DNA of 55,013 bases from Candidatus Gastranaerophilales bacterium (GTDB lineage Bacteria > Cyanobacteriota > Vampirovibrionia > Gastranaerophilales > Gastranaerophilaceae): contig CALUVW010000013.1 of NCBI GenBank assembly GCA_944324315.1, positions 1 through 55,013 of the forward strand, read 5' to 3'. The notes under the pieces were generated by a model. It worked only from the letters and a program-made list of their open reading frames with translations, was not told the DNA's origin and did not search any database. Within the stretch, counting starts at the first letter, position 1, and every line of letters begins with the position of its first letter. A program made the position numbers and the translations under genes. Positions 1 to 55,013 of the stretch are shown in pieces.

Positions 1-79
1 CGTAAACACTCATGCCTGCTGTTGAACAGGCGTTTTTATCAGGTACGATTGGTTCCAATATAGTAACGTTAACGACAAT
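1..79. other. Left edge, no assignable gene
   Basis: About 80 bases lie before the first terminator. On the + strand all three frames meet a stop early. On the - strand one frame stays open to the window edge and reads plausibly (it contains ILEPIVPDKNAC), but no convincing start codon or ribosome binding site is visible. It could be the start of a gene continuing to the left, read leftward. I cannot decide. Confidence 0.2.
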
Positions 80-81
80 TA

Positions 82-111
82 AAAAAAGAGTAACTTTTGT
101 TACTCTTTTTT
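82..111. terminator. Bidirectional intrinsic terminator
   Basis: The stem AAAAAAGAGTAAC / GTTACTCTTTTTT closes a 4-base T loop. A-run and T-run lie on both sides, so it can work in either direction. Confidence 0.75.
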
Positions 112-119
112 AATATGCT

Positions 120-315
120 TGAATGGTGAGGGCTTTAATCCGTCTATAGCGGGTTCAGCGGATTTGCGGACGGACGGAGTGAAACAAGTCCGGATAGCGA
201 GGAAATTGAGCGGAATTGAACCGCAGGATCAAAAGCGAAACTTTCCGAGCGTGGAGCAAATCCAAGACAACGCAAGCCGAGCAGAGGGCGGAGCAAGACA
301 AGTCCGCCGTCGACA
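120..315 (+). ncRNA. GC-rich structured segment, candidate non-coding RNA
   Basis: This is a G+C-rich island in AT-rich surroundings, with no convincing coding frame, lying between two terminators. Three small hairpins are visible: CGGAC (171-175) with GTCCG (188-192), GCGG (210-213) with CCGC (221-224), and GGCGGA (287-292) with TCCGCC (303-308). The first and third share a similar unit (GGAG-GAAACAAGTCC against GGAGCAAGACAAGTCC). A strong terminator follows at 316-357. This fits a short stable transcript, but no known RNA family is recognised and the direction is not certain. It could instead be a dispersed repeat. Confidence 0.25.
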
Positions 316-357
316 CCATAAAAAAGACGATAACAAATGTTATCGTCTTTTTTATGG
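316..357. terminator. Bidirectional terminator, near-perfect 19-bp stem
   Basis: CCATAAAAAAGACGATAAC pairs with GTTATCGTCTTTTTTATGG around an AAAT loop. It ends just downstream of the stop of the leftward prepilin gene and can also terminate the GC-rich segment on the + strand. Confidence 0.8.
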
Positions 358-363
358 TCAAAA

Positions 364-1337
364 TTATTTTAAAAATCCATTCCAATAGGTACCGCCGGTA
401 CCGTCAGGGTTTATGTTTGCAACCGCATAATACGTACAACCAAAACCCAAGTAGTCAGAACCGTGAGCGGCTTCTATAAATGAACATTTGTTAATATTGC
501 CATTATCAACATAAGGCTGAATTGAACCATTTTTGTTTATAGTAAAAACGTGCAAATCATAACCGAGACGGTTAGGTCCTTTTCCTGTCCCATTTATATC
601 ATAATAATATCTATCCGAAAAATAATTCAAACCGCCAACCCACACAGTACTACCGTCAGCCAGTTGAATTATCTTTTTCAGATATGCATCCGCATCTATA
701 TGGGCATTATTTTTACCATCAAGAGTTTTATAATACTGACTTTGATCAATCCAACGCTCGCCATAGGTACATTCATAATAATGCCCGTCACAAATATGTG
801 AGCCTTTAGTGAACCTAACAAAATCTTCAACCTGCTTAATTGCCGATGCCTCATCTCTTATTGTATCAGGGTATGATGCAAGTCCAGCCTGATAAGACTC
901 CCAAGGATCTATATCATTGGCTTTCATCATCAAATTAACATTCTGAATTACGGAGTATGCTTTCTTAAACTGACTTTCTAAAGCCTTCATTTGATATTTA
1001 TGTATCAAAACCGGCATTGTCATAGCGGCAACAACTCCGATTATGCCGAGTGTTATAAGAACTTCTGCCAAAGTAAATGCTGCTCGACGAATATTGTCAG
1101 AGTGGATTACGTGCATAACACCTTCAGCGGGAGTAAATGCATATAATTTCTTTGTATTTTCAAAATTGTGATATAACATATCACTATTATAACATATTTT
1201 TTTATCTTTACAACCCCTTAAAAACCTTGATGGAAGCTGAAAATCGCCCCCCCCCCGAGTACTGCATCAATAGTAATATTCAGGGAATTTTCTTTGGGTA
1301 ATTGCATTGATAAACGCTCAGCTCCAAAATTTTTCAT
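364..1337 (-). CDS. Phase-variable prepilin-like protein 1 (frame broken at G10)
   Basis: Type IV prepilin-like protein, class III signal RRAA^FTLAE with the conserved Glu at mature position 5 and a hydrophobic helix; the mature part is about 235 residues. A second frame starts at ATG 1337 behind AGGAGTGA and runs 27 codons into a G10 run (1247-1256). With 10 G it stops soon after; with 11 G it continues without a stop through about 60 codons into the prepilin domain, giving a leader of about 87 residues. The mature part has a D-x-NG-x4-PN-x2-G-x-D motif, as in several minor pilins, and Cys pairs. A partial repeat of the cleavage region (YAFTPAEG) lies 20 residues upstream of the real one. 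An internal promoter-like site could allow a shorter product from ATG 1179. Secretion or pilus assembly is inferred from the family; no assembly ATPase is in the window. Confidence 0.8.
1186..1195 (-). promoter_or_regulatory. Possible internal promoter (extended -10) before ATG 1179
   Basis: Read on the - strand, TATGTTATAAT ends 6 bases before ATG 1179. This would give a leaderless transcript that starts downstream of the G10 run, so prepilin 1 could be made regardless of run length. Similar TATGTTATA sequences precede other prepilin starts. No clear -35 was found. Confidence 0.3.
1235..1258 (+). repeat. AGCT-8nt-C10-GA element (prepilin 1)
   Basis: AGCT at 1235-1238, GAAAATCG, then C10 at 1247-1256 and GA. 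It lies inside the coding region of the leftward prepilin gene, where it reads as G10 and decides the frame. Confidence 0.85.
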
Positions 1338-1422
1338 ACATTCACTCCTATTAACTTATATTCTTATTATATATTACAATCTAAAATTCTGCAAGCTTGA
1401 TGTTTATGAAAAAATATATTGT

Positions 1423-2385
1423 TTAAAAATTTTTCGCAATAAATTGTTTAACTTTTAATATCCAGTAGCCATTTTTTTCTTTCGGATTAAATTTAACCCA
1501 CCAGCCTGTAGGGTATTCTGATTTTATATGTTCTAATAGTTTCATATATTCTAAATAATAATCGTGTTTCAAATCATCTTGAAATTTTCCAAGCCATGAA
1601 GTAGCTTTGGAGAAATATTTGTTTACAAAAACATTTTTATATTCATCAAGAAGATTTTCAGATTTCAGCATTTCTTCTACACCGTAAAATACATAAATAG
1701 GGGAAAAACTCTTTTTCTTTTTAACTGATGTAACAGCTCCTTTACGATTTTTTCTGTAGCAATAAATGTTTTCAGGCAATAGTGCAATTCGTTCAGCTTT
1801 TATCATGGAATGGAAAAACGGAAGCTGATCTTGACCTGCTTTTATATCCTGAAATTTAATATTATTTTTGATGAGAAAATCTCTTCTATACAATTTTGTC
1901 CAGGCTGTTGACGGGAATTTGAAAATATCCTTTTTAATATCTTTTGATGAAAATACTTTATTAAAATATTCTTTAGGGAGTTTGTCTGCGCTGTAACCGC
2001 CATTTTTACCTTTCCCTTCATAATAAGAAAGTCCGCCGAAGATTAAAATATCCGTATTTAATTTATCCGCTTTTACTATGATTTTTTCAAGTGCATTATC
2101 TTCTATCCAATCATCTCCGTCAACATAATAAACATATTCCCCTTTAGCAATTGAAAGTCCTGCATTTCTTGCAATACCGGAACCTTCATTTTTTTTGTCT
2201 ATAATAATAATTCTGCCATATTTTGCTTTGTAATCCTGCAATACAGAGAGCGAATTATCTGTAGAACCGTCATTCACACATATAATTTCTAAATCCTTAA
2301 ATGATTGATTTAATATACTCTCCAAGCATTGAGCAATATAATATTCTACATTATAAACAGGAATAACTATTGATAACTTTGTCAT
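1423..2385 (-). CDS. Family 2 glycosyltransferase
   Basis: 320 residues. The N-terminal GT-A domain begins SIVIPVYNVEYYIAQCLESI, followed by the nucleotide-binding NDGSTDNS motif and the metal-binding DGDDW near residue 90. These are the usual marks of inverting family 2 transferases that add sugars to capsule, LPS or exopolysaccharide. The C-terminal part, about 200-320, has many aromatic residues and no recognisable second domain. No membrane segment is obvious, so it is probably cytoplasmic or peripheral. It stands alone between two prepilin genes, and no polysaccharide cluster surrounds it. A role in glycosylating pilins or LPS is possible but is only a guess from position; sugar and acceptor are unknown. 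Confidence 0.85.
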   Translation of the reverse strand: MTKLSIVIPVYNVEYYIAQCLESILNQSFKDLEIICVNDGSTDNSLSVLQDYKAKYGRIIIIDKKNEGSGIARNAGLSIAKGEYVYYVDGDDWIEDNALEKIIVKADKLNTDILIFGGLSYYEGKGKNGGYSADKLPKEYFNKVFSSKDIKKDIFKFPSTAWTKLYRRDFLIKNNIKFQDIKAGQDQLPFFHSMIKAERIALLPENIYCYRKNRKGAVTSVKKKKSFSPIYVFYGVEEMLKSENLLDEYKNVFVNKYFSKATSWLGKFQDDLKHDYYLEYMKLLEHIKSEYPTGWWVKFNPKEKNGYWILKVKQFIAKNF

Positions 2386-2407
2386 ATTGAAATCTTATCA
2401 TAAAAAT

Positions 2408-3423
2408 TTAATAAGATATTTTTCTCGGATAATCTTTAGGGATTTTCCAGCCGTTATATTGAATTAAAAGAGTACAAAAATATCCCTCATTCTCACAATT
2501 AGTATATAAAGATTCTTTGGTTCCATTCCAGTTCCAAAAATAAGATTCCAATCCTTTACCTTCTTTATCATCCCAACCAGGAGTATACATAAACGCAAAT
2601 GCATTTCGTCCGAGTTTATCCGGATAAATCTTGCCCCAGGAATTTTCTTCTATATTTTGGTAAACTTTAGGAATAAAATAATAATCGTTTGAGGAGTAAT
2701 ACAATAAACCGCTCCCATCAGGAAAAACTACCAGCCCTCTATTACCAGCATTTTCAATACTTGTATACTTCAAATACTTTGCCAGATAAGTGTCAAACCA
2801 AATTTTAAATTCTGCATAATTTGAAAAAGTTTGTTTCCAATTAGCCTTATCACCAAATTCTGATTCAGCCATAATAAGAGCCTGATTATAAGATGAATAG
2901 AATTTTTTCAATCTTACTTCAACTTCCTGATTTCGATGTTTTTGAATTAATACAGGCATTGTCATAGCGGCAACAACACCGATAATCCCGAGGGTGATGA
3001 GAACTTCTGCCAAAGTAAATGCAGCTCGACGAATATTATTCGAGGGATCTACGTGCTTTACCCCCTCCTTGATTAGGGAGGGGGTAGGGGGGAACGTAGC
3101 CGTTCCATCCAACATATTAAGATTGCATCTTTTTTTAGGATAAGGATTTTTGCTTATTACATCGTTACCCAACATCTTATCCTTCCATAATAAGGGAAGG
3201 AAGATTGGAGTTAATAGATTGAAATCATATCTTCTACTACCTTCTATATTTGATTTGCATCTATGCCTCTTTGCTTCTTCGCATCTAATTATGAGATCCC
3301 GAAACAAGTTCGGGATGACATTTGGTAAACTTGCTTGACTTCTTGACCTCCTGAATTCCTGACCTCTAATTAGCTCGGAATCGCCCCCCCCCCGAAGGTT
3401 ACAGTTCTTAATAATTCTCTCAT
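2408..3423 (-). CDS. Phase-variable prepilin-like protein 2 (frame broken at G10)
   Basis: Prepilin-like protein with class III cleavage RRAA^FTLAEVLITLGIIGVV. A strong ribosome binding site (AGGAGCAAAAAGC) precedes ATG 3423; ten codons (MRELLRTVTF) lead into G10 (3384-3393). With 10 G the frame ends at TAA after GGGAIPS. With 11 G it is open through a very long linker into the prepilin, giving a leader of about 135 residues. The linker is largely built from repeats that also occur between genes: the VIPNLFRDL palindrome, a REEAKRH-type repeat shared with 47134-47219, and two PSLIKEG-type palindromes. The mature part is about 204 residues and ends in the family motif GWKIPKDYP, after a Cys pair. 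It lies downstream of flgC on the same strand but has its own promoter region. The out-of-frame state may be real (phase OFF) or an assembly error. Confidence 0.8.
3061..3084. repeat. Palindromic repeat (PSLIKEG type) inside prepilin 2 linker
   Basis: CCCCCTCC-TTGATTA-GGGAGGGGG, an imperfect palindrome. Related copies occur at 3181-3200, 29698-29720 and 29773-29792. Here it is translated in the long linker. Confidence 0.6.
3181..3200. repeat. Palindromic repeat (CCTTCC...GGAAGG)
   Basis: CCTTCC-ATAATAAGGGAAGG, a shorter relative of the repeat at 3061-3084 and a near match to 29773-29792. Confidence 0.5.
3295..3319. repeat. Dispersed palindrome, GATCCCGAAACAAGTTCGGGATGAC
   Basis: One of about nine copies of a palindrome with the core C(C/T)GAAA-A-TTCAGGATGAC. 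This copy is inside the linker of prepilin 2 and reads VIPNLFRDL on the - strand. It is almost identical to the copy at 6090-6114. Confidence 0.75.
3372..3395 (+). repeat. AGCT-8nt-C10-GA element (prepilin 2)
   Basis: AGCT, CGGAATCG, C10 at 3384-3393, GA. It sits 10 codons into the leftward prepilin 2 gene, where it reads as G10. Confidence 0.85.
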
Positions 3424-3448
3424 GCTTTTTGCTCCTATTGTTAAATTT

Positions 3449-3473
3449 AAAATAATACTACTGGTATTATTTT
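3449..3473. promoter_or_regulatory. Operator-like inverted repeat upstream of prepilin 2
   Basis: AAAATAATAC-TACTG-GTATTATTTT, a perfect 10-bp inverted repeat with a 5-base spacer, lies 26-50 bases upstream of ATG 3423. The position and symmetry fit a repressor or activator site. It was not seen in the other prepilin promoters, and an AT-rich hairpin by chance is possible. Confidence 0.35.
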
Positions 3474-3509
3474 AACATATTATGATTTATTTTTCAAGAA
3501 TACTAAAAA

Positions 3510-3953
3510 TTACCTGCCGATTTCTGTCGCTCTTTGAGCCATAGATTTTGTAATATTAATCAATGCAAGGTTAGCCTCGTAAGCTCTCTGTGCAAGAATA
3601 GCATCAGCCATATCAACAGCAGGATTAACGTTTGAAGCTCTTATATAACCGTTTGCGTCAGCATCAGGATGCCCCGGACGATAAATTTTATCACCAAGAG
3701 TAGGATCTTCAATACATCCGTTAAATACTACACCTCCCTGCAAATAAGGCAAAGTACCAACTCCGAACACATCTTCTTTCATAGTATTCATTAATCCATG
3801 AAAAGAAATATCTTCAGTTGCATTCAAAATAGGAATTTTTCTGACGTAATTTGGAGTATCAACGTTTGCAACGTTTTTCGCATGAATATCCAGCCTTAAG
3901 CCATGTGCTTTTAAGGCATTTGCTCCGATATTCATTGATTCCATAATACTCAT
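3510..3953 (-). CDS. flgC: Flagellar basal-body rod protein FlgC
   Basis: 147 residues from ATG 3953, chosen because GGGAGGATAGAA lies just upstream; an in-frame ATG ten codons earlier has no such site. The N-terminal rod signature is SMNIGANALKAHGLRLDIHAKNVANVDTPNY and the C-terminal heptad region is MADAILAQRAYEANLALI, both typical of FlgC. The length fits the family (about 135-150). FlgC is a proximal rod subunit exported by the flagellar type III system. It lies directly downstream of flgB and the two rod/hook genes, so the four are probably one transcript. fliE, often next, is replaced here by a prepilin gene. Confidence 0.93.
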   Translation of the reverse strand: MSIMESMNIGANALKAHGLRLDIHAKNVANVDTPNYVRKIPILNATEDISFHGLMNTMKEDVFGVGTLPYLQGGVVFNGCIEDPTLGDKIYRPGHPDADANGYIRASNVNPAVDMADAILAQRAYEANLALINITKSMAQRATEIGR

Positions 3954-4036
3954 TTTTCTATCCTCCCTGACGGTTATTATCAAAATTTGTTATATATTGT
4001 TCAGTCGCTTACGCTACTGTTTTTTACCCTTTCTTA

Positions 4037-4384
4037 TCACTTACCTACATTTATGACTGTTTTCATTTCCGTAATTATATTAGACATTCTTCTCGTTGCC
4101 ATCGTATAAAGAATTGAATTTTGCTGTAATTCCATTAGTTCATTTGCGGGGTCAATTTCTTCATACGTTTTCTCATCTATAATCCCTGATGGTCCGAGCT
4201 TTTCAGATAATTTGGTTTCCAATGGACTGTTCATAGAACTTAAATAGTCACCAAAATTAATATCACGACGAACATAGCCGGGCGTATCTATATTGGCAAG
4301 GTTTGAACCTAACGCTCTTTGTCTCTGCGTTATCAAATCCATCATTAATGTAACTTTGCCCATATTATCCATTGATGTGAACAT
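4037..4384 (-). CDS. flgB: Flagellar basal-body rod protein FlgB
   Basis: 115 residues. It carries the rod signature RQRALGSNLANIDTPGYVRRDI and a C-terminal helix (YTMATRRMSNIITEMKTVIN). It is somewhat shorter than typical FlgB (about 130), mainly in the middle, but both structural ends are present. FlgB forms the base of the rod next to FliE. A modest ribosome binding site (GAAAGG) precedes the start. It sits between the FlgG-like gene and flgC on the same strand with short gaps, the usual order for rod operons. Confidence 0.9.
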   Translation of the reverse strand: MFTSMDNMGKVTLMMDLITQRQRALGSNLANIDTPGYVRRDINFGDYLSSMNSPLETKLSEKLGPSGIIDEKTYEEIDPANELMELQQNSILYTMATRRMSNIITEMKTVINVGK

Positions 4385-4452
4385 TTTTTAGCCTTTCGTT
4401 AATTTATGTAATATTTAATTTGGTTGAGATGCTTTTTATTTAATTTTTATCA

Positions 4453-5166
4453 TTATTCTCTTATATTAATTGACTTGTTGTACATATCATCAACAACCTT
4501 CATCATACGCATACTTGCAAGCATTGAAGCATTCAGACGCAGCATATCGGAAACTGATGAGAATATATTTGTATTACCGTTCTCCAAATTATTCTGGCAA
4601 AAGCATTCATGATCAATAACCAATTCAGGCTCACCTGAATCTTCTGTCGGAATAAGTTTGTTCATGCCTGCCTGTTCAAGATTTTCCTGAGATGCAAACC
4701 TTACTAACGGGATTGTACCGAGTTTTTTTGGAGCTGTATTTGCGGCATCATAGGCAAATACTTCCCCGTTTGGTTTAATTTCAAATTTATAACAATTTGT
4801 CGGAATTTTTATACCTTCTCCGACAATCCAATCGTCTGTTGTTACAAGATAGCCCTCTTTCCCCTGCTTAAAGGCTCCGTCTCTTGTATACGCAACCTGC
4901 CCTTCAGGAGATACAACAGGAATAAAACCGGTACCATTGATAGCTACATCATACGGATTGCTTGTAACCTGAATAGAACCCTGCTGGTAATCGGCTCTGA
5001 TTGCTCCGGTTAAGTATCCGTCCTCTTGAAGCATCTGTTCAAAAGTAACATTTTTATAACCGTTAGTGTTCATATTTGCAAGGTTATTACCGACATAAGC
5101 CAGTTTTTCAAACTGCTGTGTCGCGTTATTTATACTTCTTCGTACTATAGCCTGCATACTATACAT
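4453..5166 (-). CDS. flgG: Flagellar distal rod protein, FlgG-like
   Basis: 237 residues. The N-terminal motif NNLANMNTNGYKNVTF, the central NPYDVAINGTGFIPV...YTRDGAFK block and the C-terminal MLRLNASMLASMRMMKVVDDMYN match the FlgE/F/G rod-hook family. The length is a little below typical FlgG (about 260). The choice between FlgG and FlgF rests on order and on the better conserved N-terminus here. It lies 23 bases downstream of the companion gene at 5190-5888 and upstream of flgB, so all are likely co-transcribed. Subunits are exported through the flagellar type III apparatus. Confidence 0.82.
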   Translation of the reverse strand: MYSMQAIVRRSINNATQQFEKLAYVGNNLANMNTNGYKNVTFEQMLQEDGYLTGAIRADYQQGSIQVTSNPYDVAINGTGFIPVVSPEGQVAYTRDGAFKQGKEGYLVTTDDWIVGEGIKIPTNCYKFEIKPNGEVFAYDAANTAPKKLGTIPLVRFASQENLEQAGMNKLIPTEDSGEPELVIDHECFCQNNLENGNTNIFSSVSDMLRLNASMLASMRMMKVVDDMYNKSINIRE

Positions 5167-5189
5167 AATATTTATTCCTCACCTGTTTT

Positions 5190-5888
5190 TTATGAAGTTG
5201 TTCCCAGCTGGGATATGACTTTTTGCAAATTCTGATTTTGAATCATAAAAATTTGTCTGTTTGCCTCAAAATTTCTTATTATAGGCATCATACCAATAAA
5301 CTCATTTTGAAGAGAAACATTTGAATACTCATTATACCCCTGCTTTACCTGCGGATCCATTATAATAATACCGTTTGAGTCAACAACACCGATATATGCC
5401 GCTTTTACAAGCTTGTTTGAATTTCTGTTGAACACACTGACAAGCCCTTTTGAATTAATCTTAATATCTTCGATTTTTTCTGGGACTATTGGCAGCTGAA
5501 CGGGCACACCGGCATTTGACAGAACATTTTCATCCTGCAAATTTAAAAGAAAGCCGTTTTTATCAATTTTAAATCGTCCGTCTCTTGTTAGCTTGACACC
5601 GTCTTTGCCCTGTATTTGAAAATAACCCTTGTTAGCAAGAGCAAGATCAAGCGGGTTATCCGACATAGAAATTCTTCCGACATTATCGTCAACTGTCTGT
5701 GAAAGTCCGTGAACTCCTATCCATTCGGTAAAAGATGATACTACAGGCTCTTTTCTCTGATAACCGATTTTATCAAAACCGGTAACATTTTCATTATACA
5801 TCCCGATAAGCTCGCTTTGCACATGCATTGCTCTTAAGGATGTTGTTATTCCCTTTTCACAGTATCTTATACCGCCGTTTATTATCAT
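5190..5888 (-). CDS. flgF: Flagellar hook-basal body protein, FlgF-like
   Basis: 232 residues. The FlgF/FlgG core is visible: NPLDLALANKGYFQIQ followed by KLTRDGRFKIDKNGFLL, then a C-terminal LQNEFIGMMPIIRNFEANRQI helix. The N-terminal rod motif is diverged (NENVTGFDKIGYQR instead of NNIANVNTTGYKR), which points to FlgF rather than FlgG. It is the first gene of the rod cluster read leftward. The 400 bases upstream hold the orphan prepilin leader and AT-rich sequence that probably includes the promoter. The paralogue assignment is moderate; membership in the rod-hook family is firm. Confidence 0.8.
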   Translation of the reverse strand: MIINGGIRYCEKGITTSLRAMHVQSELIGMYNENVTGFDKIGYQRKEPVVSSFTEWIGVHGLSQTVDDNVGRISMSDNPLDLALANKGYFQIQGKDGVKLTRDGRFKIDKNGFLLNLQDENVLSNAGVPVQLPIVPEKIEDIKINSKGLVSVFNRNSNKLVKAAYIGVVDSNGIIIMDPQVKQGYNEYSNVSLQNEFIGMMPIIRNFEANRQIFMIQNQNLQKVISQLGTTS

Positions 5889-6089
5889 TACTACCTCTTT
5901 TTCTAATACAATCGGATATGTTCATGTATAATTCAACAAATCTAAAAAAAATCATCTGTTTGTATTAGTCAATAAGTCTTTAATGATAATTTCAAATAAG
6001 TCAAATATTATGAGACTTATATAGAAAATTCCACTGATAATGGCTAAAATTGTCACCCTAAACTTGTTTCAGGTTCTTGTCAGTGGTAA

Positions 6090-6114
6090 GATCCCGAAAC
6101 AAGTTCGGGATGAC
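6090..6114. repeat. Dispersed palindrome, GATCCCGAAACAAGTTCGGGATGAC
   Basis: Same 25-base sequence as 3295-3319; the two copies share flanking sequence over about 125 bases. Confidence 0.75.
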
Positions 6115-6166
6115 ATTTGGTAAACTTGCTTGACTTCTTGACCTCCGGAATTCCTGACCTCTAATT

Positions 6167-6190
6167 AGCTCGGAATCGCCCCCCCCCCGA
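6167..6190 (+). repeat. AGCT-8nt-C10-GA element (orphan leader)
   Basis: AGCT, CGGAATCG, C10 at 6179-6188, GA. It is nearly identical to the element at 3372-3395. Confidence 0.85.
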
Positions 6191-6290
6191 AGGTTACTGT
6201 TCTTAACAATTCTCTCATATTCTTACTCCTTTAATTAATGAAATTACTATTATATAATAACATATTATAACTATTTTTTCAATAGTCGCA

Positions 6291-6539
6291 TTATTCCTCA
6301 ATTAATTTATATAAAGACGGTGCTTCTTGAATACTTACATTATTCTGCGGAATTTTTAAGATTTTCACTTTTACAGTTCTGTTTGTGTATTCTATTCTTA
6401 TTTCATCCCCTTCTTTTAGCTGTTTAGAAGGTTTTGCAGGATTGCCGTTAACATAAACCCTTCCTGTATCTGATACTTCATTCGCAACCGTTCTGCGCTT
6501 TATTAATCTTGAAACTTTTAAAAACTTATCTAATCTCAT
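6291..6539 (-). CDS. rqcP: S4-domain ribosome quality-control factor RqcP (YabO/HslR family)
   Basis: 82 residues, essentially one S4 RNA-binding domain: MRLDKFLKVSRLIKRRT, then GRVYVNGNPAKPSKQLKEGD. The opening is very close to Bacillus YabO (RqcP), which binds 23S rRNA and the P-site tRNA and helps RqcH add alanine tails on stalled 50S subunits. HslR of proteobacteria is the related heat-shock protein. The length matches RqcP (about 85) rather than HslR (about 130). It stands alone and is read leftward, with the orphan leader downstream. rqcH is not in the window, so the exact role follows from family similarity. Confidence 0.82.
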   Translation of the reverse strand: MRLDKFLKVSRLIKRRTVANEVSDTGRVYVNGNPAKPSKQLKEGDEIRIEYTNRTVKVKILKIPQNNVSIQEAPSLYKLIEE

Positions 6540-6564
6540 TTTTACCGCCTTTTAATAATTTTAT

Positions 6565-6593
6565 ATTACAATAAACAAGATTTATGTTATAAT
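6565..6593 (+). promoter_or_regulatory. Sigma-70 type promoter for the metallophosphoesterase gene
   Basis: ATTACA (6565-6570), 17-base spacer, TATAAT (6588-6593). The expected start of transcription is near 6600, 18 bases before ATG 6618, leaving room for the AAAGGA ribosome binding site. Confidence 0.5.
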
Positions 6594-6617
6594 CAAAGAA
6601 AAATTAAAGGAAAATTA

Positions 6618-7430
6618 ATGATAAAAAATATAATTTTAACTGTAGTTGCACTTTTATTTTTACAAAGTATTGTTTTAGCAGATGCAATAAAATTCGTACA
6701 GGTTGCAGACAGTCACTTTAAAAACAAAGACGAATACAGGGAGCAAGTTTTAACAAACACTGTTAAAAGTATTAATAAAGAAAAAAATATATCTTTTGTG
6801 GTTTTTACCGGAGATAATATTGACTCTCCGCATGCAGAATATTTACCTGAATTTGTCAAAATCATTAATAAATTAAATGTTCCGTATTACATTGTAATAG
6901 GGAATCATGATGTTTTTAAAAATAACGGACTATCTAAAACTCAGTATCTTGAAATAGTACGGGATAACAACTGTTTTTACAGATACAAAGAACCAAATTA
7001 TGTATTCAAAGAAAACGGATTTGTTTTTATTGTAGTTGATGGTACTAAAGAAATTATCCCGGGTTCTATAGGCTATTATAAACAAGATACTCTTGACTGG
7101 CTTGAAAAACAATTAAAGAAATATAAAAAAAGCAAAGTTGTGATTATTCAACATTTTCCGCTTATAACACTTAAAGAGAGTAAAACACACTACGTCTATC
7201 AGAAAGAAAAGTATATTGAACTCCTTGATAAATATGATAACATAATAAGCGTGATTGCCGGACATTTACATAACAATCAAGAAGTTATGAGAAACGGTGT
7301 TTATCATATTACAAGCCCGACACTGTTAAGCGAACCGCCAGTTTATAAAATTATTAGTATAACCACAGCAAAAGGATTTTCACCTATGGTATATACAGAA
7401 CTAAAAGAAGTTGATATGACCGAAAAATAG
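6618..7430 (+). CDS. Secreted calcineurin-like metallophosphoesterase
   Basis: 270 residues with an N-terminal signal peptide (hydrophobic 4-20, ending VLADA). All metal-binding blocks of the family are present in order: VADSHF, FTGDNID, IGNHDVF, QHFPLI and AGHLHN. The enzyme should hydrolyse phosphate mono- or diesters outside the cytoplasm; the substrate cannot be read from the sequence. The length is that of a single catalytic domain with a short C-terminal extension. A clear promoter and an AAAGGA site precede it. It seems to be monocistronic; the next gene starts 67 bases after its stop. Confidence 0.85.
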   Translation: MIKNIILTVVALLFLQSIVLADAIKFVQVADSHFKNKDEYREQVLTNTVKSINKEKNISFVVFTGDNIDSPHAEYLPEFVKIINKLNVPYYIVIGNHDVFKNNGLSKTQYLEIVRDNNCFYRYKEPNYVFKENGFVFIVVDGTKEIIPGSIGYYKQDTLDWLEKQLKKYKKSKVVIIQHFPLITLKESKTHYVYQKEKYIELLDKYDNIISVIAGHLHNNQEVMRNGVYHITSPTLLSEPPVYKIISITTAKGFSPMVYTELKEVDMTEK

Positions 7431-7497
7431 GATTGCTTTTTTTTCTTACTAATATTATAATTACATTAAAATTACATTTGAGGATACAAAATTCATA

Positions 7498-8865
7498 ATG
7501 CAAGAGACAGGTAATACGATTTTTAACTTATTTATAATTGCTTTCTTATTATTTTCAAACGGTTTTTTTGTCGCTTCAGAATTTGCAATGGTAAAGGTTA
7601 GAAAAACCCGCATAGAACAGCTTGTAAATGAGGGAAACTTTAATGCCAAAATTGCTCTTGAAGCTTTAAAAGATTTGGACAAATTCATAGCTGCTGTTCA
7701 ACTCGGTGTAACAATCTCAAGTATCGGATTAGGATGGGTTGGGGAAGGAACACTTGCTCATATTATTGAACCCGTGTTTGCGTTTTTACCGGGAATAGGG
7801 AAAAATATCGCAACACATACAGCATCTGTTTCAATAGCATTTGCACTTATTACATTTTTCCATGTTGTCCTCGGAGAACTCATCCCAAAATCAATTGCAC
7901 TTGAATATACTGAAAAGACTGCTCTGTGGGTTGCAAGACCAATGCAGTTTTTAACATTCATATTTAATCCGTTTATCTGGCTTTTAAACGGGTTCGGCAA
8001 TTTTGTATTAAAAGCAATGAATATTCCTCATTCTCATAAGGGATCGCTTGTACATTCAACTGAAGAACTTGACATGCTTGTAAATGCAAGTTATGACGGC
8101 GGAGTTTTAAACGAAACAGAAAAAGATATGCTCCATAATGTGTTTAAATTTTCTGACTTAACAGCAAAACAGGTTATGGTGCCACGTACTGATATGGTTT
8201 GTATTCCTGTTGACATGCCTATGGAAGAATTAAACAAACTTGCGGCAGAAAATCAGTATACCAGATACCCTGTATATGAAGAAGATATTGATCATATTAT
8301 AGGTCTTGTCCACGTAAAAGATTTATATTCTCTATCTATAAAAGATGAAGTTTGTCCGATATCAAAAATTTTACGGGAAGTATTGCTTGTTCCGGAAACA
8401 ATCACAATGGACAATCTTGTTTTGGAATTTAAAAAACGCAAAGGCCAGATGGCAATTGTTGTTGATGAATTCGGAGGAACATCAGGACTTGTTACACTGG
8501 AAGATGTTATAGAAGAGATATTCGGCGATGTTCAGGATGAATTTGACGAAGAAGAGGAAGAAGAAAGCGAAATTAAAGAAATTGCTCCGAATACTTATCT
8601 TGCAAATGCGATTACAAGATTGGATGAGTTTGCTGAATTCTTTAACATTGATGAAAAAGAAATTGACGACGAAGATATTGATACAATCGGCGGCCTTGTT
8701 GTAAAACAGCTCGGGCGTCTGGCTGAAGTTAACGACACCGTTAAACTTCATAATTTAACGTTTATTGTAAAAGAAGTAGACGGCGCAAGAATAACAAGGC
8801 TTGAAATTATAAAATCAGAGGATGAACCTGCTGATGTCGAAAAAGAGGAGGATAAAAATGTCTAA
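7498..8865 (+). CDS. CNNM/CorC-type membrane protein with CBS pair (TlyC/YfjD family)
   Basis: 455 residues. The N-terminal DUF21 (CNNM) transmembrane domain covers about 1-190 with four hydrophobic segments (for example LFIIAFLLFSNGFFVASEF). It is followed by two CBS repeats (about 215-340: VMVPRTDMVCI and GQMAIVVDEFGGTSGLVTLED) and the CorC/HlyC C-terminal domain (about 360-440). An acidic stretch, DEEEEEESE, links them. The family is tied to magnesium/cobalt efflux; older names call it hemolysin C. Translation likely starts at ATG 7498. The stop overlaps the ATG of prepilin 3 by 8 bases, so the two may be translationally coupled. Confidence 0.88.
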   Translation: MQETGNTIFNLFIIAFLLFSNGFFVASEFAMVKVRKTRIEQLVNEGNFNAKIALEALKDLDKFIAAVQLGVTISSIGLGWVGEGTLAHIIEPVFAFLPGIGKNIATHTASVSIAFALITFFHVVLGELIPKSIALEYTEKTALWVARPMQFLTFIFNPFIWLLNGFGNFVLKAMNIPHSHKGSLVHSTEELDMLVNASYDGGVLNETEKDMLHNVFKFSDLTAKQVMVPRTDMVCIPVDMPMEELNKLAAENQYTRYPVYEEDIDHIIGLVHVKDLYSLSIKDEVCPISKILREVLLVPETITMDNLVLEFKKRKGQMAIVVDEFGGTSGLVTLEDVIEEIFGDVQDEFDEEEEEESEIKEIAPNTYLANAITRLDEFAEFFNIDEKEIDDEDIDTIGGLVVKQLGRLAEVNDTVKLHNLTFIVKEVDGARITRLEIIKSEDEPADVEKEEDKNV

Positions 8866-9599
8866 ACTGGATAAGAAGCTGAACCCCCCCCCCCGAAGCT
8901 CTGCTTTTAATCAAAAGAATTAAGGCTTTCACCTTAGCTGAAATGTTAATTACACTTGGAATTATAGGAGTTATTGCTGCAATTACTTTACCAATTGTAA
9001 TTACTAATTATCAAAAACAAGAAACAGTTAACAGATTAAAAAAAATATATTCAACAATTAATCAGGCACTTCTAATATCCCAATCAGAAAACGGTAATTT
9101 TACAGAATGGGGAATTGCTTCAGAAGAAGCTGACTGGGACAAATATCAGGATAAACTTTCTAGCATTGTTAAGCAAAACATAATTCCTTACCTTAAGATA
9201 TTAAAAGACTGTGAGTATGACAAGTGTAAAGATGCTGCAACCACAACATTTAAAGATGGTACAATAAGCAAATGGTATGGTACTCGTACCCATTATGTCG
9301 TCTATCTAACTGACGGCTCTAGAATACTATTTTTTATCGATAACTCTAATAACGCTGACGGAACTAACATGTGGCATGACCTTGCAATGATGCTGGATAT
9401 AAATGGGGATAGCAAACCAAACCTTATGGGCAGAGATGTTTTCTATTTATTTTTACATTCGAATAATAATAAAGTTAATATGTTCGGAATAGGGAACTCA
9501 AGAGAAACACTAAAGTCGAAATGTGAAAGCTATGGAAATGTTTGCGGAGCTCTAATACAAACAGACGGATGGCAAATAAAAGATGATTACCCGTGGTAA
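8858..9599 (+). CDS. Phase-variable prepilin-like protein 3 (frame broken at C11)
   Basis: A ribosome binding site (GAGGAGGATAAAA) and ATG 8858 lie within the end of the CBS protein gene. The reading MSKLDKKLN enters a run of 11 C (8884-8894) and then stops at TAA 8921. With 10 C (or 13) it continues as PPPEALLLIKRIKA^FTLAEMLITLGII, a 23-residue leader, and on to the stop at 9599. The mature part is about 215 residues, with LDINGDSKPN-x2-G-x-D and the terminal GWQIKDDYPW motif shared with prepilins 2, 4, 6 and 8. It is the only one of the eight needing one base fewer rather than one more. No start codon with a ribosome site exists after the run, so expression depends on the run. Confidence 0.82.
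8877..8896 (+). repeat. AGCT-C11-GA element (prepilin 3)
   Basis: AGCT, GAA, C11 at 8884-8894, GA. The spacer is 3 bases, not 8, so this is the most diverged of the nine and the only run of 11. Confidence 0.75.
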
Positions 9600-9770
9600 A
9601 AATTAAACTATTTTCCATGGCACACACGGTCAAAGTCTTAAATTTTGTCTGTTGCATTCCTACACAATCTTTAGAAATTTAGAAACATTTCCACCTTTTA
9701 AACGATGTTGTAAATCCCTTATTGTATAGAATAGATATGTAAACTGTTTGAACAATATTTGGGAAGTTTA

Positions 9771-10598
9771 ATGACTCAGAGTTTTGATTTTTCGTCATAC
9801 AACAGCATAAAAAGACTTTCGGAAGAGGAACTTACAGCTCTATGGCATGAATATCTTAAAGATAAAACAAATAAAAATGCCAGAGACACTTTAATTGTGC
9901 AATATATTTATCTTATAAGATACGTTGTAGGCCGTGTAAAAGTTACACTCCCCTCAACCATATCTATTGAGGATATTGCAGGATACGGGGTTGAAGGATT
10001 AATAAATGCCATAGAAAGATACTCCCCTCAAAAAAATACACGGTTTGAAACTTATGCTCTCATTAGAATCAGAGGGGCAATTTTAGATAAAATTCGTGCA
10101 CAGGATTTCTTACCGAGAAGCGTTCGTAAAAAAATCAAAGATATTAAACAGGCTCAAGAACATTTAAAACAGGAACTCGGACGTATCCCGACAACAAATG
10201 AACTTGCCTCATATCTTGATATGGAGCCTGAAAAAGTCACACAACTGCTCTCTGAAGATACTACAATAACCTCTTTATATGATAAAAAAGGTTCTACAGA
10301 TGACAGCGTTGAAATAATTGACACAATTCAGGATACAAACAAACTCAACCCTCAAGAACAGGCTGAAGAAAAAAATGTAAAACAGGAACTTGAAAAAGCT
10401 CTTTTAAGATTGCCTGAACGTGAACGTATCATAATGGTTTTATATTATCAAGAAAACATGACAATGAAAGAAATCGGCGAAACAATAAATATGTCAGAAT
10501 CACGCGTTTGCCAGCTTCACGCACAGGCTATTATGAAGCTTAAAAATATCTTGAGTGAAAACAGATCTACAAGACTCCGCCAGAGTATCATCGCTTAG
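9771..10598 (+). CDS. fliA: FliA/WhiG-type RNA polymerase sigma factor (sigma-28)
   Basis: 275 residues from ATG 9771 (GGGAAG just upstream). Region 2 is RDTLIVQYIYLIRYVVGRV...IEDIAGYGVEGLINAIERY...FETYALIRIRGAILD; region 3 is RSVRKKIKDIKQAQEHLKQELGR; region 4 is LPERERIIMVLYYQENMTMKEIGETINMSESRVCQL. The linker region and the missing region 1.1 match FliA/SigD/WhiG, which direct late flagellar or motility promoters. With the rod genes about 4 kb away it likely drives flagellar or chemotaxis genes. No FlgM anti-sigma gene is visible. A WhiG-like regulatory role outside motility is possible. Confidence 0.88.
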   Translation: MTQSFDFSSYNSIKRLSEEELTALWHEYLKDKTNKNARDTLIVQYIYLIRYVVGRVKVTLPSTISIEDIAGYGVEGLINAIERYSPQKNTRFETYALIRIRGAILDKIRAQDFLPRSVRKKIKDIKQAQEHLKQELGRIPTTNELASYLDMEPEKVTQLLSEDTTITSLYDKKGSTDDSVEIIDTIQDTNKLNPQEQAEEKNVKQELEKALLRLPERERIIMVLYYQENMTMKEIGETINMSESRVCQLHAQAIMKLKNILSENRSTRLRQSIIA

Positions 10599-11160
10599 CT
10601 TCATATTCAAGTATTACAAAATCTATTCTGTTATCCATTCCTTTTTTATCTCTCCCAACATTATCCCTGAACGGCATATACTGCCCATACCCTAGAGAAA
10701 ACAACTGAGAAGCTGGCAATTTTGCATAAACAGTCAAATATTCAACAATATTTTCGGCCCTCATAAGTGACAATTCCCAATTTGCATCCACATCATTATT
10801 ATTAACACTTTCTGCCAGAGTATGATTTTCTATCACACAATAATTGGATAGTTTGTGAAGAAGCGCCGCAATTGTGTCTAATATACATAACGAACTCTGT
10901 TTAATTTTTGCCTCACCGTAATCAAAAAAATAGTTCTCATTAATACTTACAATAAGCCCGCGGGGAACTTTTGTATAAATAACGCCGTCTTTTAACGGTA
11001 AGCTTGCTCTAAATATATGTTCCAATTTGTCAGCCTCGGGCTGATAGGACACAGCAATATTTACGGTTGAATCAGAAAACCCCGTACAGAAAATTAATAT
11101 TATAACTAAAATTAGCAAATATATATTTTTCAAAGCCTGCCTCAGAGATATTATCCGCAA
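10588..11160 (-). CDS. OmpA/MotB C-terminal domain protein, membrane-anchored
   Basis: 190 residues. An N-terminal hydrophobic segment (about 12-28, IYLLILVIILIFCTGFS) is followed by an OmpA/MotB-type peptidoglycan-binding domain: VSINENYFFDYGEAKIKQSS, then ANWELSLMRAENIVEYL, and LFSLGYGQYMP with NRIDFVI at the end. A Cys at the end of the hydrophobic stretch could be a lipobox, but the fit is poor. The domain should bind peptidoglycan outside the inner membrane. Next to the sigma factor gene it could be a MotB relative, yet the proton-binding Asp in a clear TM helix is missing and there is no motA. Its 3' end overlaps the sigma gene by 11 bases, tail to tail. Confidence 0.75.
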   Translation of the reverse strand: MRIISLRQALKNIYLLILVIILIFCTGFSDSTVNIAVSYQPEADKLEHIFRASLPLKDGVIYTKVPRGLIVSINENYFFDYGEAKIKQSSLCILDTIAALLHKLSNYCVIENHTLAESVNNNDVDANWELSLMRAENIVEYLTVYAKLPASQLFSLGYGQYMPFRDNVGRDKKGMDNRIDFVILEYEAKR

Positions 11161-11191
11161 AATCTGCAGTCATATCCATTACCTGACAAGG

Positions 11192-12406
11192 TTACGGCTT
11201 TAAGACAGACACAACATATACGTCATTAAAACATTTATTTGCGCAATCTATAATATCTTTTGTACTCACTTGTTTTATATTTTCAACTGATCTTTCTCTA
11301 AAATCAAATCCTAATCCCATAATTCCATAATGCGCAAGTAAATTTGCCCGTTGAGAGTTTGTTTCGCTCATAAAAGCCCACTTGCCGAACAAATTATTTT
11401 TAGCATTTTCAAGTTCTTCTTCACTTACGGGAATTGTTTTAATTTTTGTAATTTCTTCATCAAAACCTTTTAAAGAAGTTTCAATATTACCAGGTTCCGT
11501 TGCAATATAGATAGAAAAATTCGCTGATAGTCTGGCAACATCGTATGAACTTCTTACAACATAAGCCAAACCTTTTTTATCCCTCAACTCCAGAAATAAA
11601 CGAGACGATAAACCGCTTGCTCCGAGTATAATATTTAAAAGCGAGATTGCCGGATAATCAGAACTATCTGCACTATTAACCATCCAGCCTTTTATAATAT
11701 GAGCCTGATTTAATTCCGGTTGGATTACCTCAGCTTCTTTTGCATGTATAAGCTCCGGTTTTTCCATAACAGGAAGTTTGGAAACGGAATCCGGCAAATC
11801 ACCAAAATGCTGCTGGAGTAAATTATTAACATTGTCAAAATCTAAATCTCCTACAAATGCTATAACTTTTTTACTGTCTGACAAAACCGTATTATACGCA
11901 TTGACAACATCTTCCTTAGAAATATTAGGTAAATTTTCAAGAATTACCGTATTTGTATAACCGTAATTATGTCCGCTGTAAATATTCTTGTAATAACTGT
12001 CTATAATTTTTGCACGCGGAGAATCCAGTTCTGCAATAATTTCTCCTCTAAGCTTTTCGCGTTCTTTTTCAAACTCTTCAAAGGTTGTATTTTTTATAAT
12101 ATCCGTAAAAATTTCCAATGCTTTTTCAAAATCTTCATTCAAGCAGACAAACTTAAATTTTACATAATCAAGTTTTAATTCCGCAGAAAATTCGATGGCA
12201 TACTTGTCTAACTCTTCAGATAGTTGACGCGCATTACGATTTTTGGTTCCTTGCATAAACAAGCGCACCATTAAAGAATACATACCGGGTTTTATCGGAT
12301 GATTATTTATCGAAAAATTAAAATAAAGCGCAACCCTCGGGGTATCAGGGGTTCTTTCATACGCAACTTCTATATTATTACTTAATTTAACAAATTTTGT
12401 ATCCAT
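11192..12406 (-). CDS. M16 (insulinase) family protein lacking the HxxEH zinc site
   Basis: 404 residues from ATG 12406 (AGAGGTGAG upstream; an earlier in-frame start has none). The M16 fold is recognisable: an N-terminal beta-rich half, the second half around residues 175-350, and the LRDKKGLAYVVRSSY motif of the C-terminal domain. Where active members have HFLEH, this one has YSLMVR (about residues 43-48), and the distal Glu context is also changed, so no zinc can be bound in the usual way. In this family, inactive chains pair with an active M16 protease; no active partner is in the window. A scaffold or partner role is inferred. It is followed by the OmpA-like gene on the same strand, 31 bases away. 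Confidence 0.82.
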   Translation of the reverse strand: MDTKFVKLSNNIEVAYERTPDTPRVALYFNFSINNHPIKPGMYSLMVRLFMQGTKNRNARQLSEELDKYAIEFSAELKLDYVKFKFVCLNEDFEKALEIFTDIIKNTTFEEFEKEREKLRGEIIAELDSPRAKIIDSYYKNIYSGHNYGYTNTVILENLPNISKEDVVNAYNTVLSDSKKVIAFVGDLDFDNVNNLLQQHFGDLPDSVSKLPVMEKPELIHAKEAEVIQPELNQAHIIKGWMVNSADSSDYPAISLLNIILGASGLSSRLFLELRDKKGLAYVVRSSYDVARLSANFSIYIATEPGNIETSLKGFDEEITKIKTIPVSEEELENAKNNLFGKWAFMSETNSQRANLLAHYGIMGLGFDFRERSVENIKQVSTKDIIDCANKCFNDVYVVSVLKP

Positions 12407-12510
12407 AAAACTCACCTCTGCTGTGAATATTAACACAATTAGTAAAAAAATACAAATCTTACATATACTTTAGTCTTATGTTTTTGTTATAATTAAATAC
12501 AGAGGTAACG

Positions 12511-13128
12511 ATGAAAAAAGGACTTTTTATAACATTTGAAGGCCCCGACGGCTGCGGCAAAACCACACAGATGAATCTGCTTGCTGAATATTTAAAAAAT
12601 TCAGGCAAAGAAGTATTACTTACAAGAGAACCCGGAGGGAAAGGGCTTGGAGAAAAGGTTCGAGAAATATTGCTAAATTACGAAGGTCCTGTATCTGACA
12701 GATGTGAATCTTTTTTATTTCTGGCAGATAGAGCTCAGAACATAGATATTATTGTTAACCCTGCGGTTGAAGAAGGTAAAATCGTACTATGTGACAGACA
12801 TATAGATTCAACGGTTGCATATCAGGGATATGGCAGAGGACTCAACATACAAAGAATAAATATGCTGAATGATATTGCAACAAATGGTAAAAAGCCTGAT
12901 TTAACTTTTGTTTTTGATATTGATGTAGAAACTTCAATGAAACGTGTAGGAAAAGATAAAGACAGGCTGGAAAGTGCAGGTATTGAATTTCATAACCGCG
13001 TTAGAAACGGTTATCTTGAACTGGCAAAACAAGAACCTCAAAGAATTAAGGTTCTTGATGCATCAAAAACAATAGATGAAATTCACAATAATGTCATTAA
13101 TATTATAGAAAAAACAATTAATGGTTAA
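12511..13128 (+). CDS. tmk: Thymidylate kinase
   Basis: 205 residues. The P-loop FEGPDGCGKTTQ (8-19), the DR(H/Y) motif CDRHIDSTVAYQGYGRGL (about 95-112) and a LID segment with KRVGKDKDRLE are as in bacterial TMP kinases, which phosphorylate dTMP to dTDP for DNA synthesis. Length is typical. An AGAGG ribosome site precedes the ATG, and a TATAAT hexamer at 12488-12493 gives a likely promoter. It is followed after 9 bases by the convergent prepilin 4 gene. Confidence 0.94.
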   Translation: MKKGLFITFEGPDGCGKTTQMNLLAEYLKNSGKEVLLTREPGGKGLGEKVREILLNYEGPVSDRCESFLFLADRAQNIDIIVNPAVEEGKIVLCDRHIDSTVAYQGYGRGLNIQRINMLNDIATNGKKPDLTFVFDIDVETSMKRVGKDKDRLESAGIEFHNRVRNGYLELAKQEPQRIKVLDASKTIDEIHNNVINIIEKTING

Positions 13129-13137
13129 ATATCTATT

Positions 13138-13871
13138 TTACCTGTAACGTACCTTAACCGGATAATCATCAGGAATTTTCCAGCCGTTCATCTGAATCCA
13201 CCTTGAGCAATAAGGTCTCCACCCCTGTTTTTTGTTACATCCATATCCGCTGTTAGTTTTTAAATTATCCATAGAGCCGTCCCAGTTGAAGGCAAAAGTT
13301 TCGAAACCTTTACTATCTGCACTCATAAAAAATATCCACGCACACCGCCCACTGTAATTATCTATGTTATTTTTTCCAAATTCTATGCATTTTTCCGGAT
13401 CTCCCGGGAAAAATATCCAGTCTCTATTATTTCCATTTGTTTTGAAAGCACTGCCGTCACTCAGATAATATGTTGTTATACCATCAATTTGCTTGGTTTT
13501 TATAATATTTAAGTGTGGTGCCAGATACTTTTCAAACCACTCCTTTTTAAGAGCATCAGTATTGTCGGCAGAACTCGAAATATTTTCAAACCACAGACTT
13601 TTATCTCCATATTCAAGTTCTGCCATCTTAATTGCCTGATTCATAGACGAGTAAAATTTCTGCAAACGGGTAACAACTACCTGTTTATCGTAATTGTAAA
13701 TGAGTGTTGGTAATGTCATTGCAGCAACTACACCAATAATACCTAAAGTAATCAAAACTTCTGCTAATGTAAATGCACATGATTTTTTTTGAGTTTGACA
13801 ACCCCATAAATCCCGAAGGAAGCTTAAAGTCGCCCCCCCCCCGACTTCATAATTCTTAATACTTCTCTCAT
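13138..13871 (-). CDS. Phase-variable prepilin-like protein 4 (frame broken at G10)
   Basis: AGGAGCAAGAAT and ATG 13871 start MREVLRIMK, entering G10 (13833-13842). With 10 G the frame ends at TAA two codons past the run. With 11 G it reads on with a short linker (SGGGATLSFLRDLWGCQTQ) to the class III site SCA^FTLAEVLITLGIIGVV, a leader of about 33 residues. The run is flanked symmetrically by AAGTCG and CGACTT. The mature part is about 210 residues, Cys-rich at the end, closing with GWKIPDDYP. It is convergent with tmk. This locus has the shortest linker among the leftward genes, so it shows most plainly that the frame is meant to be continuous. Confidence 0.82.
13821..13844 (+). repeat. AGCT-8nt-C10-GA element (prepilin 4)
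   Basis: AGCT, TAAAGTCG, C10 at 13833-13842, GA. It reads as G10 in the leftward gene. Confidence 0.85.
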
Positions 13872-14019
13872 ATTCTTGCTCCTATGTTTATATATTTACC
13901 TTTTTAGTATAACATATTTTATTTGTAATTTCAACTGAAATAAAAATTAACAGAGAAATTTTTATTTACTAGCAAAAAAAATTTTTCACGATCTTTATTA
14001 CGAAAAAAGAGGTTCTATC

Positions 14020-14541
14020 GTGCCAAATATTACAAGTAACTTAAATTCATACTATCCGTCTTCTCCTTCCGAAAAACAGAAAAAGCGCATTGGCGCGACA
14101 ATTGCCGGAGGGTTAATCGGGATGAATGCTTATTATCTTCCTGTTACTAAAGATTCTTTTGTCCAACGTGCATTTGATATTACTAAAAATAAAACCCAAA
14201 ATCAGATAGCCGTTTTAGGGAAAATTGCAAAAGAAATTGAAAACAAATCGCTTTCTACAGAAGGGAAAATGATTTTACAGGAAATGAATTTATCCGAAGA
14301 TGTCGCACAAATTGCGCACAAATGTATTGAACTGGATAACAGTGTTTCAGATACATCTATGATTAAATCTTTAAAAGATAATTTTATAAGAAATTACAAT
14401 AGCTTTAAAAAAGAACCCAGCTTGATGGATAAAACATCGAATGAAGCCTTCAGAGCTGTCAAAAAAACTAAATTCAAGTGGGGTTTAGGTATCGGAGCTG
14501 CAATCGGTCTGGCATTAGGTCTAATTATAGGCAGAAATTAA
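14020..14541 (+). CDS. Hypothetical protein with C-terminal glycine-zipper membrane segment
   Basis: 173 residues from a GTG start with AGAGG upstream. The N-terminus is Ser/Pro/Asn-rich (about 1-18). A short glycine-rich hydrophobic stretch follows (about 24-40) and then a helical, charged middle. It ends with GLGIGAAIGLALGLIIGRN, a glycine-zipper type transmembrane helix. No catalytic motif is seen. It overlaps the end of the following leftward gene by 4 bases. A membrane-associated protein is the only inference supported; function unknown. Confidence 0.6.
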   Translation: MPNITSNLNSYYPSSPSEKQKKRIGATIAGGLIGMNAYYLPVTKDSFVQRAFDITKNKTQNQIAVLGKIAKEIENKSLSTEGKMILQEMNLSEDVAQIAHKCIELDNSVSDTSMIKSLKDNFIRNYNSFKKEPSLMDKTSNEAFRAVKKTKFKWGLGIGAAIGLALGLIIGRN

Positions 14542-15164
14542 TATCTAGCAAGTACTTTTGGATTATGAATTACATCAATAACATCAAAATCTCTAAAATG
14601 TGACACCGTTTTAATGTTTTCAGGATGTAATGCATTTTCCTTTGCAAGAATAGCGCCGACTATCGCCTCCAATTGAGACATTGGCATCATATTAGACGGT
14701 AAATCAAGCTGCCATTCATTTTTCAGTGTCTGCTGCAAAAATTTACAATCAGCTGGCGAACGCTCTTTATAGCAGGAATTTAGATGCAAACTCTGTCTTG
14801 TTAAATAAAGTTCAAAACGATTAATTTCTATCCCTTTTTCAACAAGAGATCTAAAATACTCGCATCCTCTTGTCGAATACCTATATGTCCATCCGTCACG
14901 ATTAGGGATAAGAGGATTTGTAGATACCAACTGATACGGCTTACCGAGGATTCTCCATTTTCCGTTAAGCATCGTCCTGTCCCAGACAAGAGAAGCACAT
15001 ATTTTTGAATATTTTAGTGACGGAAAATTATCAAAAAAGAACATTACATCATTCATTGTGTATAATTTATCAACAAGAATAATGTTGTTATCTTCATCCA
15101 TAACAGCAACACCGGAGTCCATTCCTGATGAAGCCGCAAGTGATAAGCCGACATAATAATTCAT
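14538..15164 (-). CDS. Hypothetical protein, possible RNase H-fold (DUF429-like)
   Basis: 208 residues. The N-terminus YYVGLSLAASSGMDSGVAVMDEDNNI, a strand-turn-strand with an early small-residue Gly/Ser motif, resembles the opening of RNase H/actin-fold families such as DUF429 predicted nucleases. Later PMSQLEAIVGAILAKENALH (about 160-180) looks like the late helix carrying an acidic residue. Without comparison this assignment is weak. It lies 11 bases downstream of map on the same strand, so it may be transcribed with adk-map. Confidence 0.55.
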   Translation of the reverse strand: MNYYVGLSLAASSGMDSGVAVMDEDNNIILVDKLYTMNDVMFFFDNFPSLKYSKICASLVWDRTMLNGKWRILGKPYQLVSTNPLIPNRDGWTYRYSTRGCEYFRSLVEKGIEINRFELYLTRQSLHLNSCYKERSPADCKFLQQTLKNEWQLDLPSNMMPMSQLEAIVGAILAKENALHPENIKTVSHFRDFDVIDVIHNPKVLARY

Positions 15165-15175
15165 AAAAATTCCCC

Positions 15176-15928
15176 TTACGCCATTAATTGCGTAATTATT
15201 AACGGTCCATCATCTGTTGCAAGCACTGTATGTTCAAAATGCGCTGAAGGCATTTTATCTGCAGTACTTACAGTCCATTCATCATCAGCTACAACAACTT
15301 CATCTCCACCTAAATTAAGCATAGGTTCAATTGCTATAGCATACCCCTGCTTAATCAAAGTATGATCACCTACTTTGTAATTAAACAAAAACGGTTCTTC
15401 ATGCATTTCGTGCCCGACACCGTGGCCTCCGTATTGTCTTACAATACCGAGTTTTTCTCTAACAGCAACAGCTTCTACTGCGCCTGAAATATCATCCAAG
15501 ACATTTCCCGCTTTCATTTGCGCAATTCCTGCAAAAAGAGCTTCTTCTGTAGCTTTCAATAGTCTCTGGCATTCATCGGAAATTTTTCCGACAGGATAAG
15601 TCCATGCGCCGTCCCCTACCATTCCGGCATAAGTTGCACCGACATCAATGCTTATAATATCGCCTTCTTTTACCTTAACATCTTCATGCGGAATACCATG
15701 AACAACCTGTTCATTAATAGAGGCGCAAATAGAACCCGGGAAACCGTTATATCCTAAAAATGTAGGTATTGCACGTTCTTTTCTTATAATATCATGGGCA
15801 ATACTATCTAATTCTTTTGTGCTTATGCCGGGTTCTATAACTTCTCTCATCTTTTGATGAACAAGAGCTACAATATGCCCCGCATGACGCATTCTTTTAA
15901 TTTCATCACGGGACTTTCTGTTAATCAT
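15176..15928 (-). CDS. map: Type I methionine aminopeptidase
   Basis: 250 residues. Metal ligands are in their usual blocks: SIDVGATYAGMVGDGAW (two Asp), GGHGVGHEMHEEPF (His), IAIEPMLNLGG (Glu) and HFEHTVLATDDGP. The enzyme removes the N-terminal Met from new proteins in the cytoplasm. Length is that of the minimal type Ia form without an N-terminal zinc extension. Its ATG overlaps the adk stop in the 4-base ATGA arrangement, indicating translational coupling. This adk-map pair is a widespread conserved order, here without infA or secY next to it. Confidence 0.95.
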   Translation of the reverse strand: MINRKSRDEIKRMRHAGHIVALVHQKMREVIEPGISTKELDSIAHDIIRKERAIPTFLGYNGFPGSICASINEQVVHGIPHEDVKVKEGDIISIDVGATYAGMVGDGAWTYPVGKISDECQRLLKATEEALFAGIAQMKAGNVLDDISGAVEAVAVREKLGIVRQYGGHGVGHEMHEEPFLFNYKVGDHTLIKQGYAIAIEPMLNLGGDEVVVADDEWTVSTADKMPSAHFEHTVLATDDGPLIITQLMA

Positions 15929-16584
15929 TTAATTACCTCTAATAATCTTTCCCAAACTTCGTCAATTGTACCGTTTGCGTTGATTGATTTTAAAACACCT
16001 TTTTTAGTATAGTAGTCAATTAACGGAGCTGTTTCTTTATTATATGTATCAAACCTCGATTGAGCGACTTCTCTGGTGTCATCTTTACGCTGAGTAAGTT
16101 CAGCACCGTCTTTATCGCAATGACCTTCAACCTTAGGCGGTTTAAATTCAAGGTTGTAAATTTCTCCACAAACAGGGCATGAACGGCGGTTAACAATTCT
16201 TTCAACAAGAATACTTGTATCAATATCAAAATAAACCGCAATAAATTTTGTATCAATACCATTGTCGATTTCTGCATTCATTTTTTCAAGCTGTTCAGCT
16301 TGCTCAACGCTTCTCGGGAAACCGTCCAGAATATAACCGTTTTTACAATCATCTTGAGAAAGTCTGTTTTTAATAATTCTTGTAACAAGTTCAACAGGAA
16401 CAAGCTGCCCTTTGTCAATATAAGCTTTAGCTTCTTTTCCTGCTTCTGTTTCGTTTTTAATTTCCGCTCTCAACAAAGATCCAGTATCAACATGCGGGAA
16501 ATTAAGATATTCTGCAAGTCTGTTAGTCTGTGTACCTTTACCGCAAGCAGGCGGTCCTAAAAAAATCAATTCTTTTTTACTCAT
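15925..16584 (-). CDS. adk: Adenylate kinase
   Basis: 219 residues from ATG 16584, where AAAGAGGGATTTATT provides the ribosome site; an in-frame start 44 codons upstream is not supported. P-loop GPPACGKGTQ (about 9-18), NMP-binding segment HVDTGSLLRAEI, and DGFPRSVEQAE. The LID holds SCPVCGEIY...HCDKDGAEL, a zinc site with three Cys and one Asp, as in Gram-positive-type and cyanobacterial kinases. It balances ATP, ADP and AMP. It is coupled to map by a 4-base overlap. The upstream 560 bases contain the long dispersed repeat rather than a gene. Confidence 0.95.
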   Translation of the reverse strand: MSKKELIFLGPPACGKGTQTNRLAEYLNFPHVDTGSLLRAEIKNETEAGKEAKAYIDKGQLVPVELVTRIIKNRLSQDDCKNGYILDGFPRSVEQAEQLEKMNAEIDNGIDTKFIAVYFDIDTSILVERIVNRRSCPVCGEIYNLEFKPPKVEGHCDKDGAELTQRKDDTREVAQSRFDTYNKETAPLIDYYTKKGVLKSINANGTIDEVWERLLEVIK

Positions 16585-16789
16585 AATAAATCCCTCTTTT
16601 CTACTTATGGTTTTATAATACATCAAGAATGATTTTAATTCAATTACATAATCAATAATATCGGAATCAAAACAATCTACTAAAGATACTTTGTTGGTAC
16701 TTTCTTGTGCCGACAAGCGGATTGCGAGCCGAGGCTGGAGTGGTGTATGCGTTAAATGCCGAATTATTTTTTTATTTTTTTATTATTCA

Positions 16790-17119
16790 TAATGCGACGA
16801 TAGCGGAGTGAACAATAATTGCAGGCGAAGCAGATGTCAAAGGCGTGTATTGTTTGAGCGGTAAATGAGATGCTGCACTTCGTAATGACAGTCTCACTCA
16901 AAATTTTTAAGCTCCTGAAATAAATTCAGGATGACAAAAATTTTGGTTCGCTTTGTCAAACAAGTTCGGAATGACGAAAAATATAGCGAGTTTACACGCC
17001 TTAATGCTGAGCCTTTGCAGATTATTAGTGAATGAAGCGTGTTCGCTGGTTTTGAGGCACTTTTGCCACCAAAAGTGCCCCTGTCTGGAGGACCCGCCGG
17101 AGGCAAATAAAGTACGATT
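16790..17119 (+). repeat. Long dispersed repeat, copy A (about 330 bp)
   Basis: Most of the gap between adk and gyrB matches, in reverse complement, 48864-49190. Shared blocks include GCAATAATTGCAGGCGAAGC-like sequence, TTGTTTGAGCGGTAAATGAG, the palindrome at 16913-16935 and GCGAGTTTACACGCC. A hairpin at 17056-17079 (GGCACTTTTG / CAAAAGTGCC) has a different sequence but the same shape in the other copy. A 70-residue frame is open in both copies but looks spurious. The remaining sequence at 16585-16789 is AT-rich with no gene seen. Confidence 0.75.
16913..16935. repeat. Dispersed palindrome, TCCTGAAATAAATTCAGGATGAC type
   Basis: A variant with AAATAAATT in place of AAACAAGTT. It lies within the long repeat, with a second degenerate copy (AAACAAGTTCGGAATGAC) shortly after. 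Confidence 0.75.
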
Positions 17120-17148
17120 AGTTTGTTTTTAGTTGCCGATAATATTGA

Positions 17149-19713
<2,565 letters not shown>

Positions 19714-19868
19714 TTAGTCTAATTCCCTTGACTATATTGTAACACAAACACATTTTTTTTACGAATTTATGACAAAAAGTTAACTTTAAACTTATTTATA
19801 GCCTGTCAGTGAATTTTAAAAGCGTTGATTTAAGTTAAAGTGCACTTGTAATTTATAAGGAGAAATTT

Positions 19869-20162
19869 ATGTCTAAAAATTTATTAAAATCAATAGGAAA
19901 AATTATTGAAGAAAGCGGTACTAATAAAATAACAATTTTTACCGGACACCTTAAAATTGACGGAAATCTTTATCAACCCGAAGGCAGATGCGAAGAATGC
20001 CACGATGATTTTTTAACAATTGAAAATGCACTTGTTTGCAGACTTTCAGATTATTGCACCTGTGATGATGACGAATGCAAATGCAATGATTACGTATGTT
20101 TTAAATACGACTGGCTGAATATTGCAATAGATAAAATCGTTTCTTTCAGTATTGTTCAATAG
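19869..20162 (+). CDS. Hypothetical small cysteine-rich acidic protein
   Basis: 97 residues with AAGGAG upstream. Cysteines are clustered: CEECHDD (about 38-44), then CTCDDDECKCNDYVC (about 63-77), surrounded by Asp and Glu. The pattern suggests metal binding, but no known zinc-finger or ferredoxin spacing fits. The ends are predicted helix and strand without signal peptide. It lies between gyrB (divergent) and a convergent HD-GYP gene and is followed by a terminator. Function unknown. Confidence 0.6.
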   Translation: MSKNLLKSIGKIIEESGTNKITIFTGHLKIDGNLYQPEGRCEECHDDFLTIENALVCRLSDYCTCDDDECKCNDYVCFKYDWLNIAIDKIVSFSIVQ

Positions 20163-20193
20163 TACGGGAAAAAACCGATTTACTCGCATCTAG

Positions 20194-20218
20194 ATTCTGA
20201 AACAAGTTCAGAATAACG
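20194..20218. repeat. Dispersed palindrome, degenerate copy
   Basis: ATTCTGAAACAAGTTCAGAATAACG. A partial inverted half (CATCCTGAATTTATTTCA) follows at about 20230-20250. Confidence 0.6.
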
Positions 20219-20276
20219 AAGTTTATAAAAATCATCCTGAATTTATTTCATTGGTACAAACTGCATTCAAAATAGT

Positions 20277-20306
20277 AAGAGCCGCCCATAACAGACGGCT
20301 CTTTTT
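20277..20306. terminator. Terminator between convergent genes
   Basis: AAGAGCCG pairs with CGGCTCTT over an 11-base loop, followed by a T run on the + strand. It serves the small Cys-rich gene and perhaps the opposite HD-GYP gene. Confidence 0.65.
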
Positions 20307-20325
20307 ATATATATAAAATAGATGC

Positions 20326-21582
20326 TTAGCGTGAAATTTTCTCTAATGCCTGTACGACTACAGGATCCCACTTTTTACCTGCTTCTTCTTTCATAATTTC
20401 AAGAGCTTTTTCAACAGGCATTGCCTTTCTGTAGGGTCTATCGGATGTCATTGCGCAATACGCATCGGCTGCTGCAATAATTCTTGAGCCGAAAGGGATT
20501 GATTGCCCTTTCAAGCCTTCAGGTTCACCTGATCCGTCATATCTTTCTTTTTGATAAGTTATATAAGGCACAACTTCTGACAGGAAGTTAATATTCATCA
20601 AAAGATGAACTCCGACATTTGAATGTTCCTGAATTTTCTTTAATTCTTCCGGAGAAAGTTTGCCCGCTGATGTAAACATTTTTTCAGGCAGCGCAATCTT
20701 TCCGATATTTTGAAGCAGTCCTGCATAATAAATTAAATCTGTTGTCTTTTCATTCAAACCGAGTTCTTTACAAATTTTTCTTGCAAGATTAGCCGTGTTT
20801 TTAGAATGCGCAACCTTATATCCGCCTTTTGTATCAACTGCATTTGCAAGGTTTTGCACAAAACTCTGCTGATAATCGCACAAGTCGCCGATAAGTGCAG
20901 TCAATTCTGCTCTTATATGCTGTAAATCACCAACATTTGAATGTTCATCTGCAATAAGCCTGTTTGCATCGTCTATTGTTTTTTGAAGAGTTATTGATGT
21001 TGCAAACAGCACCGCAATACTTTCAACAAGTTCAATATATTGTTCATTAATTTCTTTTTCAGAATTATTTTCAATAACAATTACACCGAGAGAATTAATA
21101 TTACAATGCATAGGAACAGCTATAACATCTTCAAAAACAGTTTCCCGTGTAAGAAAAGCTTTTCCTGCTGCGGAATTTTCGTCAACCGCACGTGTTTCAA
21201 CAGTATCTGAAGTTGTTCCAACAAGCTCAAGCCTGCCGTCTTTTTCCAAATAAATATGGCATGCTTCAACCTCAAGCATTTGTCTGACTGACTGAGCAAT
21301 AGACGTATAAATGGCATGCTTTTCTGACTCATCAAAACTCAATACACAGAGTGTATTATTCAATGAATATATAGAAACAAGTTCGTTAAGTTGATTTTTC
21401 AGTCCTGATTTTTTATCTTTAACACTGGCTCCGATTTTTCTTGCCAGATCTTCTGAAATAAGATTTTCAGCTACAAAATCACCTATGTTTAATGCAAAAA
21501 TTTCTTCAATCGGATCTTTATCAATCAAATATTCTGATTGGGAAAACAGTGACACACCGTTATTTTTCTCTTCTTTTTTCAT
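20326..21582 (-). CDS. GAF - degenerate HD-GYP domain protein, probably catalytically inactive
   Basis: 418 residues. A GAF-like sensor covers about 75-200 and an HD-GYP domain about 245-415. Active HD-GYP phosphodiesterases carry HDIGK, HH-E and GYP motifs. Here LLQNIGKI (289-296) has Gln-Asn for His-Asp, YQKERYDGSGEP (about 343-354) lacks the HH pair, and GEP replaces GYP. The first His (259) and His320 remain. So the fold is kept but most metal ligands are lost, and cleavage of cyclic di-GMP is unlikely. It may act as a binding or signalling scaffold controlled by the GAF domain. It is monocistronic with an AT-rich upstream region. Confidence 0.82.
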   Translation of the reverse strand: MKKEEKNNGVSLFSQSEYLIDKDPIEEIFALNIGDFVAENLISEDLARKIGASVKDKKSGLKNQLNELVSIYSLNNTLCVLSFDESEKHAIYTSIAQSVRQMLEVEACHIYLEKDGRLELVGTTSDTVETRAVDENSAAGKAFLTRETVFEDVIAVPMHCNINSLGVIVIENNSEKEINEQYIELVESIAVLFATSITLQKTIDDANRLIADEHSNVGDLQHIRAELTALIGDLCDYQQSFVQNLANAVDTKGGYKVAHSKNTANLARKICKELGLNEKTTDLIYYAGLLQNIGKIALPEKMFTSAGKLSPEELKKIQEHSNVGVHLLMNINFLSEVVPYITYQKERYDGSGEPEGLKGQSIPFGSRIIAAADAYCAMTSDRPYRKAMPVEKALEIMKEEAGKKWDPVVVQALEKISR

Positions 21583-21783
21583 GAAATTTTCCTTACATAC
21601 ATGCCTTCAAATCTATTTACGGCACAAGTAAGCAAAAACTTTAACAAATTTTACAAAAATTCATACTTTAGTATGGTAAATTTATAACTTTAGTATAAAA
21701 ATCTGAAATTTATTTTTTCGCCATACTAAATAATAAAATAAAGTCACAATGACAAAACGGCAATTATAAAATTTCCTATTTAA

Positions 21784-22245
21784 TTAATAACCGATAGCCC
21801 AGTTAAATGAAGCTGTTTTTTCGGGCTTGTTATCAACGGCAACAGGTGAATGTACAGCCTGTACTTCAATTACTTTTGCAGCCTTTTGAAGCATATTGTA
21901 CTCCATCATTTTGCTGTCAACATTATTAAAAGATTTTAATCTGTCTAAATTATTCTGTAATTCGGCATTTTCTTCATTCAAAGTAGAAATCTGACGGCTC
22001 AATTTATTTAATGCCAGCTCATTTGACATCGAAAAATAATAGCTGACAAAAGCAACCATTACAGCTATTCCTAATAATCCGCATAAAGTTTTATTTACTT
22101 TTCTAATCGCCATAGCTTTTTGTGAAATCTCCTTTTGGAAATAACCTTCAATAACCTGATTTTCTTCTGTTATAGGATTATTTACATAAGTTTGATTTGA
22201 ATAACTTTCCTGAATTGATACTGTTCTTACTCTAGCTGTATTCAA
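21784..22245 (-). CDS. ftsL: FtsL-like cell-division protein (by position and topology)
   Basis: 153 residues. A cytoplasmic N-terminus of about 65 residues is followed by one transmembrane helix (about 68-90, LCGLLGIAVMVAFVSYYF) and a periplasmic coiled coil rich in Leu/Asn/Glu heptads (about 92-125), then a tail. FtsL proteins have this layout and are poorly conserved in sequence; the gene usually follows rsmH (mraW), as here 32 bases downstream on the same strand. FtsL joins FtsB and FtsQ to activate septal wall synthesis. No penicillin-binding protein gene (ftsI) follows, which is unusual for a dcw cluster. A second candidate partner (FtsB/DivIC-like) is at 26154. Confidence 0.6.
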   Translation of the reverse strand: MNTARVRTVSIQESYSNQTYVNNPITEENQVIEGYFQKEISQKAMAIRKVNKTLCGLLGIAVMVAFVSYYFSMSNELALNKLSRQISTLNEENAELQNNLDRLKSFNNVDSKMMEYNMLQKAAKVIEVQAVHSPVAVDNKPEKTASFNWAIGY

Positions 22246-22277
22246 GTTTCTACCCCAACTGAATTATCTTTCTCCCT

Positions 22278-23213
22278 CTAAAGCCTTATACATCTCGCCA
22301 CTCTTAACTTCGCGCTTCTGGAAGGAGGGTTTGTTGATATCTCCTCGTCACTCGCCGTAATCGGTTTTTTGTTTACTAACTCTAAAATCGGAGGCGGACA
22401 CTTGCAAATCATCTGTGTTTTATCGCAATGACACCTCTGCGAGTGATATTTGAATAAGTGTTTCACTAACCTGTCCTCTAAGGAATGAAAACTTATTACA
22501 CTTATTATAGCACCAAAGTCGAGTAAATCCAACACATCATTCAGAGTATTTTTTACATTTGTTAACTCATGATTTACTTCTATGCGAATTGCCTGAAACA
22601 CCCGTGTAGCCGGATGAATTGATGATTTTATATGCGGAGTGCAATTTACGATTAAATCAGCCAATTGAGTTGTAGTTTCAAGCTTTTTAACCTTTCTTTG
22701 CTCAACTATTTTTTTTGCAATTCTTTTTGAAAATCTTTCTTCCCCGTATTCGGAAAAAATTCTTACCAAATCCTCTTCTGAATAAGTATTCACCACATCA
22801 TAAGCCGAAAAATCAGCCTCCTGATTAAATCTCATATCTATAGGCGCCTCTTTTGAAAAAGAAAACCCTCTTTCCCCCTTGTTAAACTGATGATAAGATG
22901 CCCCAAGGTCAAAAAGCACACCGCCGGTAATTTTTTCAACCCCGAGATTTTGTAACACTTTTTTAATATTTGTATAAGAATTTTTCACAATTGTTAAGTT
23001 TTTGTAATTTTTAAGACGTTCTGATGCGGCTTTTATCGCATCATCATCAACATCAAAAGCAATCAAACGCCCGTCAGGCTGAATTCTTTGTAAAATCAAC
23101 TCAGAATGACCACCGCCGCCTAAAGTGCAGTCAACATAAATTTTGCCAGATTGACACTGAAGCGCATCAACAGCCTCATACTTCATCACCGTGTAGTGTT
23201 TAAATTCTTCCAT
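22278..23213 (-). CDS. rsmH: 16S rRNA (cytosine-1402-N4)-methyltransferase
   Basis: 311 residues. It opens FKHYTVMKYEAVDALQ and has the SAM-binding motif YVDCTLGGGGHSELIL (about 28-43), FDLGASYHQFNKGERGFSF (the family DLG-S signature) and ISFHSLEDRLVKHLF near the end. It methylates N4 of C1402 in the 30S decoding centre. The length is usual. It is the upstream partner of the ftsL-like gene, while mraZ is missing; an unrelated short gene lies just upstream. Confidence 0.95.
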   Translation of the reverse strand: MEEFKHYTVMKYEAVDALQCQSGKIYVDCTLGGGGHSELILQRIQPDGRLIAFDVDDDAIKAASERLKNYKNLTIVKNSYTNIKKVLQNLGVEKITGGVLFDLGASYHQFNKGERGFSFSKEAPIDMRFNQEADFSAYDVVNTYSEEDLVRIFSEYGEERFSKRIAKKIVEQRKVKKLETTTQLADLIVNCTPHIKSSIHPATRVFQAIRIEVNHELTNVKNTLNDVLDLLDFGAIISVISFHSLEDRLVKHLFKYHSQRCHCDKTQMICKCPPPILELVNKKPITASDEEISTNPPSRSAKLRVARCIRL

Positions 23214-23234
23214 AAAAAAATTGTAACATGAAAA

Positions 23235-23444
23235 TTATTCAGCAATCTGGTTTAATCCATACATATCATAACGGTCAATGAAATGTGCGTATGGCATACG
23301 TTTCATATAACTACTGTCATCTGCATCTTCTATAGTTATCATCATACCGCTTTGTTCCAAAACCTTTGGAAATATTGCATTAAACAATACAATCATAAGA
23401 ATATATTTTTTTATTTCATCAGACGTAATATAAATATCAACCAT
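23235..23444 (-). CDS. Hypothetical small protein
   Basis: 69 residues, MVDIYITSDEIKKYI at the start, a hydrophobic stretch around 16-32 and an acidic, Tyr/Met-rich end. It is 21 bases upstream of rsmH on the same strand, in the place mraZ often takes, but it shows no MraZ fold repeat. Coding status rests on its position and a weak ribosome site (GGGGATTATAT). Function unknown. Confidence 0.45.
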   Translation of the reverse strand: MVDIYITSDEIKKYILMIVLFNAIFPKVLEQSGMMITIEDADDSSYMKRMPYAHFIDRYDMYGLNQIAE

Positions 23445-23553
23445 ATATAATCCCCAGCCATTAGTAACAATACATATATAAAATTTTTACGGCAATTCTA
23501 TATTTATTCTTTAATAATTTTATTTTTATATAAACATTTATTACAAAATAAAA

Positions 23554-23582
23554 ATAAGTCCGACTTTTTCTGCCGGACTTAT
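23554..23582 (-). terminator. Terminator of gltX
   Basis: ATAAGTCCG pairs with CGGACTTAT over an 11-base loop. Read leftward it is followed by a T-rich run, just past the gltX stop. Confidence 0.7.
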
Positions 23583-23593
23583 CTATTTCCTTG

Positions 23594-25063
23594 CTATACT
23601 GTCTGCTTCATAGCAGCTTTTACTCTGTGGAATGTTTTTTCTTTGCCGATAATTGCAAGAATTGCTGTCATATCAGCCCCGCAGAGTCTGCCTGTAACAG
23701 CTGCTCTGATAGCCCACATTGTAACTTTCGGTTTTATACCTTTTTCTTTGTAAAAAGCTCTGAATGCTTCCAGTTTTTCATGAAGATTTTCTTCTGTCCA
23801 TTCCCAATCTTTTGCCTGCTCCATGAATGTTTTTAACACATTCTGTGAAACTTCACTGTCAAGGGTTTCTCTTGCTTTATCATCAATTTCAACATCTTCG
23901 CCGAAGAAATACGGAACGGCATCTGTTATATCAGATAAAAGTGTTAACGGTTCATAAGTAATCTCAACCATACGCGTATACTGAGCATCTGTTAACTCAC
24001 TCAAGTCATATTTTGTCAAATATGGTTTTAATCTTTCCTTCAATTCAGGAATAGAAAGCATTTTGATATAATGACTATTCATCCAGTTTAATTTGTCGTA
24101 TTCAAAAATTGAATTTGATGAAGAAATTTCATTAATCCTGAAATCCTGAGCAATTTCATCCAAAGATTTGATTTCCTGTCCGTCAGAAGGCGACCAGCCT
24201 AACAAAGCTACAAAGTTAATCAAAGCATCTGTCAAATAGCCTTTTTCAACAAACTCTGATACTGCTGTTGCGCCGTGGCGTTTTGAAAGTTTGCTTCTGT
24301 CCGGCGCCAAAATCATACCAAGATGGCCAAATTTAGGAACTTCCGCACCCAAAGCTTCAAATATCAAAATCTGTTTGAAAGTATTTGAAATATGGTCTTC
24401 CCCCCTTATTACATGCGAAATTTTCATAAGCATATCATCAATTACAACTGCGAAGTTATAAGTCGGAGTTCCGTTTGATTTCATAATAACAAAATCGCCA
24501 AGAAGATTAGTGTCAACATGTAATTCGCCTTTTACCATATCATCAAAAGTTAACATTGAAGAATTATGAAAAGCCTTTTGCGCTTTTTCAATATTAAATC
24601 TGATTGCAGGTTTTCTGCCCTCTGCTTTTAATTTTGCCTTTTCTTCTTCTGTTAAGTTTAAACATTTTTTAGTATAAACATAAGGTTTTTTATTTGCAGC
24701 AGCTTCTTTTTTTTCTGCTTCAAGTTCTTCTGGCGTGCAATAGCATTCATAAGCAAAACCTTTATCCAGAAGAATTTGAGCGTATTTCGGGTAAATATCA
24801 AATCTTTCAGACTGCGTATAAGGTCCGTAAGCGCCGCCAACATCAGGACCTTCATCCCAGTTCAAGCCTAAAGCTTTTAAACTGTCAAAAATGTTATCAA
24901 TATATTCCTGGCTTGTACGTTCAGCATCTGTATCTTCAATTCTTAAAATAAATTTCCCGTGATTTTTTTTAGCAAATAAATAGTTGAATAAAGCTGTTCT
25001 AGCTGTACCGATATGTAAATTTCCGCTCGGTGACGGAGCAATTCTGACTCTTACGTCTGTCAT
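23594..25063 (-). CDS. gltX: Glutamyl-tRNA synthetase
   Basis: 489 residues. Class I signature PSGNLHIGTARTALFN (HIGH variant HIGT) at about 11-26 and KLSKRHG (KMSKS variant) near 255. VRIAPSPSG and the anticodon-binding alpha-helical domain lie in the C-terminal third. It charges tRNA-Glu, and in organisms that use GatCAB also tRNA-Gln; gatB at 37904 makes the non-discriminating form likely. AAGGAAAAA precedes the ATG. A terminator follows. It is monocistronic. Confidence 0.95.
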   Translation of the reverse strand: MTDVRVRIAPSPSGNLHIGTARTALFNYLFAKKNHGKFILRIEDTDAERTSQEYIDNIFDSLKALGLNWDEGPDVGGAYGPYTQSERFDIYPKYAQILLDKGFAYECYCTPEELEAEKKEAAANKKPYVYTKKCLNLTEEEKAKLKAEGRKPAIRFNIEKAQKAFHNSSMLTFDDMVKGELHVDTNLLGDFVIMKSNGTPTYNFAVVIDDMLMKISHVIRGEDHISNTFKQILIFEALGAEVPKFGHLGMILAPDRSKLSKRHGATAVSEFVEKGYLTDALINFVALLGWSPSDGQEIKSLDEIAQDFRINEISSSNSIFEYDKLNWMNSHYIKMLSIPELKERLKPYLTKYDLSELTDAQYTRMVEITYEPLTLLSDITDAVPYFFGEDVEIDDKARETLDSEVSQNVLKTFMEQAKDWEWTEENLHEKLEAFRAFYKEKGIKPKVTMWAIRAAVTGRLCGADMTAILAIIGKEKTFHRVKAAMKQTV

Positions 25064-25152
25064 TTTTTCCTTCTTTCTTATTTATAAATCAGCATAAAAA
25101 AAATAACACGAGCATATTTTAATTTCAAGTTTAAATACTTTTTTTAAGGGAT

Positions 25153-25180
25153 TTGACTAAACCTTGTTTAGGTTTACAAT
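25153..25180 (+). promoter_or_regulatory. Promoter giving a probable leaderless transcript
   Basis: TTGACT (25153-25158), 16-base spacer, TACAAT (25175-25180). The start codon ATG 25187 is 6 bases after the -10, and no ribosome binding site is present, so transcription would start at or next to the ATG. Confidence 0.5.
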
Positions 25181-25186
25181 ATAGAT

Positions 25187-26092
25187 ATGAAGAAGGTTTT
25201 AATTATTCTACTTGCTATATTATTTGTTCAAGTTCCTTCTTTTTCGGCTAAGAAAAAAATGGAGCCAGTCTCCGGCGGAAAAAATAATTTGCCGAATATA
25301 TTTATATACACAATTCCGGATGATAATGAAATACAGCAAGATAAAGAGATTATTCCTCAAGATACACCCAAAGAGAATTACATAGATGATAAAGAGCAAA
25401 ATACTGAAAGTGAAGAAGAAATTTTACTAAATATGAAAGAAGAATCACCTCAAGATGATACAGAACCTGTCTTAGGTGCTACAGTGTTAAAAGGATATGC
25501 TGAATATGTTGAGGATGCTGAAGAAATTTATCTTAAAGATGAAGACAACAATTTTGTCCTTAATTTGAAAGTTCCTCAAAAAATCTCTTCATCAGAAAGT
25601 TTGGATTTTAAAAATTATTCACAAACAAAACAAATATCAAGATTTAAAAACACAGAATACAATATTGCACCAAAATCAGTTAATGCTCAGGAGAAAAAAG
25701 GGAATTTCACATTCGGGGCGCTATATGGTAACGAAGTAGACAATATTGCAATGCTTGAATCTGAAACAGGACTTTTTACAAAATATGAAAAAAATAAATT
25801 TGCATTAAGTACAACTTATAAAAAAAATTTGAACACCACATATAATAAGTTTTATGACACCATTTCGGTAGCGCCTGAATTTAAGCTAAACAATTATATG
25901 TCAATCAGAAACGAATACAAAGCTGATATTACAAGAAACAGAAAATCAGGTTCACTTATATTTTCTTTTAATCCGCTTGCAAAAAAAGAAAAAGACCGCT
26001 GGATACTTGAACTTGGAGCCAAACATACTATTTATGATGATAATGTAACAACCAAATCAGAATTTAGTTTTTCTACAAAATTCAAATTGTAA
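25187..26092 (+). CDS. Hypothetical secreted protein
   Basis: 301 residues with an N-terminal signal peptide (about 1-20, ending FSAKK). It has an acidic, low-complexity segment (about 45-100) and then a C-terminal half (about 165-300) with alternating polar/hydrophobic strands such as TFGALYGNEV, KFALSTTYKKNLNTTYNKFY and SGSLIFSFNPLA. The strand pattern and the terminal aromatic residue resemble a small outer-membrane beta-barrel, but this is inference. No known family is recognised. It has its own promoter and lacks a ribosome binding site. Confidence 0.6.
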   Translation: MKKVLIILLAILFVQVPSFSAKKKMEPVSGGKNNLPNIFIYTIPDDNEIQQDKEIIPQDTPKENYIDDKEQNTESEEEILLNMKEESPQDDTEPVLGATVLKGYAEYVEDAEEIYLKDEDNNFVLNLKVPQKISSSESLDFKNYSQTKQISRFKNTEYNIAPKSVNAQEKKGNFTFGALYGNEVDNIAMLESETGLFTKYEKNKFALSTTYKKNLNTTYNKFYDTISVAPEFKLNNYMSIRNEYKADITRNRKSGSLIFSFNPLAKKEKDRWILELGAKHTIYDDNVTTKSEFSFSTKFKL

Positions 26093-26153
26093 ATTTATAC
26101 TAATTTTGTTGTTTTAATCCTGTATTTCATCTATAATTCTTATGTGAGGTTCT

Positions 26154-26567
26154 ATGTCCGAAAATATTGAAAAACAAAATAACAACATAGATGAAACAGA
26201 AAGAATTTCAGGCAGAAAATCTAAAAATAAAACAGGTTTTTACTATTCATTTTTAACTCTTGTTTTATTATTTTGTCTTATTCAAATAGGATTCGGGGCA
26301 ATATTAAATATATCAAAAACTATTTCTTACAGAGCAAAAATTTCAACATTGACCAAAATTCGTGATGAAGCAGAAAATCAAAATCAAGAATTAAAACAGG
26401 ATATAAAATTATTTTCTTCAATGTCAAGCCTTGAAGGGATTGCCAGAAACAACTTAAAAATGGCAGGGGAAGATGAAGTCTTAATCCTGATTAACAATAA
26501 TCAGCAGCAAAATAAAAACAAAAATAACAAGCATAAAAATAAACATAAAAAAAATAAGAAGAAATAA
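26154..26567 (+). CDS. FtsB/DivIC-like septum formation initiator
   Basis: 137 residues. The cytoplasmic N-terminus (about 1-28) is Asn/Lys-rich, one transmembrane segment covers about 29-52 (YSFLTLVLLFCLIQIGFGAI), and a coiled coil (about 60-85) precedes the segment SSLEGIARNNLKMAGEDEVLIL. That last motif (EriAR-x-l-lm--gE-v) is the hallmark of FtsB/DivIC. The last 30 residues are almost only Lys, Asn and His, an unusual basic tail. Together with the ftsL-like gene it probably forms the septal activation complex. A TPR gene follows after 10 bases. Confidence 0.72.
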   Translation: MSENIEKQNNNIDETERISGRKSKNKTGFYYSFLTLVLLFCLIQIGFGAILNISKTISYRAKISTLTKIRDEAENQNQELKQDIKLFSSMSSLEGIARNNLKMAGEDEVLILINNNQQQNKNKNNKHKNKHKKNKKK

Positions 26568-26577
26568 CGGAGCATAA

Positions 26578-28158
26578 ATGCAGAATAATGAAGTTTTAGA
26601 ATATATTAAAGAAGCATTCGAATTGAAATCTCAAAAATGCTATAAACAAGCTATTGAAATGCTTTATAAAGCTTTGGAAACGGAAAATGAAAATATTGAA
26701 ATACTTTTCCAGCTTGGCGAGTTATATTTCCTTCTTAAAAATTTTCCAAGGGCTCTGCATTATCTTGAAAAAGTGCTTGAAAAAAATCCCAAACATTTAG
26801 ATGCGCTGAAAATTTCAGGAAAAATTTATCTTTTATCAGGGAATTACAGGGATGCTTATAATATGGCACAAAGAGCTTTTGACATAGACCAAACTCCTGA
26901 AAATATTCTTTGTATGATTGATATACTTGCCAAAACTGAAAGTATTGAAAAAATCGCCGAACTTGAAAAAAATGAGATTTCAAATGATGAAGTTATATAT
27001 GGTTTTGCAAAAGCATATTATGACAATGGCAAACTTGAAGCAGCAAAACAGAGGCTTGAAAAAACGTTAAACCTTAATCCTGATAACGCTGATGCTCTTG
27101 TTTTACTCGGAAAAATATACTTTGATGAAAATGAATTTGAAAAATCAAAAAATATATTTAATACCTTCCCGAAAACATCAGAAAATCCTGAGGTTTTAAA
27201 TTATCTCGGGTTATTTGCGCTTGAGGATATGAAATTTGTTGATGCTATCAAATATTTTTCAAAGGCATCAAATATTGATAAACAAAATGATAAATATTTT
27301 TATAATCTTGCAAATGCATATTTTTATAATGGATGGTTTGAGGAAGCAAAAAAATCATACCTGCAGGCTCTTTATTTGGCTCCTGATGTTTCAGGCTACA
27401 GATATTCTCTTGCATATCTTTATTTTGAAGAAGGGAATTTTGAAAAAGCACAAAAAGAGATTGATTTTATCCTTGAACACGACCAGCAATATGCTTGTGC
27501 GCATGTTTTAAATGCGTTATTAAAATTTGAAAATAAAGATTTTTTAGGTGCAAAAACAGAACTTGAAAACAACTTACACAATGGCAACGATGACAATTTA
27601 ACGCTTGTTTCACTCTCAAAAGTATATAAAGAACTTGCAATGTATAAAAAAGCAGAAGAAACAATGCTAAAAGTTATTTCGCAAACTCCTGAAAGTTTAA
27701 ACTACAAATGCCAGCTCGCGGGAATTTATATTGATGAAAAAGAATATGACAAAGCACTTAATATTATTGACGACGTAACAAATAAAAACGAAAATTACAT
27801 ATCAGCATATATAACAGGAGCCAGAGCATCATATTTAAAAGAAGATTACGACAAATGCAAAGAATTTGCACAAAATGCAATTTCGCTTGATATGAATTAT
27901 GCCGGCGGTTATTATTATCTGTCACTTGTAAGACTTCAGGAAAAAGATTACGATGAAGCAATTGAATGCATGAAACGGGCAATAATGTATGATGTAAATA
28001 ATCCTGAATATTATGCTAAAATGAGTATCATATACAAAGAAAAAAAAGATTATAAAACAGCTCTTGAATATATTAAAGAGGCCGAAAGCATTTCCTCAAA
28101 TACGGAATACAAGCTCATATATTCTGAACTGGCTTCTCTTTACAGAAAACAAAAATAA
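26578..28158 (+). CDS. Tetratricopeptide-repeat protein
   Basis: 526 residues, nearly all TPR. At least twelve 34-residue repeats can be counted by the pattern A-x2-YL/YF-x-G-x3-EA, for example LGELYFLLKNFPRALHYLEK, LGKIYFDENEFEKSKNIF and YYLSLVRLQEKDYDEAIECM. No signal peptide, so probably cytoplasmic, or held by the neighbouring membrane protein. TPR arrays bind partner proteins; the partner is unknown. It is 10 bases downstream of the DivIC-like gene, suggesting co-expression and perhaps a division or envelope role. Confidence 0.85.
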   Translation: MQNNEVLEYIKEAFELKSQKCYKQAIEMLYKALETENENIEILFQLGELYFLLKNFPRALHYLEKVLEKNPKHLDALKISGKIYLLSGNYRDAYNMAQRAFDIDQTPENILCMIDILAKTESIEKIAELEKNEISNDEVIYGFAKAYYDNGKLEAAKQRLEKTLNLNPDNADALVLLGKIYFDENEFEKSKNIFNTFPKTSENPEVLNYLGLFALEDMKFVDAIKYFSKASNIDKQNDKYFYNLANAYFYNGWFEEAKKSYLQALYLAPDVSGYRYSLAYLYFEEGNFEKAQKEIDFILEHDQQYACAHVLNALLKFENKDFLGAKTELENNLHNGNDDNLTLVSLSKVYKELAMYKKAEETMLKVISQTPESLNYKCQLAGIYIDEKEYDKALNIIDDVTNKNENYISAYITGARASYLKEDYDKCKEFAQNAISLDMNYAGGYYYLSLVRLQEKDYDEAIECMKRAIMYDVNNPEYYAKMSIIYKEKKDYKTALEYIKEAESISSNTEYKLIYSELASLYRKQK

Positions 28159-28247
28159 AATTTGACGAATAAACTATAATAATTATAATATTATTATCTA
28201 CTACATTTGTAGTTTATAATAAAAATTTTGGGAGGGGATTAAGATAA

Positions 28248-28937
28248 GTGAACAGCAATAAATTCAAAAAATTAATATTAGCCGGACTATTGATTACAGC
28301 ATTTCAACTGCCTGCAATTTCCGCAAAAAAGAATGAAGAGTTTATCCAAATGCCGAAAACTTATCCGGCGAAATATACTTCTAAGTATATAAAACAAATT
28401 ACACCTATATACAAACCCACAGGTAAAGAAGAAATTATATATGTAGCTCTGGACATGTTAAAAGGTACAAACGGAGAATTTTCAAGAAATGCAATTCTTG
28501 GAAACAACCTGTCAGGCCGGCCTGTTAAAATAGAATTTAGAGATCTAGGGACAATTAATCCTGATTATGCAGAATTTGATGCTCTAGGATGGAAAAAGAA
28601 TAAACAGCTTTTCATATTTATTAATCCCCGCCATAAAGATGCACCACCGGGAGCTCTGGCAGCACTACTTTCACACGAAGCTTTGCACCAGGATGAATTT
28701 AATTCGCTTGCAGAAGAAACCTATGCCTGGACAATGGAAGCTTCTGTATGGTATGAAATTTCAAAACTGTATCCTGAAAGTAACGATGAACTTCATCCGC
28801 TTGTTGTAAGAGAAAATACGCTGAAGAAATTGTTTGAACGCGGAAGCTATTCGAGCAGATACATAAAAAAGACTGTAATGTCCAATGAAGGTTATAAAAA
28901 TCTTCCTGCGACTTCCCCTGGATTTGAGGATTTATAA
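28248..28937 (+). CDS. Secreted protein with HExxH zinc-protease-like motif
   Basis: 229 residues from a GTG start with GGGAGGGG upstream. A signal peptide covers about 1-26 (LILAGLLITAFQLPAISA). The middle contains LLSHEALHQDEFNSLAEETYAW (near residues 142-163), with HEALH as zinc site and a downstream Glu/EE as a possible third ligand, the gluzincin pattern. The context FINPRHKDAPPGALAALLSHEALH, with helices on both sides, supports a real motif. It is probably a periplasmic or secreted zinc protein. No family name can be given. A terminator follows immediately. Confidence 0.7.
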   Translation: MNSNKFKKLILAGLLITAFQLPAISAKKNEEFIQMPKTYPAKYTSKYIKQITPIYKPTGKEEIIYVALDMLKGTNGEFSRNAILGNNLSGRPVKIEFRDLGTINPDYAEFDALGWKKNKQLFIFINPRHKDAPPGALAALLSHEALHQDEFNSLAEETYAWTMEASVWYEISKLYPESNDELHPLVVRENTLKKLFERGSYSSRYIKKTVMSNEGYKNLPATSPGFEDL

Positions 28938-28942
28938 ACAAC

Positions 28943-28972
28943 AAAAACGCCGGCTATTTCTCCGGCGTTTTT
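28943..28972. terminator. Bidirectional terminator
   Basis: AAAAACGCCGG / CCGGCGTTTTT with an 8-base loop, between the HExxH gene and the convergent prepilin 5. Confidence 0.85.
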
Positions 28973-28975
28973 AAC

Positions 28976-29982
28976 TTATTTATACATATCTGAAAATTCT
29001 ATTTTTTCATCATCATTATTACTTAAACAATACATTATATCTTTATCAAAATAATATCCGCCGCTCTCACTTCTTAATATAGAGAAGCTAAAAAGATCTT
29101 TTCCTCGTTCATTAGGTCCCTTCTTACCGTTTATATCGACCGCAAATATTGCCTCACGACCTGCTCCGTATGATATTAATAATGAGCCGTCAGCCAGAAC
29201 ATAGGTAAATGAAAAATTATTCATATCATTTTCGCTATAACCGTAACATGCTCCGGAATGATATGATTTATATTCCGGAATGCAACCATTATCATAAGAA
29301 TGACTTGGACAATATTTTACATATTTCATTTTTTCTGCCAACTTTTTATATAATGCAATACATTCAGTAGTACCAACACCCCCGCCGGTAACATCATCAT
29401 TTCCGCGATAACAAGCTACATCACCGCCATTATCCAATACTACAAATTGTAATGCCTGCGCCATAGTAGAATATGTTTTCTTAAATTGAGCTTTTAATTG
29501 CTGTTCCTGATATTTTGCTATAAGTGACGGAATAGTCAAAGCCGCAACTACACCGATTATTCCAAGGGTAATAAGAACTTCTGCCAAAGTAAAAGCGGCT
29601 CGACGAATATTCTGAGAGTGGGCTGCGTGCGCAGCACCTTCGGCTAGAGTGAATGCGGCTTTGCGTTTTATTTTAAGTGAATGGATAGTATTTAATTCCC
29701 CCGCCCTTATTAGGGAGGGGTTAGGGGTGGGTGTTAACTGGGATAATTTTAAATCGTTACCCATCCTCTTATCCTTCCCTAATAAGGGAAGGAAGGTGTT
29801 TACGTTACAGACTTTGCTTCTATGCCTCTTTGCTTCTTTGCATCTAATTACTAGATCCTGAAACAAGTTCAGGATGACATTTGGTAAACTTGATTGACTT
29901 CTTGACCTCCAAACCTCTGAACCTCCGGTTAGCTCAAAATCGCCCCCCCCCCGAGATTCCTAAACAAACCAAAATTTTTCAT
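28976..29982 (-). CDS. Phase-variable prepilin-like protein 5 (frame broken at G10)
   Basis: A GAGGTATTAGAAT site and ATG 29982 start MKNFGLFRNL, then G10 (29943-29952). With 10 G a stop follows after GGGAILS. With 11 G it is open for about 115 codons to the class III site RRAA^FTLAEVLITLGIIGVV. The linker (leader about 130 residues) closely parallels that of prepilin 2: VILNLFQDL palindrome, CKEAKRHR repeat, FLPLLGKDKRMGND, and a PSLIRAGE palindrome. Twenty residues before the true cleavage region there is a second AAFTLAEGAAHAAHS, so the cleavage segment is duplicated. The mature part is about 205 residues with VDINGKKGPN-x2-G-x-D. It belongs with prepilins 1 and 7 in the class without a GW..DYP ending. 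Confidence 0.8.
29698..29720. repeat. Palindromic repeat (PSLIRAGE type) in prepilin 5 linker
   Basis: CCCCGCCCTTATTAGGGAGGGG, related to 3061-3084. Confidence 0.55.
29773..29792. repeat. Palindrome CCTTCCCTAATAAGGGAAGG in prepilin 5 linker
   Basis: A near-perfect palindrome, related to 3181-3200. It is translated within the linker as part of FLPLLGKD. Confidence 0.55.
29854..29878. repeat. Dispersed palindrome in prepilin 5 linker
   Basis: GATCCTGAAACAAGTTCAGGATGAC, in the same linker position as the copy at 3295-3319 in prepilin 2. Confidence 0.75.
29931..29954 (+). repeat. AGCT-8nt-C10-GA element (prepilin 5)
   Basis: AGCT, CAAAATCG, C10 at 29943-29952, GA. The 24 bases are identical to the element at 37066-37089 although the two genes point in opposite directions. 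Confidence 0.88.
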
Positions 29983-30120
29983 ATTCTAATACCTCCTGTT
30001 TTCATTATTATACCACAAATTAGTCTTTTAGTATCAAAATAGTCTAAATTTATTAAAAAACTTATTAAAAGCCCGCCGATTTAACTACTTAAAAAGTATA
30101 TTGATTATAAAAATTTCTTG

Positions 30121-31371
30121 ATGTTAAATATTCGTATGAAAAAAACTCAGTCAATCATATTTATAGTTTTAGTTCTGGTACTTTTTGCACTTAACAAAAT
30201 TTTTATGAGTGTAAGTAATTATGAAGTTACAGAAATGCCGGAAATGGTTGACCATGATCATATATCTTCCCAAAAACTTTTTGACAGCACCTGGAAAATA
30301 ATAAGAGATAATTATTATGATGCAGAACTGAATACTCAGGCCTGGAACAGGTGGAAAGAACATTATCACGGAAAAATCAAAACCGACGAAGATGCAAAAG
30401 TTGCGATTGATACCATGCTTGCAAGCTTGAATGATCCTTATTCCAGATACATGTCTAAATCAGAATACAGCGAACAAAATAATTCCATCAACTCAAAAAT
30501 TACAGGCATAGGCGTCAATATAACCTCAATTGCAGGGAAAATATATATTGTAAATGTAATGGAGGGCACCCCTGCACAATTTGCCAATCTTCTTCCTAAA
30601 GATATAATTCTTGCAATAGACGGAAAAGAAGTAAACGGTTTATCACTTTCCGAAGTTGCAAATCTTGTAAGAGGGCCTGAAAATAGCTTTGTTAACATAA
30701 CAATTATGAGAAACAGCGACAAACTCGTAAAACGTGTTATGCGCAAAGAAATAAAAATTAAAACCGTAAAAAGTTCAGTAATTGACAAAAATATAGGCTA
30801 CATACAAATTACAAGCTTTATTGGTTCAACAACTCCTAATGAATTTTTAGAAGCTTTAGAAAAGACTAAAGATACAACAGGCTTAATTCTTGATTTGCGA
30901 GGAAACACAGGCGGACTTTTACCTAATGCTATATTCATTGCAAATCTGTTTATTCCGGAAGGACATAATATAGTCAGCATTGTGGGACGAAACGGATATA
31001 AATATAATATTAATGCACAGGACACCGAATTTGGAATAAAAAAACCGACAATTGTTCTTGTCGACGGCAATTCAGCCAGTGCAAGCGAAATACTTTCCGG
31101 GGCGTTAAAAGATTATAACAAAGCAAAACTTCTCGGGACAAAAACATACGGGAAAGGTATGGTTCAAAAAATTATCCCCATGCCGAATGAAACCGGTCTT
31201 AATCTCACAGTTGCCAAATATCTTACACCAAAAGGGACTGATATAAATCAAAAAGGGATTACTCCTGATATTAAAGTTGAATTTAGCCTTAATGATGTAA
31301 AAAACAATAATGATACACAATTACAGACCGCCAAAGATGTACTTTCAAAAATGATGCTCAGTAAAAAATAA
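30121..31371 (+). CDS. ctpA: C-terminal processing peptidase (S41 family), membrane-anchored
   Basis: About 416 residues. A signal anchor (about 8-26, SIIFIVLVLVLFALNKIF) is followed by an N-terminal helical part, a PDZ domain (about 115-190: KITGIGVNIT, GTPAQFANLLPKDIILAIDG) and the S41 protease domain with LRGNTGG, the catalytic Ser in DGNSASASEIL and the catalytic Lys in KTYGKGMVQ. The enzyme cleaves C-termini of periplasmic proteins. ATG 30121 lies 9 bases after a TATAAA (30106-30111) and has no ribosome site, so the message may be leaderless; ATG 30136 is an alternative. Confidence 0.92.
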   Translation: MLNIRMKKTQSIIFIVLVLVLFALNKIFMSVSNYEVTEMPEMVDHDHISSQKLFDSTWKIIRDNYYDAELNTQAWNRWKEHYHGKIKTDEDAKVAIDTMLASLNDPYSRYMSKSEYSEQNNSINSKITGIGVNITSIAGKIYIVNVMEGTPAQFANLLPKDIILAIDGKEVNGLSLSEVANLVRGPENSFVNITIMRNSDKLVKRVMRKEIKIKTVKSSVIDKNIGYIQITSFIGSTTPNEFLEALEKTKDTTGLILDLRGNTGGLLPNAIFIANLFIPEGHNIVSIVGRNGYKYNINAQDTEFGIKKPTIVLVDGNSASASEILSGALKDYNKAKLLGTKTYGKGMVQKIIPMPNETGLNLTVAKYLTPKGTDINQKGITPDIKVEFSLNDVKNNNDTQLQTAKDVLSKMMLSKK

Positions 31372-31373
31372 TA

Positions 31374-31559
31374 TTACCTTTTAAAAATATTAATATCTTT
31401 CATATCTTTTTTATTAACAACAAGCCCGCATTTTGAACATGCCAGAATTTCTCCGGTACTGTCAACAGGTAAAAATACATGTTCACAATCTTCTGAAGCT
31501 TCAATACTATCCTGTGCAAACGGATCAAAACTTGTTTTACGTTTGTACTTTTTCCCCAT
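31374..31559 (-). CDS. Small zinc-ribbon-like protein
   Basis: 61 residues from ATG 31559 (MGKKYKRKTSF); a start at 31604, overlapping cdd, is also possible. One CSKC pair sits in ILACSKCGLVV, with an earlier Cys/His pair (CEHVF), suggesting half or a complete small zinc site. Basic N-terminus. It is downstream of cdd on the same strand and convergent with ctpA. Function unknown. Confidence 0.5.
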   Translation of the reverse strand: MGKKYKRKTSFDPFAQDSIEASEDCEHVFLPVDSTGEILACSKCGLVVNKKDMKDINIFKR

Positions 31560-31593
31560 TATATATCTGGTTATCAATTCAAATAAGTACATA

Positions 31594-31977
31594 TTATAAT
31601 TCAAAACAATCAGGCAAAAGTATTTTTAACGGAGTTACTTTTATACCGTTATCCGCTTGCAAAATTACATCAAGCCCGCTTTCACACTCAAATTCGCTCA
31701 TCACCTGTCTGCATGCTCCACAGGGCGTACAATTTTTCATTTTGGGAGAAAATATGGCAACTGCCTTAATTTTTCTTTCTCCCGATGCAATTGCAGTTCC
31801 TATAGCATTTCTTTCTGCACATATTGTCATACCGTAACTTGAATTTTCAAAATTACATCCGGTGTAAACATTTCCGCTCTCTGTTAAAACACAAGCACCT
31901 ACAGGAAATTTTGAATAAGGAACATAAGCATTTTTTGAGGCTTCTTCTGCCAATTTTATCATTTCTTCGTAATTCAT
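31594..31977 (-). CDS. cdd: Cytidine deaminase
   Basis: 127 residues, the homotetrameric short form. YVPYSKFPVGACVL, catalytic CAERNAIGTA (Cys and Glu) and the zinc pair in PCGACRQVMSEF are as expected. It deaminates cytidine and deoxycytidine for pyrimidine salvage. A small zinc-ribbon gene follows closely on the same strand. Confidence 0.93.
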   Translation of the reverse strand: MNYEEMIKLAEEASKNAYVPYSKFPVGACVLTESGNVYTGCNFENSSYGMTICAERNAIGTAIASGERKIKAVAIFSPKMKNCTPCGACRQVMSEFECESGLDVILQADNGIKVTPLKILLPDCFEL

Positions 31978-32032
31978 ATAGAAATTTTAATATATCTTTC
32001 AAAAAATATAATCCTTTATATAAAGTATATTG

Positions 32033-32041
32033 TGATATAAT
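32033..32041 (+). promoter_or_regulatory. Extended -10 promoter, probable leaderless start
   Basis: TGATATAAT; its last base is 6 bases before ATG 32048. No ribosome binding site is present before the ATG. Confidence 0.45.
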
Positions 32042-32047
32042 GTAGTT

Positions 32048-32848
32048 ATGAAATTATTTATAAATCTGGCACTTATTTTTTCTCTTTTAATATCGACAGT
32101 TCAGGCTGTTACTTTTGATGTTCTGGTATTGCCTGCTGATTTGACCAATACTAAAGGTAATTATTATGCTTTTGATGAAGCCTCAGAAATAATTTCTAAC
32201 GATATTATAAAAAAATTTAATGCCACAAACGGAAAAATTAAATCTCCAAACTTATATGAAGTAAAATCAAAATTACATAAAAATTCTGAATTAAACCGTC
32301 TTACAGATACTACCCTGAAAAAATACCAAAAATCGAATACAATAGATTATGAGTCATTAAAAAAAATCTCCGCAGAATTTAACTGCAAATCTGTATTGTT
32401 AGTTTCTAGCGGTGTTACTACAAACAAAAATCGCACCAAAAGAGGAGTTTGGGAAACACTTGAAATTGCAAGTTTATTTGATATTTCATACCCGTACAGA
32501 TTAGAAACATCTCTTGTTCTGCTTGACAACATAAATGACCTTGTAATGTGGAGTAACACATACTCAACAAGACTGGGCACTAACAATAATACTTTTTACG
32601 CAAAAAATTATTCACAGGCTGCAGAGCAATATGAAAAATTAAGCCTTTATTCCAAATCTGTAATTGCCGAAAGTGCTTCACAAAACATACTGCTCCGTTT
32701 TTTCCCGAAAGCAATAAGACCTGTTGAAACCAAAGTTGAGAATAATTCCGGCGGAGCATTGAGGTTTGATAAAACAATACCTGAAAAACCTAAATCTAAT
32801 ACAGAAAAACAAGAAGATTTCTTTGGAGATATGATTTACGGAATTTAA
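32048..32848 (+). CDS. Hypothetical secreted protein
   Basis: 266 residues with a signal peptide (about 1-19, ending VQAVTF). The start FDVLVLPADLTNTKGNYYAFDEASEIISNDIIKKFN, followed by Lys/Asn-rich helices and later strands (SVLLVSSGVTT, TSLVLLDNINDLVMWSNTY), recalls CsgG/TolB-N type alpha/beta lipoproteins that sense or assemble envelope components. There is no lipobox Cys. The resemblance is only structural guesswork. The C-terminal 30 residues are Lys/Glu-rich. Unknown function; its 3' end overlaps the next, convergent gene by 4 bases. Confidence 0.6.
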   Translation: MKLFINLALIFSLLISTVQAVTFDVLVLPADLTNTKGNYYAFDEASEIISNDIIKKFNATNGKIKSPNLYEVKSKLHKNSELNRLTDTTLKKYQKSNTIDYESLKKISAEFNCKSVLLVSSGVTTNKNRTKRGVWETLEIASLFDISYPYRLETSLVLLDNINDLVMWSNTYSTRLGTNNNTFYAKNYSQAAEQYEKLSLYSKSVIAESASQNILLRFFPKAIRPVETKVENNSGGALRFDKTIPEKPKSNTEKQEDFFGDMIYGI

Positions 32849-33156
32849 TAAGGCTTGTTAATACTATCTCTGCGTTTGTCAATATCATTGAATTTATTCT
32901 GCAGATGAGTATTGTCTTTCATAATTTTTTGATGAAGCCTTTGTCCGTCGTTATTAAAATCATTATTGAGAATGCTTTTATTATTGTTTGTATTACTTTT
33001 TTCTTTATAACCTGATTGATTTATTGACTGTTTCATTTCAACCTGTGCCGGTGTATTTGCAGCAACTTCATTCAATTCATTAAACCTGTCTTTTGCATCA
33101 ATAAATGCCAGTAATGTAACAATTAATATAGAAAATAATATTAAAATTCTGTTCAT
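32845..33156 (-). CDS. Hypothetical small exported protein
   Basis: 103 residues. One N-terminal hydrophobic segment (about 4-19, LILFSILIVTLLAFID) acts as signal or anchor. The rest is Asn/Lys/Asp-rich and predicted helical or disordered, with no Cys and no motif. Convergent overlap of 4 bases with the preceding gene. Function unknown; coding status is supported mainly by the clean signal-like N-terminus. Confidence 0.5.
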   Translation of the reverse strand: MNRILILFSILIVTLLAFIDAKDRFNELNEVAANTPAQVEMKQSINQSGYKEKSNTNNNKSILNNDFNNDGQRLHQKIMKDNTHLQNKFNDIDKRRDSINKPY

Positions 33157-33282
33157 ATAAAAATTTTAACTCTGCATAAAAAATAATAAATTAATCAATT
33201 AATCAATATTTGCGGACTTGCACAAAAAAACTTAGAATGATAAAATAATCTTGTAATACATAATAATTAAGAGGAAAGTTTT

Positions 33283-33453
33283 ATGGCAAGATTAATAAGA
33301 CCGAGCTGGGCAATAAGATGCGTTCAGTCAGGCTGCAAAACATTGTTTGAGGTAGCAAAAGTAGAAGATGGAAAACAGCAGGAAGTTGTCTGCCCTAACT
33401 GCGGAGAACACTATGTTTATCCGATTTACGATGAAGAAGATAAAAATTCATAG
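33283..33453 (+). CDS. Short zinc-ribbon protein
   Basis: 56 residues: MARLIRPSWAIRC at the start, then CVQSGC-type and CPNCGEHYVYPIYDE. Cys-x4-Cys and Cys-x2-Cys make a likely single zinc ribbon. GAGGAAAG precedes the ATG. It ends 5 bases before the radical SAM gene on the same strand, so the two are probably one operon. Confidence 0.7.
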   Translation: MARLIRPSWAIRCVQSGCKTLFEVAKVEDGKQQEVVCPNCGEHYVYPIYDEEDKNS

Positions 33454-33458
33454 TATAT

Positions 33459-34400
33459 ATGTTTAACAACACTGACAAACGCTACAATCAATTCAGTGCT
33501 CATTTAAAAAACAAATTCGGCGTTAAGGTTTATAAAATAACTCTTGATGCCGGTTTTTCGTGCCCTAATCGCGACGGCACTATTTCAACCGGCGGCTGCA
33601 TTTTTTGCGATGAGGGCGGAAGTTTTTCTCAGGCACATTCAAACCTTTTGCCAATAGAACAACAGGTAAATGTCGGAGCGAAAAAATTAAAACAGCGCTT
33701 TAAGGCTCAAAAATTCATGTCATACTTTCAAGCCTTTTCTAACACCTACAAGCCTGTTAACGAACTTGAAAAAATATATAATTCAGCCCTCAATCATCCG
33801 GATATTGTCGGTATTTCAATAGGTACCAGACCTGACTGCATTGATGATGAAAAAATAAAACTTATATCAAATTTTAAAGATGACTATTACACATGGGTTG
33901 AATACGGACTGCAATCCATTCACGATAAAACCTTAAAAAAAATTAACCGCGGACATAATTTTGACTGCTTTTTAAAGGCTTACGAAACGACAAAAGAAGC
34001 AGGCATAAATGTATGCGTTCATGTAATTTTCGGTCTGTGGGAAACACATGATGAAATTATGCAAACAGCACAAAAACTCGCAGAATTAGATGTTGACGGG
34101 GTAAAAATTCACATGCTCTGCGCGCTTGAAGGAACAAAACTTGCACAAATTTATAGAGAAGGCGGGATTACATTTATGAGTGAAGATGAGTATGTAGAAA
34201 CTGTCTGTGATTTTCTTGAATATCTTCCTGAAAAAACGACAATACACCGCCTTGCAGGAAACGGATTAAGTTCTGAATTAATCGCTCCTCAATGGCTTGG
34301 CAAAAAATTTGACTGCTTAAACAAAATCGACAGAGAATTTATTAACAGAAATTCATATCAAGGGGTTAAATATTTACAAAACTGCTATTATATGCAATAA
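33459..34400 (+). CDS. Radical SAM protein of the YhcC family
   Basis: 313 residues. The N-terminal KYYKITLDAGF-like start and the cluster motif CPNRDGTISTGGCIFC (about 30-45) hold the Cys residues for the 4Fe-4S cluster, followed by the GGSFSQAHSNLLP stretch. VCVHVIFGLWETHDE and the Glu/His-rich C-terminal part also match the YhcC family (TIGR01212). The family's reaction is not known to me. The short zinc-ribbon gene precedes it closely. No maturation partner is seen. Confidence 0.85.
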   Translation: MFNNTDKRYNQFSAHLKNKFGVKVYKITLDAGFSCPNRDGTISTGGCIFCDEGGSFSQAHSNLLPIEQQVNVGAKKLKQRFKAQKFMSYFQAFSNTYKPVNELEKIYNSALNHPDIVGISIGTRPDCIDDEKIKLISNFKDDYYTWVEYGLQSIHDKTLKKINRGHNFDCFLKAYETTKEAGINVCVHVIFGLWETHDEIMQTAQKLAELDVDGVKIHMLCALEGTKLAQIYREGGITFMSEDEYVETVCDFLEYLPEKTTIHRLAGNGLSSELIAPQWLGKKFDCLNKIDREFINRNSYQGVKYLQNCYYMQ

Positions 34401-34507
34401 TTATGTGACAAATGTAACAATTTATTATAAAAAATCCGGTATAATAGCAAAAAAAATTATTCACACTTTTTTGGTAGTATGATAAATATGTAAAAATGGA
34501 GATAATT

Positions 34508-35185
34508 ATGTTATCAGTACAACCTAAAATTTCAAACAATTACACACCTGCATTCAAAGCTCATGAAGATTCATTAGATTACTCTGAAATAAATATTAAT
34601 AATATGGATGAAGATACCTATGAATCACTAAAAGAAAATTTACATAAACAAAAAGAAGATTTATTGAATGTGGCTGACAACAAAGAATTTAAAATGCTAA
34701 AACCCGCAAAAAAAATTTTTGAAGGTGGTGCAATTGTAACTACAGGTTTGCTTGGCGGTATGGCCACCGGCTGGGGTACAAAAAAATCAATTCAGGCTTT
34801 TTCAGCAATTGCAAAAACTGCCCCTATGCAATCATTAAAAAAACAGATTAAAGCAACAACAAAATTTATGAAAGAAACATCTGTAAACTTTAAAAAATCA
34901 GAAGCTTACACAAAACCAGTTAATGCAATCCACAAAAGTTTCAATAAGTTTGCAGGGACCAAACTAGGCAAACCGATTGCAATATTCTTTAAAACAATAG
35001 CAAAAGGTATTAAAACCGTATTCAATGCAATTAAAAACGGAATAAAATATATCTTTAATAAAATTAAAGGCGTAAAAAAAGAAACTTATGAAAACGGAGC
35101 TGTCAACTTTATGGGAGCATCAGGCGGTATTGCAGCCGGTGGAACAGCCCTAAAAGAACATAATGAAGCAAAGGATAAAGAATAA
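34508..35185 (+). CDS. Hypothetical protein, first of a pair
   Basis: 225 residues from ATG 34508 (GGAG six bases upstream). The N-terminus MLSVQPKISNNYTPAFKAHEDS holds a P-x-FKA motif. In the middle, GGAIVTTGLLGGMATGWGT (about 75-93) is a glycine-rich hydrophobic stretch that could span a membrane. The rest is very Lys-rich and helical (KTIAKGIKTVFNAIKNGIKYI), ending with another Gly-rich hydrophobic patch (NFMGASGGIAAGGTAL). No known family. The stop overlaps the next ATG by one base (TAATG), indicating coupling. Confidence 0.6.
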   Translation: MLSVQPKISNNYTPAFKAHEDSLDYSEININNMDEDTYESLKENLHKQKEDLLNVADNKEFKMLKPAKKIFEGGAIVTTGLLGGMATGWGTKKSIQAFSAIAKTAPMQSLKKQIKATTKFMKETSVNFKKSEAYTKPVNAIHKSFNKFAGTKLGKPIAIFFKTIAKGIKTVFNAIKNGIKYIFNKIKGVKKETYENGAVNFMGASGGIAAGGTALKEHNEAKDKE

Positions 35186-35664
35186 TGGCTATTTCATTAA
35201 ACGACAGACTTACATTCACATCTAACCAGCAAACCGCAGACTCCGGAAAAAATAAAGATGCTGAAAAAAAAGTTGTAACCGGAGGCGGAGCAATTGCCGC
35301 TACAACATCGGCTGCAAAAGCACGTGCAGCAAAATCATTTGATGTATTTAATTCTGCCTCTAAAGTATCAAAAGGCATGAAAGGTTTTACTCAAACAACA
35401 AAAACTGCCAGTGTAGTTGCTAATCAGTCAAAAAGTCTATGGGTAAAAGTTGTTGAGAATGCCAAATGGGCTAAAAACAGTATTCTTAACTGGGGTTCAA
35501 AATTCAAAAACCTGAAATACATCAAACCGCTTGTTGAAAGCAGACTGTTTAGAGCCGGTGCCGGTGCTTTAGGTTATGGTTTCGGTTTTGTCACACTTGC
35601 ATCCGGAATTTCCGATATTGCAAAAGTTACAACAGAAACAGTTGAACATAATTTAAAAGATTAA
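35185..35664 (+). CDS. Hypothetical protein, second of a pair
   Basis: 159 residues. An N-terminal LTFTSNQQ and a Gly/Ala-rich stretch (VTGGGAIAATTSAAKARAA, about 31-50) are followed by basic helices with Trp (WVKVVENAKWAKNSILNW) and a hydrophobic Gly-rich segment near the end (AGALGYGFGFVTLASGI). It shares composition and layout with the coupled gene upstream, so the two may be distant paralogues working as a pair at a membrane. Function unknown. A strong hairpin lies just downstream. Confidence 0.6.
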   Translation: MAISLNDRLTFTSNQQTADSGKNKDAEKKVVTGGGAIAATTSAAKARAAKSFDVFNSASKVSKGMKGFTQTTKTASVVANQSKSLWVKVVENAKWAKNSILNWGSKFKNLKYIKPLVESRLFRAGAGALGYGFGFVTLASGISDIAKVTTETVEHNLKD

Positions 35665-35682
35665 TATAAAGTTGTTAATTCT

Positions 35683-35720
35683 ATAAAATCGTGCTAAGCT
35701 AAGCTTATGCACGATTTTAT
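35683..35720 (+). promoter_or_regulatory. 12-bp hairpin spanning the folP start codon
   Basis: ATAAAATCGTGC (35683-35694) pairs perfectly with GCACGATTTTAT (35709-35720). The loop includes AAGCTT, and ATG 35707 sits at the loop-stem junction. A T-rich tract follows. It may be the terminator of the upstream gene pair, a translation-blocking structure for folP, or both. Confidence 0.55.
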
Positions 35721-36837
35721 TTTGAGAGAATTAAAAAATATAGATACAGAACAAGAATTAAAACGTATAGGTTTTGACAACTCTTATATATGCAAAGCTG
35801 TAGATAAATTTAATTACAAAAATCTAAAAATTTATTCTCTTTCACCTGCACAGGCAAATATTTTAAAACAGACAGCAATATCAGTTGGTGCAGACTGCGC
35901 AACAAACAGAGAAGTAATTACAGGACGCATAGAAAAATCAGATTGCATATTAGGCGGTAGTATTTCCGAAATAAAAAAAATAGGGGAGAAACTAAAATTT
36001 CAACCGTTCGGTCTAAAAGAGCTTGGTGAAAAACTTATCTCAACCTCATCAGTGGCAGAAAAAAGATGCCAAATCGTCGGGATATTAAATTTGACAGACA
36101 ATTCTTTTTCAGACGGCGGAATGTATAATGATTTTGAAAAAGCAAAAAAACACTTGCTTGAAATGATTGATGAAGGAGCCGATATAATAGACATCGGAGC
36201 AGAATCGACAAAACCTTACTCACAACCGGTTGATCCGGAAGTACAATTAAAAAAACTTTTACCAATCATTGATTTTGCAAAAGGTAAGATTACAATCAGC
36301 ATAGATACAAGAAGTTCAATTGTTGCAGAGGAATGCATAAAAGCAGGAGCTGATATTATAAATGACGTTTCGGGATTTGATTACGATGAAAAAATGCCTG
36401 ATGTAATTGCAAAATACAAGGTTCCTGTTATTATCCAACACTCAAAAGGAACGCCCGAGAATATGCAAAATTCTCCTGCCTATAATGATGTAGTTGAAGA
36501 AATTTTCCTTGCTCTAAAACAAAAAATAGATTTTGCAACGTCAAAAGGAATTGAAAAAATCATAATTGATCCGGGCATCGGTTTTGGGAAAACAAGAGCT
36601 AACAATTTTGAAATTATTAAACGTATAGAAGAATTTAAGCCACTCGGTTATCCTATTATGCTAGGAATTTCAAGAAAAAGCTTGCTTGATATGCCGGATG
36701 CGGACAATTTTACAAAAGATATTTATACAACAGCACTAAATGCAGTCGCAATAGAAAAAAATATTGAGTATATCAGAGTTCACAATGTAAAAATGCACAA
36801 AAAACTCATTGAATTGCTTGAAAATTTTTGGAAATAG
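35707..36837 (+). CDS. folP: Dihydropteroate synthase with N-terminal extension
   Basis: 376 residues. The TIM-barrel DHPS domain covers about 118-376: VGILNLTDNSFSDGG, DIIDIGAESTKP, SIDTRSSIVAEECIKAGADIINDVSG, IQHSKGTPENMQ and IIDPGIGFGKT, then the LLDMP..FTKDIYTTALNAVA end. It joins p-aminobenzoate to the pterin pyrophosphate in folate synthesis. The N-terminal 110 residues form an extra alpha/beta domain, as found in some anaerobe DHPS proteins, with no catalytic motif seen. No other folate gene is adjacent. The start codon is embedded in a strong hairpin and no ribosome site is evident. Confidence 0.9.
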   Translation: MHDFILRELKNIDTEQELKRIGFDNSYICKAVDKFNYKNLKIYSLSPAQANILKQTAISVGADCATNREVITGRIEKSDCILGGSISEIKKIGEKLKFQPFGLKELGEKLISTSSVAEKRCQIVGILNLTDNSFSDGGMYNDFEKAKKHLLEMIDEGADIIDIGAESTKPYSQPVDPEVQLKKLLPIIDFAKGKITISIDTRSSIVAEECIKAGADIINDVSGFDYDEKMPDVIAKYKVPVIIQHSKGTPENMQNSPAYNDVVEEIFLALKQKIDFATSKGIEKIIIDPGIGFGKTRANNFEIIKRIEEFKPLGYPIMLGISRKSLLDMPDADNFTKDIYTTALNAVAIEKNIEYIRVHNVKMHKKLIELLENFWK

Positions 36838-36839
36838 GC

Positions 36840-37050
36840 TATAATAATAAAAAAGCCATTTATATCCAATGTACGGACATGCAAGAGCAATGACAGGAAT
36901 GCATCCGGAGCTAATTATTGGCGTACAAAAGAAGCACTCTGCGCAGGAGAAAAGTTACTTAATATGCACCTGAAAATGCCAGCGGCGACGGCTGTGTTGC
37001 AAGAATAATGGAAAAAGGCTCGAGAAGACTTATTAAAAGAAAAGAGAATA
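36840..37050 (+). pseudogene. Possible gene relic upstream of prepilin 6
   Basis: The gap between folP and prepilin 6 carries a short stretch that reads protein-like (GANYWRTKEALCAGEKLLN) but is cut by stops and has no start. It may be the broken end of another prepilin or of a Cys-containing surface protein. The evidence is weak; it could be noncoding. Confidence 0.25.
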
Positions 37051-37052
37051 AC

Positions 37053-37843
37053 ATGATATTAGAAAAGCTCAAAATCGCCCCCCCCCCGACGAACGCAATT
37101 GCTTAACCCGCCGGATTATAGCTTCCAGGAATTTTACAGTGATATTACAAGGTTTTACATTAGCGGAACTTTTAATAACTCTTGGAATTATTGGTATTAT
37201 AGCAGCACTTACCCTGCCGGCCATTATTGGACATTACAAAAAACAGGAAATTGCATCCAAGCTTAAAAAATTTTCATCTACAATACAAAACGCATTTACA
37301 ATGGCATCAGCTCAATATGGGGACATGTCTAATTGGGATTATCCAAACAAACAAAATAATGCAGAACAAATAAATGAATTTGTAAGTACTTATTTATATC
37401 CTTTTTTAACAGGAATCAAAGAATGCAAAGCCGGGGACAAAACTTGTCAAAAATTGTTAGAGTTAATAAATGGTGAAACAGGATCAGGAGGAAGTTACAC
37501 GATTAATACTGCTTATGTATTTATGGATGGAGGATGTTTTTCAGTATTAACAGGCGGTACAACCCAGAATAGCCTTATGATGCATATAACTTATGATTAT
37601 AACTGTGAAAAAAAACCTAATAAATTTGATAAAGATGTTTTTGCATTTATTATACGTATTAATAAAGCCTCAAATACATACAAATTCAAAGCCGGCTCTG
37701 CAAGGACATTTAGCCTTACAAAACGCAACGACTTATTGGAAGCTTGTAAAAAGCATGAGCAAACACATTACCAAGGCGGATGTTCCGCTTTAATTGAGTT
37801 TGACGGCTGGGAAATTAAGGATGATTATCCGTGGCGACTGTAA
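37053..37843 (+). CDS. Phase-variable prepilin-like protein 6 (frame broken at C10)
   Basis: ATG 37053 (weak ribosome site, AAAGAGAATAAC) starts MILEKLKIA and enters C10 (37078-37087). With 10 C the frame ends at TAA 37104 after PPPTNAIA. With 11 C it continues PPPDERNCLTRR... to the class III site LQG^FTLAELLITLGIIGII, a leader of about 34 residues. The mature part is about 230 residues with Cys pairs and the terminal GWEIKDDYPW. A GTG at 37139, with AGGA 9 bases before it, could start a short-leader version (MILQG^F) independent of the run, so control may be partial here. The element around the run is identical to that of prepilin 5 on the opposite strand. Confidence 0.78.
37066..37089 (+). 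repeat. AGCT-8nt-C10-GA element (prepilin 6)
   Basis: AGCT, CAAAATCG, C10 at 37078-37087, GA. Here the gene is on the + strand, so the run is read as C (Pro codons). Confidence 0.88.
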
Positions 37844-37903
37844 AAAAATTTTTTACTAAAATCTTTGTTTATGCTAAAATAAACTCATAAATAAGGAGAT
37901 AAA

Positions 37904-39346
37904 ATGGAAGATTTAAGAGATAAATACGAAGTTGTTATAGGTTTGGAAGTTCATGCACAGTTAAAAACCAAATCAAAAATATTTGCCCCCGACGGCTGCG
38001 AGTTCGGGAAAGAACCTAATTCGGAAACAAGCCCGATTACGCTCGGAATGCCAGGAGTTTTGCCTGTATTGAATAAAGAAGCAGTTAATATGGGAATCTT
38101 AACCGGACTTGCTCTGAATTGTGAAATTCCTGAAAGATGCAAATTTGACAGAAAACAGTATTTTTATCCCGACCTTCCAAAAGGTTACCAAATATCTCAA
38201 TATGATGAACCTATCTGCGTAAACGGATACTTAAACGTAAAAGGCAAAAGAATAGGCATCACACGTGCTCATCTTGAAGAAGATGCAGGTAAACTTGTCC
38301 ATGCAGGGGCTGACGGTCTTGCAGGCTCTTCATATTCCCTTGTAGATTTAAACAGAGCCGGTACTCCGCTTCTTGAAATCGTTTCAGAACCCGACATGAG
38401 ATCTTCTGAAGAAGCAAGAAATTATATGGAAGAATTAAGAAATATTGTCCGCTATATAGGCGTTTGCGACGGGAACCTTGAAGAAGGCTCAATGAGATGC
38501 GACGCTAATATCTCTATTATGCCTAAAGGTTCAAAAGAATTCGGCACACGTGCTGAAATTAAAAATGTAAACAGTTTTTCAGCCCTTCAAAGAGCCATTG
38601 AATACGAAATTGACAGACAAATCGAAATAGTTGAAGAAGGCGGAAAAGTCGTTCAGGAAACAAGATTGTGGGACGACAACGCCAGAGAAACAAAATCTAT
38701 GAGAGGTAAAGAAGACGCCCACGATTACAGATACTTCCCAGAACCTGACTTAATGCCTTTAAAAATTTCAAGAGAATGGGTTGAAGAAATCAGAGCCAAA
38801 ATGCCAGAACTTCCGCAGGCAAAACGTGAACGCTATATGAGCCTTGGTTTAAGCGAATACGATGCCTCGGTAATCGTTGAACAAATGGGACTTGCACTCT
38901 TCTTTGATGAAGTTTTGAAACTGGGCGCTTCTCCTAAAATTGCCGTAAACTTTATTATGGGTGAAATTGCAGCCTATCTTAAAGAAACAAAACTTGAAAT
39001 TAATGAAACGAAATTAACGCCTGACAATCTGGTTGAATTAATTTCGCTGATTGAAAAAAATACAATTTCTAACAACATCGGCAAACAAATTATTGTTGAT
39101 ATGATGAAAGACGGTTCAAAAGCTTCTGAAATCGTTGAAAAAAGAGGTTTGAGCCAGATATCTGATACCGGCGCAATTAAAGAAATTGCACAGAAAGTCT
39201 GCGACGCAAACCCTGCTCAAGTAACAGCATACAAAAACGGGAAAGTACAACTTTTAGGTTTCTTTGTCGGACAGGTTATGAAAGAAACAAAAGGCAGAGC
39301 TAACCCGAAAGCAGTTAATGAAATTTTAAAAGAAATATTGGATTAA
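37904..39346 (+). CDS. gatB: Aspartyl/glutamyl-tRNA amidotransferase subunit B
   Basis: 480 residues. The cradle domain begins YEVVIGLEVHAQLKTKSKIF and has the DLNRAGTPLLEIVSEPD and EEGSMRCDANIS motifs and the PDLMPL tail. The helical YqeY-like domain covers about 330-480 (GASPKIAVNFIMGEIAAYL, KGRANPKAVNEIL). With GatA and GatC it converts Glu-tRNA-Gln to Gln-tRNA-Gln (and Asp to Asn). gatA and gatC are not in the window. An AAGGAG site precedes the ATG. The SIS gene follows after 4 bases. Confidence 0.96.
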   Translation: MEDLRDKYEVVIGLEVHAQLKTKSKIFAPDGCEFGKEPNSETSPITLGMPGVLPVLNKEAVNMGILTGLALNCEIPERCKFDRKQYFYPDLPKGYQISQYDEPICVNGYLNVKGKRIGITRAHLEEDAGKLVHAGADGLAGSSYSLVDLNRAGTPLLEIVSEPDMRSSEEARNYMEELRNIVRYIGVCDGNLEEGSMRCDANISIMPKGSKEFGTRAEIKNVNSFSALQRAIEYEIDRQIEIVEEGGKVVQETRLWDDNARETKSMRGKEDAHDYRYFPEPDLMPLKISREWVEEIRAKMPELPQAKRERYMSLGLSEYDASVIVEQMGLALFFDEVLKLGASPKIAVNFIMGEIAAYLKETKLEINETKLTPDNLVELISLIEKNTISNNIGKQIIVDMMKDGSKASEIVEKRGLSQISDTGAIKEIAQKVCDANPAQVTAYKNGKVQLLGFFVGQVMKETKGRANPKAVNEILKEILD

Positions 39347-39350
39347 ATTT

Positions 39351-40409
39351 ATGTTTTTACAAAATCATAAACCAACATGTATGGAATCAGAAATTTTCGA
39401 ACAGGCTGATGTTCTTGAAAATCTATTGCAAACACATGTAAATGACAATAATTACATACTGTTTGACATACCTGCTGATGTCCAGAAAATTATAATTGTT
39501 GCAAGCGGTTCATCTTACCATTGCGCAAAATTTGCAGCTGATCTTTTCGGAAATATTGCAGGAATGGAAGCGGCCGCAATTTATTCAAGCGAATTTCTTT
39601 TAAAATCGGCTGTACCTAAAGACAATGATTTTTTATACGTCTTTATAACGCAGTCAGGAGAAACATCTGATACTAATTCTGCTCTCAAAAAAGCAAAAGA
39701 ATTTGGAATGAGAACACTTTGTATTACAAACAAAAAAGGTTCTACAATATGGGAAGCATCTGACTTTAAAATTGACTGCTGTGCCGGAGAAGAAAAAAGC
39801 ATTGCCGCAACAAAATCACTAACAACACAAATGCTTTGTTGCACCCTGCTTGTTTTAAAATATGCTGCACATAAAGGGATTGATATTTCCGGATATATAA
39901 ATGACTTAAAAACATTACCATCATTTATAAGAGCATCTTATGACCTACATCCCGAAACAAAAGAAATGGCAAAATTCCTAGCAAAATATAAAAATATTGT
40001 AATAACAGCAGACGGAATTTCATACGCACTTGCCAAAGAAGCATCATTGAAAATTAAAGAAACATCCTACATTAATGTATACTCAAGCATTCTAGGGGAA
40101 TTTATGCACGGTCATGTTGCAATTTTGAATAACAAACCTGCAATGATACATATTTCAATGAATGAATTAAGTTACACCGCAATAAAAAATTTGAATAAGA
40201 TAGAAGAAGACTACAATCCGCCATTGTGCATCTTAGGCTGCTCAAATGATAAAATAAATACAAAATTCAATATTGATATTAAATGTGAAAGTGAAATCGT
40301 AAAATCTTTCTGTATAATAGTTATCGCACAGCTTTTGGCTCTGGAAATAGCAACGGCTCTGGGTAGAAATGTTGACAAACCGCATGGATTGCATAAAGTC
40401 GTTAAATAA
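39351..40409 (+). CDS. SIS-domain sugar isomerase/deaminase (GlmS isomerase-like)
   Basis: 352 residues with two SIS domains (about 45-180 and 205-345). GSSYHCAKFAADLF, ITQSGETSDTNSALKKAKEFG and EEKSIAATKSLTTQM are the phosphosugar-binding motifs of the GlmS C-terminal half; the end DKPHGLHKVVK matches the GlmS terminus (DxPRxLAKSVT). The glutaminase half of GlmS is absent, so it may be an ammonia-dependent glucosamine-6-phosphate synthase/deaminase, or an AgaS/FrlB-like enzyme. It probably shares a transcript with gatB. Confidence 0.85.
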   Translation: MFLQNHKPTCMESEIFEQADVLENLLQTHVNDNNYILFDIPADVQKIIIVASGSSYHCAKFAADLFGNIAGMEAAAIYSSEFLLKSAVPKDNDFLYVFITQSGETSDTNSALKKAKEFGMRTLCITNKKGSTIWEASDFKIDCCAGEEKSIAATKSLTTQMLCCTLLVLKYAAHKGIDISGYINDLKTLPSFIRASYDLHPETKEMAKFLAKYKNIVITADGISYALAKEASLKIKETSYINVYSSILGEFMHGHVAILNNKPAMIHISMNELSYTAIKNLNKIEEDYNPPLCILGCSNDKINTKFNIDIKCESEIVKSFCIIVIAQLLALEIATALGRNVDKPHGLHKVVK

Positions 40410-40484
40410 AAAACAAAAATCCTATTGACAAATACCTTAAAATCGTAAATAATGGACTTAGGTAAGAATAAAAGGAGTTGAAAT

Positions 40485-41188
40485 ATGAGAATACGAGAAG
40501 CTTTTAGAGTGCCCCCCCCCCGCAAAACACTTGTAAATTAAAGGGTTTCACCCTCGCAGAAGTTTTAATTACTCTTGGTATAATAGGTGTAGTTGCGGCT
40601 ATGACGATGCCTGTTATTATAAGTAAATACCAGACAATGGTCATTAAAAATCAGTTCAAAAAATCTTATTCTGTGATATCTAATGCTTTTAACCTTGCGA
40701 TACAAGAAATGGGTGAAGGGGTTGACTGTACAAATAAAGATAATTCGACAACAACTAGTTCAATATCCGAATGTAATACATTGTGGCAAAATTATTTTTT
40801 GAAAAACTTACAAGTCGCTAAATATTGTGAATCAAAAGCTTTCGAAAACGGCTGTGTACCAGACTATAAAGAGGAAGATTTTGTCAATGGCGCAGGATGC
40901 GGCGGTTTCACCGCTACTCAGATAAAAGAACACCAGATGGCCGCAGTTTTAAGCGACGGAACTATAGTATTTCCCTACGGATGGAACGGACGCTCGTTTG
41001 CTGCCTTAGGTTTTGATGTAAATGGTTTTAAAGGTCCGAATAAAGGCGGACATGACGTATTTTCTCTGGGTATTGCAAATAAAGGGAATATACCTGTTTT
41101 AGGAGCATGGAGGGATGGTTACTTATCTTTTTGTATGCCATTTGCAGAAGATCCATTATTCTGGTATCTAAAAGACGTTTTATATTAA
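40485..41188 (+). CDS. Phase-variable prepilin-like protein 7 (frame broken at C10)
   Basis: AAAGGAGTTGAAAT and ATG 40485 start MRIREAFRV, entering C10 (40512-40521). With 10 C it ends at TAA 40539. With 11 C it reads PPPPQNTCKLKG^FTLAEVLITLGIIGVVAA, a 21-residue leader, the most conventional prepilin leader of the set. No ATG, GTG or TTG exists in the prepilin frame between the run and the cleavage site, so normal translation of a secreted form must cross the run in frame. The mature part is about 213 residues with FDVNGFKGPN-x2-G-x-D and Cys pairs; it groups with prepilins 1 and 5. It is followed by a strong terminator. Confidence 0.85.
40499..40523 (+). repeat. AGCT-9nt-C10 element (prepilin 7)
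   Basis: AGCT, TTTAGAGTG, C10 at 40512-40521, then GC instead of GA. A diverged member of the family. Confidence 0.75.
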
Positions 41189-41193
41189 AAATG

Positions 41194-41224
41194 AAAAGGT
41201 TCGGTATAAATCCGAACCTTTTTT
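41194..41224. terminator. Bidirectional terminator
   Basis: AAAAGGTTCGG / CCGAACCTTTT with a 7-base loop between convergent prepilin 7 and pheS. Confidence 0.85.
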
Positions 41225-42259
41225 CTAAAATTGTTTTAAAAATCTTTCGTCATTATTGAAGAATAACCTAATATCATCAACAGCATATTTAAGCATTGCA
41301 AGGCGTTCTACCCCCATGCCGAATGCAAATCCAGAATATACATCAGGATCAATTCCTACACCTCTTAATACATTCGGATCAACCATCCCGCAGCCGAGAA
41401 TTTCAAGCCAGCCGGTGCCGGAACATGTTCTGCACCCTTTGCCCTCACACATTATACATTGAACATCTACCTCTGCAGAAGGTTCTGTAAACGGGAAAAA
41501 ACTGCTTCTGAAACGTGTGGGGCGGCTGGTTCCGAAATATATTCTTATAAATTCATTCAAAACACCTTTCAAATCCCCAAAAGTTATATCTTTATCAACA
41601 TAAAGCCCTTCTATCTGATGGAAGAAGTTATTTTTACGTGCATTAATGTTTTCATTTCTGTAAACTCTGCCTGGTGCCACAACTCTTATCGGCGGATTTT
41701 TACCTTCCATAGCGTGAATTTGAGCACCTGAAGTCTGACTTCTTAATACAACATTTTTAGCTATTTCCGTATAAAAAGTATCCTGAACATCACGTGCCGG
41801 ATGATCTTTCGGGACATTCAAAGCATCAAAATTATAATATTCTGTCTCAACTTCTGGAGAGTGTTCCTGCGGAACAACTGAAAAACCGAGACTTTGAAAT
41901 ATTTGCACAATTTCATTAGTCGTTGAAGTCAAAAGATGCTCTTTCCCGCGCGGAATATATTTTCCAGGAAGAGTAATATCAATTTGTTCTGTTTTTAATT
42001 TTTCATTTAATTCTTTTCTATAAAATTCATCATGTTTTGACTTTAAAGCTTCTTCAAGTTTTCTTGTAATTTCATTTGCAAGAGAACCGACAATCCTTTT
42101 ATCATCATCAGAAAGGTTTTTAAGATTTTTCTTAATCTCGTTAAACTCACCTTTACGGCTCAAATATTTTCCCCTGATTTCTTCAATATCATTGATAGAA
42201 GAGGCTTTCGCCAAATCTTGTGTTGCACATTCATATATTTTTTCAAGTTGTTCTTTCAT
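41225..42259 (-). CDS. pheS: Phenylalanyl-tRNA synthetase alpha subunit
   Basis: 344 residues from ATG 42259 (GGAGGGATTATAT upstream; a 63-codon extension in frame is not supported). A coiled-coil N-terminal arm covers about 1-95. Class II motifs follow: motif 1 near HPLTSTTNEIVQIF-like sequence, motif 2 VAPGRVYRNENINARKNNFFHQIEG, and motif 3 GFAFGMGVERLAMLKY. A CIMCEGKGCRTCSGTGWLEI segment, usual in this family, precedes motif 3. With PheT it charges tRNA-Phe. pheT is not next to it, so the subunit genes are separated. Confidence 0.95.
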   Translation of the reverse strand: MKEQLEKIYECATQDLAKASSINDIEEIRGKYLSRKGEFNEIKKNLKNLSDDDKRIVGSLANEITRKLEEALKSKHDEFYRKELNEKLKTEQIDITLPGKYIPRGKEHLLTSTTNEIVQIFQSLGFSVVPQEHSPEVETEYYNFDALNVPKDHPARDVQDTFYTEIAKNVVLRSQTSGAQIHAMEGKNPPIRVVAPGRVYRNENINARKNNFFHQIEGLYVDKDITFGDLKGVLNEFIRIYFGTSRPTRFRSSFFPFTEPSAEVDVQCIMCEGKGCRTCSGTGWLEILGCGMVDPNVLRGVGIDPDVYSGFAFGMGVERLAMLKYAVDDIRLFFNNDERFLKQF

Positions 42260-42311
42260 ATAATCCCTCCACCGCTTCCGCGGTTCCCTCCCTTTACAAG
42301 AGAGGCTAATT

Positions 42312-42932
42312 TTATAAAATTTCGTTATGCTTTTTCTCGTATCCAATTGTTGTAACAGGTCCATGCCCCGGGTATACAGTGATATTATCATCAAGTTTAA
42401 ACAATTTATTTTTAATACTGTCAACCAGTTTTTCAAAACTTCCGCCAAACAAATCCGTTCTGCCTACACTTTCCCTAAACAAAGTATCCCCTGAAAATAA
42501 TTTATCATCAATCAGGTAACATACTCCGCCTTCGGTATGTCCGGGGGTATGAATAACCTTTATTTTTATATTACCGACAGTAAGAATATCACCATCTTCT
42601 ACAAATCCTTCATAAACAGGGGGCACACTTTCCGCTAAACCGCCAAAAAGACGTGTAAATTCATTTATATTATCAGATATAATAAGGTCATCCTTACAAA
42701 TAACAGCTTTTGAATCCAATGCCTTTTTCAAATCATTTAACCCCATAATATGGTCAAAGTGTCCGTGAGTTAAAAGTATATATTCAACGTCAGCACCGAG
42801 TGCTCTAACAGTATCTGTTATTTCAGGAATTAAAGCAGAAGCATCTATCAAGACAGCTTTTTTAGTATGTTCGTCCATGACAAGATACATATTGTTTTCT
42901 AATTGACCTGCTGTAAATTGTTTTATAATCAT
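42312..42932 (-). CDS. Metallo-beta-lactamase fold hydrolase (glyoxalase II-like)
   Basis: 206 residues. Metal ligands THGHFDHIMGL (about 52-62), HTPGHTEGG (about 129-137), the Asp in FSGDTLFRESVGRTD and the late His in YPGHGPVT are all present. These small YcbL/GloB-type enzymes hydrolyse thioesters such as S-lactoylglutathione, but the substrate here is unknown. Its ATG overlaps the stop of kdsA by one base, so the two are coupled. Confidence 0.88.
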   Translation of the reverse strand: MIIKQFTAGQLENNMYLVMDEHTKKAVLIDASALIPEITDTVRALGADVEYILLTHGHFDHIMGLNDLKKALDSKAVICKDDLIISDNINEFTRLFGGLAESVPPVYEGFVEDGDILTVGNIKIKVIHTPGHTEGGVCYLIDDKLFSGDTLFRESVGRTDLFGGSFEKLVDSIKNKLFKLDDNITVYPGHGPVTTIGYEKKHNEIL

Positions 42933-43753
42933 TATTTTCTCACCAGCTCAAAAATATCTTTGCAAATATGGAATAATTCCTCAGCCTTATCAAGCGGAAT
43001 CATGTTAGGACCGTCACATTTTGCTTTATCAGGATCAGGATGGACCTCAAAAAATAAAGCATTTGCACCTGCAGCCATTGCAGCTTTTGCAAGCGTTGGA
43101 ACAAATCTTCTGTCACCACCCGAGCATACACCCTGAGCTCCGGGGAGCTGTACACTATGCGTAGCATCAAAAACAACGGGATACTCAAAAGTTTGCATAA
43201 TAGGCACTGCTCTGAAATCTACAACAAGATTATTATACCCGAAAGAACAACCTCTGTCTGTTAAAAGGATTTTATTATTTCCTGCTTCCTCAACCTTTTT
43301 AACAAGAGTGCCCATCTGTTCAGGCGCCAAAAACTGACCTTTTTTAATATTTACAATTTTGCCAGTTTTAGCGGCAGCAACAAGCAAATCTGTCTGCCTG
43401 CATAAAAAAGCAGGAATTTGTAAAATATCTGCAACCTTGCTGACAGGTTCAGCCTGATCGGGAGTGTGAATATCCGTAACTATAGGAACATCAAACTTTT
43501 CTTTTACAGCTTGAAGCATTTCAAGCCCATTTTCAAGACCGGGTCCCCTATATGAGTATATAGACGAACGATTAGCCTTGTCAAAAGATGATTTAAACAC
43601 AAAGTTTATATCAAGCTTTTTGGTAATTTCTTTCAAACCTTTAGCAGTAACATCTAATATTTCTTGACTTTCAGCAGCACAAGGACCTGCTATAATTGTA
43701 AGTTTATCCCCGCCTATTTCAAAGTCTCTCAATTTAACTGTTTTCATATTCAT
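42932..43753 (-). CDS. kdsA: 3-deoxy-D-manno-octulosonate 8-phosphate synthase
   Basis: 273 residues. IAGPCAAESQEILD, FKSSFDKANRSSIYSYRGPGLENGL, VTDIHTPDQ, CRQTDLLVAAAKTG, and FDATHSVQLPGAQG are KdsA motifs. It condenses arabinose-5-phosphate with phosphoenolpyruvate for Kdo, the inner-core sugar of LPS, so the organism likely has an LPS outer membrane. The Cys in AGPC marks the metal-dependent class II form. The start (ATG 43753 or the ATG two codons later) lacks a clear ribosome site. Confidence 0.94.
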   Translation of the reverse strand: MNMKTVKLRDFEIGGDKLTIIAGPCAAESQEILDVTAKGLKEITKKLDINFVFKSSFDKANRSSIYSYRGPGLENGLEMLQAVKEKFDVPIVTDIHTPDQAEPVSKVADILQIPAFLCRQTDLLVAAAKTGKIVNIKKGQFLAPEQMGTLVKKVEEAGNNKILLTDRGCSFGYNNLVVDFRAVPIMQTFEYPVVFDATHSVQLPGAQGVCSGGDRRFVPTLAKAAMAAGANALFFEVHPDPDKAKCDGPNMIPLDKAEELFHICKDIFELVRK

Positions 43754-43815
43754 AGTTCAATTATATGCAAAATATGCATTAATTTCAACCCTAAATTAAA
43801 GGGACGACAAAATTT

Positions 43816-44618
43816 TTACCAGGGATAATCATCCTTAATTTGCCATCCATCATACTGTATCAAAGCACCGCAGTAGCGCCCCAAACCCTTCTTGTTACAA
43901 CCGCCTGTTGAGTTTAAAAGATCATCTCTGGTAGTCCAATCCCCCGATAAGCCCCAAAAATTTGATTTATTTATACTCTCAGAATTACTGAAATAATATC
44001 CAAAAACATCTTTACCAAGCATATTCGGATTTTTATTTCCGTTTATATCAACATAAATAATAACATCACGTACTAATGTACCATTATTATTAAGCGCTAT
44101 TAAAATAATAGAACCATCCAGTAAATATACAGCATAAAACATAGAAACACTAAATACTTGTTTATTAAGGTATTTATACGATGGTAATTTATTACATTTA
44201 ACACCACAATCTTCCTCTACATTTAAGTATGGTAAAATATATGTTTTTACAAAATTTATTAAAGATACATTATAATTTGAACCATCGCCATAATCAGAAA
44301 CTGGACCAAAATTAAAATTCCATGTTGAAGCATCCCCATTAGCATTTTGTGACATAACAAACATCTGAGAAATTGTTGTGTAACTCTTTTTTAATTTATT
44401 AACTGTTACATTTTTTTGATATTTGATAACAAGAGCAGGTATTGTTATAGCAGCAACAACTCCTATAATCCCTAATGTAATCAAAACTTCTGATAATGTA
44501 AATCCCCAAAGTGCATTTTGTAAAAGCTCAAAATGATTATTTAATCTTTTAAATACAGGAAAAGAAGCTGCTAAATCGCCCCCCCCCCGAGAGTTACATT
44601 TCTTAATGTTTCTTCCAT
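43816..44618 (-). CDS. Phase-variable prepilin-like protein 8 (frame broken at G10)
   Basis: AAAAGGAGTGGAACGT and ATG 44618 start MEETLRNVTL, then G10 (44579-44588). With 10 G the frame stops at once (GGGAI then TAG). With 11 G it continues GGGGDLAASFPVFKRLNNHF... to the class III site LWG^FTLSEVLITLGIIGVV, a leader of about 39 residues. Ser replaces Ala next to the conserved Glu5. The mature part is about 227 residues, with VDINGNKNPN-x2-G-x-D and the terminal GWQIKDDYPW. It lies between kdsA and rplA on the same strand, but a terminator separates it from rplA, so it has its own promoter. Confidence 0.83.
44566..44590 (+). repeat. AGCT-9nt-C10-GA element (prepilin 8)
   Basis: AGCT, GCTAAATCG, C10 at 44579-44588, GA. 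It reads as G10 in the leftward gene. Confidence 0.85.
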
Positions 44619-44680
44619 ACGTTCCACTCCTTTTATTAATTACATCTTTACTATAACATATTAAATTAAAATTTTCAATA

Positions 44681-44712
44681 AAAAAGCCTCTCTTAAAAAG
44701 AGGGGCTTTTTT
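44681..44712 (-). terminator. Terminator of rplA
   Basis: AAAAAGCCTCTCTT pairs with AAGAGGGGCTTTTT over a short A loop. T runs on both strands; it ends the rplK-rplA transcript. Confidence 0.8.
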
Positions 44713-44729
44713 ATTATATTTTTAGAAAC

Positions 44730-45455
44730 TTATGCCATAAGTTCTTTAACTTCAGCTGCAAAGTTTTTAGGATCCAATTTAATTCCGGGTCCCATTGTAG
44801 TTGAAAGGTATACTGATTTAACAAATGTACCTTTAGCTGAAGCAGGTTTTGCTCTTAATACAGCATCTGCAAGTGTTGCGTAGTTTTTAAGCAAATCTTC
44901 TTCGCTGAATTCAATTTTGCCGACAGGACAGTGAATCATGCCCTGTTTATCAGCTCTGTATTCAACTTTACCTGCTTTAGCATCTTTAACAGCTTTAGCT
45001 ACATCCATTGTAACTGTTCCTGTTTTAGGGTTAGGCATTAAACCTTTAGGACCTAAAACACGGCCTAATTTACCTAACATACCCATACAATCAGGTGTTG
45101 CAATCAATGTATCAAAGTCAAACCAGCCTTCAGAAATTTTGTCGATAATTTCTTCGGCTCCTGCATAATCAGCACCGGCATCTTTTGCTTCAGTTGCTTT
45201 AGGTCCTTTTGCGATAACGCAAACTTTAACAGTTTTACCTAAACCTGCAGGCAATACAACTGTAGATCTGATCTGCTGGTCAGCCTGACGAACATCAATA
45301 CCTAATCTCATATGGCATTCTACTGTTTCATTGAACTTAGAAACTTCTTTAGAAATTTCTTTTAACTTTTTTATTGTATCAACAGCAGTTGCCGGTTGTA
45401 CAAATCCTTCCAGCATTTCCTGCATTTTTTTCTGTTTTTTAGTTAATTTACTCAT
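44730..45455 (-). CDS. rplA: 50S ribosomal protein L1
   Basis: 241 residues. It contains the L1 core [46 protein letters not shown] and [17 protein letters not shown]1 forms the mobile stalk at the E site and in many bacteria represses its own operon. It follows rplK; in the common order rplJ-rplL would come next, but here a terminator and prepilin 8 follow. Confidence 0.97.
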
Positions 45456-45532
45456 TATTTTAAATTCCTTTCGTGGTATTAGCGGAAATTACCTGCGGTC
45501 ATGCTAAACCAGTGTCAGCATCTCTTAAAAGC

Positions 45533-45555
45533 TCCTGAAATAAATTCAGGATGAC
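45533..45555. repeat. Dispersed palindrome between rplK and rplA
   Basis: TCCTGAAATAAATTCAGGATGAC, the same variant as 16913-16935, inside the gap of a ribosomal protein operon. It does not carry a T run and is not an obvious terminator. Confidence 0.75.
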
Positions 45556-45578
45556 GGAGATAATCTTCCTTCCATCTT

Positions 45579-46007
45579 CTAACCTTCTTTTACTGTAACA
45601 CCCATAGCTCTGCAAGAACCTTTAATCATGTTCACAGCAGCTTCCATAGATGTTGCGTTTAAGTCATTCATTTTAATTTTAGCTATTTCTTCAAGCTGAG
45701 CTTGAGTAATTTCGCCAACTTTATCTTTATTAGGAACAGCTGAACCTTTAGGAAGGTTTAAAGCTTTCTTAATAAGAACAGGTGCCGGAGGTGATTTTAC
45801 GATGAAAGAAAAACTTCTGTCCTCGTAAACATCAATAACAACCGGAATAATGTATCCTGCTTGAGATTCAGTTTTAGCATTAAACTGCTTACAAAAATCC
45901 ATGATGTTGACACCGTGCTGACCTAATGCAGGACCAACCGGCGGTGACGGATTTGCTTTACCTGCTTCGATTTGAAGCTTGATTTTTCCTACTACTTTTT
46001 TTGCCAT
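45579..46007 (-). CDS. rplK: 50S ribosomal protein L11
   Basis: 142 residues from ATG 46007 (AAAGGAGAACAAA upstream; a longer in-frame start is not supported). [20 protein letters not shown], the N-terminal rRNA-contact loop, and [12 protein letters not shown]-type and GSCRAMGV segments are standard. L11 forms the GTPase-associated centre with L10/L12. It is downstream of nusG on the same strand. Confidence 0.97.
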
Positions 46008-46139
46008 TTTGTTCTCCTTTTGTGGTACTAACGGTCTCCGCGGCTTTTCGGGAGGGTCCTTCCACACTTTTTGTACTATATTATATTTTAATTTGTTTAT
46101 ATTCGTGCTGCTCACGCAGCCATCTTTAACAAGCTTTGT

Positions 46140-46778
46140 TTACAGCTTGTTGATTTGTTTGTATTCAAGTTCAACCGGAGTTTCACGTCCAAAGATTGAA
46201 ACATTTGCACGAAGTTTAGACTTATCAGGGTAAACTTCAATAATATCTGCAATAAAGTCTGCGAAAGGTCCTGATATAATTCTGACTTTATCACCTGCTT
46301 TAACGTCAAGTTCAATTTTTTGTGAAGTTGAAGATGAACGGTTAATAATCTTTTTAATTTCACTATCGCGTGCAGGAATCGGTTTTTTAGCTGAACCTAC
46401 AAATTTTGTTACGCCTGAAGTGTGTCTTACAACATACCAGCTGTCTTCATCCATAATCATTTCAACGAGAACATATCCGGGGAAGATTTTTTCTTCACGT
46501 TCCTGTTTTTTACCGCCTTTCATTTGAGTAACGGTTTTCTGCGGAACTTCTATCCTAAAAATTTTATCGCCCATGTTCATATATTCAATACGTTTTTCAA
46601 GGTTTACTTTTACTTTATTTTCATAACCTGAATATGTATGAACAATGTACCAGCGTTTCTGGTTTTTCTTAGCTTCTCTTTTTTCAGCTTCGGCATCTTC
46701 TTGTGCTTGAGCTTCTAAAGCTTCCTGCGCTTTATCTTCATTAAGCTGTTCTTCCATTGATTTTTCTTTTTTAGTCAT
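46140..46778 (-). CDS. nusG: Transcription elongation/termination factor NusG
   Basis: 212 residues. After an acidic/Lys-rich extension of about 38 residues comes the NGN domain (RWYIVHTYSGYENKVKVNLEKRI, PGYVLVEMIMDEDSWYVVRHTSGVTKFVG) and a KOW domain (GDKVRIISGPFADFIADI). It binds RNA polymerase, reduces pausing and links it to ribosomes or Rho. secE-nusG-rplK is the conserved order. Confidence 0.96.
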   Translation of the reverse strand: MTKKEKSMEEQLNEDKAQEALEAQAQEDAEAEKREAKKNQKRWYIVHTYSGYENKVKVNLEKRIEYMNMGDKIFRIEVPQKTVTQMKGGKKQEREEKIFPGYVLVEMIMDEDSWYVVRHTSGVTKFVGSAKKPIPARDSEIKKIINRSSSTSQKIELDVKAGDKVRIISGPFADFIADIIEVYPDKSKLRANVSIFGRETPVELEYKQINKL

Positions 46779-46803
46779 AAGCCACCCTTTATGTTTTGTA
46801 GGA

Positions 46804-47028
46804 TTATTTTATTAATCCAAGCAAACCTTTAAAAATTATATCCATTAAATAAACAGCAACGGTGAAAACAAAAACTATAGCGACAACAAAAACAGTCTCA
46901 GCAACAACCTGACGTTTTTCAGGCCAGCTTATTTTTCCCCATTCGGTTCTTACACCTCTGAAGTATGTTTTCACTGAATTTGTTGTTTTTTCTAGCCATG
47001 CCGGCATTTGATTTTCTGCGCCTATCAT
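46804..47028 (-). CDS. secE: Preprotein translocase subunit SecE
   Basis: 74 residues. The amphipathic FRGVRTEWGKISWPEKRQVVAET segment is the SecE signature, followed by one transmembrane helix (about 46-66). It clamps SecY in the translocon. It lies 25 bases upstream of nusG, and the tRNA-Trp gene is immediately upstream. Confidence 0.95.
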   Translation of the reverse strand: MIGAENQMPAWLEKTTNSVKTYFRGVRTEWGKISWPEKRQVVAETVFVVAIVFVFTVAVYLMDIIFKGLLGLIK

Positions 47029-47057
47029 AATTTTGTTTCCTTACGTTTTTATAAAAT

Positions 47058-47130
47058 CGCGCCCTGAAGGACTCGAACCCTCGACATCCGGTTTTGGAGA
47101 CCGACGTTCTACCAACTGAACTAAGGACGC
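47058..47130 (-). tRNA. trnW: tRNA-Trp (CCA)
   Basis: Read leftward: a 7-bp acceptor stem (GCGTCCT/AGGGCGC), D arm with AGTTGGT, anticodon loop CTCCAAA giving CCA, T arm GAGGG-TTCGAGT-CCTTC, discriminator G. The 3' CCA is not encoded. It sits between rpmG and secE, a common place for tRNA-Trp. Confidence 0.95.
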
Positions 47131-47140
47131 ATTTTAGATG

Positions 47141-47219
47141 CTAAGATGAATAGATGCAAAGACGCAAAGCTGTTTTAAGGTAAAAAACTTCGCTTCTTTG
47201 CCTCTTAGCTTCTTTGCAT
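47141..47219. repeat. Imperfect inverted repeat between tRNA-Trp and rpmG
   Basis: GATGCAAAGACGCAAAGC on one side faces GCTTCTTTGCCTCTTAGC with TTCTTTGCATC on the other. The right arm matches sequence in the linkers of prepilins 2 and 5 (3258-3290 and 29813-29849), where it is translated as C-K/E-EAKRHR. Confidence 0.6.
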
Positions 47220-47387
47220 CTACTTAGTTTCCTTGTGGTTGGTGTGTTTTTTGCAAGTCGGGCAATATTTGCTCAACTCAAGTCTTTCTTTAATATTTTT
47301 CTTATTTTTTGTTGTTGTGTAGTTTCTTTCTTTGCAGTCTTCACATGCAAGAACTACCATTCTGTCATTTTTTCCTTTGATACCCAT
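47220..47387 (-). CDS. rpmG: 50S ribosomal protein L33
   Basis: 55 residues. [20 protein letters not shown] and [15 protein letters not shown] with two CxxC pairs identify the zinc-binding form of L33. AAGGAAATAAAACA lies upstream of ATG 47387. Just upstream of tRNA-Trp and secE, as in many bacteria. Confidence 0.95.
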
Positions 47388-47555
47388 TGTTTTATTTCCT
47401 TTTCAATTTATTAATTTTATTTTTGGTTCATATTTAATGACCTTTAAAAAAGAATGTGATGAAACTCACATTCTAATTAAATCGGCTTATGTTAACATCA
47501 TAAAACAAACAAAATAAAATGCAAACATTTTGTTAACAAACAATAAGCTACAAAC

Positions 47556-47590
47556 AGAAACTGACCGGTTTATATCTCCGGTCAGTTTCT
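47556..47590. terminator. Strong hairpin, probable terminator
   Basis: AGAAACTGACCGG / CCGGTCAGTTTCT with a 9-base loop, after the coiled-coil gene. The T run on the - strand is short, so efficiency is uncertain. Confidence 0.55.
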
Positions 47591-47604
47591 ATAAAATATT
47601 TTAA

Positions 47605-48207
47605 TTATCTTATAACAAAATCAGAACTTGACTGAGTTCTATCGCTTGAATATGATGTAGGTATATCATAACTGCCGAAAGATTCAGAACGCAATTTTTC
47701 CATATAAACCTGACCGTTTTTAACAATTTGCTGCTGTTGAGTTAAATTCTTTTCTAAATTTGTCAAAACCTGTTCTGCGTAAAGTTCCGCACCTTCTTTA
47801 GTTTTCATAGCTTCTTCAGTTGCCTGAAGTCTTATATTTTCAGCTTCTTCAAGAGCTTTTCGTTTAATTTCTTCACATTCTTGTTGAACCTGAGTTCTTA
47901 TTCTGTTGCCTTCACGTTCTAAAGCTTTTATAAAATCTGCTTCGGACAACTTTCTATCAGCCTCTGCCTGTGCATCATTTATAATTTTTTCAGCTTTTTG
48001 CTGTGCTTCAATTTGAAGTTCTTCTCTACGTCTTAAAAACGCTCTTGCTTCCTGAACTTCAACTGGCAAAGAAGCATAAATTCTATCAATTAATGTTTCA
48101 ATTTCTTTTGTTTTTACAACAGTAAACTTACGTGGAATAATAGGAAAACCTTCCTCCAAAGAAATTTCCAACATTTTTAATAAATCATATACACCATTTT
48201 GTTGCAT
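47605..48207 (-). CDS. Coiled-coil protein resembling ATP synthase subunit b/E
   Basis: 200 residues, no signal or membrane segment. The N-terminus (about 1-55) contains VYDLLKMLEISLEEGF and a folded part. A long charged coiled coil runs from about 55 to 165 (LQIEAQQKAEKIINDAQAEADRKL, CEEIKRKALEEAENIRLQATEEA). The Ser-rich tail is disordered. A gene of this kind often stands next to coaD; it is sometimes named after ATP synthase b/E or DivIVA-like proteins without known function. A scaffold role is the most that can be said. Confidence 0.7.
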   Translation of the reverse strand: MQQNGVYDLLKMLEISLEEGFPIIPRKFTVVKTKEIETLIDRIYASLPVEVQEARAFLRRREELQIEAQQKAEKIINDAQAEADRKLSEADFIKALEREGNRIRTQVQQECEEIKRKALEEAENIRLQATEEAMKTKEGAELYAEQVLTNLEKNLTQQQQIVKNGQVYMEKLRSESFGSYDIPTSYSSDRTQSSSDFVIR

Positions 48208-48297
48208 TGTTACACATATACCTTTCTTACTATAATTACATTCTACATAAGCGTATATTAATTGTCAAATAATTTGTTACGTAAAAAGCCATATATT

Positions 48298-48777
48298 TTA
48301 ACATTTGTACGATTTTTGTAAATATTCATTAACAGGTTCCGGAACAAACTTTGAAATATCTCCGTTATTAAGGAAAATTTCTTTTATTGTGCTAGAAGAA
48401 ATAAAGTTATACTTAGGCTTTGTTGTCAAAAATACAGTTTTTACCTCATCTGCCAAAGCACTATTAGCCTGTGAAAGCTGCATTTCATATTCAAAATCTG
48501 ATACGGCGCGCAAACCTCTGATTAAAACAGTTGCGCCTTTTTGGCGGGCATAGTTTATTGTAAGCCCTTCAAAAAAATCCACCTCAACATTAGGCAAATC
48601 TTTAACACTCTGTTTAATAAGTTCAACTCTGACATCAACAGGCAAAAAACCATGTTTTTCAGAGTTTCTGGCAACAGCAATGATAACCTTGTCAAAAATT
48701 CCGGCTGCTGTTTTTAATATATCTAAATGTCCTTTTGTAATGGGATCAAAACTTCCCGGATAAATCGCTATTTTCAT
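48298..48777 (-). CDS. coaD: Phosphopantetheine adenylyltransferase
   Basis: 159 residues. YPGSFDPITKGHLDIL (T/HxGH nucleotidyl-transfer motif), RNSEKHGFLP, VLIRGLRAVSDFEYEMQLSQAN and FISSSTIKEI are diagnostic. It makes dephospho-CoA from 4'-phosphopantetheine and ATP. Normal length. Followed by the coiled-coil gene on the same strand. Confidence 0.95.
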   Translation of the reverse strand: MKIAIYPGSFDPITKGHLDILKTAAGIFDKVIIAVARNSEKHGFLPVDVRVELIKQSVKDLPNVEVDFFEGLTINYARQKGATVLIRGLRAVSDFEYEMQLSQANSALADEVKTVFLTTKPKYNFISSSTIKEIFLNNGDISKFVPEPVNEYLQKSYKC

Positions 48778-48863
48778 AAATATTCCCTTTTTTACTATTG
48801 TTTAATTATAAAACAAAAATAAAATTACATAATAAATATTATCTGCAATTAAAAACAATTAAT

Positions 48864-49190
48864 CGTCTTTTCTTTGCCTCCGGCGGGTGCTGCGCGCACG
48901 GCGGCAGCTTTTCCGCAAAAGCTGCACAAACCGGCGACACACATTCACTCGCTAATAATTTGCAAAGGCTCAGCATACAGGCGTGTAAACTCGCTATATC
49001 CTCAGTCATTCAGAACTTGTTTGACAAAGCGAACCAAAATTTTTGTCATCCTGAATTTATTTCAGGATCTTAAAAATTTTGAGTGAGCCTGTCATTACGA
49101 AGTGCAGCATCTCATTTACCGCTCAAACAATACACGCCTTTGATATCTGCTTCGCCTGCAATTATTGCTCGTTCCGTTATTGTCGCAGGA
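48864..49190 (-). repeat. Long dispersed repeat, copy B (about 330 bp)
   Basis: The reverse complement of this stretch matches 16790-17119 over nearly the whole length, by eye about 85 percent. The hairpin at 48904-48925 (GCAGCTTTT / AAAAGCTGC) replaces the GGCACTTTTG stem of copy A with different but still paired bases. Together with 49191-49600 it fills the 900-base gap after coaD; the rest of the gap shows diverged repeat pieces and no convincing gene. Confidence 0.75.
49045..49069. repeat. Dispersed palindrome in repeat copy B
   Basis: GTCATCCTGAATTTATTTCAGGATC, the inverse of the copy at 16913-16935. Confidence 0.75.
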
Positions 49191-49295
49191 TTTAATTAAT
49201 CATAAAAAAATAAAAATAATTCGACCATTAATGGAGCGAATAATTAATGTTAGCGAAACAAAAACAAAACGAGTGCTGTCTGAGCGATAAAATCA

Positions 49296-49320
49296 GATCC
49301 AGAAACGAGTTCAGGATGAC
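49296..49320. repeat. Dispersed palindrome, degenerate copy
   Basis: GATCCAGAAACGAGTTCAGGATGAC, in the noncoding region after repeat copy B. Confidence 0.65.
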
Positions 49321-49610
49321 AAATGTATAGCGAGTTCACTCGTTTTATGTTGAACGTTACAAATAACTAATGAGCGAAATGTAGGTCGAGAGTTTCTTTG
49401 CGGTACATTCGTTTGGTTGACCGCATTAAACGGGTCTACAACGTTGGCGCCTTTCCGATAATATTTATTATGTAAAGTTTTGTTACAATATATTATATAT
49501 TGAGCAATTATATACTTTTTAAATACTTAATTTATATGTAATTAATTTCACACTACCTACACACTTTCTACCTACTAACCTTCTACACGAGGAATCATAA
49601 AAATTTCAAA

Positions 49611-49640
49611 AGCTTCTAAAAATTCTTTGGAAGCTCTTTT
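49611..49640 (+). terminator. Rightward terminator with no known gene before it
   Basis: AGCTTC / GAAGCT with a 13-base loop and then CTTTTT. Nothing upstream on the + strand is a clear gene, so it may end a small unrecognised transcript from about 49490-49610, or be a decayed relic. Confidence 0.45.
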
Positions 49641-49654
49641 TATTTGTAAATAAT

Positions 49655-49680
49655 AAAGACACTTCAAATGAAGTGTCTTT
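49655..49680. terminator. Bidirectional terminator
   Basis: AAAGACACTTC / GAAGTGTCTTT with an AAAT loop, downstream of the leftward winged-helix gene. Confidence 0.8.
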
Positions 49681-49717
49681 ATTTATGATGTCTTGTTTAC
49701 GTAATTTTAATTAATTA

Positions 49718-49924
49718 CTATTTAAGTCTAACGTTAACAGTTGTTCCTTTTTTAGAAATTTCAACTTTGTCTTCTCTAGCTAACCAGCCAAGACCTAAAT
49801 CAGCAAAGTTACCTTTAAGATCCAATTCTTTTTTCATTTTAGAGAATGAAGATTCCCCGTTGTTGTTCAAGTAATTGTAGATTTGACCTGCTGATTGTCC
49901 GATTTGTTCTTGTAATTCTTGCAT
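49718..49924 (-). CDS. Small winged-helix protein (DUF2582-like)
   Basis: 68 residues. IGQSAGQIYNYLNNNGESSFSKMKKEL and LGLGWLAREDKVEISKKGTTVNVRLK fit the small winged-helix domain known as DUF2582. It may bind DNA or act in protein contacts. A good ribosome site (GGAGGTTAGTT) precedes the ATG. Monocistronic, with an own terminator. Function unknown. Confidence 0.75.
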   Translation of the reverse strand: MQELQEQIGQSAGQIYNYLNNNGESSFSKMKKELDLKGNFADLGLGWLAREDKVEISKKGTTVNVRLK

Positions 49925-50075
49925 AACTAACCTCCATGCGTTTTTATTGTAATACGTTATCTCCGTTTATGGTTATATAATAGCCTAACAGGTAAAAAAA
50001 TGCAATAGTTCATAAGGATGAGGACAAAATAATTTTTTTATTGTTCATGGTACAATTATTTTTAAAGGAGTATGA

Positions 50076-53000
50076 ATGTTATTAGAAGGTGATTTATCCA
50101 CTAACAAGACGGATTTTCTAATTAATGCCTATACAAATTTGCTTAATTCCGGCATAAAATCTTCTGAAATTTTAGTGCTTGTTCAAAATTCTAATCTTAA
50201 ACAAAACTTCATAAATAAAACACTCGAAAAATTAAAAATTAATTCTATTGAAAAATTAGAAGTACATTCTTTTTTCTCACTGGTTTTTAACACTATTACC
50301 GATAACTGGGCTTTAGTTGAAAACATAAATCCTTTTGACAATTCTGTAATACTACCAAACCTTGCTGGACTTGAGGTTTCTCAATTTATTCTGAAAGATA
50401 TTTTAAAAGAAATTCCGTTCAAAGGCTATAATTCTAAAAAATCCCTTTTGCATCAAATTTTCAGAAGATATTCCTTAATCGTTCAGAACAATTTAACTGA
50501 TGAAGAAGTAGAATGGCGCTCACGCGTCTTAGGAGAAAGTTTTGCCGAAGATGCAAAATCTGCATTAAAAAAGTTGCTTTCCAAAACTCTTGCTCTTAGA
50601 GACTTTGATTATTTGAGACAGACACTTGTTTTCAATTATATTTATAAAAATTCTGACTATTTCAAAAATATCAAATACTTGATTTTAGACGACGGAGATG
50701 AAATTACACCTGTTTGTTTTGATTTTATATCATATCTTGCGCCTCAATTACAAGATATTTTTGTTGCGTTTGATGAAAAAGGTGCAAGCCGCGCAGGTTA
50801 TCTGAGTGCAGACAGAACCGCAGTATGGAAATTTGAAGACTTGTTCAACCAAAAAGCTGAAAAACTTATATCAAACAATCCACTTTCTGATGATGCAGAA
50901 ACTTTATTTTCAAATATCACGAAAGATAAAAATGAAACGCTTGAACATTTTTCGATGCAATCACCTTCCAAAAGAGCATCAATGGTTGACATCGCCATAA
51001 AACAAATTCAAGAACTTTTAAACAAAAATGTTTTACCTTATGAAATTTCAATCATAACTCCGGTGATTGATGATATGCTCAAATTTTCTCTAAAGGAAAA
51101 TATTCACACAAACCTTTTATTTTTATCAGGAAGCGAAAAATTAATTCAAAACAGACTTGTAAAATCTATACTTACTATTTTAAAACTGAACAGCAAAATG
51201 CCTGTAAGTGAATTTGATATGCGTGTAGTGCTTTCGGAATTTTTAGGTATCCCGATAAAATACTGCAAAGATATTCTTGAAACTTTTGCCCAAAATAAAG
51301 AATTAATTGAATATGAATTTAAACTTGAAGAATACAGTGAAAAATACAGAAAATTTCTTGAAATTCTTGCGAAATTATCTCAAAGCAAGACAAAACTTTC
51401 TGAAAAAGTTTATGATATTTACTATGAACTTGCAGAATTTTATTACGTCAACACTGTAGAATTGAACAAATTTAATTTTTTTATCAAACAGCTTCAGGAT
51501 TTTGAAAATATTTTCGGGAAAGATTTTGAATCTCGTCAGGATGAAATTATCAATCAGATTGAAAATTCAATAATTGCGGAAAATCCTTATTCAACACTTG
51601 AAATATCAGAGAATGACTTGATAATTTCAACACCACAAAAAATCATTGATAATCAGATTAAAACAAAATACCAAATATGGCTTGATATTTCAAGTGACGA
51701 ATGGATTAAAAGCGATACAGGACCGTTATATAATGCATGGGTTTTCCAGCGCGGCTGGGCTAAAGATGAATTCACTATTGATGACAATATTGAACTTTCA
51801 AAAGAAAAAACTGCAAGGATTTTAAGGAAACTGACGCTTTGTGCATCTGAACATATTTATACGTATTCAAGCCTTTTTGACGGCAACGGTACAGAAAATT
51901 TCGGCGGGATTGAGGAGTATATTAAAGTAAAAGAGATTCTGAAACAAGTTCAGGATGACGAGAAACATTTTAATATAATCCCGCGAGATGATCAAAAACC
52001 TGTTCTTGAATATGAACAAGGGAATATGGCGATTTCTGCGGTTCCGGGTGCAGGCAAAACAACTATTTTACTTGCGCTGATTTTAAAACTTCTTGATAAA
52101 GGAGTTAATCCAGAAAACATATTTGTTATGACTTATATGGAAAGTGCCGCCAGAAACTTCCGCGACCGAATAAAAAACATAAGACAAAATTCATCGCAGC
52201 TTCCAAATATCAGCACTATTCATGGTCTTGCTCTTAGAATTTTAAAAGAAAACGGAAATTTTGAAAGACTCGGGCTTTCTTCTGACTTTGAAATTTGCGA
52301 CGATACTCAACGCTCAAGAATTGTTAGAGAAATATCAAACAAATTAAAACTTAAAAAAAATGAAACCGAAGAATTTGATAGAGGTATCTCAATATTTAAA
52401 ATTGGCAAAGGCCAATTTAACAATTCAATGGACAAAAAACTTGAAAAATTTCAGATATTTTTTGAAGAATATCAACGGATACTAAAAGAATCAAATTTAA
52501 TTGATTATGATGATATGCTTACATCTTCTGTTAAACTTCTTGAAGACAATGCCGATATCCGTGCATACTATCAGGACATCTGCCATTATATTATTGAAGA
52601 CGAGGCACAGGACAGCTCGTCAATCCAGCAAAAACTAATTAATCTTTTGAGCGCAAAACACAAAAATCTTATAAGATGCGGTGACATAAATCAGGCAATT
52701 ACCACAACTTTTTCAAATGCGGATGTTGAAGGATTCAGAAAATTTATTTCAGAAAGCAATAACGTCAGTATGGACTGTTCACAGCGCTGTACAAAAAAAG
52801 TCTGGACTCTTGCTAATAATCTTGTAAAATGGGCTGACACACAAGAAGAAACTAAAAACGCGTTTTTTGAAATTTTTATGCAACCCGTTGAAGGCAGAAA
52901 CCCTGTATCTGAAAATGCATTGCATTCAATTATTTTTGAAAAGCCTCTTGAAGAAAGAAATTATATCTTAAAAGAAATTAAATCAGCACTGAAAAAAGAC

Positions 53001-53939
53001 CCTAAATGCACAATCGGAATTCTTTTGCGAAGCAATTATCAGGTTGCACAATGGATTAACTTTATAAATAACAGCGGGCTGAAAACTATTACAAGAAGCG
53101 AAAGCCTTGAACAAAAATCGATTTTCAGAACAATTTTTGCCGTAATGCAGATGGTGTTGCATCCGTTTGACAATAACACTGTTGCCGACAATTATGAAAT
53201 CCTTGCAGAAATGGGATTATACAAACAGCGGCTCGGACTTGAAATCAGAAAATACGAAAATCCTTTTATTCAAATTGACTGCGACAATATAGAAAATGTT
53301 TACCTTGCACAATTTTACTGGGATTTAAACTACTGGCTATCTTTTGCCCGTCTTGCCCCTGAAGAACTCGCTATAAAAATCGGACTTCACTATTTCTCAT
53401 CTGAGATTGAAAAATCAAATGTTTATCTAATATCAACACTAATAAAACGCTTGAGTCTCAATTATAAAGATTTCCCAACTCTTGTCGAACGTCTCGGAGA
53501 ACTTGCAAAGAAACCGAAATTAAGCGGTTTTAATTTCTTCTCCGAAGAAGACGAAAGTAATAAAGAATTTCTGGCAGGTAAAATTCAGATTATGACACTT
53601 CACAAATCAAAAGGCGATGAATTTGATTATGTATTTATCCCTGAAATGTCAGAAAAAAATCTTACTCTTGATTTTAATCAAATAAAACTTAAAAATTCCG
53701 ACTTTAACGAAAATTTAAAACGGCTTAATCCTGATTACAAACCAAAATCCGAATTTGACATGAAGCAGGAATTAGTTTCTGAAAACCTGAGACTGCTTTA
53801 TGTAGCCATTACAAGAGCAAAAAAACATCTTTATTTTACAACAAGCAGAAAAATTAAATCTTTTGAAAAAATTGTTGAGCAGGAACCTAGTTTGATATTT
53901 ACAGAAATTCTTGATTGCACGGAGGTATATTATGAATAG
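50076..53939 (+). CDS. Two-part UvrD/AddAB-like helicase
   Basis: 1287 residues, about twice a UvrD. The N-terminal half (about 1-600) starts LLEGDLSTNKTDFL, where a P-loop would be but with the key Gly lost; it resembles the ATPase-dead N-terminal part of AddB. The second half (about 640-1287) is an active SF1A helicase: Walker A AVPGAGKTTIL (about 654), motif II IIEDEAQDSS (about 842), motif V region LHKSKGDEFDYVFIPE (about 1176) and motif VI LLYVAITRAKKHLYF (about 1243). The junction holds an in-frame palindromic repeat (EILKQVQDDE, about 620). A recombination helicase is inferred, working with the nuclease of the overlapping next gene (8-base overlap). Confidence 0.82.
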   Translation: MLLEGDLSTNKTDFLINAYTNLLNSGIKSSEILVLVQNSNLKQNFINKTLEKLKINSIEKLEVHSFFSLVFNTITDNWALVENINPFDNSVILPNLAGLEVSQFILKDILKEIPFKGYNSKKSLLHQIFRRYSLIVQNNLTDEEVEWRSRVLGESFAEDAKSALKKLLSKTLALRDFDYLRQTLVFNYIYKNSDYFKNIKYLILDDGDEITPVCFDFISYLAPQLQDIFVAFDEKGASRAGYLSADRTAVWKFEDLFNQKAEKLISNNPLSDDAETLFSNITKDKNETLEHFSMQSPSKRASMVDIAIKQIQELLNKNVLPYEISIITPVIDDMLKFSLKENIHTNLLFLSGSEKLIQNRLVKSILTILKLNSKMPVSEFDMRVVLSEFLGIPIKYCKDILETFAQNKELIEYEFKLEEYSEKYRKFLEILAKLSQSKTKLSEKVYDIYYELAEFYYVNTVELNKFNFFIKQLQDFENIFGKDFESRQDEIINQIENSIIAENPYSTLEISENDLIISTPQKIIDNQIKTKYQIWLDISSDEWIKSDTGPLYNAWVFQRGWAKDEFTIDDNIELSKEKTARILRKLTLCASEHIYTYSSLFDGNGTENFGGIEEYIKVKEILKQVQDDEKHFNIIPRDDQKPVLEYEQGNMAISAVPGAGKTTILLALILKLLDKGVNPENIFVMTYMESAARNFRDRIKNIRQNSSQLPNISTIHGLALRILKENGNFERLGLSSDFEICDDTQRSRIVREISNKLKLKKNETEEFDRGISIFKIGKGQFNNSMDKKLEKFQIFFEEYQRILKESNLIDYDDMLTSSVKLLEDNADIRAYYQDICHYIIEDEAQDSSSIQQKLINLLSAKHKNLIRCGDINQAITTTFSNADVEGFRKFISESNNVSMDCSQRCTKKVWTLANNLVKWADTQEETKNAFFEIFMQPVEGRNPVSENALHSIIFEKPLEERNYILKEIKSALKKDPKCTIGILLRSNYQVAQWINFINNSGLKTITRSESLEQKSIFRTIFAVMQMVLHPFDNNTVADNYEILAEMGLYKQRLGLEIRKYENPFIQIDCDNIENVYLAQFYWDLNYWLSFARLAPEELAIKIGLHYFSSEIEKSNVYLISTLIKRLSLNYKDFPTLVERLGELAKKPKLSGFNFFSEEDESNKEFLAGKIQIMTLHKSKGDEFDYVFIPEMSEKNLTLDFNQIKLKNSDFNENLKRLNPDYKPKSEFDMKQELVSENLRLLYVAITRAKKHLYFTTSRKIKSFEKIVEQEPSLIFTEILDCTEVYYE
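51936..51959. repeat. Dispersed palindrome inserted in frame in the helicase gene
   Basis: GATTCTGAAACAAGTTCAGGATGA, coding for ILKQVQDD at the junction between the two halves of the protein. A diverged look-alike (RKQVQSDE) occurs in the following nuclease gene near 54376-54399. Confidence 0.75.
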
Positions 53940-54594
53940 TTTTTCTCCTAATATGCTCAAAACCTTTGAAGCGTGTCCGAAAAAATATTACTTTAAATAT
54001 ATTCAAAAAATTTCCGTTCCGCAAAAAAGTTCTATGTTTGAAAAGGGTAAAAAAGTTCACGCACTCGCTAACTATTATCTCCGCGGAGATGATTTAACCA
54101 AAATGGAAAAAACTCTGGATTCCGAAGAAAAACTAATCTGGGAACAACTTAAACAAAATGAATTTTTTCAAAAAAGTTGTGTAAATTCAGAATATAATCT
54201 TTCATGCAAAATCGGCAACTACTGGATTGGCGGAAGATTAGACGCCCTTATGAAAGATGAAATTAGTTATTATATTCTTGATTACAAAACAGGATCAGTT
54301 CCTAAAAATGCCGAATATGATTATCAAACAATGGTCTATCTTTTGTGTACCGCAAAATTATTACAAAACCAGACGCGCAAACAAGTACAGAGCGATGAGT
54401 GTAATATAAAATTTGTTTACATAGATTTAAAAAATAACCATAACCTAATAATTGATTTTACACCTGAAAAAGAAAAAAAGTACGAAGAAAAGATTATTGA
54501 AATTTGCAATAAAATAACAAATGTCCGATTCCAAGAAGAAATTGAGCACTCACAAATATGTGAATTTTGTGAATACCGAAAAATTTGTATATAA
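53932..54594 (+). CDS. RecB/AddB-type iron-sulfur nuclease (PD-(D/E)XK)
   Basis: 220 residues from ATG 53932 (GGAGGTATATT upstream). The N-terminal FSPNMLKTFEACPKKYYFKYI holds the first Cys; GGRLDALMKDEISYYILDYKTG carries the catalytic Asp, Asp and Lys (near 101-125); the C-terminal CEFCEYRKIC (C-x2-C-x5-C) completes a 4Fe-4S site, the exact spacing found in AddB and close to Cas4. This is the nuclease part that AddB usually carries at its own C-terminus, here a separate gene translationally coupled to the helicase. No cas genes are nearby. End resection or repair is inferred. Confidence 0.85.
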   Translation: MNSFSPNMLKTFEACPKKYYFKYIQKISVPQKSSMFEKGKKVHALANYYLRGDDLTKMEKTLDSEEKLIWEQLKQNEFFQKSCVNSEYNLSCKIGNYWIGGRLDALMKDEISYYILDYKTGSVPKNAEYDYQTMVYLLCTAKLLQNQTRKQVQSDECNIKFVYIDLKNNHNLIIDFTPEKEKKYEEKIIEICNKITNVRFQEEIEHSQICEFCEYRKICI

Positions 54595-54596
54595 AA

Positions 54597-54625
54597 AAAT
54601 GCCCTCTAAATAAGGGCATTTCTTT
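54597..54625. terminator. Bidirectional terminator
   Basis: AAATGCCCT / AGGGCATTT with a 7-base loop, between the nuclease gene and convergent rplL. Confidence 0.75.
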
Positions 54626-54647
54626 ATTAAATAAATATTTAAAATAC

Positions 54648-55013
54648 TTATTTGATTTCAACAGTAGCACCTGCTGCTTCAAGTTGTTTCTTGATAGCTT
54701 CAGCATCTTCTTTTTTGATACCTTCTTTAACAGGTTTCGGAGCACCGTCAACTAAATCTTTAGCTTCTTTTAAGCCAAGACCAGTGATAGCACGTACTTC
54801 TTTCAATACAGCAATTTTGTTAGCGCCAGCTGATGCCAAAATAACTGATACTTCAGAAGCTTCTTCTGCGCCTGCTGCTTCACCAGCTGCTGCAGGAGCT
54901 GCTGCAACCGCTACAGGAGCTGCTGCAGATACGCCGAATTTTTCTTCCATAGCTTTTACTAATTCAGCTGCTTCTAACAAAGTTAATTTTTCAATTGATT
55001 CTAAAATAGTTTC
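54648..55013 (-). CDS. rplL: 50S ribosomal protein L7/L12 (5' end outside window)
   Basis: The visible 121 residues run from [20 protein letters not shown] to the end. The N-terminal dimerisation helix, the Ala/Pro hinge ([19 protein letters not shown]) and the C-terminal domain [39 protein letters not shown] are typical. It forms the ribosomal stalk and recruits GTPases. The start codon lies just beyond the right edge. rplJ would normally be upstream, outside the window; the rplKA genes are 9 kb away instead of next to it. Confidence 0.96.

Follow-up and report, generated by a model that had tools for sequence, protein, structure and literature searches.

Repeat-built leaders of type IV prepilins behind a C/G run that likely sets their frame in a Candidatus Gastranaerophilales genome

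We analyzed a window, by which we mean the whole stretch of 55,013 nucleotides under study (contig C13), from a Candidatus Gastranaerophilales genome of 1.88 Mb that is assembled in 49 contigs and is 99.5% complete. The window holds eight prepilin genes with an FTLAE motif, each preceded by ten or eleven C on the plus strand. Leader lengths were counted as if this tract joined the upstream ATG to the prepilin frame and comprise the residues before the F of FTLAE. The features are listed below by position and strand.

1078-1337, minus strand: start of prepilin 1, with G10 tract (1247-1256) and a leader of 87 residues if joined
2408-3019, minus strand: mature pilin of prepilin 2, beginning FTLAE, with a DUF6613 body
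3020-3383, minus strand: repeat-built leader of prepilin 2, open in the prepilin frame and predicted mostly disordered; 135 residues if joined
3061-3090, minus strand: palindrome read PSLIKEG, prepilin 2 leader
3157-3203, minus strand: FLPLL-KDK-GND palindrome read FLPLLWKDKMLGND, prepilin 2 leader
3237-3291, minus strand: C-EAKRHR segment read IRCEEAKRHRCK, prepilin 2 leader, common to 29796-29850 and 47172-47226
3293-3319, minus strand: palindrome read VIPNLFRDL, prepilin 2 leader
3384-3393, minus strand: prepilin 2 tract G10 (C10 on the plus strand) in the motif AGCTCGGAATCG-C10-GA; a run of 11 or 8 would join the frames
3394-3423, minus strand: start of prepilin 2 upstream of the tract, ATG at 3421-3423, first codons MRELLRTVTF, AGGAG ribosome-binding site
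6046-6218, minus strand: orphan 5' end with ATG (6216-6218), G10 tract (6179-6188) and the start of a leader, 98% identical to 3294-3423
8858-8927, plus strand: start of prepilin 3, with C11 tract (8884-8894) and a short leader of 23 residues if joined
13774-13871, minus strand: start of prepilin 4, with G10 tract (13833-13842) and a leader of 33 residues if joined
29594-29982, minus strand: start of prepilin 5, with G10 tract (29943-29952), a repeat-built leader of 130 residues if joined and a duplicated FTLAE
37053-37153, plus strand: start of prepilin 6, with C10 tract (37078-37087) and a leader of 34 residues if joined
40485-40546, plus strand: start of prepilin 7, with C10 tract (40512-40521) and a leader of 21 residues if joined
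44503-44618, minus strand: start of prepilin 8, with G10 tract (44579-44588) and a leader of 39 residues if joined
47136-47226, minus strand: non-leader copy of the C-EAKRHR segment
51933-51959, plus strand: palindrome copy within a variable helicase linker, with in-frame reading EILKQVQDD

The orphan 5' end at 6046-6218 adjoins flagellar genes and has no pilin behind it.

As in class III type IV prepilins, the proteins have the cleavage motif (G/A)-F-T-L-x-E and a hydrophobic helix, and the genome has a prepilin peptidase (one gene, with one PF01478 match above the cut-off), by which the leaders would be cleaved. Scanning the eight window prepilins with PF07963 (N_methyl) placed four above the curated cut-off and three below it, with one not reported, and DUF6613 was above the cut-off in two of the eight. 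In the predicted model of prepilin 2, residues 99-151 form a confident helix, a sheet is also present, and the pilin part is confident from about F97; the leader is mostly predicted to be disordered, with residues 15-73 below pLDDT 50. The top structural matches of this model, with low Z scores, were the type IV pilins PAK (1oqw, Z 4.3) and FimA (3sok, Z 4.1), both from residue 97.

We searched the genome for the prepilin N-terminus and found 122 matches, corresponding to about 120 FTLAE prepilin genes; the stretches around all 122 were read. A C/G run of 9-12 bases lies upstream of 90 of these 122 matches and is exactly 10 bases long in 78 of the 90, though all genomes used here are assemblies, mostly from metagenomes, and these 10-base lengths are consensus values. 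Relatives found by protein search were mostly other Candidatus Gastranaerophilales assemblies, along with one entered as Fusobacterium sp. CAG:439. Across the genome, joined leaders (n = 86) range from 20 to 182 residues with a median of 78.5, and 31 of the 86 exceed 100 residues. The median thus lies outside the roughly 5-30 residues usual for prepilins, whose other features are present. Class III leaders are known as short, and even a 26-residue leader has been termed unusually long for an archaellin (PMC12448462); in relatives, by contrast, the open stretches before FTLAE extend further still, to 235 codons (L279, G008) and 322 codons (L242, G019). In the window, the range given by the initial annotation, from 21 residues in prepilin 7 to 130-135 in prepilins 5 and 2, agrees with our measurements of 21, 130 and 135 if joined. 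The two long stretches in relatives, L242 and L279, are packed with different dispersed repeats.

The stretch between tract and FTLAE is open in the prepilin frame in 87 of the 90 tract-bearing genes. Among leaders of at least 100 nt (n = 63), 60 are open in that frame and none in either other frame. Over all 90 leaders, the prepilin frame contains 8 stops in 5717 codons, against 369 predicted from base composition and 468 and 511 in the other two frames. In two of the three genes with a broken leader, the mature pilin part is interrupted by stops as well. The possibility, raised at the outset, that the linker is untranslated is difficult to reconcile with these counts.

The tract nevertheless separates leader and start. 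As assembled, it joins start to prepilin in none of the 86 genes whose start was identified and whose leader is open; 76 of them are off by one step and 10 by the other. In the related genome G007, all 40 of the 40 open tract genes read have a run of ten and are off by one common step. In nearly all genes, a run of 8 or 11 would bring start and prepilin into one frame; in prepilin 2, one added G would be enough. Four genes could instead be joined by a run of 10 (window 8884-8894; G000 C46:3312, C11:15285 and C2:80513), and since their runs are 9 or 11, the in-frame state is absent from these as well. The initial annotation had described the leaders as joined in frame, and as far as the open prepilin frame is concerned this holds; it overlooked, however, that with the tract lengths of the assembly no window leader shares a frame with its start, so that a one-base change in the tract is needed. 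Because no tract-bearing gene is in frame as assembled, translation of this genome's own long leaders is not directly visible. Both joining and non-joining lengths do occur, as 10 is out of frame in most genes and relatives contain intact in-frame genes with tracts of 8 or 11: L250, L277, L278, L273 and L152 (three in G018, one in G015, and L152). In two further genomes, G021 and G002, the C10 motif is almost absent and prepilin reading frames are continuous; some of these include leaders of about 100 residues that are rich in repeats.

This arrangement, in which a tract inside the reading frame sets the frame between an upstream ATG with a Shine-Dalgarno (SD)-like sequence and an open prepilin frame downstream, is that of a homopolymer phase-variable gene. 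Given that 8 or 11 would join most genes and that five relatives with such lengths are intact, the tract is likely a phase-variation switch set by run length, with most genes off. Known examples of such switching include pilC of Neisseria and the poly-G genes of Campylobacter. As in those genes, a G/C run lies close to the start of a surface-protein gene, within the part for the signal or leader, and its length sets the frame. The present system differs in scale, with about 90 paralogues at once, nearly all of length 10 and none in frame here, and in that the run sits within a longer motif of fixed strand relative to replication.

The main alternative is that the run of ten causes programmed -1 frameshifting or transcriptional slippage and that the frames are joined in this way, not by DNA slippage; the leader would then be translated all the same. 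We consider this unlikely, at perhaps one chance in a handful. The uniformity of the run speaks for it: freely slipping tracts should spread in length and leave about a third of the genes in frame, and yet 78 of 90 genes here and every one of the 40 open tract genes read in G007 have a run of 10, with the same-step offset throughout G007 and in 76 of 86 genes here. It does not fit the relatives' in-frame genes with 8 or 11, nor the ten genes off by the other step. Moreover, some mRNAs carry the run as G and others as C, and the motif tracks the DNA strand and not the mRNA.

On the C strand, the motif around the run reads roughly AGCTYnRRAWYG-C10-GA and is similar whichever way the genes run. 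All nine C runs of the window are on the plus strand, with genes in both directions (1247-1256, 3384-3393, 6179-6188, 8884-8894, 13833-13842, 29943-29952, 37078-37087, 40512-40521 and 44579-44588). We judged replication polarity from the sign of GC skew of contigs and from strand changes along the G007 contigs. Among contigs with runs on one strand only, 31 of 32 (counted by eye) match the sign of GC skew, with the C run on the C-rich strand; contig C7 has one run on each strand. G007, which has large contigs, contains 69 sites with a single strand change in contig 1 and another in contig 2, which is the pattern that an origin and a terminus would give. By these measures, the C run appears to keep one strand relative to replication whatever the direction of the gene, both here and in G007, which was unexpected.

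If the switch reading is right, translation would begin upstream of the tract, and an SD-like sequence indeed precedes that start in 80 of 86 genes. Alternatively, a site within the leader, such as the KDKRMGND ATG, could serve as the start, leaving the tract-proximal part untranslated. An in-frame ATG with a preceding SD-like sequence lies inside 33 of the 86 leaders, and some pilins could therefore also start there. In those same 33 genes, however, the prepilin frame has no stop in the 1945 codons between the tract and the last such ATG, where the other frames have 165 and 200. A further 23 genes have no in-frame start codon anywhere between tract and FTLAE, and none in the prepilin frame is found in that interval of prepilin 7. 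On this evidence, internal starts may be present but do not account for the open frame, and we regard them as an improbable general explanation. No 19-residue window above 1.6 was found when prepilin-frame leaders were scanned for hydrophobic segments, and one of the other frames likewise had none.

We next consider substitutions between close paralogues. In leaders, 106 of 349 are synonymous (30%, where a neutral model gives 28%), and the same comparison over the initial 150 nt of the pilin gives 606 of 796 (76%). Changes to or from a stop were observed once in leaders, against 12.3 expected. These statistics overstate the number of events, since paralogues share history and are not independent. 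Net leader length after the tract varies from about 20 to 490 nt, and almost all leaders fall into one class modulo three relative to the start. An insertion-length test proposed with the initial annotation asked whether inserts respect the reading frame. Gaps of at least 24 nt between close leader pairs measured 24, 24, 24, 51, 51, 54, 63, 87, 87 and 87 nt, so that all of these module-sized gaps are multiples of three; gaps whose length is not such a multiple were of 1, 5, 8 and, in a single case, 16 nt. This analysis was limited to close pairs, and since control sets gave no qualifying gaps, the comparison stands without a control. The substitutions and gaps indicate that leader residues drift near-neutrally while stops and frame changes are removed. 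A kept frame with drifting residues is what a peptide that is synthesized and then discarded should show, and the open frame fits such a translated, discarded leader as well; the suggestion that the leader may tolerate growth is thereby strengthened.

A frame might also be kept because the released leader peptide has a function of its own as a signal, chaperone or regulator. Some segments do recur across many leaders. That amino-acid change is near neutral speaks against such a function, as do the strong differences in sequence and length between the leaders of related species and the fact that leaders down to 20 residues serve the same kind of pilin; we find this very unlikely.

All of the repeats named in the initial annotation are present in the leader of prepilin 2, and copies occur outside prepilin genes; the C-EAKRHR segment, described as shared with 47141-47219, was found at 47136-47226. 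Leader segments match 52 non-leader places in the 566 kb read. Although these 52 places, and a main palindrome that is free of stops in three to five of six frames, are what one would expect if the leaders were ordinary intergenic repeat sequence, open by chance or through stop-free repeats, this same DNA has 8 stops in the prepilin frame and 468 and 511 in the other two, and stop changes are rarer than neutral, so that the frame test already contradicts this idea, to which we give almost no weight.

The main palindrome has 37 leader copies in the genome, 35 of them in the same orientation and frame and mostly 66 or 72 nt after the run, which points to inheritance with the gene family rather than to 35 insertions. 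Six leaders of other species carry it the opposite way round, again in an open frame (LKQVQDD and variants), which indicates more than one insertion in the genus. The copy in the helicase linker (51933-51959) recurs in this gene in G008 and, in altered form, in G003; other species have a different linker there. Duplicated FTLAE cleavage sites are a second source of leader growth, one that the initial annotation missed. An older FTL motif lies upstream of the current one in 8 of 82 leaders here and in 10 of 34 elsewhere; in prepilin 1, for example, a fossil cleavage site YA/FTPAE precedes the current AA/FTLAE (...KKLYA/FTPAEGVMHVIHSDNIRRAA/FTLAE). L250 of G018, whose mature pilin is 79% identical to that of prepilin 2, has a G8 run that joins its ATG to the prepilin frame, and its 50-residue leader contains none of these repeats; in prepilin 2, its window orthologue, the leader is 135 residues long if joined and the run is ten. 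The initial interpretation, in which repeat insertion kept the frame, is thus partly supported: the frame was kept, but most modules were copied with the gene family instead of being inserted repeatedly within this genome.

We propose that these leaders genuinely extend the N-terminus of type IV prepilins under a length switch, are cut off, evolve near-neutrally and collect in-frame repeats; we put the probability of this reading at about 0.84. A leader would be made only when the C/G run is of a length that puts upstream ATG and prepilin in one frame, which is 8 or 11 for nearly all genes, and the run of 10 found in most assembled genes would be the off state. The leader would remain on the cytoplasmic side, with the prepilin peptidase cutting before the F of FTLAE. 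Since it is cut off, its amino-acid sequence would be nearly free to drift, and selection would act solely against stops and frame changes. Palindromes and duplicated cleavage-site segments landing in the open frame would be kept because this stretch is neutral, and would then be copied along with the prepilin genes. That switching is reversible, and that events took this order, we infer.

A broader and more tentative proposal, which we hold at somewhat worse than even odds, is that the replication-oriented motif AGCTYnRRAWYG-C10-GA keeps some 90 prepilin genes of each genome off by default at a tract of ten. A rare one-base change would turn on single genes, each cell would show few of a large pilin repertoire, and the discarded leaders would act as neutral reservoirs of repeats constrained in frame only. 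About a hundred pilus-protein genes per genome in the genus, with leaders that reach about 180 residues and are longer in related species, suggest a large family of switchable surface proteins. The prepilin genes of these uncultured gut bacteria look like an unusually large family of this kind, kept off in one frame by a motif tied to the replication strand. The leaders would represent a natural coding sequence in which readability (frame and stops) is selected while residues are nearly free, and they make it possible to ask how mobile repeats turn into protein.

The closest precedent for the repeats is the Rickettsia palindromic element (RPE; Ogata 2000, 2002), a class of small palindromes found between genes and readable in frame inside protein genes (PMC10969869). 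Similarly, the palindromes here are dispersed between genes (52 places) and lie in frame within open reading frames, in leaders and in one helicase linker. Unlike RPEs, which are about 150 bp long and occur in many unrelated genes, they are modules of about 25-60 nt in one cleaved segment of one gene family, with one gene beyond the prepilins in the window, and most copies were inherited with that family. They also resemble REP and other short palindromic repeats in being dispersed palindromes with many intergenic copies, but differ in that they would be translated as part of a protein leader. We searched the literature on these bacteria together with phase variation, homopolymers or pilins and found nothing on this system. 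Palindromes within proteins and homopolymer switching are known kinds; their combination, the scale and the strand polarity are undescribed in the literature searched.

Two further loci stood out among the genes read. L075 and L076 (G000 C2, about 93.6-109.9 kb) are a prepilin pair repeated about 11 kb apart with equal leader lengths and tract contexts, probably as a tandem duplication or an assembly effect. L041 (G000 C1:57352) has a run of 11 ahead of another FTLAE-type gene (AFTLAEMMVVLL), whose sequence past FTLAE is unlike that of the other prepilins read here.
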